Source: a virus. Taken from it: 64,000 nt of DNA. Under the pieces are notes generated by a model that ran no database searches, was not told where the DNA came from, and worked only from the letters and a program-made list of their open reading frames with translations. Shown piece after piece: positions 1 to 64,000 of this stretch (its first letter is position 1; each line of letters begins with the position of its first letter). The position numbers were made by a program, and so were the translations under genes. The stretch is from positions 42,735-106,734 of IMG/VR virus record IMGVR_UViG_3300027151_000002; one strand, 5' to 3'.

Positions 1-2
1 TT

Positions 3-929
3 GGTATTTCCCAACAATTTTGCAAAGTAAATGAGCTATTTATGGACGGCGTGATCGCCGATCCTGCGTCGTGGCGGGAATTTTGGTCGCAAGTTGCTCC
101 ATTTAGCCTGCTGGAATTTGCCCGCATTGGAGGCAAGGAAACTTTAATTCCTGCTGTGCCTTACGACAGCCGCCTTTATACGATTTCACGGGAGGTGCAA
201 ATTTCTGCCCTCTTTAATCAAGGGAATATTTTAGAGGACAGTTATAAAGAAGAATTCCTTGACTATGGCGATAACACGCAGGATTTAATTGCCACCATTG
301 TTTATCGAGATACGGCGAATGATAAAGTTTTTCCTCAGAACACTAGCGTTCAAATTCATAAAGACGATGCGGAGTTTGATGAAAGCTTGAGCATTCGTCA
401 AACCTTTGACTTATCTGCTTTTGTAAGCAGCAGAGAGCAAGCAATTAAATATGGCAAGCTTCTTTGTCAGCAACGTCGATATTCTCGTCGTGCCATTGAA
501 TTTAAGACATTCCCCACTGAAAGTCCAGTTGCTCCTGGTTCATATATTTACGTGCAGCTAGATCAAAACCAATGGGATGACATTAGAAGCGGCATCGTTG
601 AAGAAGAAGGCAAGCTTAATATTCCACTGGCTGAAGAAGCTGTAAATGGCAGTTTTACCGTGCTGCTTTACAACGGCCAAGACTCGCCCACAAAACTGTC
701 TTCCGTTCCCATTGCTAATAACCAATCGTCTGAATTAGCGGGCTATGAAGGGTGGTTGTTTGTGCTTGGCATAGAGCTAACGAAAAAACGTGTTTTCCGC
801 GTAACTGGTGTGTCAATGGAAGAAGAAGGAGAAATTACAATTAGTGCCGTCGAACATCAGTGCGACGAAATTGGAGGAGCTACGTTGTCTAAGATTGCTC
901 ATTTTGATGACGTCTTCTTAGTTGAATAG
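3..929 (+). CDS. Tail tip / host-specificity protein, 5' truncated
   Basis: The frame is open from the first bases of the window, so the ATG at 42 is probably internal and the gene begins upstream. The visible C-terminal part (about 309 residues) has the texture of lambda J-like tail-tip proteins: a run of short beta-strand segments, a QAIKYGKLLCQQRR stretch and a 'tFPTESPVAPGSYIYVQL' segment like the 'pGd.v.v' turn of those proteins. It would sit at the distal end of the tail and contact the host. The tail-tube gene follows after 35 nt in the same direction. The family call rests on pattern and context only. Confidence 0.6.
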   Translation, partial: GISQQFCKVNELFMDGVIADPASWREFWSQVAPFSLLEFARIGGKETLIPAVPYDSRLYTISREVQISALFNQGNILEDSYKEEFLDYGDNTQDLIATIVYRDTANDKVFPQNTSVQIHKDDAEFDESLSIRQTFDLSAFVSSREQAIKYGKLLCQQRRYSRRAIEFKTFPTESPVAPGSYIYVQLDQNQWDDIRSGIVEEEGKLNIPLAEEAVNGSFTVLLYNGQDSPTKLSSVPIANNQSSELAGYEGWLFVLGIELTKKRVFRVTGVSMEEEGEITISAVEHQCDEIGGATLSKIAHFDDVFLVE

Positions 930-964
930 AAACGTTGCTATCATAAACAAAAAGCTTTAAGACG

Positions 965-1384
965 ATGCCCTTTTATACCGGCCGTACTGGCAAGCTAAAG
1001 ATTGGCACTAACCAAGTATCAAAAGTTCGCAACTGGACTCTTGATACTTCCGTAAACATGCTGGATACTACGGCTTTAGGGGATACTGCCAATACTTTCA
1101 CTCCTGGCTTGTCTAGCGCCACTGGTAGCGCCACGTTGTCGTACTACAACGGCGATACCACTGATGTGACCGATCTTCTTACAAGGATTGCCAAAACTGG
1201 TGCGGTCACTGACGCTGACGTGGCTGCCCTCACTTTTGAAGTGGGACCGGATCAATACTTTACGGCTAATGCTTTCATTAACAGTGCAAGCATCACATCA
1301 TCCACTGATGAGCTTACCACTGTCTCGTTTAACTTTACAATTAATGGCGCTCTAACTGCTGTTGTGCTTACTGGCACTGCTTGA
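965..1384 (+). CDS. Major tail tube protein
   Basis: A 139-residue Thr/Ser-rich all-beta protein. It starts MPFYTGRTGKLKIG and then carries the core W24..LDTTALGDT..GLSSATGSATLSY, typical of TP901-1/lambda V-like tube subunits, where the conserved 'MDTTaLgD' and 'GsatlS' segments belong to the tube beta-sandwich. Tubes polymerise around the tape measure to form the tail lumen. The next gene repeats both this N-terminus and this core around an insertion. The ATG lies at the end of an A-rich leader. Confidence 0.75.
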   Translation: MPFYTGRTGKLKIGTNQVSKVRNWTLDTSVNMLDTTALGDTANTFTPGLSSATGSATLSYYNGDTTDVTDLLTRIAKTGAVTDADVAALTFEVGPDQYFTANAFINSASITSSTDELTTVSFNFTINGALTAVVLTGTA

Positions 1385-1410
1385 TATGATGCTGTTATTG
1401 TTCGTACAAT
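1381..1410 (+). promoter_or_regulatory. Possible sigma-70 promoter before the second tube-like gene
   Basis: TTGATA (1381-1386), an 18-nt spacer and TACAAT (1405-1410) precede the ATG at 1434 by 23 nt, with a GAGGCG ribosome-site-like stretch between. This is a consensus match only. Confidence 0.3.
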
Positions 1411-1433
1411 AGAATAATCAATGCTGAGGCGAA

Positions 1434-2444
1434 ATGACATTCTTTGTTGGCCATACAGGCGCGATTAAGCTTCAGCGTGGTGGAGAGAATGTTTTCACTG
1501 CTGCCATTTCGCCTGATGATGTTAATACCGCGTTAAACCGCTTTAGTTTTGACGATAGTGATAGGAACATAATTGCTGGAGATTTTTTAGAAATTAGCAC
1601 GGAAGACCCTAGGGGCCTTCTGTTTATGCCCGCTTCTTTTTGGAGCGTTCCGGGGCCGGATGTTGATGGTTATAGCGAAGTGGTATGGAATGATAATGCC
1701 ACTGTTGGTTTAGCTGGATGGCAAGATGATGAGATGGGCTTTTCATCTGAATTACCTCCGGAGGGATACACTGAATATCGCATGAGTCCATATCAAGTGC
1801 CAAAAAATGCACGGGCCTATGCTCACATTAATCAACTAGGAGGTATTCGCCTTTTTGATAGCTTTGAAAGTGCCATTAATAATGAGCGAGCAGATGAATA
1901 TGCGTTGGCCCAGTTTTACGGCGAATCATTGCCAGTTACGATTGGAGTGAAAGACACTAGGTATAACACACTGGGCTCTGTTACATCGTTTGAAATAAAT
2001 ACTGACAGGGCTGCGATGGAGACGACAAGCTTGTCGGACACCTTTAAGCAGCAGTATTCAGCAGGATTACTCAGTGGCAATGGAAGCATCGAATGTTTGT
2101 TTAGTTATGACACTATTCCAAGACAGGACACACCACTATTCTTGCTGCAAGTTATTAACAGAATAAATATTGGCAGTGCATTTAAAGCTTTGCTTTCGAT
2201 TTCGTCGGTAGATAGATCACCAAGCTTTAGAGAAGAAGTTTATTACGAAGTTGAGGCAGTTGTAACAAGGGCGGGTGTAACTGTAACGTCTGACGCCTTA
2301 GTGGCTTGTTCCATTGATTTTGTTACCACTGGGGAATTCAAGCTTCGCGTGGGAATACCAACTGAGTTCATCTTGAAAGAAGATGATGATGCCATTTATC
2401 TTGAGCAAAGCCTTGATTATCTGCTGCAGGAACCCAGTGATTAA
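1434..2444 (+). CDS. Tail tube paralogue with a large internal insertion
   Basis: A 336-residue protein. Its first 14 residues (MTFFVGHTGAIKLQ) match the start of the preceding tube protein (MPFYTGRTGKLKIG). Residues 186-225 (FEINTD..AMETTSLSDT..GLLSGNGSIE) match that protein's core at residues 24-61. Between them lie about 160 residues with no counterpart. The simplest reading is a tube-fold subunit with an inserted domain, perhaps a minor tail, tail-terminator or tail-tip adaptor subunit decorating the tube. It is followed by a 76-nt gap containing a perfect palindrome. Confidence 0.6.
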   Translation: MTFFVGHTGAIKLQRGGENVFTAAISPDDVNTALNRFSFDDSDRNIIAGDFLEISTEDPRGLLFMPASFWSVPGPDVDGYSEVVWNDNATVGLAGWQDDEMGFSSELPPEGYTEYRMSPYQVPKNARAYAHINQLGGIRLFDSFESAINNERADEYALAQFYGESLPVTIGVKDTRYNTLGSVTSFEINTDRAAMETTSLSDTFKQQYSAGLLSGNGSIECLFSYDTIPRQDTPLFLLQVINRINIGSAFKALLSISSVDRSPSFREEVYYEVEAVVTRAGVTVTSDALVACSIDFVTTGEFKLRVGIPTEFILKEDDDAIYLEQSLDYLLQEPSD

Positions 2445-2465
2445 TTTAAGGGATGAGGGGGAGTC

Positions 2466-2479
2466 ATAATAGCTATTAT
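2466..2479. promoter_or_regulatory. Perfect 14-bp palindrome before the fibre gene
   Basis: ATAATAGCTATTAT is a perfect inverted repeat in the 76-nt gap between the tube-like gene and the fibre gene. It has no T tract, so it is not a normal terminator; an operator is possible. Confidence 0.4.
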
Positions 2480-2520
2480 CGTTTAAGACTAGACTGTATT
2501 TAGCACTGCCTTTTTGAGAG

Positions 2521-5500
2521 ATGGCCGATCAAAGAATTACGGAACTCGTCGAACTTCCTCAGGGAGGCGTAGCTTCTAACGACGTACTACCCATTTCGGA
2601 CGTTAGCGCCAGTCAAACCAAGAAGGTGCAAGTGAAGAGCCTGATCCAGGCAGGCTTTAACATTGCTGACGCTTCAACTCTTGATATTTCAAAGATTAAT
2701 CAAGCCAGTATTGCAAAACTTACTGGCTCTTCCATTGCCCCTAATACGCTCACTTATGACAAGATACAGCAAGTAAGCGCTAATAAGCTTCTAGGTCGCA
2801 GTAGTTCTACTGGCAATGTAGAAGAGATTGATTGCACTGTTTATATTCGCACTCTTCTTGATGATGCCAATGCTGCTGGTGCACGTTCCACATTGGAATT
2901 GGGAATAGTTGCCACTGGCAACACTATCAATACCAGTCTTCTTGAAGACTTAAGCATTACCACTGGTAAGATCAATAATTTAGCAGTTACGGCCGCAAAG
3001 CTTGCTAGCGGCGCGGTAGAAACAGCCAAGATTTTTGATGGTGCTGTCACTTCTGCAAAAATTGAAACCAGTGGCATTACAGGGAATAATGTAAGTGCTG
3101 GCGCCATTGATACTGTTCATCTAGCTGCAAGTGGCATTACGCTTGCAAAAATGGCAGCCAATTCAGTTGGCACCATTCAATTAGTTGATAGTGGCATTAC
3201 GCAGGCAAAATTGGCCAGTGGCGCCATCTCTTCAGCAAATATCGCCGACAGTGGCATCACGCAAATTAAGCTTGCTAGTGGCGCTGTAAATACAATCAAT
3301 TTGGTTGACAGTGGAATCACTGCCGCGAAATTAGCTTCCGGCGCTGTCACCATTGAAAAATTGGCGCTTGCTTCCGGCGAGCTATCGGGCGTAGTAATCA
3401 CTGCGAGTTCCATTCCTTCTGGAAGCTATACAAGTGGTTCCATTCCAACTGCAGCCATTGAAGATAATGCCGTCACTTTTGCCAAGATTCAACAAGTGGC
3501 AAGTGGCGTGCTGCTTGGTCGAGCATCTGCTGGTAGCGGCAACGTAGAAAGCATCACACTTACTGCGGCAGGCAGGGCATTGTTGGATGATGCTGATGCC
3601 ACTGCACAGCGCACTACGCTTGGACTTGGTTCGTTAGCCGTAAAAAATACAGTAGGAAGTGGAGATTATGACTCTTCTTCCATTGTCACTGGAAACATTG
3701 CCGACAGTGCAATCACCACTGCAAAGCTTGCTGATAGTGGCGTTACTACTGTCAAAATTGTAGATGCAAACGTTACGGCAGACAAGCTTGCTAGTAATTC
3801 TGTTACTACAGCCAAGATTATTGACGGTGGCGTTACAACTGCCAAGATTGCTGACGGAGCTGTTTCTTACGCAAAAATTCAAGCCACTTCTACAAGCAAT
3901 GTGTTGCTTGGTCGCTCTTCAGCAAGTGGCGGTACTGTAGAAGAAATCTCTTGCACTTCTGCGGCGCGTTCTATTCTTGATGATGCAACTATTGCTGATA
4001 TTCGCTCCACTCTTGGTCTTGGCACATTAGCCACGCAAAACGGCACCTTTACTGGTACGTCCACTGGTACTAATACTGGCGACCAGACCATCACGCTTTC
4101 TGGAGATGTTACAGGCACTGGCACAGGGGCGTTTGCTGCCACTATCGCCACTTCTGCAGTCACTTCAGCAAAGATTAATGACGGGGCTGTTACCACTGCA
4201 AAAATTGCGGATGGTGCTGTTACCAGCGCCAAGATGGCGAATAATTCTGCTGCCATTGTTGCTGGCTCCACTCCTGTTGGTAGTGGCATCTTTATTGGCC
4301 AGCAATGGCTAAATACTGGCACTGGCGTTGAATACACTTGGACGGGAAGTGAATGGCAGCGACAGTCTGGTCTTTCCACTGCTGTCATCTCTGGCGACAC
4401 TGTTTACAGCTTTACCACCTCCTATCCTGATGCCTTCAGTGCATCCATTGTTCCTTCGTTAAACACGCAAGTTGCCACGCGCTTCTTTGCTGGTCCTGCA
4501 AGCGGCAGTGCTGATGCTGCTCCGACTTTCCGTGCCATCACCGCCAATGATCTTCCTAGGGCTACCACGGCAGCATTAGGCGTAGCTCAAGCTGGTACGG
4601 GCCTAGTAACTGTCAGCGGCATCTTTAACCACGCGAATAGCGTGGCGTCTGGCATCTATTACAAAGTAACAGTGGATGCACAGGGGCACGTTAGTGCTGG
4701 TCAGACAAGCTTGGTTGCGGATGACATTCCGTCTCTTCCTGCAAGCAAAATTACTACTGGCACATTTGGTAGTGGCTTAATTGCGGATGATTCCATTCTT
4801 GCTTCTAAACTTGCAAACTATTCAGTGAGTCAGTTTGGCGAAGCACCGCCGGTTGCTGATTTTATTGGACAATTCTTCTTCAATCCATTGGAGAAAGACC
4901 TTTACTTATGGGATGGTAACGTTTGGAACCCTGTTGGCATTAGCGTTGGCGAAATCATCTTTGGTGGCACATATAACGCAAGCGGAAATATTATTGCTAG
5001 CACCAGTAGCGATGGTGCTGCTGTTGGTTTAACCGTTGGGCAACCACTTCCCACTCCTTCTGCCACGTTTAATCGTTATTACGTGGTGGTAGCAAGCGGT
5101 GGTACTGGCACTTCGCCTGCTCCTGCTACTACTTTGCAGCCGCCCGACATTCTGCTTTGCAATGGTGCTGCTTGGACTGAAGTGGATGTTAGCTCCACTT
5201 ATCTTTCGCAGAGCGCTGCGCAGGTGTCCTTTACTCCTGCTGCAAGCATTTCTGCAAGCAACGTACAAGCTGCCATTGAAGAAGTTAGCAACGAATGTAG
5301 GAATGTTAATAACGTAGCGAGCGGCATTCTTGCCACTGGTTATGGCGGAACAAGCTTTAATTCCTACACGAAGGGTGATCTTCTTGTTGGCAGTGGAACC
5401 ACTCTTGTCAAGCAAGCAGTGGGAACAAATGGGCAAGTATTGACGGCTAATTCTGCGTTTGGTGGCGGTGTTCAGTGGGTGACGCCTGCAAGTGGCACAG

Positions 5501-6069
5501 TTCTTTCAGTGAGCGTTAATGCTCCGCTCACTGTTGTTAGCGGCACCACAACGCCAGTTATTTCCATCCCTGACGCTACGACAAGCGTGCGTGGCACCGT
5601 TCAGCTCACTGACAGCACGAGCACTACTAGCTCTACGCTTGCTGCCACTGCCACTGCAGTAAAGAGCGCTTATGACCTGGCTAATGCAGCATTGCCCAAA
5701 GCTGGTGGGACTATTACTGGTGCCGTTACATTCGGGACGACAGGCACGCTTTTCTTTGAGGGCGCCACTGATAACGCTTTTGAAATTCAGCTTACTGCTG
5801 CTGATGCCACGGCGGACAGGACAATCACGCTTCCCAACGTCACTGGCACTGTTGTCACTACTGGTGATACTGGCACAGTCACCAATACAATGCTTGCTGG
5901 CAGCATTGCTGATACCAAACTTAATACTATTTCCACCGCTGGAAAAGTTAGTAATAGCGCCACCACTGCTACCAGCGCTAACACTGCTAGCGCAATTGTC
6001 GCTCGCGATGCAAGTGGTAATTTCTCTGCTGGTACTATTGATGCCATCATTGATGAAGGCACGTTCTAA
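2521..6069 (+). CDS. Long tail fibre built of short repeats
   Basis: An 1182-residue protein. From about residue 140 to 560 it is made of 13-14-residue units of the form SGITxAKLASGAVxxxxI and DGAVTTAKIADGAV, a repeat known from elongated phage fibres that fold as beta-helical or triple-stranded shafts. Units of the kind 'LLGRSSxxGNVEEIxCTxxARxxLDDA' recur three times. The C-terminal half is Ser/Thr/Gly-rich beta structure and ends DASGNFSAGTIDAIIDEGTF, a style common at the end of cyanophage fibres. It would be displayed on the virion for host binding. The repeats could give assembly or copy-number variation. Confidence 0.75.
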   Translation: MADQRITELVELPQGGVASNDVLPISDVSASQTKKVQVKSLIQAGFNIADASTLDISKINQASIAKLTGSSIAPNTLTYDKIQQVSANKLLGRSSSTGNVEEIDCTVYIRTLLDDANAAGARSTLELGIVATGNTINTSLLEDLSITTGKINNLAVTAAKLASGAVETAKIFDGAVTSAKIETSGITGNNVSAGAIDTVHLAASGITLAKMAANSVGTIQLVDSGITQAKLASGAISSANIADSGITQIKLASGAVNTINLVDSGITAAKLASGAVTIEKLALASGELSGVVITASSIPSGSYTSGSIPTAAIEDNAVTFAKIQQVASGVLLGRASAGSGNVESITLTAAGRALLDDADATAQRTTLGLGSLAVKNTVGSGDYDSSSIVTGNIADSAITTAKLADSGVTTVKIVDANVTADKLASNSVTTAKIIDGGVTTAKIADGAVSYAKIQATSTSNVLLGRSSASGGTVEEISCTSAARSILDDATIADIRSTLGLGTLATQNGTFTGTSTGTNTGDQTITLSGDVTGTGTGAFAATIATSAVTSAKINDGAVTTAKIADGAVTSAKMANNSAAIVAGSTPVGSGIFIGQQWLNTGTGVEYTWTGSEWQRQSGLSTAVISGDTVYSFTTSYPDAFSASIVPSLNTQVATRFFAGPASGSADAAPTFRAITANDLPRATTAALGVAQAGTGLVTVSGIFNHANSVASGIYYKVTVDAQGHVSAGQTSLVADDIPSLPASKITTGTFGSGLIADDSILASKLANYSVSQFGEAPPVADFIGQFFFNPLEKDLYLWDGNVWNPVGISVGEIIFGGTYNASGNIIASTSSDGAAVGLTVGQPLPTPSATFNRYYVVVASGGTGTSPAPATTLQPPDILLCNGAAWTEVDVSSTYLSQSAAQVSFTPAASISASNVQAAIEEVSNECRNVNNVASGILATGYGGTSFNSYTKGDLLVGSGTTLVKQAVGTNGQVLTANSAFGGGVQWVTPASGTVLSVSVNAPLTVVSGTTTPVISIPDATTSVRGTVQLTDSTSTTSSTLAATATAVKSAYDLANAALPKAGGTITGAVTFGTTGTLFFEGATDNAFEIQLTAADATADRTITLPNVTGTVVTTGDTGTVTNTMLAGSIADTKLNTISTAGKVSNSATTATSANTASAIVARDASGNFSAGTIDAIIDEGTF

Positions 6070-6082
6070 TCATTAGAAAACA

Positions 6083-6141
6083 AAAGCCTTTTAGAATTGC
6101 AAGAGACTAATTTGTCTCCTGTAATTCTGGAAGGCTTTTAA
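6083..6141 (+). terminator. Three-part stem, probable terminator
   Basis: AAAGCCTT (6083-6090) pairs with AAGGCTTT (6131-6138), AGAATT (6093-6098) with AATTCT (6123-6128), and GAGAC with GTCTC. Together they form one long interrupted hairpin ending in TTTTA between two fibre genes. Confidence 0.65.
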
Positions 6142-6143
6142 TT

Positions 6144-7931
6144 ATGGCTGGTGTTCTTCAGCATCTGCGTTCATCGACGCTTAACAAGCGCCCTAATCCT
6201 GCGTCCATGGTTGATGGACAATTGGCCATTAACTATGCAAGTGGTAGTCCTGGAGCATTCTTTAAGGATACCAATGGTAATTTAGTGAAAGTGGGGCCTG
6301 TGCATGTTGGCGCAACGGCTCCTAATGTTAGTCCTGCAAGTGGCGGCACTGCTGGTAATAGCCTTGGCGAGCAATGGCTTGATACCAGTGGCGGCACTTA
6401 TGTGTTTAAGATTTGGGACGGTGCTGCATGGCGCAGTGAGGCTGGTGAGTTTGTAAACGTCACTGGCGACACGATGACTGGTGCGTTTGGTGTTGTCGCG
6501 GGCTCAGATTCCACGCCAGGACTATTTATTAGCGGGGACGCAAATACTGGTATTTACTCTCCTGGTGCAGACCAGCTAGCTCTAACCACTAATGGCACTG
6601 GGCGACTGTTTATTGACAGTTCAGGTCGTGTAGGGATTGGCACTACGAGCCCCGCATCAAAACTCGACGTATCTGGAGACATAAATTATTCGGGCGATAT
6701 AGGCACAAGCGGAAATGGCTTTATTTACTCCTACGGTGGAGGATCGCTTGGTGATGTCCGAACTGGACTTAAGCTTGATGGACAAAATAAAGCTTTCTTA
6801 GTTTTCACTGATGCTTTAGAACGCGCCCGCATCGACAGCTCCGGCAGGCTCTTAGTTGGTACGTCTACTGCGGATACAGCAAATGGCACGGCGCCTTTGC
6901 AAATCAGCACTGAAGGTAATACCGCAGATAGCGGAATCTTTATCCGCAACAGTAGTTCAGTAGCCTTTGCGGCTCAATTAAGGCTTGGTAGTTCTCGCGG
7001 AACCAAAGCAAGCCCCTCAAGCGTGGCAAGCGGAGATACTCTTACTGAGATTCATGGAGCGGGATACGACGGCAGCGCCTGGATTCGTGCTGCAAGCATA
7101 GGAGTTGTTGTAGACGGCACCCCTGGCACTAGTGACATGCCAGGCCGAATCATACTGAGCACGACCTCCGACGGGGCGAGTACTCCAACGGAGCGGATGA
7201 GGATTGGGAGTACTGGACGAGTTACTATTCAGAACAATACTGGTTCTTACGATGCCGGAGGCAGCGGTCCTGGCCTAGAAATATTTGCTGGCCAGGAAGT
7301 TGGTCGCTATTCATATCACTTCGGAGCTTACGTTACTGGGGGCGCAATTGGTCCTTATATTAGAAGCGCACAAAACAGTAATTGGGCATCACCAGTTAAT
7401 CTCGCTATTTTACATAATACTGGCTCATCATTTTGGTCAAACTTACTACCTGCAACAGATAATACTTATTCTTGTGGGGGATCAGCAGCTCGCTGGACAG
7501 CTATTTGGGCTGTCAACGGAGCCATCCAAACATCAGATATTCGTGACAAAACGGAAATTCGGCCTATTGAAAATGGTATTGATTTTATCAAGCGCCTCCG
7601 GCCTATTACCTACAAATGGAAGATTGGTGGATATGAAATAGAGCGCGATGAAGACGGTGCTCCCATTCCAGACGAAAACGGAAATCCAAGGCAGCATCCC
7701 GTTCCCGGTAATCGTACGCACTGGGGATTTGCATCTCAAGAGGTCAAGACAGTCGCCGACGAGTTCGGTATTGACTTTGGCGGATGGGTGTTAACCGATA
7801 AAAACGATCCCGACAGCCAGCAGGCTCTGCGTTACGACCAGTTCATTGCACCGCTGACCAAGGCTCTGCAGGAGGCGTTGGCTGAGATCGACGTACTTAA
7901 GGCCAAAGTTGCAGCTCTTGAAAGCGCGTAG
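6144..7931 (+). CDS. Tail fibre/spike with C-terminal S74 intramolecular chaperone
   Basis: A 595-residue protein. The N-terminus (MAGVLQHLRSSTLNKRPNP..) and the 'AGNSLGEQWLDTSGGTYVFKIWDGAAW' region resemble adaptor parts of cyanophage fibres. The middle holds repeated 'GNTGIYSPGADQLALTTNG' and 'R..IDSSGRVGIGTTSP' units. The last ~110 residues begin TSDIRDKTEIRPIENGIDFI, the signature of the peptidase S74 chaperone, in which the Ser and Lys of 'SDxRxK' mediate self-cleavage after trimerisation. It ends in a leucine-heptad coiled coil. Expected role: a trimeric host-recognition fibre matured by autocleavage near residue 460. Confidence 0.8.
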   Translation: MAGVLQHLRSSTLNKRPNPASMVDGQLAINYASGSPGAFFKDTNGNLVKVGPVHVGATAPNVSPASGGTAGNSLGEQWLDTSGGTYVFKIWDGAAWRSEAGEFVNVTGDTMTGAFGVVAGSDSTPGLFISGDANTGIYSPGADQLALTTNGTGRLFIDSSGRVGIGTTSPASKLDVSGDINYSGDIGTSGNGFIYSYGGGSLGDVRTGLKLDGQNKAFLVFTDALERARIDSSGRLLVGTSTADTANGTAPLQISTEGNTADSGIFIRNSSSVAFAAQLRLGSSRGTKASPSSVASGDTLTEIHGAGYDGSAWIRAASIGVVVDGTPGTSDMPGRIILSTTSDGASTPTERMRIGSTGRVTIQNNTGSYDAGGSGPGLEIFAGQEVGRYSYHFGAYVTGGAIGPYIRSAQNSNWASPVNLAILHNTGSSFWSNLLPATDNTYSCGGSAARWTAIWAVNGAIQTSDIRDKTEIRPIENGIDFIKRLRPITYKWKIGGYEIERDEDGAPIPDENGNPRQHPVPGNRTHWGFASQEVKTVADEFGIDFGGWVLTDKNDPDSQQALRYDQFIAPLTKALQEALAEIDVLKAKVAALESA

Positions 7932-7952
7932 TCCACATCGCTACTAGCTCTG

Positions 7953-7981
7953 GCGGTTTCCCGAAGAAACCGCCTTCTTTT
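7953..7981 (+). terminator. Rho-independent terminator
   Basis: GGCGGTTTC (7953-7961), loop CCGAA and GAAACCGCC (7967-7975), then TTCTTTT. It closes the fibre transcript. Confidence 0.8.
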
Positions 7982-8017
7982 CCATTGCTAAACTAACGAA
8001 GACCATTCTTTCTGATC

Positions 8018-8329
8018 ATGGCAATTACTTACACATGGGCGGTGGCCAATATGGACCGCACGCTTTCAAATGGTTACGTGGGCACTGTTCACTATACAAT
8101 TTCTGCCGATGATGGCACCTATGCAAGTTCGGCCTATGGCAGTCTTGGTCTTGAAGCTCCTGACGAGGACAATGCCATTCCTTACGCTCAGCTCACTCCC
8201 GAAATTGTCATCGGCTGGGTGAAAGAAAAGTTTGGCGATGAGAAAGTAGCAGAAATTGAAGCTGCTCTTGCCGTTCAAATTGAACAGCAACGTACTCCCA
8301 CCACTGGCACTGGTCTTCCTTGGGCTTGA
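8018..8329 (+). CDS. Small conserved phage protein of unknown function
   Basis: A 103-residue protein: a beta-rich N-terminus (TYTWAVANMDRTLSNGYVGTVHYTISADDGTY) followed by a helical part with TPEIVIGWVKEKFGDEKVAEIEAALAVQIEQQ, ending PWA. I recognise the layout from small genes beside fibre genes in cyanophages but can give no function; it may be a structural or fibre-accessory protein. It lies between two terminators with the next tiny gene, so the pair probably forms its own transcript. Confidence 0.6.
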   Translation: MAITYTWAVANMDRTLSNGYVGTVHYTISADDGTYASSAYGSLGLEAPDEDNAIPYAQLTPEIVIGWVKEKFGDEKVAEIEAALAVQIEQQRTPTTGTGLPWA

Positions 8330-8332
8330 TAA

Positions 8333-8473
8333 ATGGCAGCAAAATCAAAGATTGGTATTAGCGGTCAAAAGCTACATCAAGCTGGCAAGCCAAAGCTTAC
8401 AAAGCAAGGCCAAGGAAAACATAGCAAAGCATCTCACGGCCGCAAACTTTCTCGCGGCCAAGGCAAGGGATGA
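8333..8473 (+). CDS. Tiny Lys/Arg/Gly-rich protein, homologue of the 35522 gene
   Basis: A 46-residue strongly basic protein starting ATG 3 nt after the previous stop. Its C-terminal half reads KLTKQGQGKHSKASHGRKLS then RGQGKG. The right module's 45-residue protein at 35522 has KKTRQGYGQHSRPNHGRKKL then RGQGRG. The shared pattern QGxGxHSxxxHGRKxxRGQGxG is too regular for chance, so both are probably real and homologous. Charge suggests nucleic-acid binding or a head-filling role. No function is known to me. A terminator follows directly. Confidence 0.7.
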   Translation: MAAKSKIGISGQKLHQAGKPKLTKQGQGKHSKASHGRKLSRGQGKG

Positions 8474-8480
8474 TTATTTC

Positions 8481-8502
8481 AAGGAGCGTTAGCTCCTTTT
8501 TT
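8481..8502 (+). terminator. Rho-independent terminator
   Basis: AAGGAGC (8481-8487), loop GTTA, GCTCCTT (8492-8498), then a T run. Confidence 0.85.
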
Positions 8503-8519
8503 AATGGCAAGAACAAAGC

Positions 8520-8525
8520 TATAAT
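8520..8525 (+). promoter_or_regulatory. Possible -10 element
   Basis: TATAAT sits 22 nt before the ATG at 8548 and just after a terminator, so a new transcript is expected to start here. No good -35 box is visible. Confidence 0.35.
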
Positions 8526-8547
8526 GAAGCTAATTAGCCAGTGAGCA

Positions 8548-9120
8548 ATGATTTATCCAGCCACTTATGACATAGTGGTATTGCAAAATGCCACTTGGAA
8601 AAATCAGTTTAGAGCCACTGAAAACCAGAAGCAAACAACAATTGATATTTCTGGAAGCACATTTACTACTAGCTGCCATGGCTTTAACAGTGGTCAGAAA
8701 GTGGTATTTGCTGGAGGCGCATTACCTTGCGGGATGACTGACAATACTGTCTACTATGTCATTGCAAGTGGTTTAACTAACGATTCTTTCAAAGTGTCAG
8801 CTTCTTCTGGGGGAACAAGCCTAGCTCTTCATGGTACCGCTAGTGGTACGCATTACGTGAGCACTCCCATTAATTTAAGTGGATATACTGTTGATTCTGA
8901 TATTCGCGGGCTTCTTGAAAATCAATATGTGGGCACTTTCTCTCCATCGTTAATTGATGCAGCAAATGGTTTGTTTCAGCTTGAACTTTCTCCTGCCACC
9001 ACTTCTGGCTTTGAAACTGGACAGTTTGGTTATGACGTGAGTCTCACTTCATCTGGAGGCGAGCGATATTATTGGCTTACTGGCAAGATGACTGTTCAAG
9101 CCACTTATTCACGCGCTTAA
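8548..9120 (+). CDS. Virion structural protein (fibre/baseplate-like)
   Basis: A 190-residue all-beta protein. It opens with an 'IVVLQNATWKNQFR' strand like BppU-type phage proteins. The centre holds a 'CHGFNSGQKVVFAGG..NTVYYVIASGLTNDSFKVS' module, repeated twice in the big protein encoded at 9377. The C-terminus is 'GYDVSLTSSGGERYYWLTGKMTVQATYSR', the usual strand pair of small phage proteins that end in 'G.v.v...vt'. It is the first gene after a terminator and is followed closely by two structural genes. Confidence 0.55.
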   Translation: MIYPATYDIVVLQNATWKNQFRATENQKQTTIDISGSTFTTSCHGFNSGQKVVFAGGALPCGMTDNTVYYVIASGLTNDSFKVSASSGGTSLALHGTASGTHYVSTPINLSGYTVDSDIRGLLENQYVGTFSPSLIDAANGLFQLELSPATTSGFETGQFGYDVSLTSSGGERYYWLTGKMTVQATYSRA

Positions 9121-9124
9121 TTTC

Positions 9125-9376
9125 ATGCCGGAAGTATCTCTCATTTCGACTGCTAATGGCAGTGTTGCATTAATTGGCGAAAATAATACAGGGTCTAGCG
9201 CCATCTTTTCTAGCGATGATGGCAATGCTGTTATCGTCAGTGCTTCAAGCACTAATGCAGCTATCATTAATAGTGATTCCGTTGCTTCTTCTATGGTGGT
9301 TGCGTCTTCAGTTGGAGCGCAAGGACCACAAGGAGACAACGATAACGCTATTGCTTATTCCATTGCTTTAGGATGA
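9125..9376 (+). CDS. Small fibre-associated protein with collagen-like tip
   Basis: An 83-residue protein of mainly Ser/Ala/Val-rich beta segments, ending in a GAQGPQGDN collagen-like stretch. It begins 4 nt after the previous stop and its stop abuts the next ATG (TGA then ATG), so translation is coupled to the large structural gene. A second frame over the same DNA is also open but lacks this context. Function unknown; probably a virion part. Confidence 0.5.
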   Translation: MPEVSLISTANGSVALIGENNTGSSAIFSSDDGNAVIVSASSTNAAIINSDSVASSMVVASSVGAQGPQGDNDNAIAYSIALG

Positions 9377-11866
9377 ATGGCTAAATATCTCGTTTCTGGC
9401 TATACATTCTCGCCTGGCGTTGCTGGCTCTGGCAGTATTACGATTAGCGGTATTTTTCCGCTAGAGCAATTTTTGCTTGCTACAAATGTCACTGATAATG
9501 TAGTTATTTATCAATTCAATTCGCCGGCACGAGGCGGTAGTGTTAGCAGCGTTTCGGGAAATACGACGCTATTCCTTAATGCTGACACTAGCGGCATGAA
9601 CGCTGCAGATAAAGTGCAGCTTTTTGTTGATGATGGCGCAGATATTCAAGTGGAGATTGCTAATGCAAGCGTAGAGATTAGCAATGATAGCGGCAATCCA
9701 GTACCTGCAAGCATTGCAAGTTTACCATTACCGTCTGGAGCTGCGTCTGAAGCCACTGCGTCTGGCATTAGAACTGCCATCGCTAGCGGCGTAAATGTTT
9801 ACCCTGCGAATATTACTACTAAATTCAGGGAATCGTTTGAAAGCTTTTCTCCTGGAACTAATTGGACTTTAACTACAGCTTCGGGGGACCTTGTTCAGCT
9901 AGATGGAAATGCAATGTCTGCGTCCTATCTAGTTATTTCTAAAGATCCTCTAGTCGCAGACGGAGAAACAGTTTTACAGGGAATCACTAACTATGACATG
10001 CCTTTAGAGGCTGCAGTTGGCTTAAGTATGTCCCAGCGAGTATTGGGACAAGAGCTGTCAGTAGAAATTATTAGCACAGACGCAGGTCTCACCCCTCCTT
10101 CTGAATTAACCATTGCAAGTATTTCGCAATCAACTACCACTTTGACAGTTAATACGTCAGGCGCCCATGGTCTTGTTCCTGGCAAGCGTATTGGTATTTA
10201 TGGAGTGAGTGATAGTCGATTTAACTATCCGTCTTTAGTTGTTGCGACCATTCCTTCTACCACGCAGTTCACTTGCACTGCTGGACCTGGTGGTACCATT
10301 CCTTCTGTAACGGCAGGTCCATTTACTTCCGGTTTTGTTTACCAGCGCTCTGCATTGGGATATGCAAGGGATGGGATGTCGCAAATTTTTGAGAACGCTA
10401 CTGCCACTAACTCATCTTTATACGTGCGCGCCAATAGTGGCGATGTTCTTCCTGGCGGTGCTGCGAATGGTAACCATTCAACAACCGTCAACACGACTGT
10501 TGGAACACAAGGTATTAATGCTGCTTTCACTTACTCATGGTTTCCAGCCACTGAATTTAGATATATTTTGCAGGCAGACAGGGCTCAGTATCAAGATGCT
10601 GCAGTTGACAGTATTGGTGCGTTGAATGCCAGGATATTTAGAACGCAGGTGGTTCCTGATTTTACAAAACAATATAAGCTGCGTTTTCGATTTACCAATA
10701 ATAAAGGGCTTACTGTTCCAACTGCACAAATTGTTTCTGCAGTCAAAGCCGGCTCTACCACTGCCACAATTACAACGTCAACAGCGCATGGTTTAACAAC
10801 TGGTGATCAAATTGTCATCTATGGCATTCGTGATCAAACTAACTTCGCCAACTTGACTACTGCCACTGCAGTTGCCTCCACCCCCACGTCCACTTCTTTC
10901 ACCATTGCTTTTGGTGCTTCTGCCACTGCTACCAGTTATGGTGGCATGGTGGCGCGAGTGCAAGGCGGAAGCATTCCTGCCGCCTTTACAACTGTTGCCA
11001 TTCAGTCTGCAGCCAACGATGGCACTGCATTAACTCTCGTTGGTAGCGGCAACTGGGCCGCTTCAGTTGGGGACTATGTGAATGTTTATAGCTGTAGAAA
11101 CGATTCGACTGGTGCATCTTTAAATGTGGATGGCGTCTATAAAGTTGCAAACGTTGCTACTACGACAATAACTTTACTTCCCATTGGAGGAACTGTTCTT
11201 CCTGCCACTTTTACCACTACAAATGCTGGCGGTACGATCATTAAACGTACAGACGCACGAATTGGCTTTGTTCGTATTTTTGATTATCTCCGTGAAAGAG
11301 TGGAGATTCAAGCTAATTCAACGCAAGCAGCTTCTGTTCCAGTACAGTTAACTCACCAAGCAAGCGTTAATGCGCTTAATACTGCAGGCTCTGCAGCGCA
11401 CGATGCTGCGGTTGCTGGTAACCCTGTAAGGATTGCAGGACGTGCTCTCACTGCCAACTACGCAAACGTTGCCACTGGCGATACGGCTGATCTAATCACC
11501 ACTTTACAAGGTGCATTAATCACTCGTCCATATCAAATTCCTGAGCTTGAATGGTCCTACGCTGCAACTAGTAGTGGCATTTCAAACACAGCAGACGTGG
11601 CATTAGCTGGCGCTGCCGGTGCTGGTTTAAGACGCTATCTCACTTCTTTGGCGGTTAAAAACGCGAATGCTACGGTGACAGAAGCCGTAGTAAAGGATGG
11701 TAGTACTGTAATTTGGCGCGGACACCTCAGTGGAACCATGACATCAACAGATCAAATTGTTTTTAATAATCCATTGAAAACGTCCGCTAATGCTGCTTTA
11801 AACTTTGCTTGTGTAGCCTCCGGCGCTCAAGTGTATGTCAATGCTCAAGGATATACTGCTCCATAA
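9377..11866 (+). CDS. Large tail/fibre structural protein with repeated AHGL modules
   Basis: An 829-residue Ser/Thr/Ala-rich beta protein. Two modules carry the same pattern, 'sgAHGLvpGkrIgIYGvsDsrFNyPsl' near residue 260 and 'TAHGLTTGDQIVIYGIRDQTNFANL' near residue 475. Each is a small beta domain found in many phage fibres, and a third variant occurs in the 8548 gene. The last 110 residues resemble the C-terminal part of tail accessory proteins that bind sugars or other fibres. No enzymatic motif was seen. Confidence 0.55.
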   Translation: MAKYLVSGYTFSPGVAGSGSITISGIFPLEQFLLATNVTDNVVIYQFNSPARGGSVSSVSGNTTLFLNADTSGMNAADKVQLFVDDGADIQVEIANASVEISNDSGNPVPASIASLPLPSGAASEATASGIRTAIASGVNVYPANITTKFRESFESFSPGTNWTLTTASGDLVQLDGNAMSASYLVISKDPLVADGETVLQGITNYDMPLEAAVGLSMSQRVLGQELSVEIISTDAGLTPPSELTIASISQSTTTLTVNTSGAHGLVPGKRIGIYGVSDSRFNYPSLVVATIPSTTQFTCTAGPGGTIPSVTAGPFTSGFVYQRSALGYARDGMSQIFENATATNSSLYVRANSGDVLPGGAANGNHSTTVNTTVGTQGINAAFTYSWFPATEFRYILQADRAQYQDAAVDSIGALNARIFRTQVVPDFTKQYKLRFRFTNNKGLTVPTAQIVSAVKAGSTTATITTSTAHGLTTGDQIVIYGIRDQTNFANLTTATAVASTPTSTSFTIAFGASATATSYGGMVARVQGGSIPAAFTTVAIQSAANDGTALTLVGSGNWAASVGDYVNVYSCRNDSTGASLNVDGVYKVANVATTTITLLPIGGTVLPATFTTTNAGGTIIKRTDARIGFVRIFDYLRERVEIQANSTQAASVPVQLTHQASVNALNTAGSAAHDAAVAGNPVRIAGRALTANYANVATGDTADLITTLQGALITRPYQIPELEWSYAATSSGISNTADVALAGAAGAGLRRYLTSLAVKNANATVTEAVVKDGSTVIWRGHLSGTMTSTDQIVFNNPLKTSANAALNFACVASGAQVYVNAQGYTAP

Positions 11867-11891
11867 TAGACTTAAATAAAGGGCTATTTTC

Positions 11892-13118
11892 ATGGGACAA
11901 GTAGTTAGAGGCGGTGACCAGTTTGAAACTGCAATTGCCGCCGATTATCGTGGTCAAATTATTCGTCGTGGTATTGACAGCGGAGAAGTGGATGCCTTTG
12001 CACGTAAGCGCGTAAGCCAGCCATATACGCTATTTGATTCCGTACTTCGTTACGACAAACGTAGTGATGTGTGGAATGAAACCATCACTGGTTCTGCATC
12101 GTCTGTTCATGATGCGAATCAAAGCTCTATCAATATGACTGTCACCACCGCCTCTGGTGACAGCGTAATGAGGCGCACTCGGCGAAGGTTTCCTTATCAG
12201 CCAGGAAAGTCTTTGCTTTCCATTCAAAGCTTTGCTGGGTCAATGCCGGCGAGTGGTGTTATTCAGGAAGTGGGACTATTTGATGACAACAATGGAATCA
12301 TTCTTCGTGCCAGTGGCACCACTCTTCAGCTAGTGGTAAGAGGAAAGTATTCTGGCGTTGTCACTGAAAACGTTATTAATCAGGATCAATGGAATATTGA
12401 CACTGCTTCGTGGCTTGATTTTTCAAAGGCCAACATCTTTACCACTGATCTTGAATGGTTAGGGGCAGGACGGGCACGTTGTGGTTTTATTCTTGATGGC
12501 GAATATTATTATTGCCATGAATTCCTCCATGCAAATAATATTAGTAGCGTCTATATGACAGCGGCAGTATTGCCACAAACCTATCGCATTGCAAAATATG
12601 CAACAAGCGCTAGTGGCGCAACAATGAAGCAAATTTGCTCCACTGTTGCAAGCGAAGGCGGGTATCAACCCTATGGCGAAGTTTATGCAATTTCTCCTGC
12701 TCTTGGTTCAATTCCTAATATCACTGGTGAGCGTATCGTTGCCGGCATTCGCATGGCAAGTGGCCGCACTGATAATGTGATCATTCCAGTGAAAGTTGAT
12801 TTAGTGACGGAGGATAATACCACGATTGAATGGAAGCTTCGTCGTAATCCAACCACTTCTGGCGTTACTTGGACCGCTAGTGCCAATGGCAGGGGAAATG
12901 TGGAAACCACCTCTGCTGGCAGCATTGTTTCCGGCGGAACCACTGTTAATGCTGGTCTTTACTACAGCGCTGGTTCAGTGGAAATCGATGTGCAAGATGG
13001 GCTTAGCCTTTCCTTGGGCGTCAATGGAAGCGGAGTTAGCGATGAACTGTTCCTTACAGTGACAAGCTCTGGCAACGCTAAAGCAACTGGCATGTTGGGC
13101 TGGATTGAAACGCTATAG
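11892..13118 (+). CDS. Structural protein, possible tail fibre or lectin-fold protein
   Basis: A 408-residue protein. The N-terminus MGQVVRGGDQFETAIAADYRGQIIRRGIDSGEVDAF is followed by a jelly-roll-like region with 'SLLSIQSFAG', 'LGAGRARCGFILDGEYYYCHEF' and 'YMTAAVLPQTYRIAKYAT'. This layout matches phage proteins that carry a concanavalin-like carbohydrate-binding domain. The C-terminus is beta-rich. It is the last gene of the rightward structural run before the oppositely oriented lysis cassette. Confidence 0.5.
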   Translation: MGQVVRGGDQFETAIAADYRGQIIRRGIDSGEVDAFARKRVSQPYTLFDSVLRYDKRSDVWNETITGSASSVHDANQSSINMTVTTASGDSVMRRTRRRFPYQPGKSLLSIQSFAGSMPASGVIQEVGLFDDNNGIILRASGTTLQLVVRGKYSGVVTENVINQDQWNIDTASWLDFSKANIFTTDLEWLGAGRARCGFILDGEYYYCHEFLHANNISSVYMTAAVLPQTYRIAKYATSASGATMKQICSTVASEGGYQPYGEVYAISPALGSIPNITGERIVAGIRMASGRTDNVIIPVKVDLVTEDNTTIEWKLRRNPTTSGVTWTASANGRGNVETTSAGSIVSGGTTVNAGLYYSAGSVEIDVQDGLSLSLGVNGSGVSDELFLTVTSSGNAKATGMLGWIETL

Positions 13119-13139
13119 AAGCTATGCTGGGGCAGCACC

Positions 13140-13361
13140 ATGCTACCCCTTTCCATGGCTTTTCCTTTCGTTGCAGAAGGCGAGTGGTACAAGCAACAGA
13201 CGGAGCATCTTTCGGACATTCTTGCTGAGCTACTGACAGACGATGATCCAGCAATGGCCTGTAAGGCACTGAGCGAAACCATCGCTTCTTGGGAGGACTA
13301 CCACGAGAAGGAGCTTGCTAAATGGAAGCGCCTCAGGGTGCTTCTGGGCTTAAGTAATTAA
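13140..13361 (+). CDS. Small helical protein of unknown function
   Basis: A 73-residue protein (start at 13140, or ATG at 13155). It is acidic and helical: FVAEGEWYKQQTEHLSDILA, then a DDDPAMACKAL stretch and a KELAKWKRLRVLLGL tail. The stop overlaps the end of the convergent endolysin by 4 nt. A similar 'eePsMACscL' stretch appears in the 25585 gene, which hints at a small family but is weak. No function is assignable. Confidence 0.5.
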   Translation: MLPLSMAFPFVAEGEWYKQQTEHLSDILAELLTDDDPAMACKALSETIASWEDYHEKELAKWKRLRVLLGLSN

Positions 13362-14302
13362 CCTTCTTGATAGACGCTAATAAAGACAGTGCCGGTTTTG
13401 GTGAGCGGAAGGATTTTGTCGCGCAAGTCAATGTTGTGACAACGCACGCAACCATGAGTGGGGACTAATGGCTGCTTGGGAGCCCATGCTCCCGGCCAAC
13501 CATTTGCGCTTCCGCCACCATGCACCATAATTCCAGCCCTACCATTGCCGGCTTCTTGATTTTCTAGTTCGACCATGTCAAAGCTGTACCAGCCGTAAGC
13601 CATGAGGGTGCGATCATAAGCAGGCTTGTCGCCCACTTTCTCATAGTCTTTGTAAATGGCACCAATTTTATAGATCCCTGGAGGAGTGTCTGAATTTGTA
13701 ATCTTCCATTCAAAATCACTATATTGTCCACGAGCAAGACAAGGGATTTCCCATAAGAGCTTCCCTTCAAATGAGAAAGCCTTCATGGTTTCCACTGCAT
13801 CGTTCACAATTAAATGTGAATCGCCTTTCTTAAAGCCAAAATCTTGCGGACGTTTCTTGGGGCCAATCATAGTAAAAGCAGTGCTCTCAGGAGCATATTC
13901 CTTCATGAGCTTAGACAGTTTTGCGGGGTAATCGGGATCCGTGGCATACGATTGCTCCTTGAGCATACGCGCCGCTGCATAGCGATTAGGGGCATTATTG
14001 ATGCCCTTAAAGTGACGATAGTCTTTATACCATCGCGTGATTAAATATTCAATGCAAGCAGCAAGACTAGGGAAATCAATAAAACCAGCTTTAATGGTCA
14101 CCCATTGACCGTCATACCATTCTTGCGTAGAAGTGGTGGTGCCACTTCCTTTTAGGCCTAGATAATTATGCTTTCCAGAAGTATGATTCCCAAAGCCACT
14201 TTCTAGGCAGCATTGTGCAGCTACCAGCTCTGGATATCGAGCGCCATATTTACGAGCAATTTGGAAGCATTCATCCCAGAATGCTCGATTTGACGGCCAC
14301 AT
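13358..14302 (-). CDS. Endolysin: glucosaminidase plus L,D-transpeptidase-like domain
   Basis: A 314-residue protein. Residues 1-140 match the glucosaminidase (FlgJ/Atl-type) lysozyme fold: AAQCCLESGFG with the putative catalytic Glu34, then 'HNYLGLKG' and 'YRHFKGINNAPNRYAAA'. Residues 150-314 look like a YkuD L,D-transpeptidase domain: 'TPPGIYKIGAI', an 'IMVHGGG' histidine and the motif THGCVRCHN (282-290) with the catalytic-type Cys285. The first domain would cut glycan strands; the second may act on peptide stems as a peptidase or transferase. A holin-like gene lies 4 nt upstream. Confidence 0.8.
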   Translation of the reverse strand: MWPSNRAFWDECFQIARKYGARYPELVAAQCCLESGFGNHTSGKHNYLGLKGSGTTTSTQEWYDGQWVTIKAGFIDFPSLAACIEYLITRWYKDYRHFKGINNAPNRYAAARMLKEQSYATDPDYPAKLSKLMKEYAPESTAFTMIGPKKRPQDFGFKKGDSHLIVNDAVETMKAFSFEGKLLWEIPCLARGQYSDFEWKITNSDTPPGIYKIGAIYKDYEKVGDKPAYDRTLMAYGWYSFDMVELENQEAGNGRAGIMVHGGGSANGWPGAWAPKQPLVPTHGCVRCHNIDLRDKILPLTKTGTVFISVYQEG

Positions 14303-14306
14303 GGCC

Positions 14307-14450
14307 TCAGCCCTTCACGCGAAAAATAGTCTTCAAGCCTTCAAGAAGAAGCTGAAGAACGTTATTGCTTTTCCAAGGGGAACGATCAAGAATTTGGTCG
14401 GCGGCGGCAATAATGATGCCACCAATAACAAACCATTCTGCGCCGCTCAT
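14307..14450 (-). CDS. Holin-like small membrane protein
   Basis: A 47-residue protein with one hydrophobic segment (WFVIGGIIIAAADQIL), then 'DRSPWKSNNVLQLLLEGLKTIF' and a basic tail. The motif 'xP.K.N...QL.L..L' is shared with the 52178 protein of the right module, which also lies just before a lysis gene. Position directly upstream of the endolysin on the same strand supports a role in lysis. The forward-strand ORF over this DNA is a shadow. Confidence 0.65.
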   Translation of the reverse strand: MSGAEWFVIGGIIIAAADQILDRSPWKSNNVLQLLLEGLKTIFRVKG

Positions 14451-14480
14451 GATGAACAATGCAAGGAAGATATAAATACG

Positions 14481-14699
14481 CTAGCGCTTAATTTCTAAAC
14501 TGCGCACTCTAGTTTCAATGTCGCTCATCTTATCTGTGAGCACGCTTAGCTTCTCGGTGATGCTTTCAATTTGCACTGCCACTCTTGCTTGCTGAGTGCC
14601 CACTGCAATAAGCATGGCGCCTGTTGACAGCAACATGCCAGCCGTGATGGTGGCTACAAAATTTGCAAGGCCGTCCTTGAAACTGTCCATAGCCATCAA
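14481..14699 (-). CDS. Membrane-anchored coiled-coil protein, holin or spanin-like
   Basis: A 72-residue protein: an N-terminal transmembrane segment (about residues 12-34, [20 protein letters not shown]) and then a heptad-patterned coiled coil ([20 protein letters not shown]) ending in a basic KR. It heads the leftward lysis cassette. The right-module gene at 52354 has the same plan (transmembrane segment then coiled coil) in the same cassette position. A pinholin or an inner-membrane spanin part are both possible. Confidence 0.55.
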
Positions 14700-14776
14700 T
14701 CAATACGCCTATTCTATACAAAATTCACGAGGCATTATTTAGCGTTAAACTATGGTCAAGACAATTTAATAGTGCC

Positions 14777-15259
14777 ATGCCAAGAGCGAATGGTCCTGAT
14801 GAGCTGCTTTATTCTCTCATTGAACTTCGCCCTGGAGATGCAAAACGTAGATTTCGTAAGAGTATTTTTGAAGATTATTTTCTGAGGGGACCATTTGGGC
14901 AGTGTGCCTGTGCATATTGCGGGGAATGGAAAGAAAAGCTTACGATTGACCACATTGTTCCCAAGAGCAAAGGAGGCCCGCATTTCAGCCGTTGGAACAT
15001 GCTTCCCGCATGCAAAAGCTGTAATCTTCGTAAAGGAAACCTTCCAATGCTGGAATGGTGGCGAGTGCAACCATTCTGGACCGAGAAGCGAGAGGAGATT
15101 GTGATGGCATGGGTGTATTGCAATAGCTTTGTTAGCGCCCACACTGACCAGAAGGAGCTTGAAGCATGGTGCGAGAAGAAAGGGATTGTGCTGCCGATGC
15201 ACCAAACAATTGAGCATGAAAAAGCCCCCTTATGGGGGCTTTGTTGCAATGCTGCTTAG
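14777..15259 (+). CDS. HNH endonuclease
   Basis: A 160-residue protein with a clear zinc-finger HNH core: CAYCGEW, then [16 protein letters not shown] with the catalytic His, then [18 protein letters not shown] proteins of this size are either free-standing homing-type nucleases or partners of phage terminases; here there is no terminase next to it. It faces right between two leftward blocks. Its last 13 codons lie over a strong hairpin, so its mRNA end and that of the opposing operon are shared. Confidence 0.8.
15221..15242. terminator. Bidirectional terminator inside the HNH 3' end
   Basis: AAAGCCCCC (15221-15229), loop TTAT, GGGGGCTTT (15234-15242). It lies between the convergent HNH gene and the leftward block. 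Confidence 0.75.
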
Positions 15260-15624
15260 TTTTCAATGGGAGCAAAAGTGATTTGCTTTCCGGGAAGATC
15301 GTAGCGAATGCCAGGAACCGGCTGAACCGAGCCAGGCATTGGACAGAATCCTCCTTCGCATTGTTGGGAAGCATTCTCAAGAGCCTCAACTGCTTCTTGC
15401 TGTGGCTCGTTTTCCATATTAAAAATGAGAAGATCAAGATACCAACTGGCTTTCTTCAAATCTTCCAGGCCATTTTTTTCTTCATAGCGCCAAACGTATT
15501 TCATTACATTCCCTTTCAGGAATCCACGAAATTCGTCTTGGTCCATTGAAGCTTCAATAGCCTCAATACATTCAATGCCGCCATTCTTGGCATAATGACG
15601 GGGATGATTCACGGCGTCAGTCAT
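15256..15624 (-). CDS. DUF3310 protein
   Basis: A 122-residue protein. The N-terminus [21 protein letters not shown] with the following '[32 protein letters not shown]' is the DUF3310 signature, a phage family related to T7 gp1.7, which has been described as a nucleotide kinase. The C-terminal 45 residues are extra. Its start overlaps the ThyX stop by one base, so the two are translationally coupled and likely share a nucleotide-metabolism role. Confidence 0.75.
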
Positions 15625-16337
15625 TAGAAAGAAGATTGGTGAAGATCAAAAGCCTCAAAGGCTTCTTTGAACAATGGACGGGCAAGGGAAGACAAGGCCT
15701 GAGCATAAGCCTGGATTTCTCCTTGGCTATCAGCCTTGTCCCGCAGAGAGATGAAATGCAAGAGAGCCTGAAGGCTGCAAGTCCAGGTGAAGGACGTATA
15801 GGTGGACATTGGCATGATGCCTCGTGCCTGCTCCTTGCTCACTCCTAGCGTCAGCAACGCCTTGTAAGCCTGCTTGGACTGCTCAAGGGCCTTGGCATAT
15901 TCAATCATGGCCACTTGGTTCATGCTTGGCTCCAGAGGGCCGCTAGAGGCCTGTTTGTTGCTGGGGCTTTGCTGGCGGAATTCACGAGGCATGTAATAGG
16001 CCTCTTCATCAGCTTCGCAGTAGCGAAAGCTTTTCTCGTTCCAACCAAGCGTGTCATTGGCAAACGTACCACCAATAACATGCTTCCACCATTGCCGACA
16101 AACGAACAGCGGAGCCTTCACTTGCCATTTGGTGACAACGCCACGAAATGGACTGGTGTGTTGGTGCTTGACGAGATAATTAAGAAGCTTCTGGTCCTTT
16201 TCGGACCATTCGCTGCTGGTCTGATCAAAGCTCTGCCGAGCGTCGCAAACAATATCAAGAGAGCTTCCCATCCAATCAATGAGACGCACCATGCTGATGC
16301 CATCCATCAGCGGATCGATTTTTTCAGCAATAGCCAT
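15624..16337 (-). CDS. thyX: Flavin-dependent thymidylate synthase ThyX
   Basis: A 237-residue protein that would make dTMP from dUMP with FAD, NADPH and methylene-tetrahydrofolate. Visible signatures are 'HQHTSPFRG' near residue 60, 'VCRQWWKHV' and 'WNEKSFRY'. The usual compact 'RHRxxSxNExSxRY' is stretched: KH is followed by about ten extra residues (VIGGTFANDTLG) before WNEKSFRY. 'TWTCSLQALLHFISLRDKADSQGEIQAYA' matches the C-terminal substrate and flavin region. It would boost dTTP for phage replication together with the Dcd-like gene downstream. Confidence 0.88.
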   Translation of the reverse strand: MAIAEKIDPLMDGISMVRLIDWMGSSLDIVCDARQSFDQTSSEWSEKDQKLLNYLVKHQHTSPFRGVVTKWQVKAPLFVCRQWWKHVIGGTFANDTLGWNEKSFRYCEADEEAYYMPREFRQQSPSNKQASSGPLEPSMNQVAMIEYAKALEQSKQAYKALLTLGVSKEQARGIMPMSTYTSFTWTCSLQALLHFISLRDKADSQGEIQAYAQALSSLARPLFKEAFEAFDLHQSSF

Positions 16338-16641
16338 GGATTAAAGCGAGAGGCCTGAGCCGTTGCAGACTGATTGTAGGAGCAATGTTCGTAGCCGAAT
16401 GCCACCGTACTCGTGCCTTACGAGATCTTCCGCTTTCATCAAAGCCTTCAATGGTGCCAACAACGGAAGAGGGCATCCACCCTGCTGCCGTACGTTGTAC
16501 GTACACCACATGCTGTCCTGGAAGCCATTCATGGTTGCGAGGAGTGCGAGGGAGTTTGTAAGGACGGTAGCCCGTCCCGCATTTTACGGCATCCTTCCCA
16601 TCGTCCACCAGATAAACAAACTGCTTGCCAAATCGCTGCAT
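16324..16641 (-). CDS. Hypothetical protein
   Basis: A 105-residue basic beta-rich protein (QRFGKQFVYLVDDGKDAVKC; 'GQHVVYVQRTAAGWMPSSVVGTIEGF' reads like an SH3-type or KOW-type barrel). Its end overlaps the ThyX start by 14 nt, so it belongs to the same transcript. I do not recognise a family. Confidence 0.5.
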   Translation of the reverse strand: MQRFGKQFVYLVDDGKDAVKCGTGYRPYKLPRTPRNHEWLPGQHVVYVQRTAAGWMPSSVVGTIEGFDESGRSRKARVRWHSATNIAPTISLQRLRPLALIHGYC

Positions 16642-16671
16642 GGCTAGGCTAAACGAAACAATGCAAGGACA

Positions 16672-17046
16672 ATGAGCACTTTCTCTATTCCCGTTGGCCT
16701 AAAATACAATGGTCAAGATTGTATTGGCGTTATGGGGCCTTTTGAACGGAGCATGGAGCGGGACTTCGCTCTCGTTGCGAATAAGAAGGCACTGAGTGAA
16801 TGCAATGACATTGACAAGCTGCGTGAAGTGGCTTGCACGATGATGGAAGGCTGGAGCAATATGCAAGAAGCCGTCACTGCATTGGTCAAGGAGAATCTTG
16901 AGCTGCGGCAAGCTATGCAGCTCCAAGAGCGTGATTTACAAGCTGCTGATGAGCTGCTTGGTGAAGCTGCTGATGCAGTTAAGCGCTTCGCAGAAAAGCA
17001 GCAATCCGCTCAAGCCAAAAAGTTTCCTTGGCCGTTTGGGTGGTAA
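16672..17046 (+). CDS. Coiled-coil protein of unknown function
   Basis: A 124-residue protein on the opposite strand to its neighbours. After a short N-terminal region comes a long helical stretch (NMQEAVTALVKENLELRQAM and on to 'ADAVKRFAEKQQ') ending in the aromatic tail KKFPWPFGW. Its last 68 nt overlap the end of the convergent nuclease gene. The frame is clean and the composition fits the module, so I believe it is real. The function is unknown; the tail could be an interaction motif. Confidence 0.5.
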   Translation: MSTFSIPVGLKYNGQDCIGVMGPFERSMERDFALVANKKALSECNDIDKLREVACTMMEGWSNMQEAVTALVKENLELRQAMQLQERDLQAADELLGEAADAVKRFAEKQQSAQAKKFPWPFGW

Positions 17047-17341
17047 GAAGGAAGATCTTCCAGCCACCCATCGTTGCCAAATTGAATTTGCGAGCATCAC
17101 GCTCGTAGCCTGAGCCAGTTACGTGACGGCCACGATTGAACGTGCCGCCTTGTATTTCAATGAGAGAACGTGAGGGCAGATGAGCGAAGTCTGCCCTGTA
17201 ACGCTTTGAACGCTTGCTTTTGGCATAGCGCTCTTGAAAATCAGCTTCCCACGTTTCTACGTCGCTGTATTCCCTAATCAATGGAAGATCTGGGAAATGA
17301 GCCTGCCATAGCCCGAGGAATTGATCTTCAAGAGCGCTCAC
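16979..17341 (-). CDS. PD-(D/E)XK-type nuclease
   Basis: A 120-residue protein with 'YRADFAHLPSRSLIEIQGG', a D-(x)n-ExQ catalytic pattern, followed by 'GRHVTGSGYERDARKFNLATMGGWKIFLLT', whose K/R and aromatic positions match small phage resolvase and VRR-like nucleases. It may resolve branched replication intermediates, a job done by RusA in the right module. It sits directly downstream of the Dcd-like gene (3-nt gap). Confidence 0.65.
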   Translation of the reverse strand: MSALEDQFLGLWQAHFPDLPLIREYSDVETWEADFQERYAKSKRSKRYRADFAHLPSRSLIEIQGGTFNRGRHVTGSGYERDARKFNLATMGGWKIFLLTTQTAKETFWLERIAAFLRSA

Positions 17342-17344
17342 AAG

Positions 17345-17932
17345 CTATACGGCAGCAAACGTTACGTTAGCGCCTTGGTTTTGATACTTGCCATTTCCAT
17401 AGTCACTTCGTGAGTCTTCATTGAGACGGACGAACATGACTTGCACGATGCCTTCGTTGGCATAGATGCGAACGGGAAAAGCCAGGGGATTAACAATACA
17501 AATAGTGAGATGGCCAGACCAGCCAGGCTCAATTGGCGTAACGTTAATGATCGTACCTTGTCGAGCATACGTTGATTTGCCGTCCGTCAGTCCCATAATG
17601 TTAGACGGCATTGTCAGGAGTTCCACACTCACGCCAAGAGCGCAGGAGAACGGCGGAAGGACAAAGAACGTGGAGCCATTCTCTTCAATTGGTTCAGCCT
17701 CGTACACCAGCTCCTTATTAAAAGCCTTTACGTCTAGCACTTCATCCGTGATGTGGGAATCATTGATGACCATGAACCCCTTAGGGGATAAACGGAGGTC
17801 ATACCCTGCATGACTTAAACCGTATGAGAGGGCTTTTGTGCCATTGGGCAGCTCTCTGGTTTTCTCTGCGACGAAAGGAAAAATAATATCATTTTCAGCA
17901 AGAACGCTGATTTCCTTGTCATTAAGAAGCAT
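17345..17932 (-). CDS. dCTP deaminase / dUTPase-fold protein with altered active site
   Basis: A 195-residue protein of the Dcd/dUTPase fold: 'GYDLRLSP', 'DGKSTYARQG' (Ser120 and Arg124 match E. coli Dcd Ser111/Arg115) and 'IEPGWSGHLTICIVN'. In Dcd the residue after 'I-V-L' is the catalytic Glu138 (LEFYN). Here Cys145 takes that place, while the right-module homologue keeps Glu. The protein may therefore be inactive, regulatory, or act on another nucleotide. Its fold assignment is strong; its reaction is open. Its neighbours are nucleases and ThyX. Confidence 0.8.
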   Translation of the reverse strand: MLLNDKEISVLAENDIIFPFVAEKTRELPNGTKALSYGLSHAGYDLRLSPKGFMVINDSHITDEVLDVKAFNKELVYEAEPIEENGSTFFVLPPFSCALGVSVELLTMPSNIMGLTDGKSTYARQGTIINVTPIEPGWSGHLTICIVNPLAFPVRIYANEGIVQVMFVRLNEDSRSDYGNGKYQNQGANVTFAAV

Positions 17933-17950
17933 GGTTCTGGAAAAAGAAAA

Positions 17951-17968
17951 GGGGCTCTTAAGAGCCCC
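17951..17968 (-). terminator. Terminator of the leftward recombination operon
   Basis: GGGGCTC TTAA GAGCCCC, followed on the minus strand by TTTTCTTTTTC. It separates the SSB-like gene from the Dcd-like gene. Confidence 0.8.
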
Positions 17969-18000
17969 GTTGTCAAGAAAAGAAAAGCTTCAAGAAGCGA

Positions 18001-18279
18001 TCAAAACGGATCGTCAGAGCCGCCAGAAAAGCTTTGCTTGGAGCCACTGCCGTTGTCCCACATCGAAGCATAAGCCTTGGGGCTCTCTGTCATTTCAGGC
18101 ACTGTCACCAGACCCTTGAAATGAGGGGCAGTATCTTTATCGCGCTTGTCGTTGTTCCACAATGCAAAACGCAGCTTGTAGTTGCCATTTGCATTAGTCC
18201 CGGCCTTTTTCATGGCATTGAGAATGTCGGGAGTAAGATCAAGCGATCCAGAAAAAGAAGGAAGATTGCCAGCGGGCAT
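18001..18279 (-). CDS. Small ssDNA-binding-like protein
   Basis: A 92-residue protein with a beta-rich core (NGNYKLRFALWNNDKRDKDT..HFKGLVTVPE) and a flexible Gly/Ser tail ending SDDPF. An acidic tail ending in Pro-Phe is the protein-interaction tip of bacterial SSB proteins. It lies downstream of the exonuclease and annealing protein genes on the same strand, exactly where phage recombination operons carry an SSB. The fold call is inference. Confidence 0.5.
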   Translation of the reverse strand: MPAGNLPSFSGSLDLTPDILNAMKKAGTNANGNYKLRFALWNNDKRDKDTAPHFKGLVTVPEMTESPKAYASMWDNGSGSKQSFSGGSDDPF

Positions 18280-18350
18280 TGAGTGTTCCTCTGCGGAGTG
18301 TAGTAGGCCCTGGAAGGGGCATCAGAAGCATAGCGCCATAAACAGGGGAG

Positions 18351-19151
18351 TCAAGCTCCACGGTCCATAGAAATTGTTAAGGGGCGCCCGCCTGGGTAGT
18401 GATCAAAGAAGAACTGCTGCACCTTCTGCACCATGATGCCTGCCTGCATAGCAAGCTCTGCTGCCGAAAGACTTACGATTTGCGCTTCCTGGCCGTTACC
18501 AGTGTCGGGATCGTAAATAGCAATGGCGCAATGTGCTTCATTGACTTCGATGTCATACATCTGTTCAATGGCTTGCACGTAGGCACCAAGCTGCATGCGG
18601 TAATCGGCCAGTTGAGTGTCAGGCTTTTCCTTGTAGCTCGTCTTCCAATCAAGCAAGGCATACGCCCCGCTGTTCATCTTGGCGAGCATATCGAACGTGC
18701 CTGAATAGCCAATTTCTTGCGCAGGATCGTACCAGGCAATGGCGCTTTCAACGAGCAGCGGACTATCCACTCGCTCAAGAAAGCCAACAATGCTTTCAAA
18801 GTAGGGGACGTAATTCTCGTGCGAATCGAGGTGGGTTTGAATGTCTTCACCATTCCAGAGGTCTTCTAGAACACCGTGAAGCCAATTGCCTCGATCCACA
18901 GCATTACGAGTGCGACGATTAGCTTCTTCATCGCCCACTTTCCTGCGCCAATTCATGAGCGCTGCAATCTTGCCAGGCGATGAACACGCGCTCGCAATAG
19001 TCGTCACAGAGGGCAAAACACACCCTGCGGGAACATTGGGAAAATCGTCGCAAACGTAATAGCGCTTCTTGTTCAGTTGGAGCCTGTTGGGTTCGTAGCG
19101 GGGAAACGCTGGCATTTGAAGGGCTGCAAGGCATAGATCGTAACAAGCCAC
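18351..19151 (-). CDS. PD-(D/E)XK exonuclease (Cas4/RecB-like)
   Basis: A 266-residue protein. 'LPSVTTIASACSSPGKIAAL' followed by 'RGNWLHGVLEDLW' is the N-terminal helix region; 'VESAIAW' supplies Glu, 'GYSGTFDML' the Asp and 'YALLDWKTSYK' the D/E-x-K pair. 'DYRMQLGAYVQAIEQ' is the conserved Q-x3-Y helix. It would resect DNA ends for the annealing protein encoded upstream. The right module's truncated 63791 gene begins with the same region (LISAVTKTPMQMEAIMASR), so both phages carry this pair. Confidence 0.75.
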   Translation of the reverse strand: MACYDLCLAALQMPAFPRYEPNRLQLNKKRYYVCDDFPNVPAGCVLPSVTTIASACSSPGKIAALMNWRRKVGDEEANRRTRNAVDRGNWLHGVLEDLWNGEDIQTHLDSHENYVPYFESIVGFLERVDSPLLVESAIAWYDPAQEIGYSGTFDMLAKMNSGAYALLDWKTSYKEKPDTQLADYRMQLGAYVQAIEQMYDIEVNEAHCAIAIYDPDTGNGQEAQIVSLSAAELAMQAGIMVQKVQQFFFDHYPGGRPLTISMDRGA

Positions 19152-19154
19152 TTG

Positions 19155-19475
19155 TCATTTTTCATTCATGTCCCAGAAGTAGTCGCAGCCCTCTTCATCG
19201 CATGGAGGCGCAGCGAAATAGCTCTGCCAGCGATCCGCAGGCGCCATGTAACGCCAGCAATTTTCTTTAACAGGGCATTCACCCCCCGTGCACATCGCAA
19301 TGTCAGGCATGAGAATAGTGCGAGCAGTTTGATAAAGGAATCGCTTATCAGCCAAAGGATGATTAGCAACGGCCTCAAGAACAGCAGCAATGCGACGATC
19401 ACTGCTAAGCGTGTCTTCAGGAAAGCTCCAGAACGCTTCATGACAAGCATCAATTAGAGAGCGATGATTTTGCAC
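19155..19475 (-). CDS. Cys-rich phage protein, putative zinc binding
   Basis: A 106-residue protein. The N-terminal half is helical; the C-terminal half has six cysteines spaced CTGGECPVKENC then 'RYMAPADRWQSYFAAPPCDEEGCDYFW', fitting a small zinc-binding domain. It lies 3 nt upstream of the exonuclease and overlaps the next upstream gene, so it is part of the recombination operon. Function unknown. Confidence 0.6.
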   Translation of the reverse strand: MQNHRSLIDACHEAFWSFPEDTLSSDRRIAAVLEAVANHPLADKRFLYQTARTILMPDIAMCTGGECPVKENCWRYMAPADRWQSYFAAPPCDEEGCDYFWDMNEK

Positions 19476-19713
19476 GCTTTTCTTCCATCATTTCATGCTC
19501 TTCAACCATTGTTTCCATGGAGGCCATTATGCAGCTCTCAAAGAAGCCACAAGCCAAAATAAACTGCTTGAAATGTTCAATGATTTCAGGCATGTAAATG
19601 TTATGGAAAGAATAGGAGACTTTGGTTTCTCCTTCTTCGTAAAGAAAAGTGAAACGACTCATGGGAGAATCAGCGAAAGAATCGCCAAGATTGACAGAGC
19701 AAGGATCAGGCAT
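19450..19713 (-). CDS. Hypothetical protein
   Basis: An 87-residue acidic helical protein (start MPDPCSVNLGDS, or the later ATG at MSRFTFLYEEGE). It contains 'YSFHNIYMPEIIEHFKQFILACGFFES', which reads as an amphipathic pair of helices. Its 3' end overlaps the Cys-rich gene by 26 nt. No family recognised. Confidence 0.5.
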   Translation of the reverse strand: MPDPCSVNLGDSFADSPMSRFTFLYEEGETKVSYSFHNIYMPEIIEHFKQFILACGFFESCIMASMETMVEEHEMMEEKRAKSSLSN

Positions 19714-19799
19714 GTAAAGGTAACGAGAAGGAACAGGCCAAGAGGATCATTCGCCAAATAGGGCGGGAGGAAGCTCAGTAATTGGTAGGGCATCATCAT
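19659..19799 (-). CDS. Possible tiny membrane protein
   Basis: A 46-residue ORF with start choices at three consecutive ATG codons (19799, 19796, 19793), a GGAG about 12 nt upstream, and a hydrophobic segment GLFLLVTFTCLILALSILAI. It overlaps the start of the 19713 gene in another frame. The overlap is a caution, but overlapping short genes are common in this block. Confidence 0.35.
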   Translation of the reverse strand: MMMPYQLLSFLPPYLANDPLGLFLLVTFTCLILALSILAILSLILP

Positions 19800-19821
19800 C
19801 AATGCAAACTGCTCCAGCAAA

Positions 19822-19840
19822 GGCCCGCGCTAAGCGGGCC
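19822..19840 (-). terminator. Terminator after the annealing-protein gene
   Basis: GGCCCGC and GCGGGCC around a 5-nt loop, followed by TTT on the minus strand, 11 nt after the stop of the annealing protein gene. Confidence 0.6.
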
Positions 19841-19850
19841 GCTGCTAGAT

Positions 19851-20804
19851 CTACTGCTTTTTTGCGACGAAAGCTTTCATGCCATCAATAATGGCAGCAG
19901 TATCTTCAAGGCCACGCACGGCATTGATTTCTTCAGTCATTTCAGCTTTGCTAATGGCAATTTGCTCTTGCTTTGCCCATAGCGTCATCATTGCTGCGAC
20001 GACGTTTCCGAAGGCTTGCCAGCTTTTGACTTCCGTGGCGCGAGCAAGTCCAATGCTTTCAAGAGCAGCTTTACCTGCAGCCATAGAAGCTTTCTCGTCG
20101 CCATAGTTCAACGGATTGGCTTTACACACTGCTGTAAGAGCTGCTTTTGCGTCGAAAGGCTCACTGGTCCCTGTATCGGCGGCGGCAGTAGGCCCTTCTT
20201 CTCCAACATCAGAAGTGCCACCAGTAGTGGCCGTCGCAGCCTTCTTGGCCGCACGAGCAGGCTTTGGGGCATCTTGCTGCAGCGCCGGTTTCGGCGCTTC
20301 TTCCTTCGGGATGTCCTCTCCGGCATAGAGACGAAGACCAAGGCCCGTGAACGTAGCGATGGCCTTGACGCTCGCACGTTGGATGTTGTCACTAATGGCA
20401 CGGCCATCAAGCTGTTGAATAGAGTTGTGCTTCCTGTCCATCACGGGAAAGACAAGAGCAGGGGTGCGACGAATGCCGTCCGTGAGGTAGGGGCGAAGGA
20501 TAAAAGCACCAGGCTCACCGAAGACGGGCCAGCCAAGAGTTTTCTCTTCAAAGGCCACAAAGAGCGTCGGGAAATGCTCCTTCAAATAGCGGAATGCAAA
20601 TGGCCAGGACAAATAGGACAAGCCTTTGTAGTCCTTTTCAATGTGAGGGCCAATGTCTGGAGTGTCATACGCAGCTTTAAAAGCTTCGGCGCTGATTTCC
20701 AGCGGGGTGAAGATGCCGTTGTAACGGTCGAGCATTGCTGCTTTTGCGGAGTCTTCCATGCTGGAAAAGTCGGACGGAGAATAAGTGAAGATAGTGTGGT
20801 TCAT
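19851..20804 (-). CDS. Single-strand annealing protein, DUF1071/Sak3-like
   Basis: A 317-residue protein. The N-terminal 150 residues match DUF1071-type recombinases: 'YKGLSYLSWPFAFRYLKEHFP', 'ALVFPVMDRKHNSI', 'RAISDNIQRASVKAIATFTGLGLRLYAGEDIP'. A low-complexity Ala/Pro/Lys linker (about 165-215) follows, then a helical C-terminal domain. Family members are Rad52-like proteins that anneal complementary ssDNA in phage recombination. They pair with the exonuclease and SSB-like protein downstream. The right module uses an unrelated-looking ERF protein for the same job. Confidence 0.75.
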   Translation of the reverse strand: MNHTIFTYSPSDFSSMEDSAKAAMLDRYNGIFTPLEISAEAFKAAYDTPDIGPHIEKDYKGLSYLSWPFAFRYLKEHFPTLFVAFEEKTLGWPVFGEPGAFILRPYLTDGIRRTPALVFPVMDRKHNSIQQLDGRAISDNIQRASVKAIATFTGLGLRLYAGEDIPKEEAPKPALQQDAPKPARAAKKAATATTGGTSDVGEEGPTAAADTGTSEPFDAKAALTAVCKANPLNYGDEKASMAAGKAALESIGLARATEVKSWQAFGNVVAAMMTLWAKQEQIAISKAEMTEEINAVRGLEDTAAIIDGMKAFVAKKQ

Positions 20805-21076
20805 TCAATTGAAGCCACTGCTTTGTAACCAAAACCACGAGGTTGATATTCGCCATACATGATGACAAACATCTTGTCTGGGTTTTCGTTCTTGGTGATA
20901 AGACTGTCACCAGGGAGAGGCCAGTCATTAATCACCCTCACATCAGTGGGCTCTTCAAGGTATTCAGGATCGTAGTTTTCAGAAATGACGCCTTCTTCCC
21001 ATAGAATCTTCACTTCAGAATCGGGATGCTCAAGAAGAAACTCTTCGCAGGCAAGTTTAAGCTGAGAAACCTTCAT
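20801..21076 (-). CDS. Hypothetical protein
   Basis: A 91-residue protein: an N-terminal helix (MKVSQLKLACEEFLLEHPDS) and an acidic beta-rich rest. It overlaps the annealing protein start by 4 nt (ATGA) and the upstream ribbon-helix-helix gene by 20 nt, so it is in the same operon. I recognise no family. Confidence 0.55.
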   Translation of the reverse strand: MKVSQLKLACEEFLLEHPDSEVKILWEEGVISENYDPEYLEEPTDVRVINDWPLPGDSLITKNENPDKMFVIMYGEYQPRGFGYKAVASIE

Positions 21077-21302
21077 AGTTTTCGATGGTGATGTCAGAAA
21101 TGGAATAATCCTCGATCATGGAAAAAGCACCATCAGAAAGAGTGGCGCTACCTTCCCAGATGGGAGTGGAGCGAATGAGACGCTCCACTGTTTCACTCAG
21201 GCTTTGCCTTGCATCATGAGCGATGTTCTTCAGATGGGCGTAGGCAGTATCAGTGAGGGTGAAGTGGCGGCTCTTCTTTAGCTCGCCGTGATCAATGGTC
21301 AT
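21057..21302 (-). CDS. Ribbon-helix-helix-like regulator
   Basis: An 81-residue protein starting MTIDHGELKKSRHFTLTDTA. The pattern 'RHFTLTDTAYAHLKNIAHDA' then 'RQSLSETVERLIRSTP' (beta strand, helix, turn, helix) matches CopG/Arc DNA-binding domains. It is near the head of the leftward recombination operon and so a natural autoregulator. The start at 21302 is chosen because it overlaps the upstream micro-ORF stop. Confidence 0.55.
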   Translation of the reverse strand: MTIDHGELKKSRHFTLTDTAYAHLKNIAHDARQSLSETVERLIRSTPIWEGSATLSDGAFSMIEDYSISDITIENYEGFSA

Positions 21303-21366
21303 AGAACAGAGGGCCGAGAAGGTAACCAATGCTGAAACCGATGATGGCGGCCAGCAAGAGTTCCAT
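21292..21366 (-). CDS. 24-residue membrane micro-protein
   Basis: A tiny ORF, MELLLAAIIGFSIGYLLGPL then FYDH, almost wholly one transmembrane helix. Its stop overlaps the start of the ribbon-helix-helix gene, as in leader peptides. It may be a real membrane peptide or a coupling leader. Confidence 0.35.
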   Translation of the reverse strand: MELLLAAIIGFSIGYLLGPLFYDH

Positions 21367-21509
21367 GGTTTTGCCGTGCGAGGGACATGGCCAATATAGC
21401 CGTCATAGCCAGAGCGTCAAGGCTTGAAGCTAAAGCTGGCATGAAGAATTGCGAAAGCCTTGCAGCAGCAGGATTCTGGTGCTAGAACACCCCCATCTCA
21501 CCATCGCCC

Positions 21510-23525
21510 ATGGCTTTTTCCATTCTTGAACACCTCGCCAAACTGGAGCCGAGCGACCATGCAGGCAAATACATCTGCCCTGCGTGCGGTGGCAACGACC
21601 TGTCCGTGAACGAAGGGAACGGAGCATACAACTGCTTCAATGACGACAGTCCGAAGCATCGTGCAGAAATTCGTAACATTCTTGCTCCTCTAGAGCGCTG
21701 GGAACGTCCCATGCGCGAAGCAAAACGCTATTCGTTCCCCTATCAAAATCGCAATCGCGAAGACGTGATAGTCGTCACGCGAGATGACACTTCTGGCAAG
21801 AAAAGCATTTCGCAAGACTATCCCACTGCCAATAATGTAAGTGGCAAGCGTTCTGAAATTGTCAAACAACTTCGCAAGAACGTTCTTCCCTATCGCTATT
21901 ACGATGCCATTGAAGCATCAGCAGCTTCAGGCCTGCCCATCTTCATTGTTGAAGGCGAACTGACTGCTGATAGGCTTTGGGAAATCGGCCTGCCTTCTAG
22001 CACGTTTCTTGGTGGCAGCGGACAATATCGTGCGAACGGTGACTATTCGCAACTGTTTCGCGGGCAGAAAGTAGTTCTATGTCCTGATCGTGATGAGCCT
22101 GGCGTGGCTCTCATGAAGGAGGTGGCTGCAGACAATCCCAATGCGCAATGGTGCTACGCGGATCCAAGCAGCTTTGAATGGGACAATCTGCCTCAGAAAG
22201 GAGGCTATGACTTAGCCGACTGGCTTGATGATGGTGCAGATCAAGATGCCATTCTTTCATCCATCGTCTCAAAGGATAGGCACGAAGGGAAAGACGGGCT
22301 CCCTTCTTACGAGGAGATCATTGGCACGTTTGAGCGCATGGTTGGTCTCTACAACAACGATGCCCGCATTGCCTATGAAGCTCGCCAATGGATGGATGCT
22401 CATGGCGTCAAGCTGAATTCACAAGAAATCGACAAGCTGCTTTCTGAAGCACGCGGTCGCGTACATGGCAAAGAGGAAATGGAAATCCTCGATGCAAAAG
22501 CAATTGCACAGTCTGAAGACTCAAGGAAGTGGACTATTGCTGGCATTCTTCCTGAAAGTAGCGTGATGCTGCTAGCTGCAGCTCCCGGAAGTGGCAAGAG
22601 CACAATCGTCTACAACTGGGCTTTGCACGTTGCCACTGGTAAAGATTGGAGCAATCGCCGTTGCAAGAAAGGGAAAGTGCTCATCATTCAATGCGACGAG
22701 CCAGTTGTTGATGCTGCAGAAAAGCTTCAAATTATTGGCTACGACGATGATGCACTAGGCAATGGTCAGATTGATTTCATTGATCGCTGGCGCTTTAGTA
22801 ACATCCCCCAGCTCCTTTCTTACGTGCAGCGCCACCAGCCACAGCTCATCATGATTGATAGTCTCACTTCATGCTTGGCTGGCATGGATGTAGATCTCAT
22901 CCGTTCTGATGCTGGTAATTGCATTTACGAACTGCGCGACATTGCCAATCAATATGGTTGCTCCATTGTCATCCTTCACCACTTGAATAAAAGTGGTGGT
23001 ATTCGTGATAGCTCCAGCTTTGAAGCCAACGTTAGTGAAGTGGTGAAACTCTATCGCACTGACAATAATCCTGATTCAACGCAGTTCATGTTTGAATGGA
23101 CCAAGAGCCGAAGTGGCTTAGCTGGTAAGCATTTCATGCAGCGTGATCCTGCCACTTATGGCTGGTATTACAAAGGGCCTGCAGTGGGTGGCAATGAGAG
23201 CATGGATAATCTCGTCAATATGATCAACTCTCGCAAGCACGAGCGTTTCGATAGGAAGGCTGCTGCTAATGCTTCTGGCTCATGGGACACGGTAAGCGTG
23301 GGACGTTTGCTGGAAGTGGCACGTCGTCAAGGCTTGATTGACACCAGCTTCATTGTTGGTCCCAATGGTGAACGCACCAGGATGTACCAAAGCTGGGCTT
23401 ATGAAGCTCCAGATGTTGATTTTGAGCCTGTTCCCGCTCAGGAAGAAGCTCCCCAAGAAGAGCCTGTTCCCATTGTTCCCAATGAAAGTCTTCCCGAAGG
23501 GGAAGACGATGATGAGTGGTTCTGA
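21510..23525 (+). CDS. Primase-helicase (Zn finger, TOPRIM, RepA-like ATPase)
   Basis: A 671-residue protein. In order: a zinc-finger-like region (YICPACGGNDL..YNCF, about 22-43), a TOPRIM primase domain ('PIFIVEGELTADRLWEIG' near 145 and 'VLCPDRDEPG' near 188), then a RecA-fold helicase with Walker A 'AAPGSGKST' near 358 and Walker B 'LIMIDSLTS' near 446. It resembles T7 gp4-like replicative primase-helicases. The tail is acidic and ends GEDDDEWF, like an SSB-type interaction tip. It opens a rightward operon opposite the recombination block. Confidence 0.85.
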   Translation: MAFSILEHLAKLEPSDHAGKYICPACGGNDLSVNEGNGAYNCFNDDSPKHRAEIRNILAPLERWERPMREAKRYSFPYQNRNREDVIVVTRDDTSGKKSISQDYPTANNVSGKRSEIVKQLRKNVLPYRYYDAIEASAASGLPIFIVEGELTADRLWEIGLPSSTFLGGSGQYRANGDYSQLFRGQKVVLCPDRDEPGVALMKEVAADNPNAQWCYADPSSFEWDNLPQKGGYDLADWLDDGADQDAILSSIVSKDRHEGKDGLPSYEEIIGTFERMVGLYNNDARIAYEARQWMDAHGVKLNSQEIDKLLSEARGRVHGKEEMEILDAKAIAQSEDSRKWTIAGILPESSVMLLAAAPGSGKSTIVYNWALHVATGKDWSNRRCKKGKVLIIQCDEPVVDAAEKLQIIGYDDDALGNGQIDFIDRWRFSNIPQLLSYVQRHQPQLIMIDSLTSCLAGMDVDLIRSDAGNCIYELRDIANQYGCSIVILHHLNKSGGIRDSSSFEANVSEVVKLYRTDNNPDSTQFMFEWTKSRSGLAGKHFMQRDPATYGWYYKGPAVGGNESMDNLVNMINSRKHERFDRKAAANASGSWDTVSVGRLLEVARRQGLIDTSFIVGPNGERTRMYQSWAYEAPDVDFEPVPAQEEAPQEEPVPIVPNESLPEGEDDDEWF

Positions 23526-23980
23526 CTGTCTCGCAATAGGAGGGAGGCTCTATTGCACAGCCTCCCCGCTGCCTACCGTAGCGAGCAGCTTTCTTCAGTA
23601 TAGACAAAAGACTAACGGGGGCTCAAGCCCCCTTTTTTGTGCCAATTTCCTCACTGGCCCTCTTGTGAAAATTTGGCGGGGGTGAGTAAACTGGTTCCGG
23701 AATGTCCCGCGAGTATCCCAGAGATCTCAGACGAGCATTCCAGGGGGCTACAAGCCTACGCTGCCTGGCCATCCAGAGCAAGCGGAGCCCCCCAGGGCGA
23801 AGCGCCTCGATCATCAGGCCAAGATTCCCTAAAAGGAACAGGCCAGACGAGGCCTCAAACCTCCGCAATGCCGCTCTAGCCAGAGTGGAGCCCCACAGGG
23901 CGGAACGTTCCAGACGAAAGGCAAACAAGCCTTCAAACAAAAAGAACGTTACTAACATTGCAAAGGAAACTACCAAAGCA
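23526..23980. other. 455-nt stretch without a confident gene; repeated low-complexity segment
   Basis: It holds a terminator (23617-23638). From about 23690 a segment follows in which all three forward frames are largely open and related pieces recur: GAGCCCCCCAGGGCGAAG and GAGCCCCACAGGGCGGAAC; CCAGACGAGGCCTCAAAC and CCAGACGAAAGGC. Frame 23702 gives an Arg-rich peptide leading in frame into the 23981 gene. Frame 23637 gives GVSKLVPECPASIPEISDEH and SGAPQG, and SGAPQG recurs in the third frame. It could be a decayed repetitive gene, a long N-terminus of the next gene, or an RNA. Confidence 0.4.
23617..23638 (+). terminator. Rho-independent terminator after primase-helicase
   Basis: GGGGGC, loop TCAA, GCCCCC, then TTTTTT. 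Confidence 0.85.
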
Positions 23981-24217
23981 ATGCTTCTACCGCCTCAGCC
24001 AGTAGAAAAGCTCCCTCTGCTGGAGCACAATGGAGCAGAAATTCTGCCAATCATTCATCACGGCTTTTCAAAACCCGCTAAAGGGCCGCAACCAGCGGCC
24101 CGTACGCTTTACGGAGCCCGTGATAACAATGGTGAGCGCCATTGGCGCGGAAGCTTGCATGAAATCCAGCAATTGATTGATGGTGGTTTCGCCGTGCAGG
24201 AGCAAGCCAATGCGTGA
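23981..24217 (+). CDS. Small protein of unknown function
   Basis: A 78-residue protein from the ATG at 23981. The frame stays open back to 23702, which would add an Arg/Lys-rich 93-residue N-terminus. The visible domain ends in a compact unit 'RTLYGARDNNGERHWRGSLHEIQQLIDGGFAV'. The next gene overlaps its stop by 8 nt. The shorter start is preferred because the upstream part is repetitive and open in other frames too. Confidence 0.5.
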   Translation: MLLPPQPVEKLPLLEHNGAEILPIIHHGFSKPAKGPQPAARTLYGARDNNGERHWRGSLHEIQQLIDGGFAVQEQANA

Positions 24218-24425
24218 ATTCTGCACCAACCCAAAGGATTGCATGGCTCTTGCTTACGAGCGTGAAGCTGAGCATGAAATGGACTCTCGCGGGCTAGATG
24301 CTGCTTATGCAGAAATCGTTGATAGCTTCCACAAAGAAATGGAAGAATTTATTAGGAAGTATTGCCCTAAAAAGCTAAATGAGTTTGATGATCTGTTAGA
24401 AAAAGCTTTCTGGCAGTATCATTGA
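24210..24425 (+). CDS. Small acidic helical protein
   Basis: A 71-residue protein starting at an ATG preceded by AGGAGCAAGCCA, a good ribosome site. The N-terminus MREFCTNPKDC has two cysteines and the rest is helical and acidic (AEHEMDSRGLDAAYAEIVDS). It is coupled to the gene before. No family recognised. Confidence 0.55.
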   Translation: MREFCTNPKDCMALAYEREAEHEMDSRGLDAAYAEIVDSFHKEMEEFIRKYCPKKLNEFDDLLEKAFWQYH

Positions 24426-24428
24426 ACC

Positions 24429-24602
24429 ATGCTTAATTCAGGCGATGATCTTCAGCGTCTCATTGATGATGCCATTCGTCGCCATGAAATCAGAGTGGCA
24501 CTATGGAGCGGCGCATTAGGCGCCGCTCTTCTATTAGGCACGTTCCATGCCATTGCATTGCTTCGTCATGAATTACACTCCCTCACCATTGTCACAAGCT
24601 GA
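24429..24602 (+). CDS. Small membrane protein
   Basis: A 57-residue protein: a helical N-terminus (SGDDLQRLIDDAIRRHEIRV), one transmembrane segment (ALWSGALGAALLLGTFHAIALL) and a short tail. It starts 3 nt after the previous stop and overlaps the next gene. It might be a second holin-like or membrane-targeting protein, but nothing in the context proves that. Confidence 0.55.
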   Translation: MLNSGDDLQRLIDDAIRRHEIRVALWSGALGAALLLGTFHAIALLRHELHSLTIVTS

Positions 24603-24738
24603 ATGGGAAGAGCTTTGTATGTTGAAGCAAGCCATTGATGATGCTCCGGCCACTGTCGTGGCCTCGCGCATGGAACGTTTCACAGAATTATTTGTTCGTA
24701 CTCTCCATGGAAAGGGAGATACCATGAGGGGCGCATAG
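24568..24738 (+). CDS. Small conserved cyanophage-type protein
   Basis: A 56-residue protein starting MNYTPSPLSQAEWEELCMLK and containing 'RMERFTELFVRTLHGKGD'. I recall similar short proteins in cyanophage genomes, without known function. It overlaps the small membrane protein gene by 35 nt. Confidence 0.6.
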   Translation: MNYTPSPLSQAEWEELCMLKQAIDDAPATVVASRMERFTELFVRTLHGKGDTMRGA

Positions 24739-24780
24739 CCAAAAGCTTCGCTTACAATGCGAGAAGCAAAATAATAAAGA

Positions 24781-25536
24781 ATGCCTCGTCCTGAAATTGA
24801 ATTTGCTACGCCTGAAGAAGAAGAGGCTTATGCACGAAAAGCTTTAGCAAAGGCTGGCGTTCCAATTTCACAATACGAAGCCATTCGTGAGCATAAATCA
24901 AAAGGCGGTACAGCCGGTCCTGGCATCTACACCAAAGAGATGCTTGGCGTTAGGCGATGGATGGTGCAGGAGCTTCTTGCAGCAAAAATGAGCAATCGTC
25001 AGATTGCGAATGTTCTTAAACTCAGCAAAGAAACAGTTAATGGTGATCGCCATTTCAACCGCGATCTCTATACGCAAGAAATCTTGAAGAATCAAGATAC
25101 GCACAGGGCGCGTCTCTTGAAAGAACAAATGGAGCTAAAAGACTTAGCTCTTCGTAGCTTTGAAAATAGTAAGCGCAAGAAAGTAGTCACCATTATGGAC
25201 GGTGGTGACGATGGTAGCAAGGAGATGGTGAAGATTGAAGAAAGTGCTGGCGACGCATCGTTCCTTAACGTGGCCAAGAATTCCCTGGTGGAACAAGCAA
25301 AGTTGCTTGGCTTGAACGAAATCAAGCAAGTGGAAAACCAAGACACCTCCTATAGGAAATTCCTGAAAGATTTGTCTTCCACCATTGAAAAGGAGAAGGA
25401 AGCCAAAGCAACGGAAGAACGCCGAAGCAATTCTCTTCCTGCGTCTGCTGAGACTATTAGCTTCGATGCAGAACCAGAAAACGAGCCACTTCCTGACGCC
25501 ATGCCTTTACAAACAATTAATGAAGATGACTATTGA
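24781..25536 (+). CDS. Terminase small subunit-like DNA-binding protein
   Basis: A 251-residue protein. A helix-turn-helix (KMSNRQIANVLKLSKETVNG, about residues 66-85) is followed by a long charged helical region and an acidic C-terminus (FDAEPENEPLPD..NEDDY). This matches the plan of phage TerS proteins, which bind packaging sites by an N-terminal HTH and oligomerise through helices. No large subunit follows; the neighbours are small unknown genes until the composition break at 27.5 kb. A transcriptional regulator is the alternative. Confidence 0.5.
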   Translation: MPRPEIEFATPEEEEAYARKALAKAGVPISQYEAIREHKSKGGTAGPGIYTKEMLGVRRWMVQELLAAKMSNRQIANVLKLSKETVNGDRHFNRDLYTQEILKNQDTHRARLLKEQMELKDLALRSFENSKRKKVVTIMDGGDDGSKEMVKIEESAGDASFLNVAKNSLVEQAKLLGLNEIKQVENQDTSYRKFLKDLSSTIEKEKEAKATEERRSNSLPASAETISFDAEPENEPLPDAMPLQTINEDDY

Positions 25537-25538
25537 CA

Positions 25539-25560
25539 ATGGTCCTTAATGGGACCATTA
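25539..25560 (+). other. Hairpin in the gap after the TerS-like gene
   Basis: AATGGTCC and GGACCATT form a perfect stem with a short loop, without a T tract. It lies between the TerS-like gene and the next gene. Confidence 0.4.
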
Positions 25561-25584
25561 TGAGCCCATCTTCTCCCTTTTCCA

Positions 25585-26010
25585 TTGGACGCTTTTGATT
25601 CCGTCGACCAGTTTCTACGGCAAGCTGTAGCCGCTAAAGATGGCAAGCGGCAAGCTATCGGCGCTTCAATCTCGCCTCACTTGCAGGACCATGGCACTGT
25701 AGGCATTCCGCCGAAACTGGCCAAGACCATAGAAGCCATGCTGCAGAAGCATGGCGACGAAACCTACCGGCAAGTGGCCCTGTTCTGCCTGGGCAAATGG
25801 TTTGAGCTGCACATTGGCATGTTTGAGGAACTCATTGGTGAAGAGCCCAGTATGGCTTGTAGCTGCCTAATGGACTCCACTCGCATTGCTGATGCTCTCC
25901 ATCTCCTTTCAGAAATTAATAGCATTGGAGGCGACGGCGGATGGCGCACCATGCTTGAAGAAACGCTCAGTCAGCACATTCTTGAAGAGCTTGAAGAGGA
26001 GAGTTGGTAA
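25585..26010 (+). CDS. Hypothetical helical protein
   Basis: A 141-residue protein; the best start is TTG at 25585 (no ATG fits). It is entirely helical, with PPKLAKTIEAMLQKHGDETY, 'GKWFELHIGMFEELIGEEPSMACSCL' and an acidic C-terminus. Its stop overlaps the next ATG (TAATG). No family recognised. Confidence 0.55.
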   Translation: MDAFDSVDQFLRQAVAAKDGKRQAIGASISPHLQDHGTVGIPPKLAKTIEAMLQKHGDETYRQVALFCLGKWFELHIGMFEELIGEEPSMACSCLMDSTRIADALHLLSEINSIGGDGGWRTMLEETLSQHILEELEEESW

Positions 26011-26180
26011 TGGCTGCAACGTGCCGCACATTCTTGATCACCACTTACGAAGGCAAGAAAATCGCCCTTGGGGCGATTTCCGCAAAACAAGCTGAACACT
26101 TTATGCTTGCCATGCGTCCCGATGTGAGGATTGCAATGATTGAAGAAATTCCTCCGCTTCCCGAAGACCCCAAATTATGA
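26010..26180 (+). CDS. Small hypothetical protein
   Basis: A 56-residue alpha/beta protein (CRTFLITTYEGKKIALGAIS, then 'KQAEHFMLAMRPDVRIAMIEEIPPLPEDP'). It is coupled to both neighbours by overlapping start and stop codons, which is the main support for it being real. Confidence 0.55.
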   Translation: MAATCRTFLITTYEGKKIALGAISAKQAEHFMLAMRPDVRIAMIEEIPPLPEDPKL

Positions 26181-26347
26181 TTTTCTCTTTCCATTGCTCT
26201 GACATCACTGGGCATATTCGCCTGGGAGATTTCTGTTTTCAATGGAGAAATAGTTTTCTTCTTGGCACAATGTATGACGGCTTTGGTGAAAGCCTTCTAA
26301 TCATCGGCAATCGTTCTTTTCGTTTCGGACAATTCCGTTTCATCTAA
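26177..26347 (+). CDS. Small hypothetical protein
   Basis: A 56-residue beta-rich protein (MIFSFHCSDITGHIRLGDFC through 'RFGQFRFI'). Its ATG overlaps the previous stop (ATGA) and the next gene begins 2 nt after its own stop. Function unknown. Confidence 0.5.
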   Translation: MIFSFHCSDITGHIRLGDFCFQWRNSFLLGTMYDGFGESLLIIGNRSFRFGQFRFI

Positions 26348-26349
26348 TC

Positions 26350-26769
26350 ATGGACTTTCAGCTCTCCCTTGTTGAAGAGCATTCTCTGCCTCGCATGGTT
26401 CACATTTGCATTCCTCCTCAATTGCGAGAAGAAGCACAAGCTTTAGCCATGGAGAATCCGCCCATTCATCCTGCATGGCGAAAGGCTCAACAACGTGGTA
26501 GACATTTTGTCATTGCCACCAATGAGCTAGATGACATTACGGAACTTGCCGACTTTGCTCGTACCAACATTGAAGAGCCTGAAGGGCCGATGAGCAAGCC
26601 AAAGCGACAGGCTTATCAAATCCTGCTGGATAGGGCATTCAGGCATGCTGAGCTAATGCCAGTGGGCTCTTGCCATGCCATTGCCATTAAATGGCGAGAC
26701 AAGCCTTTGCCTATCACCAAAAATCTAAGCATCGCCACACAGGCTTTGCGCAAGCCACGAGCTTTGTAA
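26350..26769 (+). CDS. Hypothetical protein
   Basis: A 139-residue protein. A helical region 'PPQLREEAQALAMENPPIHP' is followed by 'GRHFVIATNELDDITELADFARTNI' and a basic C-terminus (RDKPLPITKNLSIATQALRK). It ends a run of four coupled genes and a terminator follows. No family recognised. Confidence 0.55.
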   Translation: MDFQLSLVEEHSLPRMVHICIPPQLREEAQALAMENPPIHPAWRKAQQRGRHFVIATNELDDITELADFARTNIEEPEGPMSKPKRQAYQILLDRAFRHAELMPVGSCHAIAIKWRDKPLPITKNLSIATQALRKPRAL

Positions 26770-26781
26770 CGATTTATGAAC

Positions 26782-26805
26782 GGCCCCCTTGATAGGGGGC
26801 CTTTT
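26782..26805 (+). terminator. Rho-independent terminator
   Basis: GGCCCCCT, loop TGAT, AGGGGGCC, then TTTT. Confidence 0.85.
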
Positions 26806-26816
26806 GCTGGCACACT

Positions 26817-27194
26817 ATGCACATGCGACGGCGAACGTCGCTAGCCCTCTGCTTCACCATCGTGACCGTCTCCTTCAATCACCTACTGCCCAACCATCCT
26901 GTTTCTGCTTTTAAGGATGGAGAGCTTGCCATGCACTTTGGCCAGCCAATGGTGACGCGCAGCTTCTCCATGGGAGATCTGCAAGAATTCATTTGCACCA
27001 TTGAAAAGGCTATTGATGAAGAGCCTAACGTCGTGCAACAACTGGCCCTGGAGCGCATTCGTTGTGCTTTTGTTGTGAGCTTGGACATGCTCAAGCAGAA
27101 TCATGAAGAGCTTCAAAAAGAGGCTCCTCTTGGTGCTGATTTTGAAGAATATCTAATGAACTACAACAATGCCATTAAAGGAGGCAAACTGTGA
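26817..27194 (+). CDS. Hypothetical protein
   Basis: A 125-residue ORF. The first 33 residues (MHMRRRTSLALCFTIVTVSF..) look like a basic and hydrophobic leader, so either it is exported or the true start is a later ATG (MHFGQPMVTR..). The rest is helical: DLQEFICTIEKAIDEEPNVV and 'LALERIRCAFVVSLDMLKQNHEEL'. The next gene's GTG overlaps its stop. Confidence 0.5.
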   Translation: MHMRRRTSLALCFTIVTVSFNHLLPNHPVSAFKDGELAMHFGQPMVTRSFSMGDLQEFICTIEKAIDEEPNVVQQLALERIRCAFVVSLDMLKQNHEELQKEAPLGADFEEYLMNYNNAIKGGKL

Positions 27195-27367
27195 GCACGC
27201 CCAAAGATGTGCTTTCAGACGCTATTTTTAATTACTTTGATAATGACAATGGCGATGAGTTCATCAAAGATCTCGCGGAATTGTTGGCGCAAGATAGGGA
27301 TCATCATCTTAGGAAATTTCGCGCTATCTCTCATGCCTACGAACAACTCTTTGGCCAAAGCTTCTGA
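27191..27367 (+). CDS. Small acidic protein
   Basis: A 58-residue protein starting GTG at 27191 (GTGA overlap): VSTPKDVLSDAIFNYFDNDN, then 'DEFIKDLAELLAQDRDHHLRKFRAISHAYEQLFG'. It is helical and acidic. Tight coupling on both sides supports it. Confidence 0.5.
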   Translation: MSTPKDVLSDAIFNYFDNDNGDEFIKDLAELLAQDRDHHLRKFRAISHAYEQLFGQSF

Positions 27368-27506
27368 TCCATTGTTGGATTGGGATTATGACAAACGAAG
27401 CGTGATGCAACTTGCTACGGCAAAGCTTGAACGTAGGCTTCAATACTGGCGAGAGAAAGAGCAGGAGGAAATCCTGAAGCGATATCGTCTCGTCACTTCC
27501 ATCTAG
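27333..27506 (+). CDS. Small helical protein, last gene of the left module
   Basis: A 57-residue protein from the ATG at 27333, overlapping the previous gene by 35 nt. It contains 'DPLLDWDYDKRSV' then LERRLQYWREKEQEEILKRY. Codon choice is still that of the AT-richer left module; the next gene, 37 nt on, is GC-rich. Confidence 0.45.
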   Translation: MPTNNSLAKASDPLLDWDYDKRSVMQLATAKLERRLQYWREKEQEEILKRYRLVTSI

Positions 27507-27543
27507 CCAAATTGCCAATTTCTACACACTACGAGGTTCAACA
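27507..27543. other. Boundary between the two gene sets
   Basis: AT-rich sequence (CCAAATTGCCAATTTCTACA) gives way within about 40 nt to GC-rich genes with different codon use. No insertion sequence, tRNA remnant or obvious attachment repeat is visible here. Confidence 0.6.
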
Positions 27544-27753
27544 ATGACTCAAGAACATCCCATCACCCCAATGAGCGACTTCCACCCCGCACCATTCGAT
27601 GACTTTTCCACCGAACTGCGCGATCCGTGGCCCGTTGTGGAGCGGCTACGCATGGCACTGCGCGAGGCCGAGCGCTACTGCCTCGGCGCTGAAAACACCA
27701 CCGGGCAGTGCATCACATCCCTTCTTGAAATTCTTCCTGACGAAGATGACTGA
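27544..27753 (+). CDS. Small hypothetical protein
   Basis: A 69-residue acidic protein: PMSDFHPAPFDDFSTELRDP, then 'WPVVERLRMALREAERYCLG' and 'ITSLLEILPDEDD'. First gene of the GC-rich module, with a GAGG-type ribosome site (CGAGGTTCAACA) before ATG. It overlaps the next gene by 8 nt. Confidence 0.55.
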   Translation: MTQEHPITPMSDFHPAPFDDFSTELRDPWPVVERLRMALREAERYCLGAENTTGQCITSLLEILPDEDD

Positions 27754-28006
27754 CTTCCGAGCGCTGTGCGCCCGCATGGCTGACGAGCTGGACCATTACC
27801 GGCAGCTTTTGATGGATGACCGACGCGAAGCACATGCGTTGGCGACAGAAGCCCGCGCCGCACTTGCTCAGCCCAAGCCGCCGAGCTTGAGGGAGCAGGC
27901 GCTAGATGCCCTCACCCTTCTATGCAAAGGGCCGGACGCAACAGCTTTTGTGACGTGTAGAGACACCATCCGCCGTGCTCTCGAACAGCTTCCCGACAAC
28001 GAGTAG
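27746..28006 (+). CDS. Small protein of a type common in picocyanobacterial phages
   Basis: An 86-residue protein starting MTDFRALCARMADELDHYRQ and including 'LATEARAALAQPKPPSLREQALDAL'. The 'FRALCAxMADEL..xRARAALAQP' style is one I recall from Synechococcus phages. No known function. The start overlaps the end of the previous gene. Confidence 0.6.
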   Translation: MTDFRALCARMADELDHYRQLLMDDRREAHALATEARAALAQPKPPSLREQALDALTLLCKGPDATAFVTCRDTIRRALEQLPDNE

Positions 28007-28031
28007 TCACCTTCACTAATTACGCCAACCC

Positions 28032-28205
28032 ATGCCCACCAAGCTCAAAGCCAGCACCCTCCCCGTCAACCTCACCGCCTACCAGCGCGCCATCGACGCC
28101 GCCGCTCGCACCGTTTCCGGTATCCCGCGCTGCCAGCTAGAGGCCATCGTCGCCGCTGCCATCACCGCCATTGGCAAACCAACAGATGACAACCAAGCGG
28201 CCTGA
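28032..28205 (+). CDS. Small hypothetical protein
   Basis: A 57-residue protein (KLKASTLPVNLTAYQRAIDA, then 'RTVSGIPRCQLEAIVAAAITAIG'). It overlaps the next gene by 20 nt. Composition is that of a real GC-rich gene. Function unknown. Confidence 0.45.
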   Translation: MPTKLKASTLPVNLTAYQRAIDAAARTVSGIPRCQLEAIVAAAITAIGKPTDDNQAA

Positions 28206-28362
28206 AAACCAACCCTGTCGCCTTGTCTCCCTCTGCGGTCAGTTCCTCACCGTCAATGGCACCTTCTCCGCAGACCCTGCCAGCGCCCTCACAGCCGAAC
28301 GCTGGTGGCTTGAACGAGAACAACGACGCATCAACACCCTCTCCATCATCATCCGCGCCTAG
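28186..28362 (+). CDS. Small hypothetical protein
   Basis: A 58-residue protein from the ATG at 28186 (KRPENQPCRLVSLCGQFLTV, then 'SALTAERWWLEREQRRIN'). It overlaps the low-complexity N-terminus of the RusA frame for most of its length, so one of the two must be read with care. This frame looks more protein-like over the overlap. Confidence 0.4.
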   Translation: MTTKRPENQPCRLVSLCGQFLTVNGTFSADPASALTAERWWLEREQRRINTLSIIIRA

Positions 28363-28786
28363 TGCCATCACCTTCAACGTGATCGGCATGGAACCAGCAA
28401 CCCAAGGCTCTAAAAGCCATGTCGGTAACGGGATCATGCGCGAAACCAATCAGCGCCTCCGTCCCTGGCGCTCTCTCGTCACCGACGCAGCCCTAGCAAC
28501 CAATACCCCACTCATCAATCACCCCGTCTCCATCTCAATAACCTTTCGCTTCCTACGCCCCAAAGGCCACTACAACAAATCCGGCCTATCCCCTAAAGCA
28601 CCAGCCCACCTAACCTCTCGCCTAAAGGGCGACATCGACAAACTTTCCCGTGCCGTGCTTGATGCCCTCACTGGCTCACTTCTTCACGACGATTCTCAAG
28701 TGGTTCAACTGGCTGCCCACAAGCGCTACTGCACCGCAGAAGAAAAACCTGGTGCCCTCATCACCATCATCCCGCTGGCAACCTAA
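28256..28786 (+). CDS. rusA: RusA-type Holliday junction resolvase
   Basis: The core begins 'AITFNVIGMEPATQGSKSH' and continues to 'SRLKGDIDKLSRAVLDALTG' and 'LLHDDSQVVQLAAHKRY'. This is the RusA signature: two Asp in GDIDK and a third in HDDSQV bind the metal used to cut four-way junctions. The start is unclear; ATG 28256 gives a Ser/Pro-rich leader, and the later GTG 28379 or ATG 28388 would lose the first strand. Its stop codon lies inside the first GGCAACCTAA element. Confidence 0.8.
   Translation: MAPSPQTLPAPSQPNAGGLNENNDASTPSPSSSAPSAITFNVIGMEPATQGSKSHVGNGIMRETNQRLRPWRSLVTDAALATNTPLINHPVSISITFRFLRPKGHYNKSGLSPKAPAHLTSRLKGDIDKLSRAVLDALTGSLLHDDSQVVQLAAHKRYCTAEEKPGALITIIPLAT
28777..28786 (+). 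promoter_or_regulatory. GGCAACYTAR element 1
   Basis: GGCAACCTAA; its TAA is the rusA stop. 19 nt before ATG 28806. A stem GGCAC-CCT-GTGCC (28793-28805) abuts that ATG. Confidence 0.6.
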
Positions 28787-28805
28787 AGCAGCGGCACCCT
28801 GTGCC

Positions 28806-29120
28806 ATGGAACCCTGGTCCATCGTTGCTGAAGATCCCGCAACAGGCGAACCCTTCGGCCTGGTCCTTCAACACGACGTTGACCCAGAACTCGCTGAACA
28901 CATCGCACGCAATCTTCTCGCTACCTTCCGCCTCACAGGTGGCTACCTCCCAACCAACGGCCATCGTTCCCTTAAAGGTCACTACCTCTTCCTCTACTTC
29001 GTCGCACCAGAACCCGTCGCACGCTTAGCCACCATCTGGGCACGCTCCTTTCAAGACGCTGAAGACAAGCTCAATATCCTCGCCTCAGATGGCACCCTCC
29101 TCATGCCCTCCTCCGGTTAA
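28806..29120 (+). CDS. Hypothetical protein
   Basis: A 104-residue alpha/beta protein: MEPWSIVAEDPATGEPFGLV, 'VDPELAEHIARNLLATFRLTGGYLP' and 'FVAPEPVARLATIWARSFQDAEDKL'. The start is the ATG directly after the hairpin that follows the GGCAACCTAA element; no Shine-Dalgarno is visible. Family not recognised. Confidence 0.5.
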   Translation: MEPWSIVAEDPATGEPFGLVLQHDVDPELAEHIARNLLATFRLTGGYLPTNGHRSLKGHYLFLYFVAPEPVARLATIWARSFQDAEDKLNILASDGTLLMPSSG

Positions 29121-29129
29121 ACTCCGGCC

Positions 29130-30341
29130 ATGGCAAATACAATCTCAGATCTCAAGTTTGACCATAAGAACGCCCGCAAGCGTACTGATAGTTCCGCACG
29201 CCTCATTCAGGAATCCCTGCAGCGCTACGGCGCAGCACGCTCCATCGTCATCGACGAAGAGAACCGCATCCTTGCGGGCAACGGCACCATCGAAGGTGCC
29301 AAGGCACTAGGGCTAACGAAGCTCAAGGTCGTTGAAGCCAGCGGTGACGAGATCATCGCCGTGCGCCGTAGCGGCCTCTCCGAAGATGAGAAGGTCGGCC
29401 TCGCTATCGCTGACAACCGCGCTGCTGAACTCTCGGACTGGGATGCCGAGATGCTGCAACAGCTCAGCGAAGAGCATGACCTAGAGCCTTGGTTTGAAGC
29501 AGAAGACCTAGACGAGCTGCTTAAGGAAGCCGAGCAACTCGATCCAGTCGAAGGCAACACCGACCCCGATGAGGTGCCTGAGGCACCCGAAGATCCGATC
29601 ACCAAGCCAGGTGATCTCTGGATTCTCGGCAATCATCGCCTCCTCTGCGGTGACAGCACCAACCCGCAGCACGTTGAACGCCTGATGGATCAGCAGGAGG
29701 CGGACATGCTCTACTGCGATCCTCCTTATGGGATGAACCTCAACACCGACTACAGCCAGATCAAAGGCTCCGCAAAAAGCCCTAACGCAAAGGGCTACAA
29801 ATGGAAAGAAGTAATAGGAGATGACAAAGATTTTGATCCATCGGCTCTAATAGCTTTGTTCCAAGATGTGCCAGAGCAATTTTGGTGGGGAGCTGATTAT
29901 TACTTTGAATGCCTGCCTCGCGGTGGCAGCTTGATTGTTTGGCAAAAACGGGACAAGGCTGATGCTGAGATGATCGGTAACGATTTTGAGATCTGCTGGT
30001 CTAAGAAGCGCCATAAGAAAGCAACATTTTGGAAGCGCTGGGTTGGTTTTGACTCTGTAGAACGCGGAGAGAAGCGCGTCCACCCAACGCAGAAGCCCGT
30101 TGACTTGCATTCATGGGTCTTCGATCAATGGGGAAAACAAGGTGACGTTGTAGTAGACCTCTTTGGAGGCTCAGGCTCCACCCTTATCGCCTGCGAAAAG
30201 ACCAACCGCCACTGCCGCATAATGGAACTCGACCCCGCCTACTGCGATGTGATCGTCAAGCGCTGGGAAGACTTCACCGGTAACACCGCCATCTGCCAAC
30301 CCTCCGCTACCCACTTTGCGGAGCAACAGGAGGCAGCCTGA
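29130..30341 (+). CDS. ParB-like domain fused to DNA methyltransferase
   Basis: A 403-residue protein. Residues 1-110 are a ParB/Srx-type domain ('SSARLIQESLQRYGAARSIV', 'ILAGNGTIEGAKALG'). Residues ~165-390 are a DNA (N4/N6) methyltransferase: 'LWILGNHRLLCGDST', catalytic DPPYG near 197, 'HPTQKPVDL' and 'VVDLFGGSGSTLIAC' for S-adenosylmethionine. Such fusions modify phage DNA and often lie beside terminase genes, as here (the TerS ATG overlaps its stop). Bases about 29790-30100 are visibly AT-richer than the rest. Confidence 0.88.
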   Translation: MANTISDLKFDHKNARKRTDSSARLIQESLQRYGAARSIVIDEENRILAGNGTIEGAKALGLTKLKVVEASGDEIIAVRRSGLSEDEKVGLAIADNRAAELSDWDAEMLQQLSEEHDLEPWFEAEDLDELLKEAEQLDPVEGNTDPDEVPEAPEDPITKPGDLWILGNHRLLCGDSTNPQHVERLMDQQEADMLYCDPPYGMNLNTDYSQIKGSAKSPNAKGYKWKEVIGDDKDFDPSALIALFQDVPEQFWWGADYYFECLPRGGSLIVWQKRDKADAEMIGNDFEICWSKKRHKKATFWKRWVGFDSVERGEKRVHPTQKPVDLHSWVFDQWGKQGDVVVDLFGGSGSTLIACEKTNRHCRIMELDPAYCDVIVKRWEDFTGNTAICQPSATHFAEQQEAA

Positions 30342-30664
30342 TGGCAGCCCGCGATTCCTACCAAGGTCAAGCTATCGAGCGGGCACGCCGCTTCGCTCGC
30401 ATAATCGCCAATGGCGGCCGTAGGTCGGACTGCCTGCGCTATGCCGAAGAAAACTGGGGGGTCAAGGCAAGCTCCTGCGATCAATACCTCCGCATGGCCC
30501 GCGATCAGCTCAAGGCTGACTGGGACATCGAACGGCCCCAGATGATCGCTGACCTGCTCTCTCAGTGCTCCACCCTTCAGATGGAAGCCCGCCGCGCTGG
30601 GCAGTACCACATCGCTCTAGGTGCCATTAACACCGCAGCCAAGCTCGCTCAGCTCTGCTCGTGA
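30341..30664 (+). CDS. terS: Terminase small subunit
   Basis: A 107-residue helical protein with 'SDCLRYAEENWGVKASSCDQYL', an HTH-like stretch typical of small terminases that begin with a 'A...w.vs.r....iarar' pattern. The C-terminal helices 'MIADLLSQCSTLQMEARRAG' would drive ring assembly. Position immediately upstream of TerL with a 4-nt overlap makes the call firm despite low family conservation. Confidence 0.75.
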   Translation: MAARDSYQGQAIERARRFARIIANGGRRSDCLRYAEENWGVKASSCDQYLRMARDQLKADWDIERPQMIADLLSQCSTLQMEARRAGQYHIALGAINTAAKLAQLCS

Positions 30665-32010
30665 GCATCCTTGCTGCTGCACCAACAGGCAACGTCCTTC
30701 AGCAGATCGGTCATGGCAACGGCGACCTTGATGTAGCCAACCTCCTCGCTCGCATCACAGCGGACCTGCACCCCGGTCAGCTCGCCTTTGTCGAAGACCA
30801 GACAACCGAGATCCTTGGCATTTCTGCCGGATACGGCGCTGGTAAAACCCGTGCACTAGCCAGCAAGGCCGTTCACCTCGCCGCCAGCAATCAGGGCTTC
30901 ATCGGCATCGTCATGGAGCCCACCGGCCCATTGATCCGTGACATCTGGCAGAACGACTTCGACGACTTCCTAGAGGCCTACGACATCCCCTACACGTTCC
31001 GCGCTTCACCGCTCCCGGAATACGTGCTGCACCTGCCCGGCGGCGACACCAAGATCCTCTGCCGCAGCTTTGAAAACTGGCAGCGCTGCATCGGCATCAA
31101 CGCCGCATGGTGCCTCTGCGATGAAATTGATACTGTCCCACCCTCCACGGCCAACAAGGCCTTCCCCAAGATCCTTGGCCGCCTTCGTGCCGGCAACGTT
31201 CGGCAGTTCGGTGCAGCCTCCACACCTGAAGGCTTCCGCTGGATGTGGCAAACCTTCGCCTCAGAAGAGACCAAGGAACGCGCTGATCGCAAGCTGATCA
31301 AGATGCGCACGGCAGACAACCCCTATCTGCCGCCTGACTTCATTGAGCGTCTACAGGCCAACTACGACCCGAACCTGCTGCAGGCCTACCTCAACGGTGA
31401 GTTTGTCTCGCTCACCACCGGCCAGGTGTACGACCGCTTCAACCGTGAGCTGCACGTTCAGACGGTTGACTGGGATCCAGAAGAGCCGATCCTGCTCGGC
31501 ATTGACTTCAATATTGGCAACATGAGTGGCGTCTTAGCCGTGCGCCGTGGCCGTGAGCTGCACGTCTTTGATGAGATTACCGGTGCCCACGACACCGATG
31601 CCCTCGCTCAAGAGGCTCGCCGCCGTTACGGCAAAGCACGCATCCTTGGCTACCCCGATGCTTCCGGTGCCAACCGCAGCACCAATAGCTCCCGCAGCGA
31701 CATCGCCATCCTGGAGAGCTACGACATCAGCAACATGGCACCCTCAGCCAACCCACCGGTGCGCGACAGGATCGCAGCGGTGCAAGCGTTGCTGGAGAAC
31801 GGCATGGCCGAGCGCCGTCTGTTCGTCGATAAGCGCTGCAAGAAGCTGATCGAGTGCCTAGAGCTGCAGAGCTACACAGAGCAAGGTGATCCAGACAAGA
31901 GCGCCGGCTATGACCACATGAATGATGCGCTCGGCTACATCGTCCACCGCTGCTTTGAAGTGGGCCGTGGCCACAGCGGTAAAGCAGTGCGCAATCTGCG
32001 CATCTACTGA
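30661..32010 (+). CDS. terL: Terminase large subunit
   Basis: A 449-residue packaging motor (GTG start). The ATPase domain has Walker A 'GYGAGKT' near residue 58 and Walker B 'CLCDEID' near 153. The C-terminal nuclease of RNase-H fold begins 'ILLGIDFNIG' near 276 and includes 'ILGYPDASGANRS' and the late Asp region 'AGYDHMNDALGY'. It would cut concatemers and pump DNA into the prohead through the portal encoded next. Confidence 0.92.
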   Translation: MSILAAAPTGNVLQQIGHGNGDLDVANLLARITADLHPGQLAFVEDQTTEILGISAGYGAGKTRALASKAVHLAASNQGFIGIVMEPTGPLIRDIWQNDFDDFLEAYDIPYTFRASPLPEYVLHLPGGDTKILCRSFENWQRCIGINAAWCLCDEIDTVPPSTANKAFPKILGRLRAGNVRQFGAASTPEGFRWMWQTFASEETKERADRKLIKMRTADNPYLPPDFIERLQANYDPNLLQAYLNGEFVSLTTGQVYDRFNRELHVQTVDWDPEEPILLGIDFNIGNMSGVLAVRRGRELHVFDEITGAHDTDALAQEARRRYGKARILGYPDASGANRSTNSSRSDIAILESYDISNMAPSANPPVRDRIAAVQALLENGMAERRLFVDKRCKKLIECLELQSYTEQGDPDKSAGYDHMNDALGYIVHRCFEVGRGHSGKAVRNLRIY

Positions 32011-32012
32011 TC

Positions 32013-32022
32013 GGAAACCTAG
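32013..32022 (+). promoter_or_regulatory. Variant of the GGCAACYTAR element
   Basis: GGAAACCTAG (one mismatch), 2 nt after the terL stop and 11 nt before the portal GTG. Confidence 0.4.
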
Positions 32023-32033
32023 AAAAAAGGGCT

Positions 32034-33503
32034 GTGCACTTCAATCTCGCTGCCACTGAACTCAAGCCCGTCCTGTCCATTCAGGATCTCGGCGTTCACG
32101 ATCCCGGCATCGCCTGGCAGCGGATGCAGCCCCGCTGGGAACTCATCGAAGAGCTGATCGGTGGCACGCTGCAGCTGCAAGCCGCAGGCCGTCGCTACCT
32201 GCCGCAGGAGCCGAAGGAATCCGACGAGAGCTATCTCGCCCGCCTGCGCCGCAGCGTCTGCCCGCCGTACTACCAGCGCTTAGAGCAGATGCTGGCCGGC
32301 ATGATCAGCCGCAAGCCAGTCCGTCTGGACAACGTGCCTGATCAGGTGCAAGAGCACATGATGGACGTCGATCTGCAGGGCAACGATCTCAACGTCTACC
32401 TGCACAGCCTGGCCCGCACCTGTCTGCGCTACGGGCACGTCGGCGTGCTGGTGGACTTCCCTCGCGGTGATGAAGGCGACGACACACCGGTTACTGACTT
32501 CAACCGTCCCTACTGGGTGAGCTACAGCCCACGGGACATCCTTGGCTGGCGAACTGACGTAGTGGGCGGCACGCAAAAGCTCACGCAGCTGCGCCTGCTA
32601 GAGCGCGTCGTCGTGCCTTACTCGGAATACGGCGAAGAGGTGGTGGAGCAGGTGCGGGTGCTGACGCCCGGTGCGTTCCAGCTGTTCCGCAAGCAGGCCT
32701 CCCGCTCCCGTGATTGGGAACTGGTCAGCGAAGGCCAGACCACGCTCGACGAGATCCCCTTTGCGGTTGCCTACTCCAACCGCGTGGGCATCCTGGAATC
32801 CACCCCGCCGCTGGAAGAGGTCGCACACCTCAACCTGCAGAGCTACCGCGTCAGCTCAGACCTCAGCAATCAGCTGCACATCGCTGCTGTGCCTCGCTTC
32901 CATCTGTACGGCGTGCCAGCCGAACTAGATGAGATCACTGCTGGCCCTGACTCCGCCATGGCTCTACCCGTGGATTCACGGGCTGAGTTTGTGGAGCCGC
33001 AAGGCACCAGCTACGGCTTCCAGTTCCAGCAGCTGGATCGCATTGAACGCCAGATCAATCAACTTGGCCTGGCCGCTGTGATGGGTCAAAACATGACCAA
33101 CCAAGCGGCAGAAGCCAAGGCCATTGACCGCAGCCAAGGTGATGCTGCCCTGATGACCGTGGCGCTTGGCCTGCAGGATCTGATCGACAACTGCCTGCGC
33201 TTCCACAGTGCGTTCCTCGGTCTGCCCAACAGCGGCAGCAGCATGGTCAACAACGACTTCGTGGCCCGCACGCTGGAGCCTGGTCATGTAGCCGAGCTGA
33301 TCAAGCTGCGCCTCAACGGTGACATCACGCAGGAAACCCTGCTGATCCAGCTAGCCGATGGTGAGTGGCTCTACGACGACTTCAATGTCGATCAGGAGAT
33401 TGAAGCCACCGCAGCGCAACAGCAATCACGGCTTGATGCACAAGCTGCGCAGCTTGATGCAAATCTGCAACAACTTCCGGGGCAACCTAATCAGCAACCC
33501 TGA
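32034..33503 (+). CDS. Portal protein (DUF4055-like)
   Basis: A 489-residue protein with GTG start. 'YYQRLEQMLAGMISRKPVRL', 'RTCLRYGHVGVLVDFP' and 'YWVSYSPRDILGWR' are typical of DUF4055 portals of siphoviruses. Later 'LEEVAHLNLQSYRVSSDLSNQLHIAAVP' forms the stem/wing region. It forms the dodecameric DNA gate in the capsid vertex. Position between TerL and the scaffold agrees. The Gln-rich C-terminus contains the next GGCAACCTAA element in its codons. Confidence 0.85.
   Translation: MHFNLAATELKPVLSIQDLGVHDPGIAWQRMQPRWELIEELIGGTLQLQAAGRRYLPQEPKESDESYLARLRRSVCPPYYQRLEQMLAGMISRKPVRLDNVPDQVQEHMMDVDLQGNDLNVYLHSLARTCLRYGHVGVLVDFPRGDEGDDTPVTDFNRPYWVSYSPRDILGWRTDVVGGTQKLTQLRLLERVVVPYSEYGEEVVEQVRVLTPGAFQLFRKQASRSRDWELVSEGQTTLDEIPFAVAYSNRVGILESTPPLEEVAHLNLQSYRVSSDLSNQLHIAAVPRFHLYGVPAELDEITAGPDSAMALPVDSRAEFVEPQGTSYGFQFQQLDRIERQINQLGLAAVMGQNMTNQAAEAKAIDRSQGDAALMTVALGLQDLIDNCLRFHSAFLGLPNSGSSMVNNDFVARTLEPGHVAELIKLRLNGDITQETLLIQLADGEWLYDDFNVDQEIEATAAQQQSRLDAQAAQLDANLQQLPGQPNQQP
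33481..33490 (+). promoter_or_regulatory. GGCAACYTAR element 2
   Basis: GGCAACCTAA within the last codons of the portal gene, 27 nt before ATG 33518. A stem GAGCC-TGT-GGCTC (33502-33514) stands between. Confidence 0.55.
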
Positions 33504-33517
33504 GCCTGTGGCTCTAC

Positions 33518-34201
33518 ATGCCCGACAACGACACCGCTCCTGTGGAGCAGTCTGCAAACAACGCTGATCTGCAAGCCCTGCAAGCAGAACTCGATGCCAT
33601 GCGCCGCAAGAATGCGGAGCTGCTGGACGAGAAGAAGAAGCTGGCCAAGAAGCTGCCTGAAGTGCCCGATGGCGTTGATGTCCAGGAACTGCTGGACTTC
33701 AAGCGCAAGGTGGAGCAGCAGCAGCTGGAATCCAAAGGCAAGTACGACGAAGCGCTTAAGACCTACGAGCAGCAGTACCGCGAGCGTGAATCGCAGCTGC
33801 AGGCTCGTGTCGCTGAGCTAGAGGCCGAAAACCGTGAACTCAAGGTGATCGGTCCTGCCGTCGCTGCCCTGGCCGACACCGTGCACGATCCAGATGAGGT
33901 GATCAGGTTGCGGCTCAAGCCCGATCAGATTGAGCGCGAAGCAGACGGCAGCGTGGTCGTTGTCGATGGCTACCAGCGCACACCAATCAGCGACTGGGCA
34001 CGCACCAGCCTGCCGCAGTACCGCCTCAAGGCACCAAAGCCCGCCGGCACCGGCGCACCGGTTGGCCGTAGCACCGCTGAACTACCTGCCGGCAGCAAAA
34101 ACCCCTTCTCGCGTGAGCACTACAACCTCACCGAACAAGCACGGATCTACAAAACAGATCCTGAACTCTATGCACGCTTAAAAGCTGCAGCTAGTAAGTA
34201 A
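33518..34201 (+). CDS. Capsid scaffold protein
   Basis: A 227-residue protein: a long N-terminal coiled coil (about 15-110, LQALQAELDAMRRKNAELLD and on), then a small domain 'VIRLRLKPDQIEREADGSVVVVDGYQ' and a disordered Ala/Pro/Gly-rich end. Coiled-coil proteins directly before the major capsid gene are scaffolds that guide prohead assembly and are then removed. Confidence 0.8.
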   Translation: MPDNDTAPVEQSANNADLQALQAELDAMRRKNAELLDEKKKLAKKLPEVPDGVDVQELLDFKRKVEQQQLESKGKYDEALKTYEQQYRERESQLQARVAELEAENRELKVIGPAVAALADTVHDPDEVIRLRLKPDQIEREADGSVVVVDGYQRTPISDWARTSLPQYRLKAPKPAGTGAPVGRSTAELPAGSKNPFSREHYNLTEQARIYKTDPELYARLKAAASK

Positions 34202-34296
34202 ACGCTTCTGGCATACTTACAAGCAAGAGGGAAGGCTGTGCTGACCCATTGGCCTGTGGCCGCACCACAAACCCACTCTCTTTAGGAGCTTGAACC

Positions 34297-35352
34297 ATGG
34301 CGGCAACAGTCCGCTCGGATATTGTCATCCCGGAGATTTTTACTCCGTATCTGGAAGAGGCCACCACTCTTCGCAATGCCTTTATCGCTTCCGGTGTTGT
34401 GCAGCCCCTTGAGGCTCTCAACGCTGTGGCCGATGGCGGCGACTACGTGAATGTGCCCTTTTTCGATGCCAACCTCAGCGGCGACGCTGAAGTGCTGGCT
34501 GATAACGCCAGTCTGACCCCTGGCAACATCACCGCCGACAAGCAGCGCGGTGTGGTGCTGCACCGTGGTCGCGCTTGGGGTGTGCGTGAGCTGGCCAAGC
34601 TGGCTGCTGGTGCTGACCCCATGGCCGCCATCGGCAACAAGGTCGCTGCCTACATCGCTCACCAACAGCAGAAGGATCTGCTGGCCACCCTCGCTGGTGT
34701 GTTTGGTGCAGTCGGTAGCAGCAACAGCTCGGCATCCTTTGTCGATCTGACCTTTGATGCCGGCGGTTCTGGTGAGACCCCTCTCACCCCTCGTCACGTC
34801 GCCAAGGCTCGTGCACTGCTGGGTGATCAAGGCGACAAGCTGAGCGCTATCTGCATGCACTCGGCTGTCTACTACGACCTCGTAGAGCGTCGTGCCATTG
34901 ACTACGTGACCGCCTCTGAAGCTCGCGCTACCGCTGCTGCTTCTAACGCTGCTACCCCCGATGTGTTCGCTGGCTCTGTGGCTGGCGCATATACCGCTGA
35001 CGGCAGCGTGCCCTTTTACATGGGCATGCGCGTGATCGTCTCCGACGATGTGCAGACCAGCGGCTCTGGCTCCTCGAAGAAATATGCAACTTATTTCTTC
35101 ACTCCGGGGGCAGTCGGATCGGGCGAAGCCCAGGGCATCAAAACCGAAGTGGACCGCGACATCCTCGCGCTGGCCGACTACATGGCCGTGTCCTGGCACA
35201 ACGTGTTCCACCCCATTGGTGCTCAGTACCAGACCGCCGGCGGTGCTAACCCCTCACAGGCAACTCTGGCCACTGTTGCCAACTGGACCAAGGTGTACGA
35301 GACCAAGAACATTGGCATCGTGCGCGGCACTGTCACCAGCAACTTCGACTGA
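34297..35352 (+). CDS. Major capsid protein
   Basis: A 351-residue protein. The N-terminus 'SDIVIPEIFTPYLEEATTLR' and 'GDYVNVPFFDANLSGDAEVL' followed by 'TADKQRGVVLHRGRAWGVREL' match phage coat proteins of the HK97 fold, with 'FYMGMRVIVSDDV' and 'ADYMAVSWHNVFHPIGAQY' in the C-terminal half. A good ribosome site (TAGGAGCTTGAACC) precedes the ATG, unusual for this module and in line with very high expression. The 309-residue antisense ORF is a shadow. Confidence 0.88.
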   Translation: MAATVRSDIVIPEIFTPYLEEATTLRNAFIASGVVQPLEALNAVADGGDYVNVPFFDANLSGDAEVLADNASLTPGNITADKQRGVVLHRGRAWGVRELAKLAAGADPMAAIGNKVAAYIAHQQQKDLLATLAGVFGAVGSSNSSASFVDLTFDAGGSGETPLTPRHVAKARALLGDQGDKLSAICMHSAVYYDLVERRAIDYVTASEARATAAASNAATPDVFAGSVAGAYTADGSVPFYMGMRVIVSDDVQTSGSGSSKKYATYFFTPGAVGSGEAQGIKTEVDRDILALADYMAVSWHNVFHPIGAQYQTAGGANPSQATLATVANWTKVYETKNIGIVRGTVTSNFD

Positions 35353-35363
35353 GGTTGATCTTC

Positions 35364-35522
35364 ATGGGACTGACCGGGTTCAACCTGGCTCGTCGTGAAG
35401 AAGAAGAGGCTGCTGCTTCGGCAGTGGCCTCTGTTTCTACAGAGTCAGAAGTCTGCTCCATGCCTGAGCAGAAAGAAGCCCCCAAGCGCGGGCGCAAGAA
35501 GGCTGAGTCTGTCGAAGACTGA
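35364..35522 (+). CDS. Small charged protein after the capsid gene
   Basis: A 52-residue protein: MGLTGFNLARREEEEAAASA, an acidic middle and a Lys/Arg-rich end (KRGRKKAESVED). Position and charge pattern recall head-decoration or head-tail joining peptides found after capsid genes. Its stop overlaps the ATG of the next tiny gene (TGATG). Confidence 0.55.
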   Translation: MGLTGFNLARREEEEAAASAVASVSTESEVCSMPEQKEAPKRGRKKAESVED

Positions 35523-35659
35523 TGGCGGTCAAAGCTAAGGCGGGTGTTACTGCCCGCCTTTTTGGCAAGGGCAAACCCAAAAAGACCCGGCAAGGGTATG
35601 GCCAGCACAGCCGGCCAAACCACGGGCGCAAAAAGCTAAGAGGACAAGGGCGTGGCTGA
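35522..35659 (+). CDS. Tiny basic protein, homologue of the 8333 gene
   Basis: A 45-residue Lys/Arg/Gly-rich protein (VKAKAGVTARLFGKGKPKKT, then RQGYGQHSRPNHGRKKLRGQ). It shares QGxGxHSxxxHGRKxxRGQGxG with the left module's 8333 protein. Here it lies in the head operon, overlapping its neighbours at both ends, which argues for a virion-related role such as DNA or capsid binding. Confidence 0.7.
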   Translation: MAVKAKAGVTARLFGKGKPKKTRQGYGQHSRPNHGRKKLRGQGRG

Positions 35660-36665
35660 TCTGTCGCAGCAAGTTGAAGCGTTCCTGCGCAACGCGCTGC
35701 GGCAAAAACAGCTGGAAGATCGCCTGATCAGGCAAGCACTACGAGACCTGCGCACCACGCTGACAGCTGTAGAGCGCGTCGTTGGTCAGTCGGGTGTGCT
35801 GAGCTTTGGGCCGGGCCGTGAGCAGACCATCAATGCGGTGGTGGCCGCTGTGGCCCGCAGCGTGCAGGAGAGCTTCGGTGTGCCGCAACTGGCAGCGCTG
35901 CAGGAAGCCCTGCGGCCGTTTGTAGAGCAGCAGCTGAGCTTCGCCCGCCGCATGGTCACCATGGCCGGCGGTGACCTAATCAATGAAGGTGCAGCGTCAG
36001 CATCAACCGTTCAGGTGCAGCGCATCGTTAATGACGCGGTGGTGGCTGGCAAAACGCTGAGCACGCAGCTCACGCAGAGCCTGCCGGCGTTGGTGGCTGA
36101 TCGTGTGGAGCGCTTTGCACGCCTTGGCCTCTCGGACATCGGCGGCGAAACCTTCGCCACCTACGAAAGCGCCGTGGTGCGCATCACCGAAAACAACGTT
36201 GAAGCCCTGATCCGCACAGGTGTGCAGGAAGTAGGCAGCGCCGCGCAGCAGGCGATCTATGAGTTTGAAGCCGATCCTGACTGGATGGGACCGGACGGGC
36301 TTGTCTGGACAGCAGTGCTGGATTCTGCCGTTTGCCCAATCTGCTTGAAGCTGGATGGCAAGCGATTTCCAGCTACTTACCGGAAGGTATCACCGCATTT
36401 TCAGTGTAGATGTGTAATCCTGCCTTGGAAATGGCGCAACGAGACGATGACCGATCCACAGGGCAACCCGGTGCAGCCCAATCGCCTGGCTGACGGTGAT
36501 GGCGCCGAGGGTGCGTTGTCATTCAAAGTGGCTGCCAAGCAGTGGGTCAAAGACAACCCCGAGACTGCACAGGCCATCTTTGGCAAGAAGCTGGGCCAAC
36601 GCCTTGTTGACGGTGAGATCAGCTTTGATCGTGCCGTCAAACTCTGGCAATCACCCAAGAAATAA
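35652..36665 (+). CDS. Minor head protein (Mu gpF / SPP1 gp7-like)
   Basis: A 337-residue protein with GTG start. The N-terminal two-thirds is helical. The C-terminal domain has 'LDSAVCPICLKLDGKRFP' and 'SPHFQCRCVILPW', the C-x2-C...H-x3-C-x-C zinc-like signature of the phage Mu F family of head-morphogenesis proteins. These are injected or line the portal vertex. It follows the capsid genes as expected. Confidence 0.85.
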   Translation: MADLSQQVEAFLRNALRQKQLEDRLIRQALRDLRTTLTAVERVVGQSGVLSFGPGREQTINAVVAAVARSVQESFGVPQLAALQEALRPFVEQQLSFARRMVTMAGGDLINEGAASASTVQVQRIVNDAVVAGKTLSTQLTQSLPALVADRVERFARLGLSDIGGETFATYESAVVRITENNVEALIRTGVQEVGSAAQQAIYEFEADPDWMGPDGLVWTAVLDSAVCPICLKLDGKRFPATYRKVSPHFQCRCVILPWKWRNETMTDPQGNPVQPNRLADGDGAEGALSFKVAAKQWVKDNPETAQAIFGKKLGQRLVDGEISFDRAVKLWQSPKK

Positions 36666-36668
36666 GCG

Positions 36669-36678
36669 GGCAACCTAG
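36669..36678 (+). promoter_or_regulatory. GGCAACYTAR element 3
   Basis: GGCAACCTAG, 3 nt after the stop of the minor head gene and 18 nt before ATG 36697. Stem GCGGCA-AGGGTG-TGCCGC (36678-36695) fills the spacer. Confidence 0.65.
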
Positions 36679-36696
36679 CGGCAAGGGTGTGCCGCT

Positions 36697-37254
36697 ATGA
36701 CCGTCACTGTCGTTGCTACTGCTGGCGCTGCTGATGCCAACAGCTATCTGACAGTGGCTGCTGCAGATGATTTGGCCAACCTGTACCTCGGCACTCTCAA
36801 CTGGTCATCGGCCAGCACCGATAACAAAGGCCGTGCGCTGATCATGGCCACGCGCTACCTCGATGAGCTGAGCTACATCGGTGAGCGTGCTGCCAGCACA
36901 CAAGCGCTGCTCTGGCCCCGCACGGACGCCGAGTGTGGCGACTGGTCTTACAGCAGCACCGAGATCCCCAAGCCGATCAAGCAGGCCACCTTTGACCTGG
37001 CCGAATACCTGCTCGGTGATGGCAATGCCCTGTCAACTGGCGGTGCCGGCAGTAGCGAACTGATCAGCGGCATCCCCAACGCCAACCTCAAGCGTGCCCA
37101 GATTGATGTGATCAGCGTGGAGTTCAATTCCACCCCACAGGCCGAAAGCAAGAACGCTTTGAATGTGCTTCCGCACTTGTCTAAAGTGTTGGGATGCTTA
37201 TGCACCAGCACCGCAGCATCAGCCTTCGGGTCGCGCCTCGTCCTGCGAAGTTAG
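36697..37254 (+). CDS. Head completion / DnaT-like head-tail adaptor
   Basis: A 185-residue protein: 'ANSYLTVAAADDLANLYLG', 'DNKGRALIMATRYLDELSYIGERA', 'QALLWPRTDAECG' and 'EIPKPIKQATFDLAEYLL'. This is the pattern of the 'DnaT-like' phage family found in head-tail connector position. It would extend the portal and accept the tail. The last ~35 residues look non-native (LGCLCTSTAASAFGSRL) and overlap the possible longer start of the next gene. Confidence 0.7.
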   Translation: MTVTVVATAGAADANSYLTVAAADDLANLYLGTLNWSSASTDNKGRALIMATRYLDELSYIGERAASTQALLWPRTDAECGDWSYSSTEIPKPIKQATFDLAEYLLGDGNALSTGGAGSSELISGIPNANLKRAQIDVISVEFNSTPQAESKNALNVLPHLSKVLGCLCTSTAASAFGSRLVLRS

Positions 37255-37259
37255 ACAAG

Positions 37260-37838
37260 ATGCGCGTTGCTGAAGGCCAGCTTGATTTCTTCAGCACTCC
37301 GGCCGCTGCACCGGAGAAAAAGCGCAGCGAAGGACACCTTGCTAAACCACTGACCCGCGAGGAACAGCGGCGGTTTGGGCGCATGTATGCCGAAAACATC
37401 GGCCTGATCAAGATGTTCGGCGGGAAGCTGTGCCGCAAGTACAGCCACTGCATGGCCAAGGAGGATATCTTCTCCTGCTGTGACATTGCCTTCTTGAAGG
37501 CGTGCCGTGCTTGGGATCCCGAGAAGGGAAAGCTGAGCACGATCTTCTGGAGCTTTGCCCAAGGTGAAGTGCTGCACTTTTTGCGGGGCCACAACTGGAC
37601 GATCAAGGCCACGCACAAGGTCAGGCTGCTGGGCAACAACGCCAGGCGGCTGATGGCGTTGGGCTGGCAGCCGGCAGCGATCTGCAAGGAGCTGAGCTGC
37701 AGCAAGCAAGACCTCAAGGAAGCACTGCTAGCGACAGCAGGCGTGGCCCATGACGTGAAGGGCTTTGACCTACATGTATGCCCGCGCATGACGCCGTGGG
37801 AGGTACTTGAGGCCGAAGAGGAGGCTGCTGCTAGTTAG
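37260..37838 (+). CDS. Divergent sigma-70-like protein inside the head-tail operon
   Basis: A 192-residue protein from the ATG 5 nt after the previous stop (the frame is open back to 37194). 'EDIFSCCDIAFLKACRAWDP' and 'EKGKLSTIFWSFAQGEVLHFLR' align with sigma region 2 (DLiqEG..gL..A..kFDp..G.kFsTya.w.i...i...lR). 'ARRLMALGWQPAAICKELSC' looks like the helix-turn-helix of region 4. Sigma proteins are not usual in this position. It could direct late transcription or act as an anti-host factor. Fold call moderately sure; activity unknown. Confidence 0.65.
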   Translation: MRVAEGQLDFFSTPAAAPEKKRSEGHLAKPLTREEQRRFGRMYAENIGLIKMFGGKLCRKYSHCMAKEDIFSCCDIAFLKACRAWDPEKGKLSTIFWSFAQGEVLHFLRGHNWTIKATHKVRLLGNNARRLMALGWQPAAICKELSCSKQDLKEALLATAGVAHDVKGFDLHVCPRMTPWEVLEAEEEAAAS

Positions 37839-37839
37839 G

Positions 37840-37849
37840 GGCAACCTAA
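37840..37849 (+). promoter_or_regulatory. GGCAACYTAR element 4
   Basis: GGCAACCTAA, 1 nt after the stop of the sigma-like gene, 23 nt before the tail tube ATG 37873. Confidence 0.6.
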
Positions 37850-37872
37850 GGCACACGCCACAGGTTTAAGTC

Positions 37873-38352
37873 ATGGCCACCGGTGCCTTTTTTAACTCGC
37901 TGGGGTATCGGTTCTATGTGAAGGCCGGCACCACCGCCAGCACCAAGCCAACCGCTAGCACCGGCATGACTGAGGTGCTGTCCCTGACCAACGCTGGTAT
38001 CCAGGGCACCAGCCAGACGCAGGAAGTGCAGGACTACGGCAGCACGCTGGGCTTTACCGCTTCGCTGGTGACCACGCAGGCTTACACCATCCCCTGCGAG
38101 ATGAACCTCAACCTGAATGACGCCGGTTATGCCGTCCTCAAAAATGCTGCCCTAAATGCTGCAACCGGCACCACTGTTGAGTGGTATCGTGAATCGCCCG
38201 AGATGAGTGGCACCGGCAGCCCTGAATACCACTCCGGCGTCGCCTTCGTGACCGACTTCTCGGAGTCGATTGCTGCAGGCAATGTTGCAACTGTCAGTTT
38301 TACCTTGTCGGGCTACGGCTCGTATTCCTGGTCTGCCGAGACCAACGCCTGA
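37873..38352 (+). CDS. Major tail tube protein
   Basis: A 159-residue beta-rich protein: 'TGAFFNSLGYRFYVKAGTTA', 'TEVLSLTNAGIQGTSQTQEVQDYGSTLGF', 'IPCEMNLNLNDAGYAVLKNAA' and 'VSFTLSGYGSYSW'. The beta-sandwich rhythm and length fit siphovirus tube proteins. It is not obviously the same sequence family as the left module's tube. A strong terminator follows, giving this abundant protein its own transcript end. Confidence 0.75.
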   Translation: MATGAFFNSLGYRFYVKAGTTASTKPTASTGMTEVLSLTNAGIQGTSQTQEVQDYGSTLGFTASLVTTQAYTIPCEMNLNLNDAGYAVLKNAALNAATGTTVEWYRESPEMSGTGSPEYHSGVAFVTDFSESIAAGNVATVSFTLSGYGSYSWSAETNA

Positions 38353-38361
38353 GCAACTTAG
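38352..38361 (+). promoter_or_regulatory. Variant of the GGCAACYTAR element after the tail tube gene
   Basis: AGCAACTTAG (one mismatch) overlaps the tail tube stop. No plus-strand gene follows; a terminator does. CAAC-TTAG-GTTG could fold on itself. Confidence 0.35.
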
Positions 38362-38381
38362 GTTGTCGGGTGGACAGCAGA

Positions 38382-38409
38382 GCGGCCAGCTGGAGATGGC
38401 CGCTTTTTT
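38382..38409 (+). terminator. Rho-independent terminator after tail tube
   Basis: GCGGCCA, 8-nt loop, TGGCCGC, then TTTTTT. Confidence 0.9.
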
Positions 38410-38413
38410 GTGT

Positions 38414-38863
38414 CTACAACCCGCCGATGCCGTCTAGGCGTCGCCACTGCTCAGCAAAGAAGCGATCTAGCGGTTGCTTCTCTAGGGCTGGCTTGATCCA
38501 GTTGCGGCCTGGTACCAGTGTGCCCTTGCTGGTGGTGTAGCCCGTCAAGATGAGGCCGGCATACATGAATCCGTCTTTGCTCTTGGGTTCCCATGTGAAG
38601 CGCAGCTGCGTTGCACTGGGGCGATCACGACGTTGAGAGCGCAGCAGACCGCCGAGGTCCACGATGTCGCGTGGGCTGCTGACGGTTTGCCCATTGCGGC
38701 GTTTGGTGGCACGCGGCCAACCGAACTGCGGCGTTTGGATCTCTTCCTTGAGCTGATCACCCAAGACCTTCCCGTAGGTGGTCAGGATCTGCGGCACGCG
38801 CAGCTTGAGCTGATTGGCATTCCAGCCGGTCAGCTTGAAGTTGGCCTTGACCTGAACTGGCAT
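38414..38863 (-). CDS. Tail completion / neck protein (HK97 gp10-like)
   Basis: A 149-residue basic protein: 'VQVKANFKLTGWNANQLKLR' then 'YGKVLGDQLKEEIQTPQFGWPRATKRRNG', 'DIVDLGGLLRSQ' and 'VPGRNWIKPALEK'. This is the layout of HK97 gp10-type tail completion proteins ('pvdtGnLrrS..' and 'GrpWi.pAl'). It is encoded on the strand opposite to the rest of the structural operon, with its partner upstream overlapping by 3 nt. Confidence 0.65.
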   Translation of the reverse strand: MPVQVKANFKLTGWNANQLKLRVPQILTTYGKVLGDQLKEEIQTPQFGWPRATKRRNGQTVSSPRDIVDLGGLLRSQRRDRPSATQLRFTWEPKSKDGFMYAGLILTGYTTSKGTLVPGRNWIKPALEKQPLDRFFAEQWRRLDGIGGL

Positions 38864-39258
38864 CAGCCCTGCACGTAGCGGGCCAGCCGGATCTTGTCGC
38901 CAATGACCTGCTGCACGGTGCTGCCAATCAGACCGGTGGTGCCGTAGGGGTAGCGGCTGTTGATCACTTCGCAGTCGATGCTGCCTTGACCGGCGAAGTT
39001 CAGAGTGCCGACCACTCCGGGCTTGATGCGTGCATCCAGTGCTTGCGGGCTGACCGCATAGCCCTCGTAGGTCTCAACTTCAGTGTCAACGCCAGGAAAG
39101 TCCGAGGCCCTGGTGCTGCCTTGACGCAGGTACAAGCTGACCGTGACTGTTTCCGTGGCCGGCACAACGTTGCCGGTGACGGGATCAGTGACTGTGCCAA
39201 CGGTTGGAACCGTGAAGATTGCAGTGGCGTTGGCCAGTGCAGCGAGAGCGCTAGTCAT
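38863..39258 (-). CDS. Head-tail joining protein
   Basis: A 131-residue protein: 'ETVTVSLYLRQGSTRASDFP', 'YEGYAVSPQALDARIKPG' and 'CEVINSRYPYGTTGLIGSTVQQVIGDKIRLARY', fitting small beta-barrel connector proteins that join head and tail. With the gp10-like gene it forms an inverted two-gene unit. Its ATG follows GGGAACCTAGGCC, a minus-strand variant of the recurrent element, and the reading frame opens ATGACTAGCGCT. Confidence 0.6.
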   Translation of the reverse strand: MTSALAALANATAIFTVPTVGTVTDPVTGNVVPATETVTVSLYLRQGSTRASDFPGVDTEVETYEGYAVSPQALDARIKPGVVGTLNFAGQGSIDCEVINSRYPYGTTGLIGSTVQQVIGDKIRLARYVQG

Positions 39259-39261
39259 GGC

Positions 39262-39271
39262 CTAGGTTCCC
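39262..39271 (-). promoter_or_regulatory. GGGAACCTAG variant on the minus strand
   Basis: GGGAACCTAG read leftward ends 3 nt before the ATG at 39258. Confidence 0.45.
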
Positions 39272-39280
39272 GCAATCAGC

Positions 39281-39290
39281 GGCAACTTAA
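39281..39290 (+). promoter_or_regulatory. GGCAACYTAR element 5
   Basis: GGCAACTTAA, 19 nt before the tape-measure GTG 39310, in a 51-nt divergent gap. Confidence 0.6.
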
Positions 39291-39309
39291 GAGCACATGA
39301 AGGCGTGTT

Positions 39310-41535
39310 GTGGCGGAGAGTCTGGGCTCAGCTGTCTTAACAGTCAGCGTTGATGATGCCCAGCTCAAAGCAGGCCTGCAAGCTGCAGAACGTCAAGCAA
39401 CAGCGACTGGCCGCGCAGTAGAAAAAGCCTTCACACCGTCCGGCAAGTCGGTGCAGACTGCTGCCAACGGTCTGCAGTATTTCATTGATACGCAGGGTCG
39501 TGCCCGTGATACGGCTGGTAAGTTTCTGACCGTTGCACAGCAGCAGGCGGCTGGGATTGAAAACGTCGGCAAAAGTGCAAAGCGGGCAAGCTTTGACATC
39601 AGCGGCCTAGGTGATGCGTTAGCTGCGATTGGTATTGGTGCTGCCGCTGCTGGGTTTCTGCGTGGCTCCGTTAATGCTGCTGTAGAACTTGAAAGTATTA
39701 GCAAGAAACTCAGCAATACGCTCGGTGAGCAAGGTGCTGGGCAGGCACTCAGTTTTACCAAGGGCTTGGCTGATCAGCTGGGCCTCAGCTTCAAAACGCT
39801 GGCCGGTAGTTTTGGCAGCTTTACAGCCGCAGCCTCGGCGGCCAATGTTCCGCTTGACCAGCAGAAAGAGCTGTTCGCTGCTGTCGCTAAGGCGGCGCAG
39901 GCTCTTGGTCTGAGCAACGATGAAATCAATGGCTCACTGCTGGCCCTGCAGCAGGTTGCAGCCAAAGGCACCGTGCAGATGGAAGAACTGCGCGGTCAGC
40001 TTGGTGAGCGCTTGCCGATTGCTTTTGGTGCTACTGCCAAAGGGCTTGGCATCACACAGCAAGAGCTAATTAAGCTCGTGGAGTCTGGAAGGCTCACAGC
40101 ATCTGAGTTTTTCCCTGCTCTGACCAAAGGCCTTAATGAGCTGACAGCAGGTGCTGGTGGTTCGGCAACTGCAGCTCAGAACTTCCAAAAGCTGGCTAAT
40201 GCTTTTGACGAGCTGCAGACATCCTTTGGAAAGACTTTGCTGCCAACCATTACCGAGCAGGTCAAGAACCTGACCGGTGCGTTGAGTGGGTTGCAGATTG
40301 GAATTGATGCCAACAAGCTTGGCCTTGGTGGCCTCTTTGGCAACCTTGGCCTAGTTCCAGATGCAGGCATTGAGGCCGTTGCATCGGTGCGGCAACTTGC
40401 TGAGCAGTATCAGCTGACCGCTGAGCAGGCACGGGCTCTGTTCTTTGATGCGGCCAAGCTTGAAGGTCTAACACTTACCAGCACAGGCTTTCTCCCCGAC
40501 GCTAAAGGTTTGGAGCGAGCGCTAGAGCGCTTGCCGCAACTAGCCGAAGAATTCAGGGCCAAAAATAAGGATGCAGTCACAGAGCTGAAAGCACAAGCGG
40601 CAGAGGCTGCTCGTGTTGCTGCAGAGCAGAAAAAAGGACGTGACAGCGTTGAAAACATTCAAGAAGCCATTAAGGCTTTGTCTTCAGAGCAGAAGGCATT
40701 GGCGGTTGATAGTCAGCGCTATGCAGACATCTCGCAAGAGATCGTCAACAAGCAAACGCGACTCAATGAGCTGAAGAAGACCGAGGGCCAGCGTTTTGCC
40801 GAAAGTATTGCTGCTGCAAATCAGCTTCGTAGTATTCAAGAGGAGATCGCCATCCAACAGCAGCGCGGCAGCTTGACTGGTACTGGCATTGGCGCGTTAC
40901 AAGCTGTCAAAGCGCTGGAGGATGCCAAACGAGCTGAGCAAGAAGCCCAGGCTGCTCTTGGTGCTGATCCTGGTAACTCCAGCCTCTTCAACGCCTCGCA
41001 GCAGGCAGCAGCCAATGTTCAGCTGGCTGCAGCTAAGACCAAGGCCGACCTTGAAGACGCTTTTAGGTCCGCACAAGATGCGGTGCGCAGCATCAGCCGC
41101 AGCATTGAGGATTCCGTCACTGCCCTGAACGCCGCACGCGGTAGCGCTGAGGGCATCAATAAGTTCATCAATCCCCAGCAAGCCCGTGAGCGGCAACAGG
41201 CTGCCAACGTGACCTTGCTGCGTGAAGCAAGCGATCTGGCTAAGCAGCTTGGCGTCACTGCCACCTTCCGGGGTGGGCTGACGCAGCGCAACAGCCAGCT
41301 CAACGAGTTCATCACAGCTGCACGGCAAGAGCTGCGTGCTCCTGAGGACATTGCACGCTCCAACTTGGATTTAGCGCGTGCTCAGAACGATCTCGCCACC
41401 GTCAACGAGTCCCTAGTCAATGTGACTACTCAGCTGGCGGAAGCGACCGCAAACCTAGCGAGTAAGGACTGGAACGTTTACGTGAACGCTCCGGCCACTG
41501 CTGATCTGCCCCGTGGCGTGGAGGTTTACCAATGA
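39310..41535 (+). CDS. Tape measure protein
   Basis: A 741-residue protein with GTG start. It begins 'LTVSVDDAQLKAGLQAAERQ', the usual N-terminal coiled region, followed by the conserved tape-measure domain ('LEGISKKLSNTLG'-like region, 'AQALGLSNDEINGSLLALQQ', 'MEELRGQLGERLPIAFGATA', 'GLGITQQELIKLVESGRLTA'). The second half is long coiled coil and Ala/Gln-rich. It sets tail length and is ejected on infection. It is short for the family, predicting a short siphovirus tail. Confidence 0.9.
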   Translation: MAESLGSAVLTVSVDDAQLKAGLQAAERQATATGRAVEKAFTPSGKSVQTAANGLQYFIDTQGRARDTAGKFLTVAQQQAAGIENVGKSAKRASFDISGLGDALAAIGIGAAAAGFLRGSVNAAVELESISKKLSNTLGEQGAGQALSFTKGLADQLGLSFKTLAGSFGSFTAAASAANVPLDQQKELFAAVAKAAQALGLSNDEINGSLLALQQVAAKGTVQMEELRGQLGERLPIAFGATAKGLGITQQELIKLVESGRLTASEFFPALTKGLNELTAGAGGSATAAQNFQKLANAFDELQTSFGKTLLPTITEQVKNLTGALSGLQIGIDANKLGLGGLFGNLGLVPDAGIEAVASVRQLAEQYQLTAEQARALFFDAAKLEGLTLTSTGFLPDAKGLERALERLPQLAEEFRAKNKDAVTELKAQAAEAARVAAEQKKGRDSVENIQEAIKALSSEQKALAVDSQRYADISQEIVNKQTRLNELKKTEGQRFAESIAAANQLRSIQEEIAIQQQRGSLTGTGIGALQAVKALEDAKRAEQEAQAALGADPGNSSLFNASQQAAANVQLAAAKTKADLEDAFRSAQDAVRSISRSIEDSVTALNAARGSAEGINKFINPQQARERQQAANVTLLREASDLAKQLGVTATFRGGLTQRNSQLNEFITAARQELRAPEDIARSNLDLARAQNDLATVNESLVNVTTQLAEATANLASKDWNVYVNAPATADLPRGVEVYQ

Positions 41536-42257
41536 GCGTCACCATCGGCGCGTTCAGCACCAGCAAGCTGATCGCCCAGCCCTTTGGCTACGACGAGACC
41601 AACACCCGCGACGGCCTCACCGCCCGCAAGTGGACCGTCAGAGGTCTGCTGAGCGTCTACAACACCTGGCGCGACGCACGCCTCACCGATGCCGACACGT
41701 TGAGCAGCGGCACGATTGGCACCACCGTCAGCCTGACCGCCAGCGCCAACGGCATCACCTGGAGCGGCATCGCCTGCTGGTTCAACAGCGCCCCCAGCGG
41801 TGATCAAGCCGGCCCTTACATCCAAGCCACCTGCGAGCTGGTGGATGCCGCCCAAGCCCTGGCGGTGCTGCTGCGGCAGGAAGAGAAGAATCGTCAGCGC
41901 AGCGAAGCGCTTGCCAATCCCAACCTCGGCACGGTGACGCTCGGCTCCGCCACGTTGACCCTGCTGGCGCCGATGGAAACCTACCAAGACACACCACAGC
42001 TGCAGCTCACCGCTAGTGGCACTCATGTGATTAACGGTGCCTTGAGCGCTACCCGTGTGCGTCGCATCCGTGGCACCACCGACAGCAGTGGTTGGAGTGC
42101 CGTGCGCAGTTGGTACGAAACCAGCGTGGCCTCCGTGCCCAGTGTGGGCGCCTGGTATCCGATCTCAGCACCCACAGCAGAAGCCGAGGTGATCATCAGC
42201 GGCGGCGCCAAGAGCACCCGCTACACGATCACCGTTGACGCTGCGGAGGTGAAGTAG
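41532..42257 (+). CDS. Distal tail protein candidate
   Basis: A 241-residue protein overlapping the tape measure stop (ATGA). 'MSVTIGAFSTSKLIAQPFGY', 'ARKWTVRGLLSVYNTWRD' and a beta-rich C-terminus 'AEVIISGGAKSTRYTITVDAA'. The position after the tape measure and before the large tail-tip gene is that of the distal tail (Dit) protein, the hub of the tip. Sequence support beyond position is weak. Confidence 0.55.
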   Translation: MSVTIGAFSTSKLIAQPFGYDETNTRDGLTARKWTVRGLLSVYNTWRDARLTDADTLSSGTIGTTVSLTASANGITWSGIACWFNSAPSGDQAGPYIQATCELVDAAQALAVLLRQEEKNRQRSEALANPNLGTVTLGSATLTLLAPMETYQDTPQLQLTASGTHVINGALSATRVRRIRGTTDSSGWSAVRSWYETSVASVPSVGAWYPISAPTAEAEVIISGGAKSTRYTITVDAAEVK

Positions 42258-45200
42258 ATGCCCATCGACATTCGCGCCGAAGTCAGCTGCAGCCTTGGCA
42301 CCGTCATCAGCGGCAGCTTTGCCGACGACTACCTGCAGGGCAACGGCCTAATCAAGACCCGTGGCGAGGTGGTGCTGGACGGCACCCAAACGCCTGAGGT
42401 CGGCACTGAGGTCACCTTCACCTACGCCAAGGCAGGCGACACCTACACAGTGCCGCGTGTGCTGCGGGTGCTGAGCAGCTTTGCCGATCCATTCCGCCGC
42501 ACCACCACGGTGCAGCTGGGATGCAAGCTGACCTACCTAGAAAACCGCAAGCCGCCGGTTGAGAACCCAAGCAGCAAAGACGAGAACGCCGAAGTGCCCT
42601 GCAAGGTGTTCCTGAAGGCGACGCTGCCGATCACGGCCGAGTACGTGTTCCAGCAGTGCCTTGATGCGCTGCAGCTTGACGCCGCAAGCATCCCCCTCAC
42701 CAACAAGTTCTCGGTTGAGGAGTTCGACCTGACGCCTGGCTACATCCAGGTGATGAGCGACCTGCTGCAAAGCGAGGGCTACGCGGGCTACCTCGACAGC
42801 GAGGAAACGCTGCAGTTCTTGGACCTGACCGAAGAGGCCAGCACCGGCCCTGTAATCACTCCGGCCGATGTGGTGGACCTCGGCCCGATTGGCAGCGGTG
42901 AACTGCCAGGCGAGAGCGTGGTGGTGCGCTGGAGCAACCTGCGCCTGCTGCCTCCTGATGAGCTGTACGGCGACGAATACCTCAAGCGCAGCTGGGAGAT
43001 TGAGGAAGTCTTCGGCGCACCGTCTGAGGTCACGGTCAGCTACACAACTGATGAAGGCAACACAGTCAGCGACAGCGACGTTTTCTACCCGTACAGCTTT
43101 GCTGCCACTCGCTACGACGTGTGGGACCGCAAGATCGAGTCAATTTCCTACAACCTAGTTTCTTCAGCGGAGACAAACAACCGCTGGGCTAGTGATGCGT
43201 TCCGCAAGGGGCGTTTGTGGAACTTGCCCACCGCCCGCCTGACGCGAGAGGTTGTTGAGTACGAGAAGGCGGCTGCCGCAGCCAACAACGCCAACCTGAT
43301 GTCTGTGCAGCAGGTCGGTGGCGGCGTTAACGACATCAAGGCACAACTCGGCAGCGCAGCCGAAGCCCACACCGGCTTGGCCAATCTCTGCAAAAAAGAG
43401 GTGCCCGAGGGTGCTGATGTTGTCAAATCTCAGACGACATACAACTACTTCTCCGAGCTGGAGCTAGCGGGCAGCCTCAATATTGACACCTACATCAGCA
43501 ACAGCGGTTCGCTGGTGGAGTTTGACACCATCGCAGCCGAACTGGATTCCTTCGTGGTCGTCGAATACGAGACGGACACCAGCTCTGGCATCTCCAAGAC
43601 GATCACCAAGCGCTCGGTCTCGCGCTCGCAAACCGTGTCCGGTCAACAGGACTTAGCGACCCGCGCTCAGGAGCTTGACACTGCGAACCTGAGCAACAGC
43701 ATCAGCTCGCTGCTGGGCCTTGCTCGCCGCCAGGTGTATGTCGGTGCCGAGACCAGCCTGCACACGCAGCGTGAGTACGGCCTGCAGAAGCGGCCCAGCG
43801 AAGCGGAGCGCAATAACACCGCCAACAGCAAGCCGCAGATCAGCGAATCCAAAGCCGAAATCACCTGGATCGTTGGTAGCCCCACCAGCACAGCGGTGAC
43901 CGAGTTCACGCTGCCCTATGCGCCAGACGATGCGATCAGCTGGAACGAGACCACAGGTGAGTTCAGCAGCGAACCCAGCGATGCTGATCAGAAGGCAATG
44001 CGTTACGGCCGTGTGCAGAACGCGCTGCTGCTGGGCAACCGCAACGGCGTCAGTCTGCAGCTGGCCCCAGATCAACTGCCCAAGCGCCCCTTTGATCCGC
44101 TGTACCTGCAGGCCGGCGGCATCACCGGTGCCTACCGCGTCAACGGCACCAGCTGGGCCTTTGATGCCAACGGCATCGTGGCCTCCACCGATGCGCTGCT
44201 GTGGGGTGCGGTGAGTGCAGCCAGCGGCACCAACCTCGCCAGCAGCTGGGTTCCGTTAGTGCCTGGCACCACCAGCCTGCCGTTGCCTTACACGCCATCA
44301 CCCGGCGGCACTGACTCAGAAACCGGTGTGACCCATTCCGCTGTGATTACACCTGCTGTGGTGCTGGCGCCATACCTGGAGAGCGTCAAGGTTGAGGGCA
44401 TTAGCCGCAGCACCGTTGCGCTGACGGACTACCCGTACACCCTGGACCGTGGCACCGAGACACAGGTGGCCGTCACCAAGACAAAGCTGGTAGTGGGCAG
44501 CAAGGTGGTGGCCGACACTGCTGCGTTCACTCTCAGCGGTCAATCAGCTGGCTTTGGCTATGCCCGCAAGCTGATCGGCGGCGAAGGCAGTTTTGCTGCT
44601 ACGGGCTTTAGTGCTGGCAGCGTGCGCAGCTACGGCATTGGCACCAACGCTGGCACCTTCACGTTGAGCGGCCAAGACGTTGTACTGAAGCGCGTGTTGA
44701 CCCCGCTAACAGCTGAGCCTGGCAGCTTCGTGCTCGCCGGTCAAGACGCTACATCTAGCGGTGCTACCACGTTGAGCGCAGCTGCTGGCACTTACAGCTT
44801 CAGTGGCGAGGCAGCCAACAGCATTCGCGGCTACCGACTTGCTGGCGATACCGGTACATACGGAGCAACTGGCCAATCGGCAAATCTCGGTTTGTCAGAT
44901 CCGAACTTCAGCAGCGTGGTGTTGTTGTTGCATATGGACGGAACGAACGGCAGCACCACATTTATCGACAACAGCTCCAATGCCTTTACAGTTACAGCAT
45001 TGGCTGACGCCAAGATCAGCACAACACAAAGCAGGTTTGGTGGTGCCAGCGCAGCCTTTGATGGCACGGGCGATGCCTTGAGTCTGGCTGACAGCGAAGC
45101 GTGGAACTTAGGTGGCGGTAGCTTTACGATTGAATGCTGGCTTTACACAACTTCTACGGCGGCAAGCTTTGGCATTGCCTCTCAGCGAGGTACAGCCACG

Positions 45201-45590
45201 AGCAACCATGCTTGGAGCTTCTTGTGGTCTTTTGCTTCTGCGGCGATGCAGTTCCGTTATACAGCAACTGGCACCGCTGAGATTGCCCGAAACTGGCCGT
45301 GGACGCCTTCTGTCAATACTTGGTACCACGTTGCGGTCAGCCGCAATTCCCCGACAAACGAATGGCGCTTCTTTGTTGATGGCGTTCAAGTGGGCACGCC
45401 TCAAATCAACTCAAACACAATTTTCAATGCGGCAAAACCATTGCTGATTGGGGCTGTAAACAACAGCACCACAACGACTTCGCCAAGCTCAGTGCTTAAC
45501 GGCTACATCGACGACTTCCGCTTAACGAAAGGCGTAGCTCGTTACACAGCCAATTTCACACCACCTGCTGCAGCATTCCCAGACTTCTGA
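42258..45590 (+). CDS. Large tail-tip protein with C-terminal LamG-like lectin domain
   Basis: An 1110-residue protein. Residues 1-740 form the tail-tip body (hub-like segments 'YVFQQCLDALQLDAASIPLT', 'DLTPGYIQVMSDLLQSEGYAGYLDSEETLQF'). About 750-880 holds several 'G.FtlsGq.a' beta repeats. The last ~230 residues ('VVLLLHMDGTNGSTTFIDNS', 'GSFTIECWLYT', 'WYHVAVSRN', 'FFVDGVQVG', 'LNGYIDDFRLTKGVARYT') are a LamG/concanavalin-like domain, expected to bind cell-surface sugars. Bases from about 44880 are AT-richer than the rest, so the lectin module may be acquired. Confidence 0.75.
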   Translation: MPIDIRAEVSCSLGTVISGSFADDYLQGNGLIKTRGEVVLDGTQTPEVGTEVTFTYAKAGDTYTVPRVLRVLSSFADPFRRTTTVQLGCKLTYLENRKPPVENPSSKDENAEVPCKVFLKATLPITAEYVFQQCLDALQLDAASIPLTNKFSVEEFDLTPGYIQVMSDLLQSEGYAGYLDSEETLQFLDLTEEASTGPVITPADVVDLGPIGSGELPGESVVVRWSNLRLLPPDELYGDEYLKRSWEIEEVFGAPSEVTVSYTTDEGNTVSDSDVFYPYSFAATRYDVWDRKIESISYNLVSSAETNNRWASDAFRKGRLWNLPTARLTREVVEYEKAAAAANNANLMSVQQVGGGVNDIKAQLGSAAEAHTGLANLCKKEVPEGADVVKSQTTYNYFSELELAGSLNIDTYISNSGSLVEFDTIAAELDSFVVVEYETDTSSGISKTITKRSVSRSQTVSGQQDLATRAQELDTANLSNSISSLLGLARRQVYVGAETSLHTQREYGLQKRPSEAERNNTANSKPQISESKAEITWIVGSPTSTAVTEFTLPYAPDDAISWNETTGEFSSEPSDADQKAMRYGRVQNALLLGNRNGVSLQLAPDQLPKRPFDPLYLQAGGITGAYRVNGTSWAFDANGIVASTDALLWGAVSAASGTNLASSWVPLVPGTTSLPLPYTPSPGGTDSETGVTHSAVITPAVVLAPYLESVKVEGISRSTVALTDYPYTLDRGTETQVAVTKTKLVVGSKVVADTAAFTLSGQSAGFGYARKLIGGEGSFAATGFSAGSVRSYGIGTNAGTFTLSGQDVVLKRVLTPLTAEPGSFVLAGQDATSSGATTLSAAAGTYSFSGEAANSIRGYRLAGDTGTYGATGQSANLGLSDPNFSSVVLLLHMDGTNGSTTFIDNSSNAFTVTALADAKISTTQSRFGGASAAFDGTGDALSLADSEAWNLGGGSFTIECWLYTTSTAASFGIASQRGTATSNHAWSFLWSFASAAMQFRYTATGTAEIARNWPWTPSVNTWYHVAVSRNSPTNEWRFFVDGVQVGTPQINSNTIFNAAKPLLIGAVNNSTTTTSPSSVLNGYIDDFRLTKGVARYTANFTPPAAAFPDF

Positions 45591-45592
45591 TC

Positions 45593-45602
45593 GGCAACCT
45601 AG
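45593..45602 (+). promoter_or_regulatory. GGCAACYTAR element 6
   Basis: GGCAACCTAG, 2 nt after the tail-tip stop and 18 nt before ATG 45621. Confidence 0.6.
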
Positions 45603-45620
45603 TCCCAAAGCCCTGCGTTC

Positions 45621-46043
45621 ATGGCTGCGTTCAATAAGTTCAACAGCTTCGTGGAGGCGTTGGCCGAGAAAAAGCATGACCTTGGCGCAGACACGCTGAA
45701 GGTGATGCTCACCAACGCCGCCCCTGTGGCCACCAACGCGGTGAAGGCTGACCTGACGGAGATCAGCGCCGGCAACGGCTACACCGCTGGTGGCAACACC
45801 GCATCGGTGACGAGTTCGGCCCAGACCTCTGGCACCTACAAGCTGGTTTTGGGTGACCCGGCCACTTGGACTGCTAGCGGCGGCAGCATTGGCCCGTTCC
45901 GCTATGCCGTCCTCTACAACGACACCGCAGCCAGTGATGAGTTGATCGGCTGGTGGGATTACGGCAGCAGCATCACCCTTGCTGCAGGCGAATCGTTCGC
46001 CGTTGACTTTGATCCGACCACCGGCGTCCTGACCTTGGCCTGA
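45621..46043 (+). CDS. Tail-associated structural protein
   Basis: A 140-residue protein: 'FNKFNSFVEALAEKKHDLGA', 'LKVMLTNAAPVATNAVKADLTEI', then beta strands 'GPFRYAVLYNDTAASDELIGWWDYG' and 'GESFAVDFDPTTGVL'. This is a well-spread phage virion family of about 140 residues found near tail-fibre genes, probably a beta-sandwich decoration or adaptor. Its stop overlaps the next start. Confidence 0.65.
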   Translation: MAAFNKFNSFVEALAEKKHDLGADTLKVMLTNAAPVATNAVKADLTEISAGNGYTAGGNTASVTSSAQTSGTYKLVLGDPATWTASGGSIGPFRYAVLYNDTAASDELIGWWDYGSSITLAAGESFAVDFDPTTGVLTLA

Positions 46044-46447
46044 TGGCACTCACCCTCTCGATTAGCCAATACGAGCTGCAGCGCCAAGCCGCCTTGGCGT
46101 TTGAGGGCAAGGCGTATGAGGTGTTTCTGGCCACCAACAGCGGCAGCCTCACCAGCAACTCCACCTACACCGCATGGCAGGCGGTGGAAGTCGCTAGCGC
46201 AAACGGCTACGCCCCAGTGACCGGCACCATCGGCACCGGATCGTGGAGCGCGGGCAATGCTCGCTATGAACTGCCGTCTATCACCGCCACCTTCACCAGT
46301 AGCGGCAGCGGCTTCAGCTACGACACGATCTGCGTGCGTATCGGCACGGAGACCTACCTGCACAGCACCATTGCTGAATCGCCCAGCATCACTCTGGCCG
46401 CCGGGCAGTCCAAGTCCTACGTGATCACTTTGGTGCAGGACGACTGA
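46043..46447 (+). CDS. Tail-associated structural protein
   Basis: A 134-residue beta protein: 'LTLSISQYELQRQAALAFEG', 'YEVFLATNSGSLTSNSTYTAWQAVEV', 'ARYELPSITATFTSSGSGFSYDTICVRIG' and a 'QSKSYVITLVQDD' end. It reads as a partner of the preceding 140-residue protein (one-base overlap). Likely a fibre adaptor or decoration protein. Confidence 0.55.
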   Translation: MALTLSISQYELQRQAALAFEGKAYEVFLATNSGSLTSNSTYTAWQAVEVASANGYAPVTGTIGTGSWSAGNARYELPSITATFTSSGSGFSYDTICVRIGTETYLHSTIAESPSITLAAGQSKSYVITLVQDD

Positions 46448-46450
46448 TCC

Positions 46451-47983
46451 ATGAGCACCTACATCACGGTCGCCAGCGGCACCGGCGCTCTGGTGAACCG
46501 CGTGAAGCAGGTGCAGCAAGCCAACCGCGAGGCGCAACTGCAGCGTGAGAGCGACGCTGCGCTGCAGGCGCAAGTCACTGAGGATGCGAAAGCGCAAGCC
46601 GCGCAGACCGAGCGCCCGGTCGGCGGCAACCCAGATACCAGCATTGAACGCCGCCCTGCTGCGCAGCGGGAGCTGGGCAGCGTCATGGGCGTGGAGTACA
46701 CCACGACGGTGATTCCCAACGTCCCGCAACCCACGTTCCGTTTGACTGTCGGGCCACCAGGACAGCAGCAGACGGCACAGGCCGAAACGCTTGGCCCCAG
46801 CGGGGCAGCAGCCACCAATCAGCCCGCAGCGACTGACACCAGTAGCGGACAAGATTCGGTGCTTGGGTTCTTGATTCTGCACGACCCTCCCAACTTCTTT
46901 GGCAACGACTGGACTACGGAATACCCCTGCGGGTATTTCTTCCAGACGGGGAAAGGTGCAGCGCCTACAAGCTCTTGGGCAGAATCTAGAATCTCTAGAG
47001 TTGTCACACAGGACTACGACGACTCGGCGTACTACCTGCTGCCGATTGGAGAAGAGACGTGCATCTTTGTCTACGTCTACAGCAAGCTCAGAACCCTAAC
47101 GGTCTACGAGCGCCGGGACCGCACAGATCGCGTCTCCGTTAATCCACGCTTTACTGAGTTTGGCTGCGGCTTTCAGACAGGCACTTACTACGACCGAGAA
47201 AGCACGTTCCGCAGCGAGGACATCTTTAGCAACATTGAGGAACGCCAAGCGTATGCGGTGATGGCCTTTGTCGTCAGCCCTAAAGCGGTGCGGGTGTTGG
47301 AGGTGCCCCCTGAATTGGATGCACTGATGCGGCAGTTGCACCCGCCCATGGCGGTCAACGACACCGTAGAGGTGCTCGGCTCTTCCCAGTACACCCGTTA
47401 TGAGTTTGCGGATGTGCGAGGCCAAGTGGATCCGCAGAACTACAACGGACCGGTGACCTACGGCACAATCACAGTGCCGTACTTCAATGCAACGAAGCAC
47501 CGCGAAGGCTCACTGCACGGCAACTATGCCAGCGGCAACGACGTACTGGCTAAGCAGTTTGGCCTGGGTTATCTCAACACCGACACCCACGACGGTGACT
47601 TCTTCACCCCAGCGGTGTATCGCTTCATCCGGGCTGCGATGAACCTGAGCAGCGCCAGCACCCAGAGTTACGCCTATATGCGCAGCACCTTTTTTGGCAT
47701 TGCCCCCAAGAAGTACCTAGCCCCCTGCGCTGTTGCTGGAAGCTGCCCAGTTGACGGCAACGACGAGCCCACCACGGTGGTGTTTGACATTACCAAGACA
47801 GAGCCTGTGAATATCAGCACAGAGGTGTCTGCTGGTAGTTTCCAGCGCGGCCGCAAGTATCAGGTGCCGCTCAACGGTGCCGATCAGTATGACGTGGTGT
47901 ACGGCTGGGATTGGGATAACGCCAACTACTGCCGCCAGCAGCTGACCGCCTTGGGTTTCGCCCCTGCTGACCTCAAACCATGA
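46451..47983 (+). CDS. Large virion-associated protein of unknown function
   Basis: A 510-residue protein. The N-terminus is a charged helix (VNRVKQVQQANREAQLQRES), followed by a Gln/Ala/Pro-rich linker to about residue 140 and then a globular beta-rich region rich in Tyr and Phe ('FLILHDPPNFFGNDWTTEYP', 'DDSAYYLLPIGEETCIFVYVY'). The N-terminal 'KQVQxAxRxxQLxxE' helix recurs in the next tiny protein. Context suggests a tail-tip or spike component. No catalytic motif is visible. Confidence 0.5.
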   Translation: MSTYITVASGTGALVNRVKQVQQANREAQLQRESDAALQAQVTEDAKAQAAQTERPVGGNPDTSIERRPAAQRELGSVMGVEYTTTVIPNVPQPTFRLTVGPPGQQQTAQAETLGPSGAAATNQPAATDTSSGQDSVLGFLILHDPPNFFGNDWTTEYPCGYFFQTGKGAAPTSSWAESRISRVVTQDYDDSAYYLLPIGEETCIFVYVYSKLRTLTVYERRDRTDRVSVNPRFTEFGCGFQTGTYYDRESTFRSEDIFSNIEERQAYAVMAFVVSPKAVRVLEVPPELDALMRQLHPPMAVNDTVEVLGSSQYTRYEFADVRGQVDPQNYNGPVTYGTITVPYFNATKHREGSLHGNYASGNDVLAKQFGLGYLNTDTHDGDFFTPAVYRFIRAAMNLSSASTQSYAYMRSTFFGIAPKKYLAPCAVAGSCPVDGNDEPTTVVFDITKTEPVNISTEVSAGSFQRGRKYQVPLNGADQYDVVYGWDWDNANYCRQQLTALGFAPADLKP

Positions 47984-48105
47984 ACCAACCCACCAGCAAT
48001 CCGTTGCTTGCACGGATCAAACAAGTGCAAGCCGCTATTCGCCAAGTGCAGCTGCGCAAGGAGAAAGAGCAACGCCTCATCAATAGGGCATTAGCCTCTA
48101 AGTAA
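47980..48105 (+). CDS. Tiny helical protein echoing the N-terminus of its neighbour
   Basis: A 41-residue protein: NPLLARIKQVQAAIRQVQLR, then KEKEQRLINRALASK. It overlaps the previous stop (ATGA). Its 'RIKQVQAAIRQVQL' mirrors 'RVKQVQQANREAQL' in the 510-residue protein, so it may pair with it as a coiled coil. Confidence 0.55.
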   Translation: MNQPTSNPLLARIKQVQAAIRQVQLRKEKEQRLINRALASK

Positions 48106-48118
48106 TCACCAAAAGCCT

Positions 48119-48703
48119 ATGCCCACGCTGCCCTTTGTTCAAGCACCCGAGACACCAACCTTGCGGCGTCTTGGCACACCCGCCAGCGGGATCCTTGAGA
48201 TGCCGGTGCTGGGCGGTCTGACGGTGGGTGAATCGGCCGTGGTGAGTGAACTGCTGGCAGCAGAGCAGAGCGCCTTCGTCAAAGGTGCGCAGATCGCAGA
48301 TGCGATTGCCAAGGCAGAAGAGATCAGCATCTCCGAGGCGTTCAGCATTATTGAAAGCGCCATCAGCGGTAAGGCGCTGGAGCCCGAGGCTGAAGCGATC
48401 CGCACCCGCCACGCCGAGCAGATTGAGCAGGTGGCACGGGTGTATGCCAGCGCTGGGCAGCGCAACATGGAGGCCACCGTCACAGCCCTTATTCGTTGCC
48501 GCTGCAACCTCAGCGACTGGCGCGTAGACGACACCCGCCAGATGCACCGCGCCCTGTTCAACGCGATCTGGGCCTTGGCGCAAGAGGAGCAGGAAGCTGA
48601 GGCGATGCCGAATGAACCGCCGACGGAGGAGGAATTGGGAAAGCCGCAGCCGGCGGATGGCGCCGGAGCGAAACGGACTGGGCGCAAATCTTCTACGACC
48701 TAG
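48119..48703 (+). CDS. Frameshift gene, upstream product (tail-assembly-chaperone-like)
   Basis: A 194-residue protein, mostly helical after residue 40 ('LLAAEQSAFVKGAQIADAIA', 'ARVYASAGQRNMEATVTALI'). Near its end the codons TTG GGA AAG form GGGAAAG, the same heptamer used in lambda gpG/gpGT. Slipping by -1 there continues into the open 48643 frame. This is the arrangement of tail assembly chaperones, although it lies after the tape measure and fibres rather than before, which is unusual. Confidence 0.65.
   Translation: MPTLPFVQAPETPTLRRLGTPASGILEMPVLGGLTVGESAVVSELLAAEQSAFVKGAQIADAIAKAEEISISEAFSIIESAISGKALEPEAEAIRTRHAEQIEQVARVYASAGQRNMEATVTALIRCRCNLSDWRVDDTRQMHRALFNAIWALAQEEQEAEAMPNEPPTEEELGKPQPADGAGAKRTGRKSSTT
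48637..48643 (+). other. Slippery heptamer GGGAAAG
   Basis: In the 48119 frame it reads G GGA AAG, a textbook X XXY YYZ site; the -1 frame is open from here to 49290. Confidence 0.7.
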
Positions 48704-49290
48704 CCCACGGCTATCCGGGTCAGTTCCATCGCACCAGCTACCAGCGTGAGCTGCGCGTCGTGGTGCTGCGGGCGTGGCGTGAATTGCAGCGCATCCGCCG
48801 CGAGCAGGTGCAGCTGCAGGAGCTGCCTGTCGCTCAGCTGGCGGCGCTGCTGGCCAACGTCAACCGCGACCCCAAGAAGGGCAAGCCCTTCAGCCTGCAG
48901 GACTTCACGCTGTTTGCGGAAGAGCGCAAAGACGAAAGCGTGCTGAGCCCGGAGGTCGCGGCTGTGGCGCTAGAGCTACGCCATGAGGACAAAGCACCGC
49001 CGCTGCTGATCACCTGCTGGCCGCAGGTGCTCGCCAGCGTCAAAGACGGCGCCAAGGTGCCGAGCCCCCGTGCGCTACACAGCGACGACAATGCGGTGTG
49101 GGTGCTGGCGCCTAAGTGGGAGAGCGCCAACGTGCGCGGCGGATTGGTGCTCGTTCGTGGGCGGATCAGCGGCAGCATCACCGTGCGCGATCTCGACAAG
49201 CCACTGTTGAGCTACACCTTCAAGCTGCCTGAGCGCCCCGGTTTCGGCTGGATGGAGGCAGGCTGTCTCTTGGTTGCAACGGAAATCTAG
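48643..49290 (+). CDS. Frameshift extension (-1 frame) of the 48119 gene
   Basis: The -1 frame is blocked upstream at 48613, has no ATG, GTG or TTG before GTG 48760, yet reads as protein from the heptamer on: 'GGWRRSETDWAQIFYDLAHG', 'YPGQFHRTSYQRELRVVV'. The downstream part has 'DPKKGKPFSLQDFTLFAEE' and a beta-rich end. It is therefore best explained as the second half of a -1 fusion of about 390 residues. Independent initiation at 48760 is the alternative. Confidence 0.65.
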   Translation, partial: AAAGGWRRSETDWAQIFYDLAHGYPGQFHRTSYQRELRVVVLRAWRELQRIRREQVQLQELPVAQLAALLANVNRDPKKGKPFSLQDFTLFAEERKDESVLSPEVAAVALELRHEDKAPPLLITCWPQVLASVKDGAKVPSPRALHSDDNAVWVLAPKWESANVRGGLVLVRGRISGSITVRDLDKPLLSYTFKLPERPGFGWMEAGCLLVATEI

Positions 49291-49294
49291 GCCC

Positions 49295-49696
49295 ATGGCA
49301 ACCGTGCTCTCGTTTAGGACCGCGCTCCAGGTCACGCTGGCGTCCTACTTGGGCACCTACACCCTTGCCAACGGCAGCACCACGCCAGCCATCTCGGTGC
49401 GTGGGGCGGGTGAGAGCCTGCCGCCCAACACCACCGTCAGCGGCCTTGAGGTGGTGATCCTGCGGGAGCCGGAGCTGGTACCGGTGCGCCAGTACCAGAA
49501 AGAGCACGCCTTCAGCCGCTGGACGATTTACCTCGTCGATTGGGACGGCACCAACAGCCTGCAGGAAGTAGCTGGCAAGTTGCTCTGGGCGTACCCCGGC
49601 AGCAACGCCGTCTCGATCAACGTGCCAAGAGGCGTAGGCCCGCGTTCGCAGATGCGCGTTGACATCCAGACCGATCCCGACCTGATTGTGGGTTGA
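49295..49696 (+). CDS. Phage structural protein
   Basis: A 133-residue alpha/beta protein: 'TVLSFRTALQVTLASYLGTY', 'VSGLEVVILREPELVPVRQY', 'FSRWTIYLVDWDGTNSLQEVAGKLLWAYPG'. It resembles small tail terminator or minor tail proteins with an amphipathic start and beta-sheet core. Its ATG follows GGAAATCTAGGCCC, a relaxed version of the recurrent element. Family uncertain. Confidence 0.45.
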   Translation: MATVLSFRTALQVTLASYLGTYTLANGSTTPAISVRGAGESLPPNTTVSGLEVVILREPELVPVRQYQKEHAFSRWTIYLVDWDGTNSLQEVAGKLLWAYPGSNAVSINVPRGVGPRSQMRVDIQTDPDLIVG

Positions 49697-49727
49697 GGAA
49701 ACCTTGGTGTAGAGCTTTTTGTTGGCG

Positions 49728-50420
49728 ATGCCCGTATTTCCAGGCGCTGGTGACGCCTCTGTTCGGCTGGCGTACAAAGACGCCGGGGGTATCGTTCAGA
49801 ATGTTGATACCAACAATCCTCTGCCGGTCAACATTGGCAGCGCCACGCTCAGCGTCACTGCAGACGGCGTTGAGATCAAAAACGACACGGGCAACCCCGT
49901 ACCCGTCAGTGATGGCGCAAGCAGCCTGACTGTCGATGGCAAGGCATACCGCTCAACGGTATCCATTACCCGCCCCAGCAACACCACCGCTTACACCGCT
50001 GGTGATGTGGTTGGTGACACTGGCGGCAGCGCGATCCTGACGCTCACCAACGCCGGCCCCAGCGGTGGCTTCGTCATTGTGCAAAGCGCCTCGCTGATTT
50101 TTAGCGACAGCAGTGTTCCGAGCGGCATGGGCGCCTTCCGCGTTCATTTGTACTCAGCCAGCCCCACCGCCATCGCGGATAACGTTGCCTTTGACTTAGC
50201 GAGCGGCGAGCGGGCCACCTACATGGGCTACATCGAACTGCCCACACCGCAGGATCTCGGCAGCACGATCTACACACAGGTGGACTACCCAGGCCGCCTG
50301 CTTAAGCTCGCCGCAGCCAGCACCTCGATCTTTGCCGAGATCGAAACCCGTGGCGCTTACACCCCCGTTAGCGCCAGCACCGTTGAACTCCGCATCAACA
50401 CACTGGAGGCTGGACTCTGA
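49728..50420 (+). CDS. Virion structural protein
   Basis: A 230-residue beta-rich protein: 'FPGAGDASVRLAYKDAGGIV', 'ADGVEIKNDTGNPVPVSDGA', 'YTAGDVVGDTGGSAILTLTN' and 'PGRLLKLAAASTSIFAEIETRGAYTP'. The phrase 'VEIKNDTGNPVPVS' also occurs (VEISNDSGNPVPAS) in the left module's 829-residue protein at 9377, linking the two tail systems. The next gene overlaps its stop. Confidence 0.55.
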   Translation: MPVFPGAGDASVRLAYKDAGGIVQNVDTNNPLPVNIGSATLSVTADGVEIKNDTGNPVPVSDGASSLTVDGKAYRSTVSITRPSNTTAYTAGDVVGDTGGSAILTLTNAGPSGGFVIVQSASLIFSDSSVPSGMGAFRVHLYSASPTAIADNVAFDLASGERATYMGYIELPTPQDLGSTIYTQVDYPGRLLKLAAASTSIFAEIETRGAYTPVSASTVELRINTLEAGL

Positions 50421-51772
50421 TGCGCGGCTCTGCTGCTTTCCGCACCAGCGTTACCCCTGGTGGCGCACTAGCTGGACCGTGGGTGCGTAACCCACTGTGG
50501 AACGCTGCCCGCAGTGTGCCGTCGCTGGACCTGCGCTTTGCCGACAACAAGAGCCTCGTTGACGCCACCACCGGCCAGAACCTTGTCACCTTCACCCGCG
50601 CCAGTAGCGGCACCTATGTCGGCAGCGATAGGCTGATCAAGACGGCGACGACGAACGAAGCACGCTTTGATCATTCTCCCACCACGGGCGAAAGCCTAGG
50701 GCTGCTGGTGGAGGAAAGTAGGACGAATTTGTGTTTGCAAAGTGAGGCATGGGATACGTCTCCTTGGACATCCACTGCTCCGTACAGCGTAACCGCTAAT
50801 GCAATAGCTGCACCAGATGGCACACAAACAGCCGATGCTTTGATTGTTGCTAGCGGGTCAAGTTCATTCACTACTAATGTAACAAGGCAAATTATTACGA
50901 AAGCAGCATCTGCACTTCAATACACCCGAAGCGCATATTTCAAAGCACTAGGCTCAACGACTAGCGTTCGAGTCAGCGATTTTGGTTCCTCTGCAGCAAA
51001 CGGTGCCTCCGCAGTCGTATCACTTGTTGACGGCAGTATTGTCACCGCTCCGTCTGTAGCGGGTTCCTTTTCTGGTGCTTCGGTTGCGGTGTCAAATGCC
51101 GGGAATGGCTGGTGGCGCGTTGCGTTTACTTATACCACTGATACGGCAACTTCATTAACTATCCGATCTTTCCCGTATGTAGGCGCGGGCGTGCTTACGG
51201 GCGACGGGTCCAGCGGTCTTTACGTCTGGGGCGTTCAACTAGAAGCCGGCGCCTTCCCCACCAGCTACATCCCCACCACCACAGCAACAGTCACCCGCAG
51301 TGCTGACGTGGCCAGTATTACGGGGAGTAACTTCAGCTCTTGGTATCGACAGGATGAGGGGACGGTGTTTGGAGATTTTACAAGAACTGCAAGCACGAAT
51401 ACGCAACAAGGGCGTGTTTTTAGTTTTAGCGATGGGACAAACACGAACCTGCTTGAGATTTATCAAACAGGTGGGTCCAATCCAGCCGCTCAAATTATTG
51501 CAACTACATCACAAGCTGGGTGGATAGCATCTAACTTTACTGTTGGAACGTCAACTCGTGAAGTGCTTGGCTATCAGCTAAACAATACCAATGCTTCATT
51601 CAACGGCAGCTCTGAAACAGCGGATACAGTTTGCACTATGCCAAATGCATTAACGCAAGCACGAATTGGAGATCGTCAAGATGGTGTCAGAACACTTAAC
51701 GGCACCATCCGCCGCCTCACCTACTTCCCAACCCGCCTTCCCAACGAGACTCTCCAGGGGATCACGCAATGA
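50420..51772 (+). CDS. Tail fibre/spike with lectin-like domains
   Basis: A 450-residue protein. After a short adaptor comes 'VTFTRASSGTYVGSDRLIKT', 'ARFDHSPTTGESLGLLVEES' and 'NLCLQSEAWDTSPW', a segment very common in phage tail spikes before a carbohydrate-binding beta-sandwich. The C-terminal third ('RQDEGTVFGDFTRTA', 'RVFSFSDGTNTNLLEIY', 'GTIRRLTYFPTRLPNETLQ') is a second LamG-like domain. Bases about 50715-51240 and 51340-51700 are AT-richer, as in the lectin end of the 42258 gene. Likely receptor binding. Confidence 0.65.
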   Translation: MRGSAAFRTSVTPGGALAGPWVRNPLWNAARSVPSLDLRFADNKSLVDATTGQNLVTFTRASSGTYVGSDRLIKTATTNEARFDHSPTTGESLGLLVEESRTNLCLQSEAWDTSPWTSTAPYSVTANAIAAPDGTQTADALIVASGSSSFTTNVTRQIITKAASALQYTRSAYFKALGSTTSVRVSDFGSSAANGASAVVSLVDGSIVTAPSVAGSFSGASVAVSNAGNGWWRVAFTYTTDTATSLTIRSFPYVGAGVLTGDGSSGLYVWGVQLEAGAFPTSYIPTTTATVTRSADVASITGSNFSSWYRQDEGTVFGDFTRTASTNTQQGRVFSFSDGTNTNLLEIYQTGGSNPAAQIIATTSQAGWIASNFTVGTSTREVLGYQLNNTNASFNGSSETADTVCTMPNALTQARIGDRQDGVRTLNGTIRRLTYFPTRLPNETLQGITQ

Positions 51773-52050
51773 CTTATTTTATCCGCTTCCCGAACGCTGA
51801 AACCGGCATGAATGCCTTGGATGATGCTGGTTTGCTTGATGATGACCAGCAATTCATCACTGCTTCCCACAACCATTCCCTTGATGTGATTGGCACCATT
51901 TTCAGTGGTGGTGAATGGGCTTTGGATGATAGCGTCATTACACCCCCTACTGTACTTGACGGCTGGCACGTCAACTTTCAAGGCGAGCTTCCTGAGGGGT
52001 GGGAGGAGTACGTGGTTGAGCCGCAGCAGCCGGTGAGGGTGTTTGCTTAG
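51769..52050 (+). CDS. Small protein following the spike gene
   Basis: A 93-residue protein: 'YFIRFPNAETGMNALDDAGL', 'HSLDVIGTIFSGGEWALDDS', 'LDGWHVNFQGELPEGWEEYVV'. Short proteins of this style often follow phage fibre genes and may act as fibre chaperones or tips. ATGA overlap with the spike gene supports coupled expression. Confidence 0.6.
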   Translation: MTYFIRFPNAETGMNALDDAGLLDDDQQFITASHNHSLDVIGTIFSGGEWALDDSVITPPTVLDGWHVNFQGELPEGWEEYVVEPQQPVRVFA

Positions 52051-52103
52051 TGGCGGTCACTAACGTGGTGGTGTTCCCGCTCTGCTTCGGCATCGGGCTG
52101 CTT

Positions 52104-52125
52104 AGCCCAGCTTCGGCTGGGCTTT
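52104..52125 (+). terminator. UUCG-loop terminator before the lysis cassette
   Basis: AGCCCAGC, loop TTCG, GCTGGGCT, then TT. The T tract is short but the stem is strong. Confidence 0.65.
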
Positions 52126-52147
52126 GCTGTATCCATTACTTCAGAGG

Positions 52148-52157
52148 GGCAACTTAG
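52148..52157 (+). promoter_or_regulatory. GGCAACYTAR element 7
   Basis: GGCAACTTAG, 20 nt before ATG 52178. TAGCC..AGCAG-AC-CTGCT..GGCTA (52155-52178) folds over the spacer up to the ATG. Confidence 0.6.
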
Positions 52158-52177
52158 CCATAGCAGACCTGCTGGCT

Positions 52178-52351
52178 ATGACCCCAGAAGAATTCGCAGG
52201 CCTAGCCCTTGCGTTATTGGCTGGCAGTGAACTGCTGAGCTACATCCCTGGCGTCAGAGCCAACGGCTGGGTCCAGCTGATCCTGTCGGCACTGCGCGGT
52301 ATCGCCGCTGCAGCGCAGGCAGATCAAGGCAAACCAAAGCGTCGCCGCTGA
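52178..52351 (+). CDS. Holin-like small protein
   Basis: A 57-residue protein: a hydrophobic stretch 'EEFAGLALALLAGSELLSYI', then 'PGVRANGWVQLILSALRGIA' and a basic tail KPKRRR. The 'P.v.aN..vQLIL..L' unit matches the left module's 14307 protein (PWKSNNVLQLLLEGL). The ATG at 52178 is chosen because it fits the element spacing; the frame is open back to 52124. First gene of the lysis cassette. Confidence 0.6.
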   Translation: MTPEEFAGLALALLAGSELLSYIPGVRANGWVQLILSALRGIAAAAQADQGKPKRRR

Positions 52352-52353
52352 TC

Positions 52354-52596
52354 GTGGTTGAAGTCTTGGCGGCCGTGATCGGTGCAGTCGTCGGCATCGG
52401 CGCTAGTGGCGTTGGCAGCTTTATGCGCAAAGACGAGGAATCCTCCAAAGCCGTGATCCGCCTGACTTCAGCGGTGGAACACATCGCTGGTGAGGTCTCA
52501 CTGCTGCGCCAGGAGATCAAGGAAGACCGCCAAGAGCTGTACCCACGGCTCAATGCGATTGAGCAACGCCTTGCCGTTTTGGAGACCAAGGTTTGA
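52354..52596 (+). CDS. Membrane-anchored coiled-coil protein of the lysis cassette
   Basis: An 80-residue protein with GTG start: a Gly-rich transmembrane segment (VLAAVIGAVVGIGASGVGSF) followed by a coiled coil ('LTSAVEHIAGEVSLLRQEIK'). Same architecture and place as the left module's 14481 gene. Possible holin, antiholin or spanin. The endolysin start overlaps its stop. Confidence 0.55.
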   Translation: MVEVLAAVIGAVVGIGASGVGSFMRKDEESSKAVIRLTSAVEHIAGEVSLLRQEIKEDRQELYPRLNAIEQRLAVLETKV

Positions 52597-53774
52597 GCGC
52601 CATCCAGCTCCGGCAAGCCGCAAAGCACTTCAAGGAACTGCCGCATCAGCTCGCAGCGTGGGACTGGCTGCAAGGCCACATTCCCGATGGCGTGCTGGCG
52701 GACTTTGCGGAGCTGTACCGCGCAGACCCCAAACCGAAAGAACTGCTGCCAGCGCCGTGGGTTGCGCCTGCGCTCAAGATCATCCGCGAATTTGAAGGCT
52801 GCAAGCTGGAGGCCTACAAGTGTCCGGCAGGCGTCTGGACCATCGGCTGGGGCACCACGCGTCTCATGGATGCGCCGGTGCGCGGCGGCGACAAGATCAG
52901 CCAAGCGCTTGCCGATGAGCTGCTGCAGAACGAAGTTGAAAACCTCTTTGGCCCTGGTGTGCTGCACCTGCTGCCGTTAGCCAAGGGCTGGAAACCAGAG
53001 CAGGTCGCTGCCATCGTCAGCTTTGCCTACAACCTTGGCCTTGGTGCCTTAGAGGAGAGCACGCTGTGCAAGCGGCTGCTGGCCGGAGAAGAGCCCTGCA
53101 AGGTCGTCAGGGAAGAGTTGCCCCGCTGGGTTCATGCTGGTGAGGCAGTCTTGGCGGGCCTGGAGCGCCGCCGTGCTGCAGAGGTCGCGTTGTTCTGTGG
53201 TGACAAGCGCCTGCAAACACCACCGCAGCAAAAGCCCGGTCAGCCGCTGAAGGTGCCGTATTTCAGCCAGCGCGATTCGACAGTGGCTGGTCAAGCCAAC
53301 CGCATGTGCTTCAGCTCTAGTTGCGCCATGCTCGTGGCTTACCTGCGGTCTGGTGTGATTAGCGGTGCTGCCGCCGACGATCAGTACCTCAAGACGGTGC
53401 TGCGCTTCGGTGACACCACCGATGTAAATGCCCAGCTCAAGGCGCTAGCCCACTACGGCATCAAGGCCAGCTTCAAGCAGAACGGTGGCTGGGATGACCT
53501 GCAGCGTCAGATCGCTCGCAATGTGCCTGTCCCATGCGGGTTCCTGCATCACGGCACCAGCAGCAAACCGTCTGGCGGGGGGCATTGGCTCACGGTGATC
53601 GGCGTCACCGCTGGTCACGTCATCGTCAATGATCCCTTCGGTGAGATGGATGTGGTGCGCGGCACCTACATCAACAGCAAAGGCGCAGGGCTCGCCTACA
53701 GCAAAGCCAACTGGGGACCGCGCTGGCTCGTGGAAGGCGTGCACAGCGGTTGGTGCATCATCGCCGAGCCATGA
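52593..53774 (+). CDS. Two-domain endolysin: GH24 lysozyme plus C39-like peptidase
   Basis: A 393-residue protein with TTG start overlapping the previous stop. Residues ~55-205 are a T4-type (GH24) lysozyme: 'IIREFEGCKLEAYKCPAGVW' with the catalytic Glu and 'TIGWGTT'. Residues ~225-390 resemble Peptidase_C39_2: 'KVPYFSQRDS', 'NRMCFSSSCAMLVAYL' (Cys), 'GGGHWLTVIGV' (His) and 'VIVNDPFGE' (Asp). The first domain cuts the glycan, the second presumably the peptide. The N-terminal 50 residues are an extra helical part. Confidence 0.82.
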   Translation: MSAIQLRQAAKHFKELPHQLAAWDWLQGHIPDGVLADFAELYRADPKPKELLPAPWVAPALKIIREFEGCKLEAYKCPAGVWTIGWGTTRLMDAPVRGGDKISQALADELLQNEVENLFGPGVLHLLPLAKGWKPEQVAAIVSFAYNLGLGALEESTLCKRLLAGEEPCKVVREELPRWVHAGEAVLAGLERRRAAEVALFCGDKRLQTPPQQKPGQPLKVPYFSQRDSTVAGQANRMCFSSSCAMLVAYLRSGVISGAAADDQYLKTVLRFGDTTDVNAQLKALAHYGIKASFKQNGGWDDLQRQIARNVPVPCGFLHHGTSSKPSGGGHWLTVIGVTAGHVIVNDPFGEMDVVRGTYINSKGAGLAYSKANWGPRWLVEGVHSGWCIIAEP

Positions 53775-53956
53775 AAGAACCCAACATCAGCCGCCGCATT
53801 CAGCCTGGCCTCTGGATCGTGGAGCGCCCGAAGACCGGCTTGAAGGTGTGGATGGCGATGGCCAATGGCATCACCTACATGAGCTACGACGAGAACAACA
53901 CACGGCTGTGGCTAAGCCGTGAACTGGACGACCCGGAGCCACCGGCTGCGGCCTAG
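53771..53956 (+). CDS. Small hypothetical protein after the endolysin
   Basis: A 61-residue protein: MKEPNISRRIQPGLWIVERP, then 'KTGLKVWMAMANGITYMSYDENNTRLWLSREL'. It overlaps the endolysin stop (ATGA). Beta-rich; no family recognised. Last gene before the CTAG-rich gap. Confidence 0.5.
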   Translation: MKEPNISRRIQPGLWIVERPKTGLKVWMAMANGITYMSYDENNTRLWLSRELDDPEPPAAA

Positions 53957-54033
53957 TTGACTACCGCTAGCCAATAGGCTAGTTTCGTGTTGCTAGGGCG
54001 GCTCGGCTCTGGCATCGTCTTTCCATCTCCGCC
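53957..54033. promoter_or_regulatory. CTAG-rich gap, possible operator region
   Basis: Contains ACTACCGCTAGCC, AGGCTAG and TTGCTAGGG within 45 nt. ACTACCGC is also the core of the 11-bp repeats at 61881. Confidence 0.4.
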
Positions 54034-54222
54034 ATGACAACCACCTTCGCGTGGGTGGCGGCAATCTTCTTCCTTCCGTTCGCACTGCTCTATGTGCTGA
54101 CGGAATCACGCCAGCAGCGGGCCGTTGGCCTGCGTCGTTCTGGCTGGTCTTACAACCGGATTGCTGCTGCTCTCAACTGTTCACCCACCACTGCTCGCCG
54201 GCTTGTACTGCAAGCCCTTTGA
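54034..54222 (+). CDS. Membrane-anchored mini helix-turn-helix protein
   Basis: A 62-residue protein: an N-terminal transmembrane helix (TTFAWVAAIFFLPFALLYVL), a short basic linker, then 'RRSGWSYNRIAAALNCSPTT' and ARRLVLQAL, a clear resolvase/Sigma-4-type helix-turn-helix. A DNA-binding unit tethered to the membrane in so small a protein is unusual. It overlaps the convergent 54181 gene by 42 nt. Function unknown. Confidence 0.55.
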   Translation: MTTTFAWVAAIFFLPFALLYVLTESRQQRAVGLRRSGWSYNRIAAALNCSPTTARRLVLQAL

Positions 54223-54372
54223 AATCATTAAGCATTCGTGCAGAATTTCTGCCTGCCAGCGTTGACCGTGTTCTGTGCAATATCCCAACCCGCATACACG
54301 CCATTTCATACCTTCTTCCGTTTTGACATAGTTGATCGTCGGCTCTTCCAACGGAATACTTAACCCAACCAT
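54181..54372 (-). CDS. Small hypothetical protein
   Basis: A 63-residue protein: MVGLSIPLEEPTINYVKTEE, then 'GMKWRVCGLGYCTEHGQRWQAEILHECLMISKG'. Its ATG directly follows GGGAACCTAG on the minus strand, as does the ATG of the 39258 gene, which supports this start and the reality of the gene. Family unknown. Confidence 0.5.
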   Translation of the reverse strand: MVGLSIPLEEPTINYVKTEEGMKWRVCGLGYCTEHGQRWQAEILHECLMISKGLQYKPASSGG

Positions 54373-54382
54373 CTAGGTTCCC
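54373..54382 (-). promoter_or_regulatory. GGGAACCTAG variant on the minus strand
   Basis: Reads GGGAACCTAG leftward and abuts the ATG of the 54181-54372 gene, in a 13-nt divergent gap. Confidence 0.45.
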
Positions 54383-54385
54383 GGT

Positions 54386-54607
54386 ATGGCATGGGGTGAT
54401 TGGATGGTGCCCCAACCGGGGCCAGAGCACCTCCTCACCCTTGAGCGTCAGAAACGTGCGGTCGAAAGTTACGACCTGCCGCAGGCGCAAGAGATGTTGA
54501 TCAAACTCTGTCAGCTCTCCTTGCATCAAGACCTGATCATTCGCGGCGCTACGCGGCGGATCGCAGAGCTTGAATGCAATCTTGCCCTTGCAGACCGCCA
54601 AGCTTAA
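54386..54607 (+). CDS. Small conserved helical protein
   Basis: A 73-residue protein: 'AWGDWMVPQPGPEHLLTLER', 'YDLPQAQEMLIKLCQLSLHQ', 'DLIIRGATRRIAELECNLAL'. I recall this compact helical type in picocyanobacteria and their phages, without known function. Its 3' end overlaps the convergent sigma gene by 59 nt. Confidence 0.55.
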   Translation: MAWGDWMVPQPGPEHLLTLERQKRAVESYDLPQAQEMLIKLCQLSLHQDLIIRGATRRIAELECNLALADRQA

Positions 54608-55463
54608 GCCGCAGGCTGTTCATGGCACGGTTGTGCATCTGCTGCGTGGCCTGACGGCTGATCTTCAGGTCTTCGCCGATCTCGATGTAGGAAGTTGGGT
54701 GACGGCTGCTATAGAAGTAGCGCCGCTGGATGATGTGCTGATTCTCTGGGGTCAGATCAGCAATGGCCTCGTGCAGCGCTTTGACATATTCGGTCAGATC
54801 ATCGGGCTGCGGCTCAACGCTGCGCGGATCAGCGACGACTTCCGAGAAGTTGCCGTAGTTGTCACCGCCTGGCATCTGCTGATCCAGGCTGCAGACACCA
54901 GCGTTGTGGTTCAGGTAGCCCAGCAGCGTTTGCTTTTGAATGCCGCAGTAGTCGGCCACCTCTTGCAGTGCTGGCATCTTGCCATGCTCATGCAGGTGCT
55001 TCTGCATAAAGTCCATGGCTTTGCGGATCTCATCGTTGGCCTGCATTGGCAGACGGATGATGCGGCTGTTGCGATTGATCGCTCGCGTAATCCCTTGGCG
55101 AATCCACCAGTAGGAATAAGTGCTGAACTTGTAGCCAAGGCCAGGGTCAAACTTCAGGATGCCTGAATCCATCCCAACAAGACCCTCTTGGATCAGGTCT
55201 TCAAGCGTCAGCGTGCCGCCATACCTCTTGTATTTGCCGGCGACATTGACCGCCAAGCGGATGTTGGAGAGAAAGAAGCGATCACGAGCGCGGCGCCCTT
55301 TGTTGATGATGCCCTGCTGCTGTTTCGTCGGCTTCTCAACGTTTTTGATCGCCATCCAGGCCTGCACTTGACGGGCCAAGACGATCTCTTCGGCGGGTGT
55401 CAGCAGCGGATAGCGGCGCGAGTGCTGAATGATCCAATCAACGGAAGTGCCAGGCGTAGCCAT
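54549..55463 (-). CDS. RNA polymerase sigma-70 factor (cyanobacterial group 1/2 type)
   Basis: A 304-residue protein with all core regions: 1.2 (YPLLTPAEEIVLARQVQAWM), 2 ('LSNIRLAVNVAGKYKRYGG', 'LEDLIQEGLVGMDSGILKFD', 'YKFSTYSYWWIRQGITRAI'), 3 ('RIIRLPMQANDEIRKAMDFM') and 4 ('LTPENQHIIQRRYFY', 'SYIEIGEDLKISRQATQQMH'). This is the architecture of cyanobacterial SigA/group-2 factors and rare in phages. Changes from canonical wording (VGMDSGILKFD) suggest divergence. It would redirect host RNA polymerase to phage promoters. Confidence 0.9.
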   Translation of the reverse strand: MATPGTSVDWIIQHSRRYPLLTPAEEIVLARQVQAWMAIKNVEKPTKQQQGIINKGRRARDRFFLSNIRLAVNVAGKYKRYGGTLTLEDLIQEGLVGMDSGILKFDPGLGYKFSTYSYWWIRQGITRAINRNSRIIRLPMQANDEIRKAMDFMQKHLHEHGKMPALQEVADYCGIQKQTLLGYLNHNAGVCSLDQQMPGGDNYGNFSEVVADPRSVEPQPDDLTEYVKALHEAIADLTPENQHIIQRRYFYSSRHPTSYIEIGEDLKISRQATQQMHNRAMNSLRLKLGGLQGQDCIQALRSAA

Positions 55464-55499
55464 CGGCAGCGGTGTCGGGGAGAAATGGCTAATGTTTGG

Positions 55500-55526
55500 G
55501 CCTAGCCCTTTTTTGGAGGACTAGGC
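55500..55526. promoter_or_regulatory. GCCTAG...CTAGGC inverted repeat upstream of the sigma gene
   Basis: GCCTAG (55500-55505) and CTAGGC (55521-55526) flank CCCTTTTTTGGAGGA, 37 nt upstream of the sigma start. Possible operator. Confidence 0.45.
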
Positions 55527-55553
55527 GGAACCGTAGAGGCAGGCTGCGGTAAA

Positions 55554-55592
55554 GGTGGCACCGCGTGAGGACCACCTACCTGCCACCCTTTT
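55554..55592 (-). terminator. Possible terminator between dcd and sigma genes
   Basis: GGTGGCA and TGCCACC form a 7-bp stem with a 20-nt loop. A T run is weak on the minus side; on the plus side CTTTT follows. Confidence 0.35.
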
Positions 55593-55594
55593 AA

Positions 55595-56176
55595 TTAGAC
55601 CGTGGCCAAGGTCACGGTGTGCTCTTGGTCTTGGTATTTGCCAGAGCGCTTCTCATAGGTGATGTCACAGGGATCACCTTCAAAGAACAGCAGCTGGCAG
55701 ATGCCCTCGTTGGCATAGATGCGGCAGTCAGCACCAGAGGAGTTGGAAAACTCCAGGGTCAGATGGCCGCGCCAGCCCGCTTCAGCCGGGGTCATGTTGG
55801 CGATCACACCCATGCGGGCATAGGTGGATTTGCCAAGGCAGATCACCGTGACGTTGGGCGGCACGCAGAGCTTCTCCAATGCCACACCCAAGCCGTAGCT
55901 GTGGGCAGGCAAAACGAAGTAGCGGCCCCGTTCATCGCTGTGCAACTCGACGTTGCGCAGGTTGTCGGGGTTGAACGCCTTGGGGTCCATGATCGTGCCC
56001 GGCACATGCTGAAACACGCGGAAATCAGCCGGTGACAGGCGGATGTCGTAGCCGTAGGAGCTACAGCCGTAGCTGAGCACCTTGTGGCTGGCGACTTGGC
56101 GGATCAGGGTGGGTTCAAACGGCTGGATCATGCCAGCGTCAGCGCGGACGCGAATCCAGTGGTCGGCCTTAATCAC
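55595..56176 (-). CDS. dcd: dCTP deaminase
   Basis: A 193-residue protein from the GTG at 56176, which overlaps the upstream stop (GTGA). 'SYGYDIRLSP', 'LGKSTYARMG', 'AEAGWRGHLTLEFSN' with the catalytic Glu142, and 'IYANEGICQLLFFEG' are all canonical Dcd. It makes dUTP from dCTP for thymidylate synthesis. The left module has a second copy in which this Glu is Cys. The tail 'KYQDQEHTVTLATV' is the usual C-terminal lid. Confidence 0.88.
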   Translation of the reverse strand: MIKADHWIRVRADAGMIQPFEPTLIRQVASHKVLSYGCSSYGYDIRLSPADFRVFQHVPGTIMDPKAFNPDNLRNVELHSDERGRYFVLPAHSYGLGVALEKLCVPPNVTVICLGKSTYARMGVIANMTPAEAGWRGHLTLEFSNSSGADCRIYANEGICQLLFFEGDPCDITYEKRSGKYQDQEHTVTLATV

Positions 56177-56451
56177 TGCACAGCCTCCAGGACTTGACGA
56201 GCGGTGCGCCATGCCACGAAGGCCACCGCCAGCGAACGTGATTGGTTGTTGAGGTGTTCGTTGGGATGGCTGCTATCCCACCAAGCAGACAACTGATCTT
56301 CCAAAGCTCCAGCGGTGTTGATTGGCTTTGCAGCTTTTGCGAAGTCCACAATCACCGCAGCGGTCTTGTTGTTGATTGGTGCGGCGTGCGGGTAGCTGTC
56401 GCGCCACCACTCAGCCAGCAGGTCTTCAAGCGTCGGCGTTGTTGTCGTCAT
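56173..56451 (-). CDS. Small protein with tandem repeat
   Basis: A 92-residue protein built of two related units: 'LEDLLAEWWRDSYPHAAPIN' and 'LEDQLSAWWDSSHPNEHLNN', each followed by 'AVIVDFAKA' or 'AVAFVAWRTA'. This looks like an internal duplication of a helical hairpin. It is coupled to dcd by a GTGA overlap. Function unknown. Confidence 0.55.
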   Translation of the reverse strand: MTTTTPTLEDLLAEWWRDSYPHAAPINNKTAAVIVDFAKAAKPINTAGALEDQLSAWWDSSHPNEHLNNQSRSLAVAFVAWRTARQVLEAVQ

Positions 56452-56590
56452 CGCTCTGGGTGAGAAGGCCGGTGTAGGTGGATTTCCGAGGGTCGCCTGC
56501 AGGCAGCTGATCGCGGCCGCTGGCGGCGTAGGCAGCTTCCAGGCGGTCTTGCCGGGCCTGCTGCTCAATGGGGTTGCAGTCGGGGTTCAT
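56426..56590 (-). CDS. Small hypothetical protein
   Basis: A 54-residue protein from the ATG overlapping the upstream stop (ATGA): MNPDCNPIEQQARQDRLEAA, then 'YAASGRDQLPAGDPRKSTYTGLLTQ'. It overlaps the next start by 26 nt. No family recognised. Confidence 0.5.
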   Translation of the reverse strand: MNPDCNPIEQQARQDRLEAAYAASGRDQLPAGDPRKSTYTGLLTQSDDDNNADA

Positions 56591-56928
56591 CAGAAGGGCA
56601 TCGCTTGGGTGGATTGGTTCTGCCACTTAGATGACGCCGGATTGATCGTGCCGTAGTCGCCATCACGCCCTTCACGCCCTTTGCCGTTGATGTAGAAGCC
56701 TTCGACCTCTACCTCTGCTTTTTTGTCGTAGTCCCACACTTTGCCGGTGCGCATCTTCTCGCTGTCATCGGCGCTGTTGATGATGTAGTTGGCAAAAGCC
56801 ACAGCAGACTCACGGGGTACAAACAGGGTGAGGCTGCGGGGCTGCTTTCCACCGTTGTCGTAACGGTTTTCCCCAGTGCTCCATTTGACAGCGCGGGGAA
56901 GTGCAGCTTTGAAATCAGAGTCAGCCAT
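56590..56928 (-). CDS. Possible ssDNA-binding or replication accessory protein
   Basis: A 112-residue protein: 'FKAALPRAVKWSTGENRYDN', 'RSLTLFVPRESAVAFANYII', 'KVWDYDKKAEVEVEGFYING' and a flexible end 'SKWQNQSTQAMPF'. The Pro-Phe terminus and position in a block with an annealing protein recall the SSB-like gene of the left module, but there is no clear sequence match between them. Confidence 0.4.
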   Translation of the reverse strand: MADSDFKAALPRAVKWSTGENRYDNGGKQPRSLTLFVPRESAVAFANYIINSADDSEKMRTGKVWDYDKKAEVEVEGFYINGKGREGRDGDYGTINPASSKWQNQSTQAMPF

Positions 56929-57124
56929 CAGTCAAGGAGGGGAGGTTGAAGTAACGGCGCAGCGCGTCATGCACAGCGCCGCTGGGGGTGAGCTGGTGCT
57001 CATCCGCGTGTTCACGAATGAGCTGCATCACGTCCGGCCAGAGGTGGGCGCAGACCGCAACGCTTTTGGTGCTGCGGCCGTAACGCCGCCGAGGAGCGGG
57101 CTTGCCTTTGCTAGCGCTAGTCAT
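56921..57124 (-). CDS. Ribbon-helix-helix-like DNA-binding protein
   Basis: A 67-residue protein from the ATG at 57124: a basic N-terminus (KPAPRRRYGRSTK), strand 'SVAVCAHLWPDVMQLIREHA' and helix 'LTPSGAVHDALRRYFN', matching the beta-alpha-alpha plan of CopG/Arc proteins. Its first codons (ATGACTAGCGCTAGC) carry a GCTAGCGCTAG palindrome over the start, so self-regulation is plausible. Confidence 0.5.
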   Translation of the reverse strand: MTSASKGKPAPRRRYGRSTKSVAVCAHLWPDVMQLIREHADEHQLTPSGAVHDALRRYFNLPSLTDG

Positions 57125-57560
57125 TGCAGGCACACCAGAGGTGAGGCGTGTTGCGGTGGGCATAGAAATCAACGGGTGCGATGGCTAAACCGTTTACATC
57201 TAGGCCAGTGATGTCCCTAATTTGCAGCCAGATGCGCTTGACGCGCTGATAGGAGCAAAAGCGGTATTCCGGCGGCACCGCATCGGCAGATTCCTCCCAT
57301 TGGAGAAAAGTGCCGTCGATGCCAGCCAAAAACGCGCCATCGCTATTCGTCAGCAGCCAGTAGACCCGGTGCAGATACGGATCGCTGCAGAAGCTGGAGA
57401 TCTGAGCGGATGCGCTGAAGCAGGACGCGCTTGGCGCAGTGGTTGCCGAAGTAGGTGAGCCGAGCGTTGTATGCAGCTTCTGCATAAACGTCCGCTCCCG
57501 CTGATTCAATAGCTCGGATGGCATCGCATACATGCGCGTGAGCAAGTCGGATGTGCTCAT
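57117..57560 (-). CDS. Hypothetical protein, start uncertain
   Basis: A 147-residue frame. The C-terminal 95 residues look native ('DPYLHRVYWLLTNSDGAFLA', 'PPEYRFCSYQRVKRIWLQIR', 'GLDVNGLAIAPVDFYAHRN'). The N-terminal 50 (PTSATTAPSASCFSASAQIS) do not, and over them the overlapping 57343-57576 frame looks better. Either a second gene begins late, or a frameshift joins the two. Confidence 0.5.
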   Translation of the reverse strand: MSTSDLLTRMYAMPSELLNQRERTFMQKLHTTLGSPTSATTAPSASCFSASAQISSFCSDPYLHRVYWLLTNSDGAFLAGIDGTFLQWEESADAVPPEYRFCSYQRVKRIWLQIRDITGLDVNGLAIAPVDFYAHRNTPHLWCACND

Positions 57561-57576
57561 CAGGCGGCAACGGCAT
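57343..57576 (-). CDS. Small hypothetical protein overlapping the 57117 frame
   Basis: A 77-residue frame: 'PPDEHIRLAHAHVCDAIRAI', 'SAGADVYAEAAYNARLTYFG', 'CAKRVLLQRIRSDLQLLQ'. Helical and native-looking up to residue 65; its last residues overlap the believable part of the 57117 frame. It also overlaps the start region of the latter's ORF and the ERF stop. Confidence 0.45.
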   Translation of the reverse strand: MPLPPDEHIRLAHAHVCDAIRAIESAGADVYAEAAYNARLTYFGNHCAKRVLLQRIRSDLQLLQRSVSAPGLLAADE

Positions 57577-58222
57577 TAAGCTGCTCCATCAGGAAGTCGC
57601 GGTGTGCGGCGGTCTTGATGTAGTCGGCAGCCTTCTTGTCCGGCGGCAGGCTGAACCGCTCTTGGAAGGCCAAGACGATCTGCTTGCGGCGTTCATCCGA
57701 CACCTTGAGCACCGCTTCCACCAGCTCTTGGATCTCAGCGGCACTGAGCCGATCTGGGTTGGGGGAGCTGGGCGCCTTCTTCGCTGGCGTCAGCTTGGCG
57801 GCTGGTAGCTTGCTAGCGCTAGCGCCTGCAGGCTGCGCGTCGTTGGCGTGGTCGCCGTCGTCATCTTCAATGCCTGCAGCCAGCGACAGGATTGAAAGCA
57901 GCGCATAGCGACGGCTGTATGTCGTCGCGCCACCCCAGTCATGCAATGGATTTCGCCCTTTGGTCACTGTGAGCGGCAGGTGGCTATCAATCCTTTCTCC
58001 ACTGGTGTGCAGCAGAGAAGTAACCAGTAATTGCTCTCCAGCCTCTGCTCCAGGTTGGAATGTCTGGACTACTGCCAATCCATTCTTCGATAACGCTGGG
58101 AGAACAGTTGATAGCACAGTGGCAAGATCCGCATACTTGCCGTACTGAGCATTCGCTTCCTTGTGAATTGTTGAAACATCTTGGTGGAAGGCGCAAAGTG
58201 CCTTCGTGAGTTCAGCGGTCAT
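57560..58222 (-). CDS. erf: ERF-family single-strand annealing protein
   Basis: A 220-residue protein. 'GKYADLATVLSTVLPALSKN', 'LLVTSLLHTSGERIDSHLPL' and 'WGGATTYSRRYALLSILSLA' followed by 'GIEDDDGD' are the ERF superfamily signature. An Ala/Pro/Lys linker and a C-terminal helical domain follow. It anneals ssDNA during phage recombination and probably works with the exonuclease whose start lies at the right edge of the window. The linker DNA contains GCTAGCGCTAGC. Confidence 0.88.
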   Translation of the reverse strand: MTAELTKALCAFHQDVSTIHKEANAQYGKYADLATVLSTVLPALSKNGLAVVQTFQPGAEAGEQLLVTSLLHTSGERIDSHLPLTVTKGRNPLHDWGGATTYSRRYALLSILSLAAGIEDDDGDHANDAQPAGASASKLPAAKLTPAKKAPSSPNPDRLSAAEIQELVEAVLKVSDERRKQIVLAFQERFSLPPDKKAADYIKTAAHRDFLMEQLNAVAA

Positions 58223-58928
58223 TTGTTGCGAGCGATAGTTGTTGTCTGCGTGAGGCGGCCAATTTCATGGCTTCAGAATGCCTCTGCCTAGCTTCATCGT
58301 CCCAAACGCGACGAGAATTGGCATTGGCAACGCTTGGGGACTTTCTGCCAAGAGCCTTCTCACGAATACGTTCCCTTGTCTGCTCACTTCGCTTTGCACC
58401 TCGATGAGCTGCAGCCCGTTTTTCAGCCCATTCAGCTGACTGGGTGCGGCCTTTAAGTGATTCTGATATTTTCTGCTTGGCTTCAGGTGTTAAGGACTGA
58501 CCAAGCCGTGCATCGCTAAGTTTTTGCCTTGTCTCAAGGGTGTGCGTTCGTCCTTGAAATGCCAAGCGATAACGCACGCGCTGCTCAGCGGTTCTGACGG
58601 CACCAAATGCGCCTTCGCCGCCATCGGTCAAGTTCAGCAGGATTCCTGTCCCGTTGTCCTTGCGTCCATAGCGCTGAATGTAAAAGCGCTCCCATTGAGC
58701 AGCTGTTTCCCAATCAAGGCCTTGCCGCATGATGCGGATAAAGCTGCGGTCGATGGGCACCGAAGCGTTGTGGTTCTTATGGAATGGCCTGTCGGCGGAT
58801 GATGCCACTCCGATGTAGTAAGGCGATCCGGCTTTGGCAGTGCTGCTGTCTTTGCTGCGGAGATAGCAGTAGACATAAGAGCCAGCATCTGCAGCCTTCC
58901 GGAAATTTGGAGGCTTCAGGTCAGTCAT
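58212..58928 (-). CDS. GIY-YIG homing endonuclease
   Basis: A 238-residue protein from ATG 58928. The N-terminal nuclease has 'SYVYCYLR' and 'PYYIGVAS' (the GIY and YIG strands), with the catalytic Arg in 'SADRPFHK' and Glu in 'LLNLTDGGEGAFG'. The C-terminal half has repeated NUMOD3-like DNA-binding helices ('TRQKLSDARLGQSLTPEA', 'KQKISESLKGR', 'RERIREKALGRK'). It is a selfish element set between early genes and overlapping the ERF start by 11 nt. Its base composition is lower in GC than its neighbours. Confidence 0.88.
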   Translation of the reverse strand: MTDLKPPNFRKAADAGSYVYCYLRSKDSSTAKAGSPYYIGVASSADRPFHKNHNASVPIDRSFIRIMRQGLDWETAAQWERFYIQRYGRKDNGTGILLNLTDGGEGAFGAVRTAEQRVRYRLAFQGRTHTLETRQKLSDARLGQSLTPEAKQKISESLKGRTQSAEWAEKRAAAHRGAKRSEQTRERIREKALGRKSPSVANANSRRVWDDEARQRHSEAMKLAASRRQQLSLATNDR

Positions 58929-58996
58929 GGATGCGGTGGTATCGGGTGCCGCGACGCTGCAGCACCCTTGCATCCTAGGCTAGCCTTCGCTAGTGG

Positions 58997-59659
58997 TCAA
59001 GTGGACTTCTCCGTCGCCGCTAGTGCATCGGCTACCGGGTCGGAGCCGTTGGCGGTGATCGCCTCCCACTCGCTCGGCGTCCACTCGTGCCAGCCGCTTA
59101 AGACGTTGCGCAGGATGTCGCGCTGCGCGGCACTCAAGGCTTGGCAGTGCTGCTCCAGCTGCTTCCACGCCGTTGCCGGCGTCAACTTGTGAGCGGCGGT
59201 GATTGCCGCAAACCGCTCACGGTGCTGCTCGCTGAGCGCTTTGGCCTCAGCCTCGCTTAATGGCTCCGGTTGCTGCAGCCAATCCGGTGCCTCCAACTCG
59301 CCGATGAAGTGCGCGAAGAACTCAGTCGCCCGCCACGGCTGGCCGTTGGCAGCGCGGATTGGCTCGGAATCTTTGAGGCGATCCTTCAGGCGCCGATCCG
59401 TCACGCCGCTGTAGTCGCCTTCTGCTACACGAGCGTTAGCGAGTGCCAGCTGGATGAAAGTCAACGGTTGCGGCTGCTCGGTCTTGGCGTTCTGCAGTTT
59501 GTTGAAGCTGCTGTCGCGCACGGCCGGGAAGCCGGCCTGCTCACCCCACTCATGCAGCGTGCTGTGGATCCATCCGTTGCGGTTGCACCAGGCGGTCAAG
59601 GTGCGGCCAAAGCGCTGACGCGTGGCTAGGGGCGGGTGTTGGTAGCGGTCGTGATCCAC
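58997..59659 (-). CDS. Possible phage repressor or regulatory protein
   Basis: A 220-residue helical protein. The N-terminal third 'RFGRTLTAWCNRNGWIHSTL' then 'HEWGEQAGFPAVRDSSFNKLQ' could be an HTH-like domain. The remainder ('LSEAEAKALSEQHRERFAAI', 'SGWHEWTPSEWEAITANG') is helical. It stands just downstream of the integrase on the same strand and is flanked by GCTAGC-rich gaps on both sides. Role as lysogeny regulator is inference; no family recognised. Confidence 0.45.
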   Translation of the reverse strand: MDHDRYQHPPLATRQRFGRTLTAWCNRNGWIHSTLHEWGEQAGFPAVRDSSFNKLQNAKTEQPQPLTFIQLALANARVAEGDYSGVTDRRLKDRLKDSEPIRAANGQPWRATEFFAHFIGELEAPDWLQQPEPLSEAEAKALSEQHRERFAAITAAHKLTPATAWKQLEQHCQALSAAQRDILRNVLSGWHEWTPSEWEAITANGSDPVADALAATEKST

Positions 59660-59679
59660 TGATGAAGGTTCGCTAGCGG

Positions 59680-61107
59680 CTAGCCTAACCCTAAGGAGGA
59701 GATAGCCCCGCAGCCGTCCAAGCGCAGCACCACGGCCTCAACCGCTCGCTCGCGTACCAGCACCTTCTCCACAAAGCGCACAAACATCTCGCGTGTGGCC
59801 TCCTCGTCGTTTGCCATCAGGCTCCACGCCGTCTCGTTGCCCAGCTGCTTGCGCATCTCAACCGCCGTTGCCTCAACATCCAGCCGGTGCCCGTGCATCT
59901 GCATCAACGCGCTGAGCTTCATGCGCTTGTGCAAGATCGCCTCCTGCAGGTCTGGATCCTGCCGACCTTCCAGCTCCCTGATCTCCTCATCAAGCTTGAT
60001 CGCGTCATCCAGCTGGCCGTTCTTCATGCCATTGCTTGCCGTCAAGTAGGCGATCAACTGCTCGCGGCTGGCCTTCAGCTTTGACCAGATCGCATCCTTC
60101 ACCGTCTGCACTTTGATCCGGTTGCGCTTTTCGCTGGCGCACGGCCAATAGGTGCAGCGCAGATAGATCGGCCCCAGCCGCACATGGTGCTGGTAACTCA
60201 TAAACCGTCCGCAGTGGCTGCACACCACCAACTTGGTCAGCTCACGCACGTAGCCCTTCAGCAAGCCGCTGCGCTTGCGATCAACGTGTTCAAGGATCCG
60301 CGCCTGAACCTTGGCGTGCTCCACCGCACTGATCAGCGGCTTGTGCGCGTCTGGCACGACCTCCTTGTAAACCCCTGCCTTGAGCCGGCGCTTCTTCAGC
60401 CGCCCGTCTTGGTCTCTGTAGGTCTCGTCATGGCCATAGACCCGGTAGCCCGCCAGCGTCGGGTTCATCAGCCAGCTGCGCATTCCCGGCACGCTCGTCC
60501 AGGGGCAGCCCGGCAGCTCCTTGGCCTGCCGCAAGAGCGGCCGCAGCTGACCGCTCTCCAAGAACTGCTGCACCAACCAACGCGCAGCCTCAGCCGTTTC
60601 CGGGTCAAGCTCGTAGTTGGTGCGCTCTGCGTTGAAGCGGTAGCCATAGGGCGCCTTCGGCCCGAGCGGAATCAGCAGCTTGCGCTGGTACGCCCGCCCG
60701 TGCCGCACCCGTTCACTGAGCCGCTCGCTTTCGGCCTGGCCGAGGTTGATCAGCATGCGCGCCACTAGCCGCCCGCCGATGGTGGCCAGGTCCAAGGCGT
60801 CATCCAGCGCCAACAGGCTTGGCGTGTCCTCAGCGCTGAAGTAGCTCAGCAGCTCAGCGCCGTGGGCCATGGAGCGGCTGAGTCGATCCAAGCGCGTGCA
60901 GATCACCCGATCCAGTTGCCCGGCTCGGCACGCAGCCATGAGAGCGTTGAGCTGTTGCCGGTCGTCTTTGGTGCCAGAGGCTACGTCGATGAACTCGACC
61001 GTTTCGTGACCTGCTGCCGCAGCCCGCAGCCGATCTAGCTGCTGCTCAAGCGCCGCCTCCTGCTCGTCAGAGCCGGTGGACACCCTGGCGTAAAGCCCGA
61101 TGCGCAT
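59680..61107 (-). CDS. Large serine integrase (XisF-like)
   Basis: A 475-residue protein. Catalytic domain 'MRIGLYARVSTGSDEQEAAL' with nucleophile Ser10 (YARVSTG), 'ICTRLDRLSRSMAHGAELLS' and 'GQAESERLSERVRHGRAY'. The recombinase domain has 'PYGYRFN' and 'RSWLMNPTLAGYRVYG'. A zinc ribbon follows (VVCSHCGRFMSY, then RCTYWPCASEKRN) and a coiled coil. It would integrate the phage by attP/attB recombination. It resembles the fdxN-element recombinases of cyanobacteria. A perfect AAGGAGGTG ribosome site precedes the ATG. Confidence 0.92.
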   Translation of the reverse strand: MRIGLYARVSTGSDEQEAALEQQLDRLRAAAAGHETVEFIDVASGTKDDRQQLNALMAACRAGQLDRVICTRLDRLSRSMAHGAELLSYFSAEDTPSLLALDDALDLATIGGRLVARMLINLGQAESERLSERVRHGRAYQRKLLIPLGPKAPYGYRFNAERTNYELDPETAEAARWLVQQFLESGQLRPLLRQAKELPGCPWTSVPGMRSWLMNPTLAGYRVYGHDETYRDQDGRLKKRRLKAGVYKEVVPDAHKPLISAVEHAKVQARILEHVDRKRSGLLKGYVRELTKLVVCSHCGRFMSYQHHVRLGPIYLRCTYWPCASEKRNRIKVQTVKDAIWSKLKASREQLIAYLTASNGMKNGQLDDAIKLDEEIRELEGRQDPDLQEAILHKRMKLSALMQMHGHRLDVEATAVEMRKQLGNETAWSLMANDEEATREMFVRFVEKVLVRERAVEAVVLRLDGCGAISSLGLG

Positions 61108-61193
61108 TCAGCACACCTCCTTCGGCTACGGTAGTGGCTAGCCAACCACGTTTGGACGGGGTTGGTACCTGCCACCACCCGTAAAGCCGCACC
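61108..61193. promoter_or_regulatory. Divergent control region between integrase and early operon
   Basis: It holds the integrase ribosome site and CTACGGTAGTGGCTAGCC. The reverse complement of its first half, GCCACTACCGTAG, resembles the AGCACTACCGCAG repeats at 61881. A shared regulator is possible. Confidence 0.45.
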
Positions 61194-61466
61194 ATGACTG
61201 CGACCTCAGAACTGACTGCTCAGCCGATCACCCGCAGCACTCTGCTGGAGCTGCTCAGCAGCAAGGGCACTGCTTACGAAAACCTGGGCGCTGGAGTGCG
61301 TGAGGCAGCCTGCTGCTTGGCTGAGGCACAGGTGTTCTACGACCTGCCGGCCGTGCTGAGCGAGCCGCTGGCCCGGTTTCGCTGGCACCTTGATCAGGCG
61401 TTCGTGGCGTTAGAGGACGCCCGCGAGCTGGTGGGCGCTGAGGCTGATCTGCAGCAGCTTGGTTAA
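61194..61466 (+). CDS. Small hypothetical protein, first gene of the rightward early operon
   Basis: A 90-residue helical acidic protein: 'ITRSTLLELLSSKGTAYENL', 'GVREAACCLAEAQVFYDLPA', 'FRWHLDQAFVALEDARELVG'. It is divergent from the integrase. No family recognised. The following gap contains CGCGCTAGCGC and TTGACACGCGCTAG. Confidence 0.5.
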   Translation: MTATSELTAQPITRSTLLELLSSKGTAYENLGAGVREAACCLAEAQVFYDLPAVLSEPLARFRWHLDQAFVALEDARELVGAEADLQQLG

Positions 61467-61542
61467 TTCGCGCTAGCGCAGTTTATTGTTTTGACACGCG
61501 CTAGTCCCGCCCTGCGACGGCTAGCTCTTGTTAACTCCGATC

Positions 61543-61749
61543 ATGCCCGCAGATCTTTCGCTGGCCTCCCGCCGGCCGCAACGCCTGACGATCACGGTCA
61601 GCCATCACGTTGCTGAGCACCTCGTGAAGCAGAGCAACAGCCAAGGCCGCTCGATCAGCAACCTTGCTGCCTACCTGCTGGAGGTGGCCCTTGGTGACCT
61701 ACCGCCAGCCCCACCGATCAAGAAGCGATGGCCCGGACAGGGCAAGTGA
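61543..61749 (+). CDS. Ribbon-helix-helix (CopG/Arc-like) regulator
   Basis: A 68-residue protein from ATG 61543: 'RRPQRLTITVSHHVAEHLVK' (strand then helix) and 'QGRSISNLAAYLLEVALGDL' (second helix), with a Pro/Lys tail. This is a clear beta-alpha-alpha DNA-binding fold. It lies in the early region between CTAG-rich gaps, with a TTGACA about 47 nt upstream. Candidate Cro-like or copy-control regulator. Confidence 0.65.
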   Translation: MPADLSLASRRPQRLTITVSHHVAEHLVKQSNSQGRSISNLAAYLLEVALGDLPPAPPIKKRWPGQGK

Positions 61750-61754
61750 CGCAC

Positions 61755-61775
61755 GGCCCCGCTAGGGGCCTTTTT
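61755..61775 (+). terminator. Rho-independent terminator
   Basis: GGCCCC, loop GCTA, GGGGCC, then TTTTT. Confidence 0.85.
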
Positions 61776-61880
61776 CATGCGCAGCTGCAGCAGTCCTGCA
61801 GCGGGTCTCAAGGGACTTAGCGACTAGCGACAGAAGGCCTTGTCTCTGCGGCTAGCGCTGGCTAATCTCTCGCCTAGCTG
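61776..61880. promoter_or_regulatory. CTAG-rich leader upstream of the phased repeats
   Basis: Holds CTGCAGCAGTCCTGCAG, then ACTAGCGAC, GGCTAGCGCTGGCTAAT and CGCCTAGCTGAGC. Probably regulatory: it lies between a terminator and the repeat array. Confidence 0.4.
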
Positions 61881-61936
61881 AGCACTACCGCAGCGCTACC
61901 GCTGGCGTAGCTCAGCACTACCGCAGCACTACCGCT
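61881..61936 (+). repeat. Four 11-bp direct repeats in helical phase
   Basis: AGCRCTACCGC occurs at 61881, 61892, 61914 and 61925, i.e. offsets 0, 11, 33 and 44, all on one face of the helix. The missing third slot (61903-61913) holds TGGCGTAGCTC. The array ends 1 nt before the GTG of a ribbon-helix-helix gene. Confidence 0.8.
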
Positions 61937-61937
61937 C

Positions 61938-62600
61938 GTGCCCCAGCTCAATTTCACGATTCCGGCGGACCTGCTCGACAGGATTGATGCCGCCAAGCCC
62001 AACTATCTAGACAGGAAGGGCTTTCTCTGCCTGTTGCTAACTAGCGCTATTGACAAGGGGCTTAACCTACCCGCGTGCTGTGCCGGTGCGGGAACCCAGC
62101 AGTCCAAGGGTTTTCCGGCTGTCACGGCTTTCGATGCAGAGCTAGGCCGCTCTGCCTCAGACGCCTCAGCGATTCCAACGGCTGTTGAGGCTGTTCAGCC
62201 GGAAATTGACCAAGCCCCTGAACCCAAAAAAAAACAAGCGCGTGCGCGTGACGCGTACAGCGTGAAAGCGATCAGCCCCGAGCTGATCCCTGACGACTTG
62301 CTCGACTGCCAGCAGCTGCTGCCCGAGTTCTGGGCGGTCAAGAAGGGCACCCGCTCCGAAGGCGTCTGGAACCGGGTGTGCAACAAGCTCCGCCAGTGGA
62401 CGCCAGAGCAGCGGCGTGAGGCCCTAGAGCGGGCCATCGCTAGCGGCTGGGGCGATGTCTTTGAGCCACCTGCAGCCAAACCCGCGCAGCAGGGCTTCGC
62501 GCTCTCGGCCACCGGCACGCCCTTGACGGTCAACGAGCAGATCGCTGCCGCTGCCATCCGCAACATCCGAGCCATGGAGGAGCGCCGTGCTGCAGCTTGA
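61938..62600 (+). CDS. Ribbon-helix-helix protein with replication/partition-like C-terminus
   Basis: A 220-residue protein with GTG start directly after the repeat array. N-terminus 'PQLNFTIPADLLDRIDAAKP' then 'LDRKGFLCLLLTSAIDKGL' is a ribbon-helix-helix-like unit. A disordered linker with KKKQARAR follows. The C-terminal domain ('DLLDCQQLLPEFWAVKKGTR', 'WNRVCNKLRQWTPEQRREAL', 'ERAIASGWGDVFEP') resembles helper domains of phage replication proteins. It may bind the adjacent repeats to control its own operon or start replication. Confidence 0.55.
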   Translation: MPQLNFTIPADLLDRIDAAKPNYLDRKGFLCLLLTSAIDKGLNLPACCAGAGTQQSKGFPAVTAFDAELGRSASDASAIPTAVEAVQPEIDQAPEPKKKQARARDAYSVKAISPELIPDDLLDCQQLLPEFWAVKKGTRSEGVWNRVCNKLRQWTPEQRREALERAIASGWGDVFEPPAAKPAQQGFALSATGTPLTVNEQIAAAAIRNIRAMEERRAAA

Positions 62601-62982
62601 GCACTTCATCTCCACGCTGAACGCTCTGCAGGAGGCCCTGCCACGCGGCAAGCGACTCGGCGAGGCCACCTACGCCTTGATGTGGGCCACCTTCCCGGCC
62701 AAGGCCAAGGAAGAGCTGACGCCCGAGATCTGGATGTATGCGGCCGCGCAGCGCCTGCTGGATCCCGATCCGATGGAAGACCTCCCGCTGCCGATGCAGC
62801 TGCTCAACTACGTCTTCCGCAACGAGAACGGCCGCGCCAACGTCTCGTGGGGCCTCAAGGCTGATCTGCCGGAGCGCATGGCTAACCCTGATCGCTTCAA
62901 CCCGCAGCCCGTGCCAGGGCAGCTGGTGCTGCCGCCAGAGCCTGCGGTGACCAATCCGCTGCTGCAGGAGGTGGCCTGGTGA
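62587..62982 (+). CDS. Hypothetical protein of the early operon
   Basis: A 131-residue protein with GTG start overlapping the previous gene by 14 nt: 'FISTLNALQEALPRGKRLGE', 'TYALMWATFPAKAKEELTPE', 'PLPMQLLNYVFRNENGRAN'. The helical 'W..fp..ak..lt.e.w..A....l' pattern recalls phage replication accessory proteins. No firm family. Confidence 0.5.
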   Translation: MLQLEHFISTLNALQEALPRGKRLGEATYALMWATFPAKAKEELTPEIWMYAAAQRLLDPDPMEDLPLPMQLLNYVFRNENGRANVSWGLKADLPERMANPDRFNPQPVPGQLVLPPEPAVTNPLLQEVAW

Positions 62983-63224
62983 CATTTACCACCTGCGGTG
63001 AGTGCCTCTACTGGTACAAGTTTCCTGGTGCTCCAGATGGCGAGTGCCGTCGCCACGCGCCACGCGCCACCCCCGTCACACCCAGCGAGCTAGAGGTTGA
63101 AGAAAACCAGCCTGGCGGCTACCACAGCTTCAACTGGTTTCCAGAGACATCCGCTGACGACTGGTGCGGCGAGGGTCGGCACCTGCTTCCTGTCGTCACG
63201 TACTCGCATGAGGCCGACCTGTGA
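62979..63224 (+). CDS. Small Cys/His protein
   Basis: An 81-residue protein with GTG start overlapping the previous stop: 'TTCGECLYWYKFPGAPDGEC', 'RRHAPRATPV', 'FPETSADDWCGEGRH'. The C-x2-C, then C and H, then C spacing fits a small zinc-binding fold ('CG.C.fw...G.C......P.....WCGe') seen in many phages. Function unknown. Confidence 0.65.
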   Translation: MTFTTCGECLYWYKFPGAPDGECRRHAPRATPVTPSELEVEENQPGGYHSFNWFPETSADDWCGEGRHLLPVVTYSHEADL

Positions 63225-63553
63225 CCTACGGACCCCTGTTCGACTTCTCGGCTAGCGCTAGCGAGGCTGCTAGAGATCACGGCATCGCCACGGTCGCTCG
63301 TAATGCCGGCACCGAGTTCATGGAGCAGGCCAAGGCCGTGATCCTTGAACGCCTTTCCGGCACCGAGTGCTTGGCCGAGGAAATGCGCCGCGTCTGCGAG
63401 GAAGCCGGTGTGGTCCCCCATCACCACAACGCCTGGGGCAGCCTCACCAATCAGCTGGTCAAGGCCGGGATCCTGATCGACACCGGCCGGATTGCAAAAA
63501 GCAAGCGCGTTACCTCTCACGCTCGTCGCAACACGGTTTGGAGAGTGCGCTGA
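63221..63553 (+). CDS. Winged-helix-like small protein
   Basis: A 110-residue protein with GTG start: 'AVILERLSGTECLAEEMRRV', 'AGVVPHHHNAWGSLTNQLVK', 'AGILIDTGRIAKSKRVTSHA' and an end VWRVR. The helix-helix-strand order fits a winged-helix DNA-binding domain like those in phage replication operons. Its 5' part contains GCTAGCGCTAGC in codons. It overlaps both neighbours. Confidence 0.6.
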   Translation: MTYGPLFDFSASASEAARDHGIATVARNAGTEFMEQAKAVILERLSGTECLAEEMRRVCEEAGVVPHHHNAWGSLTNQLVKAGILIDTGRIAKSKRVTSHARRNTVWRVR

Positions 63554-64000
63554 TGCACAAAGCCTTTGACCTGTCATCAGTCCAAGCCCTGCTGCAACGC
63601 GGCATTAACAGCGGCCACTGGACCCTGGAGCAGCTTGACTTCCCTTCACCGGACTACGAACGCAACCTGATCGAAGCCCGCCGTTCCAAATACTTCGGTG
63701 CCACCTACGAACCACCCACGCCCTATGCCAATCCGCTCCGATCCCCCAACACCGGCGAAGCCGTCCAACCCATCAGCCCCCGCGACTTCGATGTGGCTGC
63801 AGCCACTAGGCCTAACAAGGGACAGTCAGACGTGGACCTACTCCCTCGCCAATGGCCACCAGTTCCCCGTGTCAGTCACGAGCCTGATCTCAGCCGTGAC
63901 CAAGACCCCAATGCAGATGGAGGCGATCATGGCCAGCCGTCACATCTGGGAACCACGGGGCAACACGATCCACAAGGCCCTGGAGGTGATGGCGCACCAG
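63553..64000 (+). CDS. Hypothetical protein, open to the window end
   Basis: It starts at ATG 63553, overlapping the previous stop. The first ~85 residues look native ('VQALLQRGINSGHWTLEQLD', 'NLIEARRSKYFGATYEPPTP'). From about 63791 the frame overlaps the better exonuclease frame and becomes Pro/Asp/Gly-rich, so a stop is probably just missing from this stretch by chance or lies beyond the edge. Confidence 0.5.
   Translation, partial: MHKAFDLSSVQALLQRGINSGHWTLEQLDFPSPDYERNLIEARRSKYFGATYEPPTPYANPLRSPNTGEAVQPISPRDFDVAAATRPNKGQSDVDLLPRQWPPVPRVSHEPDLSRDQDPNADGGDHGQPSHLGTTGQHDPQGPGGDGAP
63791..64000 (+). CDS. PD-(D/E)XK exonuclease, 3' truncated by the window
   Basis: From ATG 63791 the frame reads 'TWTYSLANGHQFPVSVTSLI', SAVTKTPMQMEAIMASRHIW and RGNTIHKALEVMAHQ to the edge. 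This matches the N-terminal part of the left module's exonuclease (LPSVTTIASACSSPGKIAAL .. RGNWLHGVLEDL). It would be the resecting partner of the ERF annealing protein. Catalytic residues lie beyond the window. Confidence 0.65.
   Translation, partial: MWLQPLGLTRDSQTWTYSLANGHQFPVSVTSLISAVTKTPMQMEAIMASRHIWEPRGNTIHKALEVMAHQ

Follow-up and report, generated by a model that had tools for sequence, protein, structure and literature searches.

A phased 11-bp repeat array before the gene of a ribbon-helix-helix, O-like initiator is a predicted phage replication origin

An array of six 11-bp units fills the predicted leader of the downstream gene

We asked what function a row of short repeats could have directly in front of a GTG start codon in a 64 kb stretch of viral DNA (the window, by which we mean the whole of the stretch analysed). 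An earlier note on this DNA had described four copies of AGCRCTACCGC next to a gene for a protein with a ribbon-helix-helix (RHH)-like N-terminus, and had proposed an operator, a replication origin or a centromere-like site. Exactly four copies of AGCRCTACCGC were confirmed on the + strand at 61881, 61892, 61914 and 61925 (offsets 0, 11, 33 and 44), and the array proved to be longer than claimed: six 11-bp units (66 bp) span positions 61870–61935 on the + strand, with equivalents of different sequence at the matching position in relatives. Units 2, 3, 5 and 6 match AGCRCTACCGC and units 1 and 4 are degenerate (TCGCCTAGCTG and TGGCGTAGCTC, respectively). The array can thus be read as two 33-bp blocks (61870–61902 and 61903–61935), each made of one degenerate unit followed by two good units; in the second degenerate unit the core is inverted (GTAGC vs GCTAC). 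The description of the array as helically phased was borne out by the 11-bp period. Self-identity at lag 11 was 0.636, the highest value among the 66-nt stretches in the phage part of the window at lags 6–24, compared to a maximum of 0.564 in a shuffled control (35.5-kb sequence, lags 8–14). Outside the array, AGCRCTACCGC occurs a single time in the window (41138, − strand). The gap between the array and the GTG is two bases (TC, between the array end at 61935 and the gene start at 61938) and not one as first described. Two further sites, at 53960 and 61131, had been considered related. Both exist (actaccgctag at 53960 and ctacggtagtggctag at 61126–61141), but their kinship with the array found no support: the 16-mer at 61126 had no other match in the window, even when 3 mismatches were allowed, and therefore these sites cannot be assigned to the array family.

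The array lies in a separate transcription unit as predicted from its surroundings. An intrinsic terminator (61755–61775, + strand; stem GGCCCC-GCTA-GGGGCC at 61755–61770, then TTTTT) stands between the initiator unit and the gene of a small separate RHH_5 protein just upstream of it (61546–61749, + strand; PF07878, E=2e-8), so that the second RHH gene, which had been placed upstream of the array, does exist. A probable promoter of the initiator gene was read by eye at 61840–61868 (+ strand; TTGTCT at 61840–61845, a 17-bp spacer and TAATCT at 61863–61868). This promoter was not among the sites reported by a consensus promoter scan; its hexamers and spacing are seen again in relatives, e.g. TTGCCA-17-TAGCTT. 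As the terminator and the by-eye promoter both sit upstream, the array takes up the 5′ leader predicted for the initiator gene. No Shine–Dalgarno sequence is evident before the initiator GTG. Pairs of CTAG 10 bp apart (GGCTAGC-N3-GGCTA-like) are present in the window at 58978–58992 and 61850–61864 and also in the related genomes G001–G006. Each genome has a few of them, several lie within promoter spacers, and by appearance they are operators for a different regulator of the phage.

The downstream gene encodes a two-domain initiator

The gene behind the array (61938–62600, + strand, GTG start) encodes a protein of 220 aa with two domains: an RHH-like domain (aa 1–39) and an O-like C-terminal domain (about aa 112–178), connected by a disordered linker (about aa 41–103). 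AlphaFold2 predicted an extended N-terminus, helices at aa 10–19 and 26–39, a low-confidence linker (41–103) and a helical C-terminal part; residues 1–40 modelled alone reached a pLDDT of 87. The RHH-like N-terminus claimed for this gene product is thereby supported. An RHH domain is a strand-helix-helix fold some 40–45 aa long whose strand has alternating polar residues. Comparisons for this fold pointed weakly to NikR (E=0.042) and to a VapB-type antitoxin (TM 0.69 with E=5.6). The Pfam RHH families did not match the window initiator, Foldseek found no significant PDB match for either the whole initiator model or the RHH part alone, and an NCBIfam search yielded nothing useful. We therefore call the N-terminus RHH-like, as the fold is predicted from the residue pattern and the structural model and, weakly, from homology. 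The C-terminal part of the window initiator showed a weak match to PHROG 678, 'replication initiation O-like' (aa 112–184, E=0.004).

Several other features of the window concern the phage as a whole. A large serine integrase (59680–61107, − strand; PHROG 95, E=1.6e-60) suggests a temperate phage. A phage sigma-70-type factor is encoded at 54549–55463 (− strand; PHROG 351, E=5.6e-49), and a similar gene is present in the equivalent region of L042, a relative with a different initiator architecture (see below). The G+C content changes at about 27500–28500 of the window, from 0.44–0.51 on the left to 0.58–0.63 on the right; at about 36 kb, the right-hand part is close to the size of related phage genomes (37–43 kb, five of them with overlapping ends), and dCTP-deaminase-like genes are found on either side of the step (17345 and 55595). 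The 106.7-kb record may consist of two joined phages.

The DNA-binding domain of the initiator has been exchanged in place

Among 2.9 million viral contigs, 51 relatives of the window initiator were found. They display two architectures that have the C-terminal domain in common, while the N-terminus is either RHH-like or a winged helix (HTH_36); the winged-helix architecture includes Cyanophage KBS-S-2A. HTH families did not match the RHH members. The winged-helix relatives match PHROG 678 over most of the protein length (4e-15 and 1e-17). A gene for a 131-aa protein (62587–62982, + strand) overlaps the initiator gene and is kept beside both architectures: in L042, the winged-helix initiator gene is followed by one whose product is 38% identical to the 131-aa protein. 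Family searches gave no useful match for the 131-aa protein, which is a possible initiation partner. As the C-terminal domain and the following gene are homologous in both architectures, the DNA-binding domain of this O-like initiator has been exchanged in place, winged helix versus RHH.

A second type of C-terminal domain, homologous to the first (hhalign 97.8%), was also found with the RHH domain; the RHH protein with this second type had no PHROG match and is linked to the O-like proteins by profile comparison only. The search of bacterial and archaeal genomes yielded no confirmed relative. Lambda uses the DnaB helicase of its host. The phage records yielded no DnaB-type helicase, and host DnaB is therefore presumed to serve the array phage, as in lambda.

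Repeats lie inside the gene in winged-helix members and before it in RHH members

Eight of the 10 winged-helix coding linkers tested contained 38–75 identical 8-mer pairs, compared to about 1.5 after codon shuffling; the linkers of L108 and L050 contained 11 and 4 pairs. The repeats are palindromic in several winged-helix linkers, e.g. AGGTCGAAAACGACCT, and AGGTCGAAAACGACCTA falls within a winged-helix reading frame in at least 42 of the 49 viral contigs that carry it. Unlike the winged-helix members, the RHH members tested have no in-gene iterons (1–12 identical 8-mer pairs). Significant 10- or 11-bp periodicity was instead detected in the last 70 nt before the start codon in 32 of the 36 RHH loci first tested. 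Conservation of such an array, which the earlier note had left to be checked, is thus seen in relatives. In the more divergent RHH members L017, L032, L041, L097, L098–L110 and L123–L125, a periodic array was not detected within 70 nt upstream. Separately, in L163, L165, L169 and similar loci, a winged helix with AGGTCGAAAACGACCT iterons is joined to another C-terminal part (FEQFWKTYLSAPVRAASQSKPKALGQWQKTL), which is a parallel case of an iteron staying with the DNA-binding domain.

Each array type is paired with its own RHH domain

About six array types were found among the relatives, and each goes with particular residues at RHH strand positions 3, 5 and 7, which would face the DNA as in RHH proteins such as Arc. 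Type A, found in this window (AGCRCTACCGC, period 11), goes with Q-N-T, type B (TTCAAATCGG-like, period 10) with R-N-T, types C and D (CCGGCAAA-like) with R-E-R, type E (GCACNNTGCA-like) with R-T-T and type F (GGCGCCAAAC) with R-N-T. L016 has a type B initiator, L031 one of type C and L040 one of type F. Array similarity followed RHH identity across 33 distinct loci (partial r=0.753, with the C-terminal domain and the promoter as covariates; reached in 0 of 9999 permutations), a covariation for which physical linkage can account in part, as the array and the RHH codons adjoin. The correlation was 0.56 in a 26-locus version. With the C-terminal domain, array similarity showed no such relation (r=−0.11, 33 distinct loci).

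Individual comparisons point in the same direction. The second C-terminal type is paired with type A, type B and E-like RHH domains, and the array fits the RHH every time; the type A loci with this second domain are ascertained, because they were found through the array, while it was the protein that led to L117, L118, L121 and L122. L016 and L117 have the array and RHH in common and unrelated DNA beyond about codon 32. Conversely, L037 and L026 share the promoter and the C-terminal domain, whereas their arrays are unrelated and most of the RHH differences fall in the strand and first helix. Between types B and C, the promoter is kept, the array is replaced and the RHH differences lie mainly in the strand and first helix. 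Moreover, a DNA pattern scan of the 2.9 million viral contigs, blind to protein, gave 26 matches to types A, B, C and F, and all 26 were placed 2–37 nt before a cognate RHH start. Array and RHH are thus swapped between relatives as one unit.

The array as a predicted origin

Taken together, we consider it likely that a cyanosiphovirus-like phage has in this array its replication origin (iterons), which the RHH domain of the adjacent downstream initiator reads; it probably doubles as an autoregulatory operator. From the possibilities first listed, the origin with probable autoregulation is favoured by the presence of the RHH on an O-like domain and by the exchange of array and RHH as a unit, and the centromere is not. 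In the mechanism that we propose, dimers of the RHH domain would sit on adjacent 11-bp units along a single helix face, building a continuous complex as ParR does on parC. Recruitment of the host DnaB helicase would follow through the O-like C-terminal domain, possibly aided by the 131-aa partner, and nearby AT-rich DNA would be melted, in many relatives within the linker of the initiator gene itself. Binding of the RHH to the array would also repress transcription of the initiator; such autorepression is expected because the array directly follows the −10 element and occupies the 5′ leader. As relatives swap array and RHH together as a cassette, origin specificity would change and the activating domain would be retained.

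A candidate for the melted DNA is found in most short-linker members, where a 40-nt stretch of the linker is 72–80% AT and ranks with the AT-richest in the 8 kb around it (quantile 0.9995–0.9999 of the whole genome in G002–G004). In the subgroup of this phage, however, the 40-nt AT maximum of the linker is only 0.55 compared to 0.72–0.80 in most short-linker relatives, and an A-rich tract (A9; 62222–62236, + strand) is its weak counterpart. As the window subgroup has the A9 tract only, the AT-rich linker is suggestive of an unwinding element but is not a general feature of the relatives. GC skew, which had been put forward as a check for an origin, does not mark the array. In four of six relatives, the cumulative skew peaks 2–3 kb before the initiator, a position that may reflect the coding strand.

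Could the array be an autoregulatory operator only, with the RHH repressing its own promoter and replication beginning elsewhere? Its position directly after a −10-like element, within the leader, would suit this function, the skew lends the array no support as an origin, and RHH proteins such as CopG repress themselves with several dimers bound (PMC5703833). On the other hand, the C-terminal domain marks the protein as an initiator, and the winged-helix relatives carry their repeats in the gene, at the place of the lambda origin. In RHH members, the gene holds no further set of repeats, and the type A unit occurs just once outside the array in the window. We therefore regard a function as operator only as unlikely, though it deserves serious attention.

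It is much less probable still that array and RHH are linked without function, as slippage-prone leader repeats that hitch-hike with the adjacent RHH codons in recombination. The array does adjoin the RHH, so that recombination moves both, and divergent RHH members lack clear arrays; but several unrelated array sequences occupy an identical position with the same helical period, and between types B and C the array was replaced next to a retained promoter together with changes mainly in the RHH strand and first helix.

A centromere-like partition site, finally, has very little to recommend it and we reject it: although ParR proteins are RHH proteins acting on 10- or 11-bp direct repeats (PMC9426499) and phage B83 has an RHH ParG-like protein, iterons and ParM (PMC6669507), the RHH here is fused to an O-like domain as part of the initiator and a ParA-type ATPase (AAA_31) was absent from eight related records in which the positive controls worked (a ParM search gave no signal, its positive controls being equally silent, so that an actin-type motor may be present).

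Beyond this locus, the origin reading can be extended to a modular code of origin specificity, a proposal that we consider slightly less likely than not. In it, an RHH would have replaced the winged helix as the origin moved from the gene to the leader, and array and RHH strand/first helix would have been swapped repeatedly, giving mutually independent replicons in which a ParR-like RHH filament would drive initiation. Initiators that recognise origins have usually been studied singly, whereas this family offers several natural array–RHH pairs on two interchangeable C-terminal domains, and therefore origin recognition should be separable from helicase recruitment. The specificity of RHH for DNA becomes approachable through a few strand residues (Q-N-T, R-N-T, R-E-R and R-T-T at positions 3, 5 and 7). 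Such a code could also explain how related phages in a shared host avoid competing for one origin, comparable to plasmid incompatibility groups.

Comparison with known systems

In the literature searched, with most subscription journals outside it, we found no description of a phage O-like initiator that binds its origin through an RHH domain. The RepA_N initiators resemble the window protein in their modular build: Rep of pSK41 binds the origin with its N-terminal domain and carries a separate DnaD-related domain at the C-terminus (PMC5703833). In pSK41, however, a RepA_N domain acts with Rep boxes inside the rep gene, while here an RHH is combined with an upstream array. CopG-type regulators of plasmid replication likewise have an RHH that binds where a replication gene has its promoter (PMC5703833), as is predicted in our case, but CopG is a separate repressor and the window RHH is the initiator's own DNA-binding domain.

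Lambda O with its origin, and the O-like phage initiators of PHROG 678, are among the closest known systems. They and the window phage have an N-terminal DNA-binding domain, a linker and a C-terminal activating domain together with repeated binding sites (predicted here), an AT-rich element lies in the gene linker in many relatives, and the C-terminal homology is reached through the winged-helix relatives. Lambda O has a winged helix where the window initiator has an RHH-like domain. The lambda iterons lie inside the coding linker of the initiator gene (PMC7466680), the putative iterons of the window phage upstream in the leader; the lambda origin repeats are inverted (PMC5043065), while the repeats of the array family are 10–11 bp long and mostly direct.

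ParR/parC, which the earlier note had taken as a model, resembles the window locus in combining an RHH protein with direct repeats of 10 or 11 bp next to a promoter, and in plasmids R1 and pB171 it likewise includes protein–repeat families that differ in specificity (PMC9426499). The model holds for the predicted geometry of binding (RHH, 10–11-bp repeats) and not for the function: ParR/parC serves partition with a motor ATPase, whereas here the RHH sits in an initiator and no ParA was found in the eight related records. By analogy, the array would work like parC with ParR in the binding of DNA, and like the origin with lambda O in the initiation of replication.
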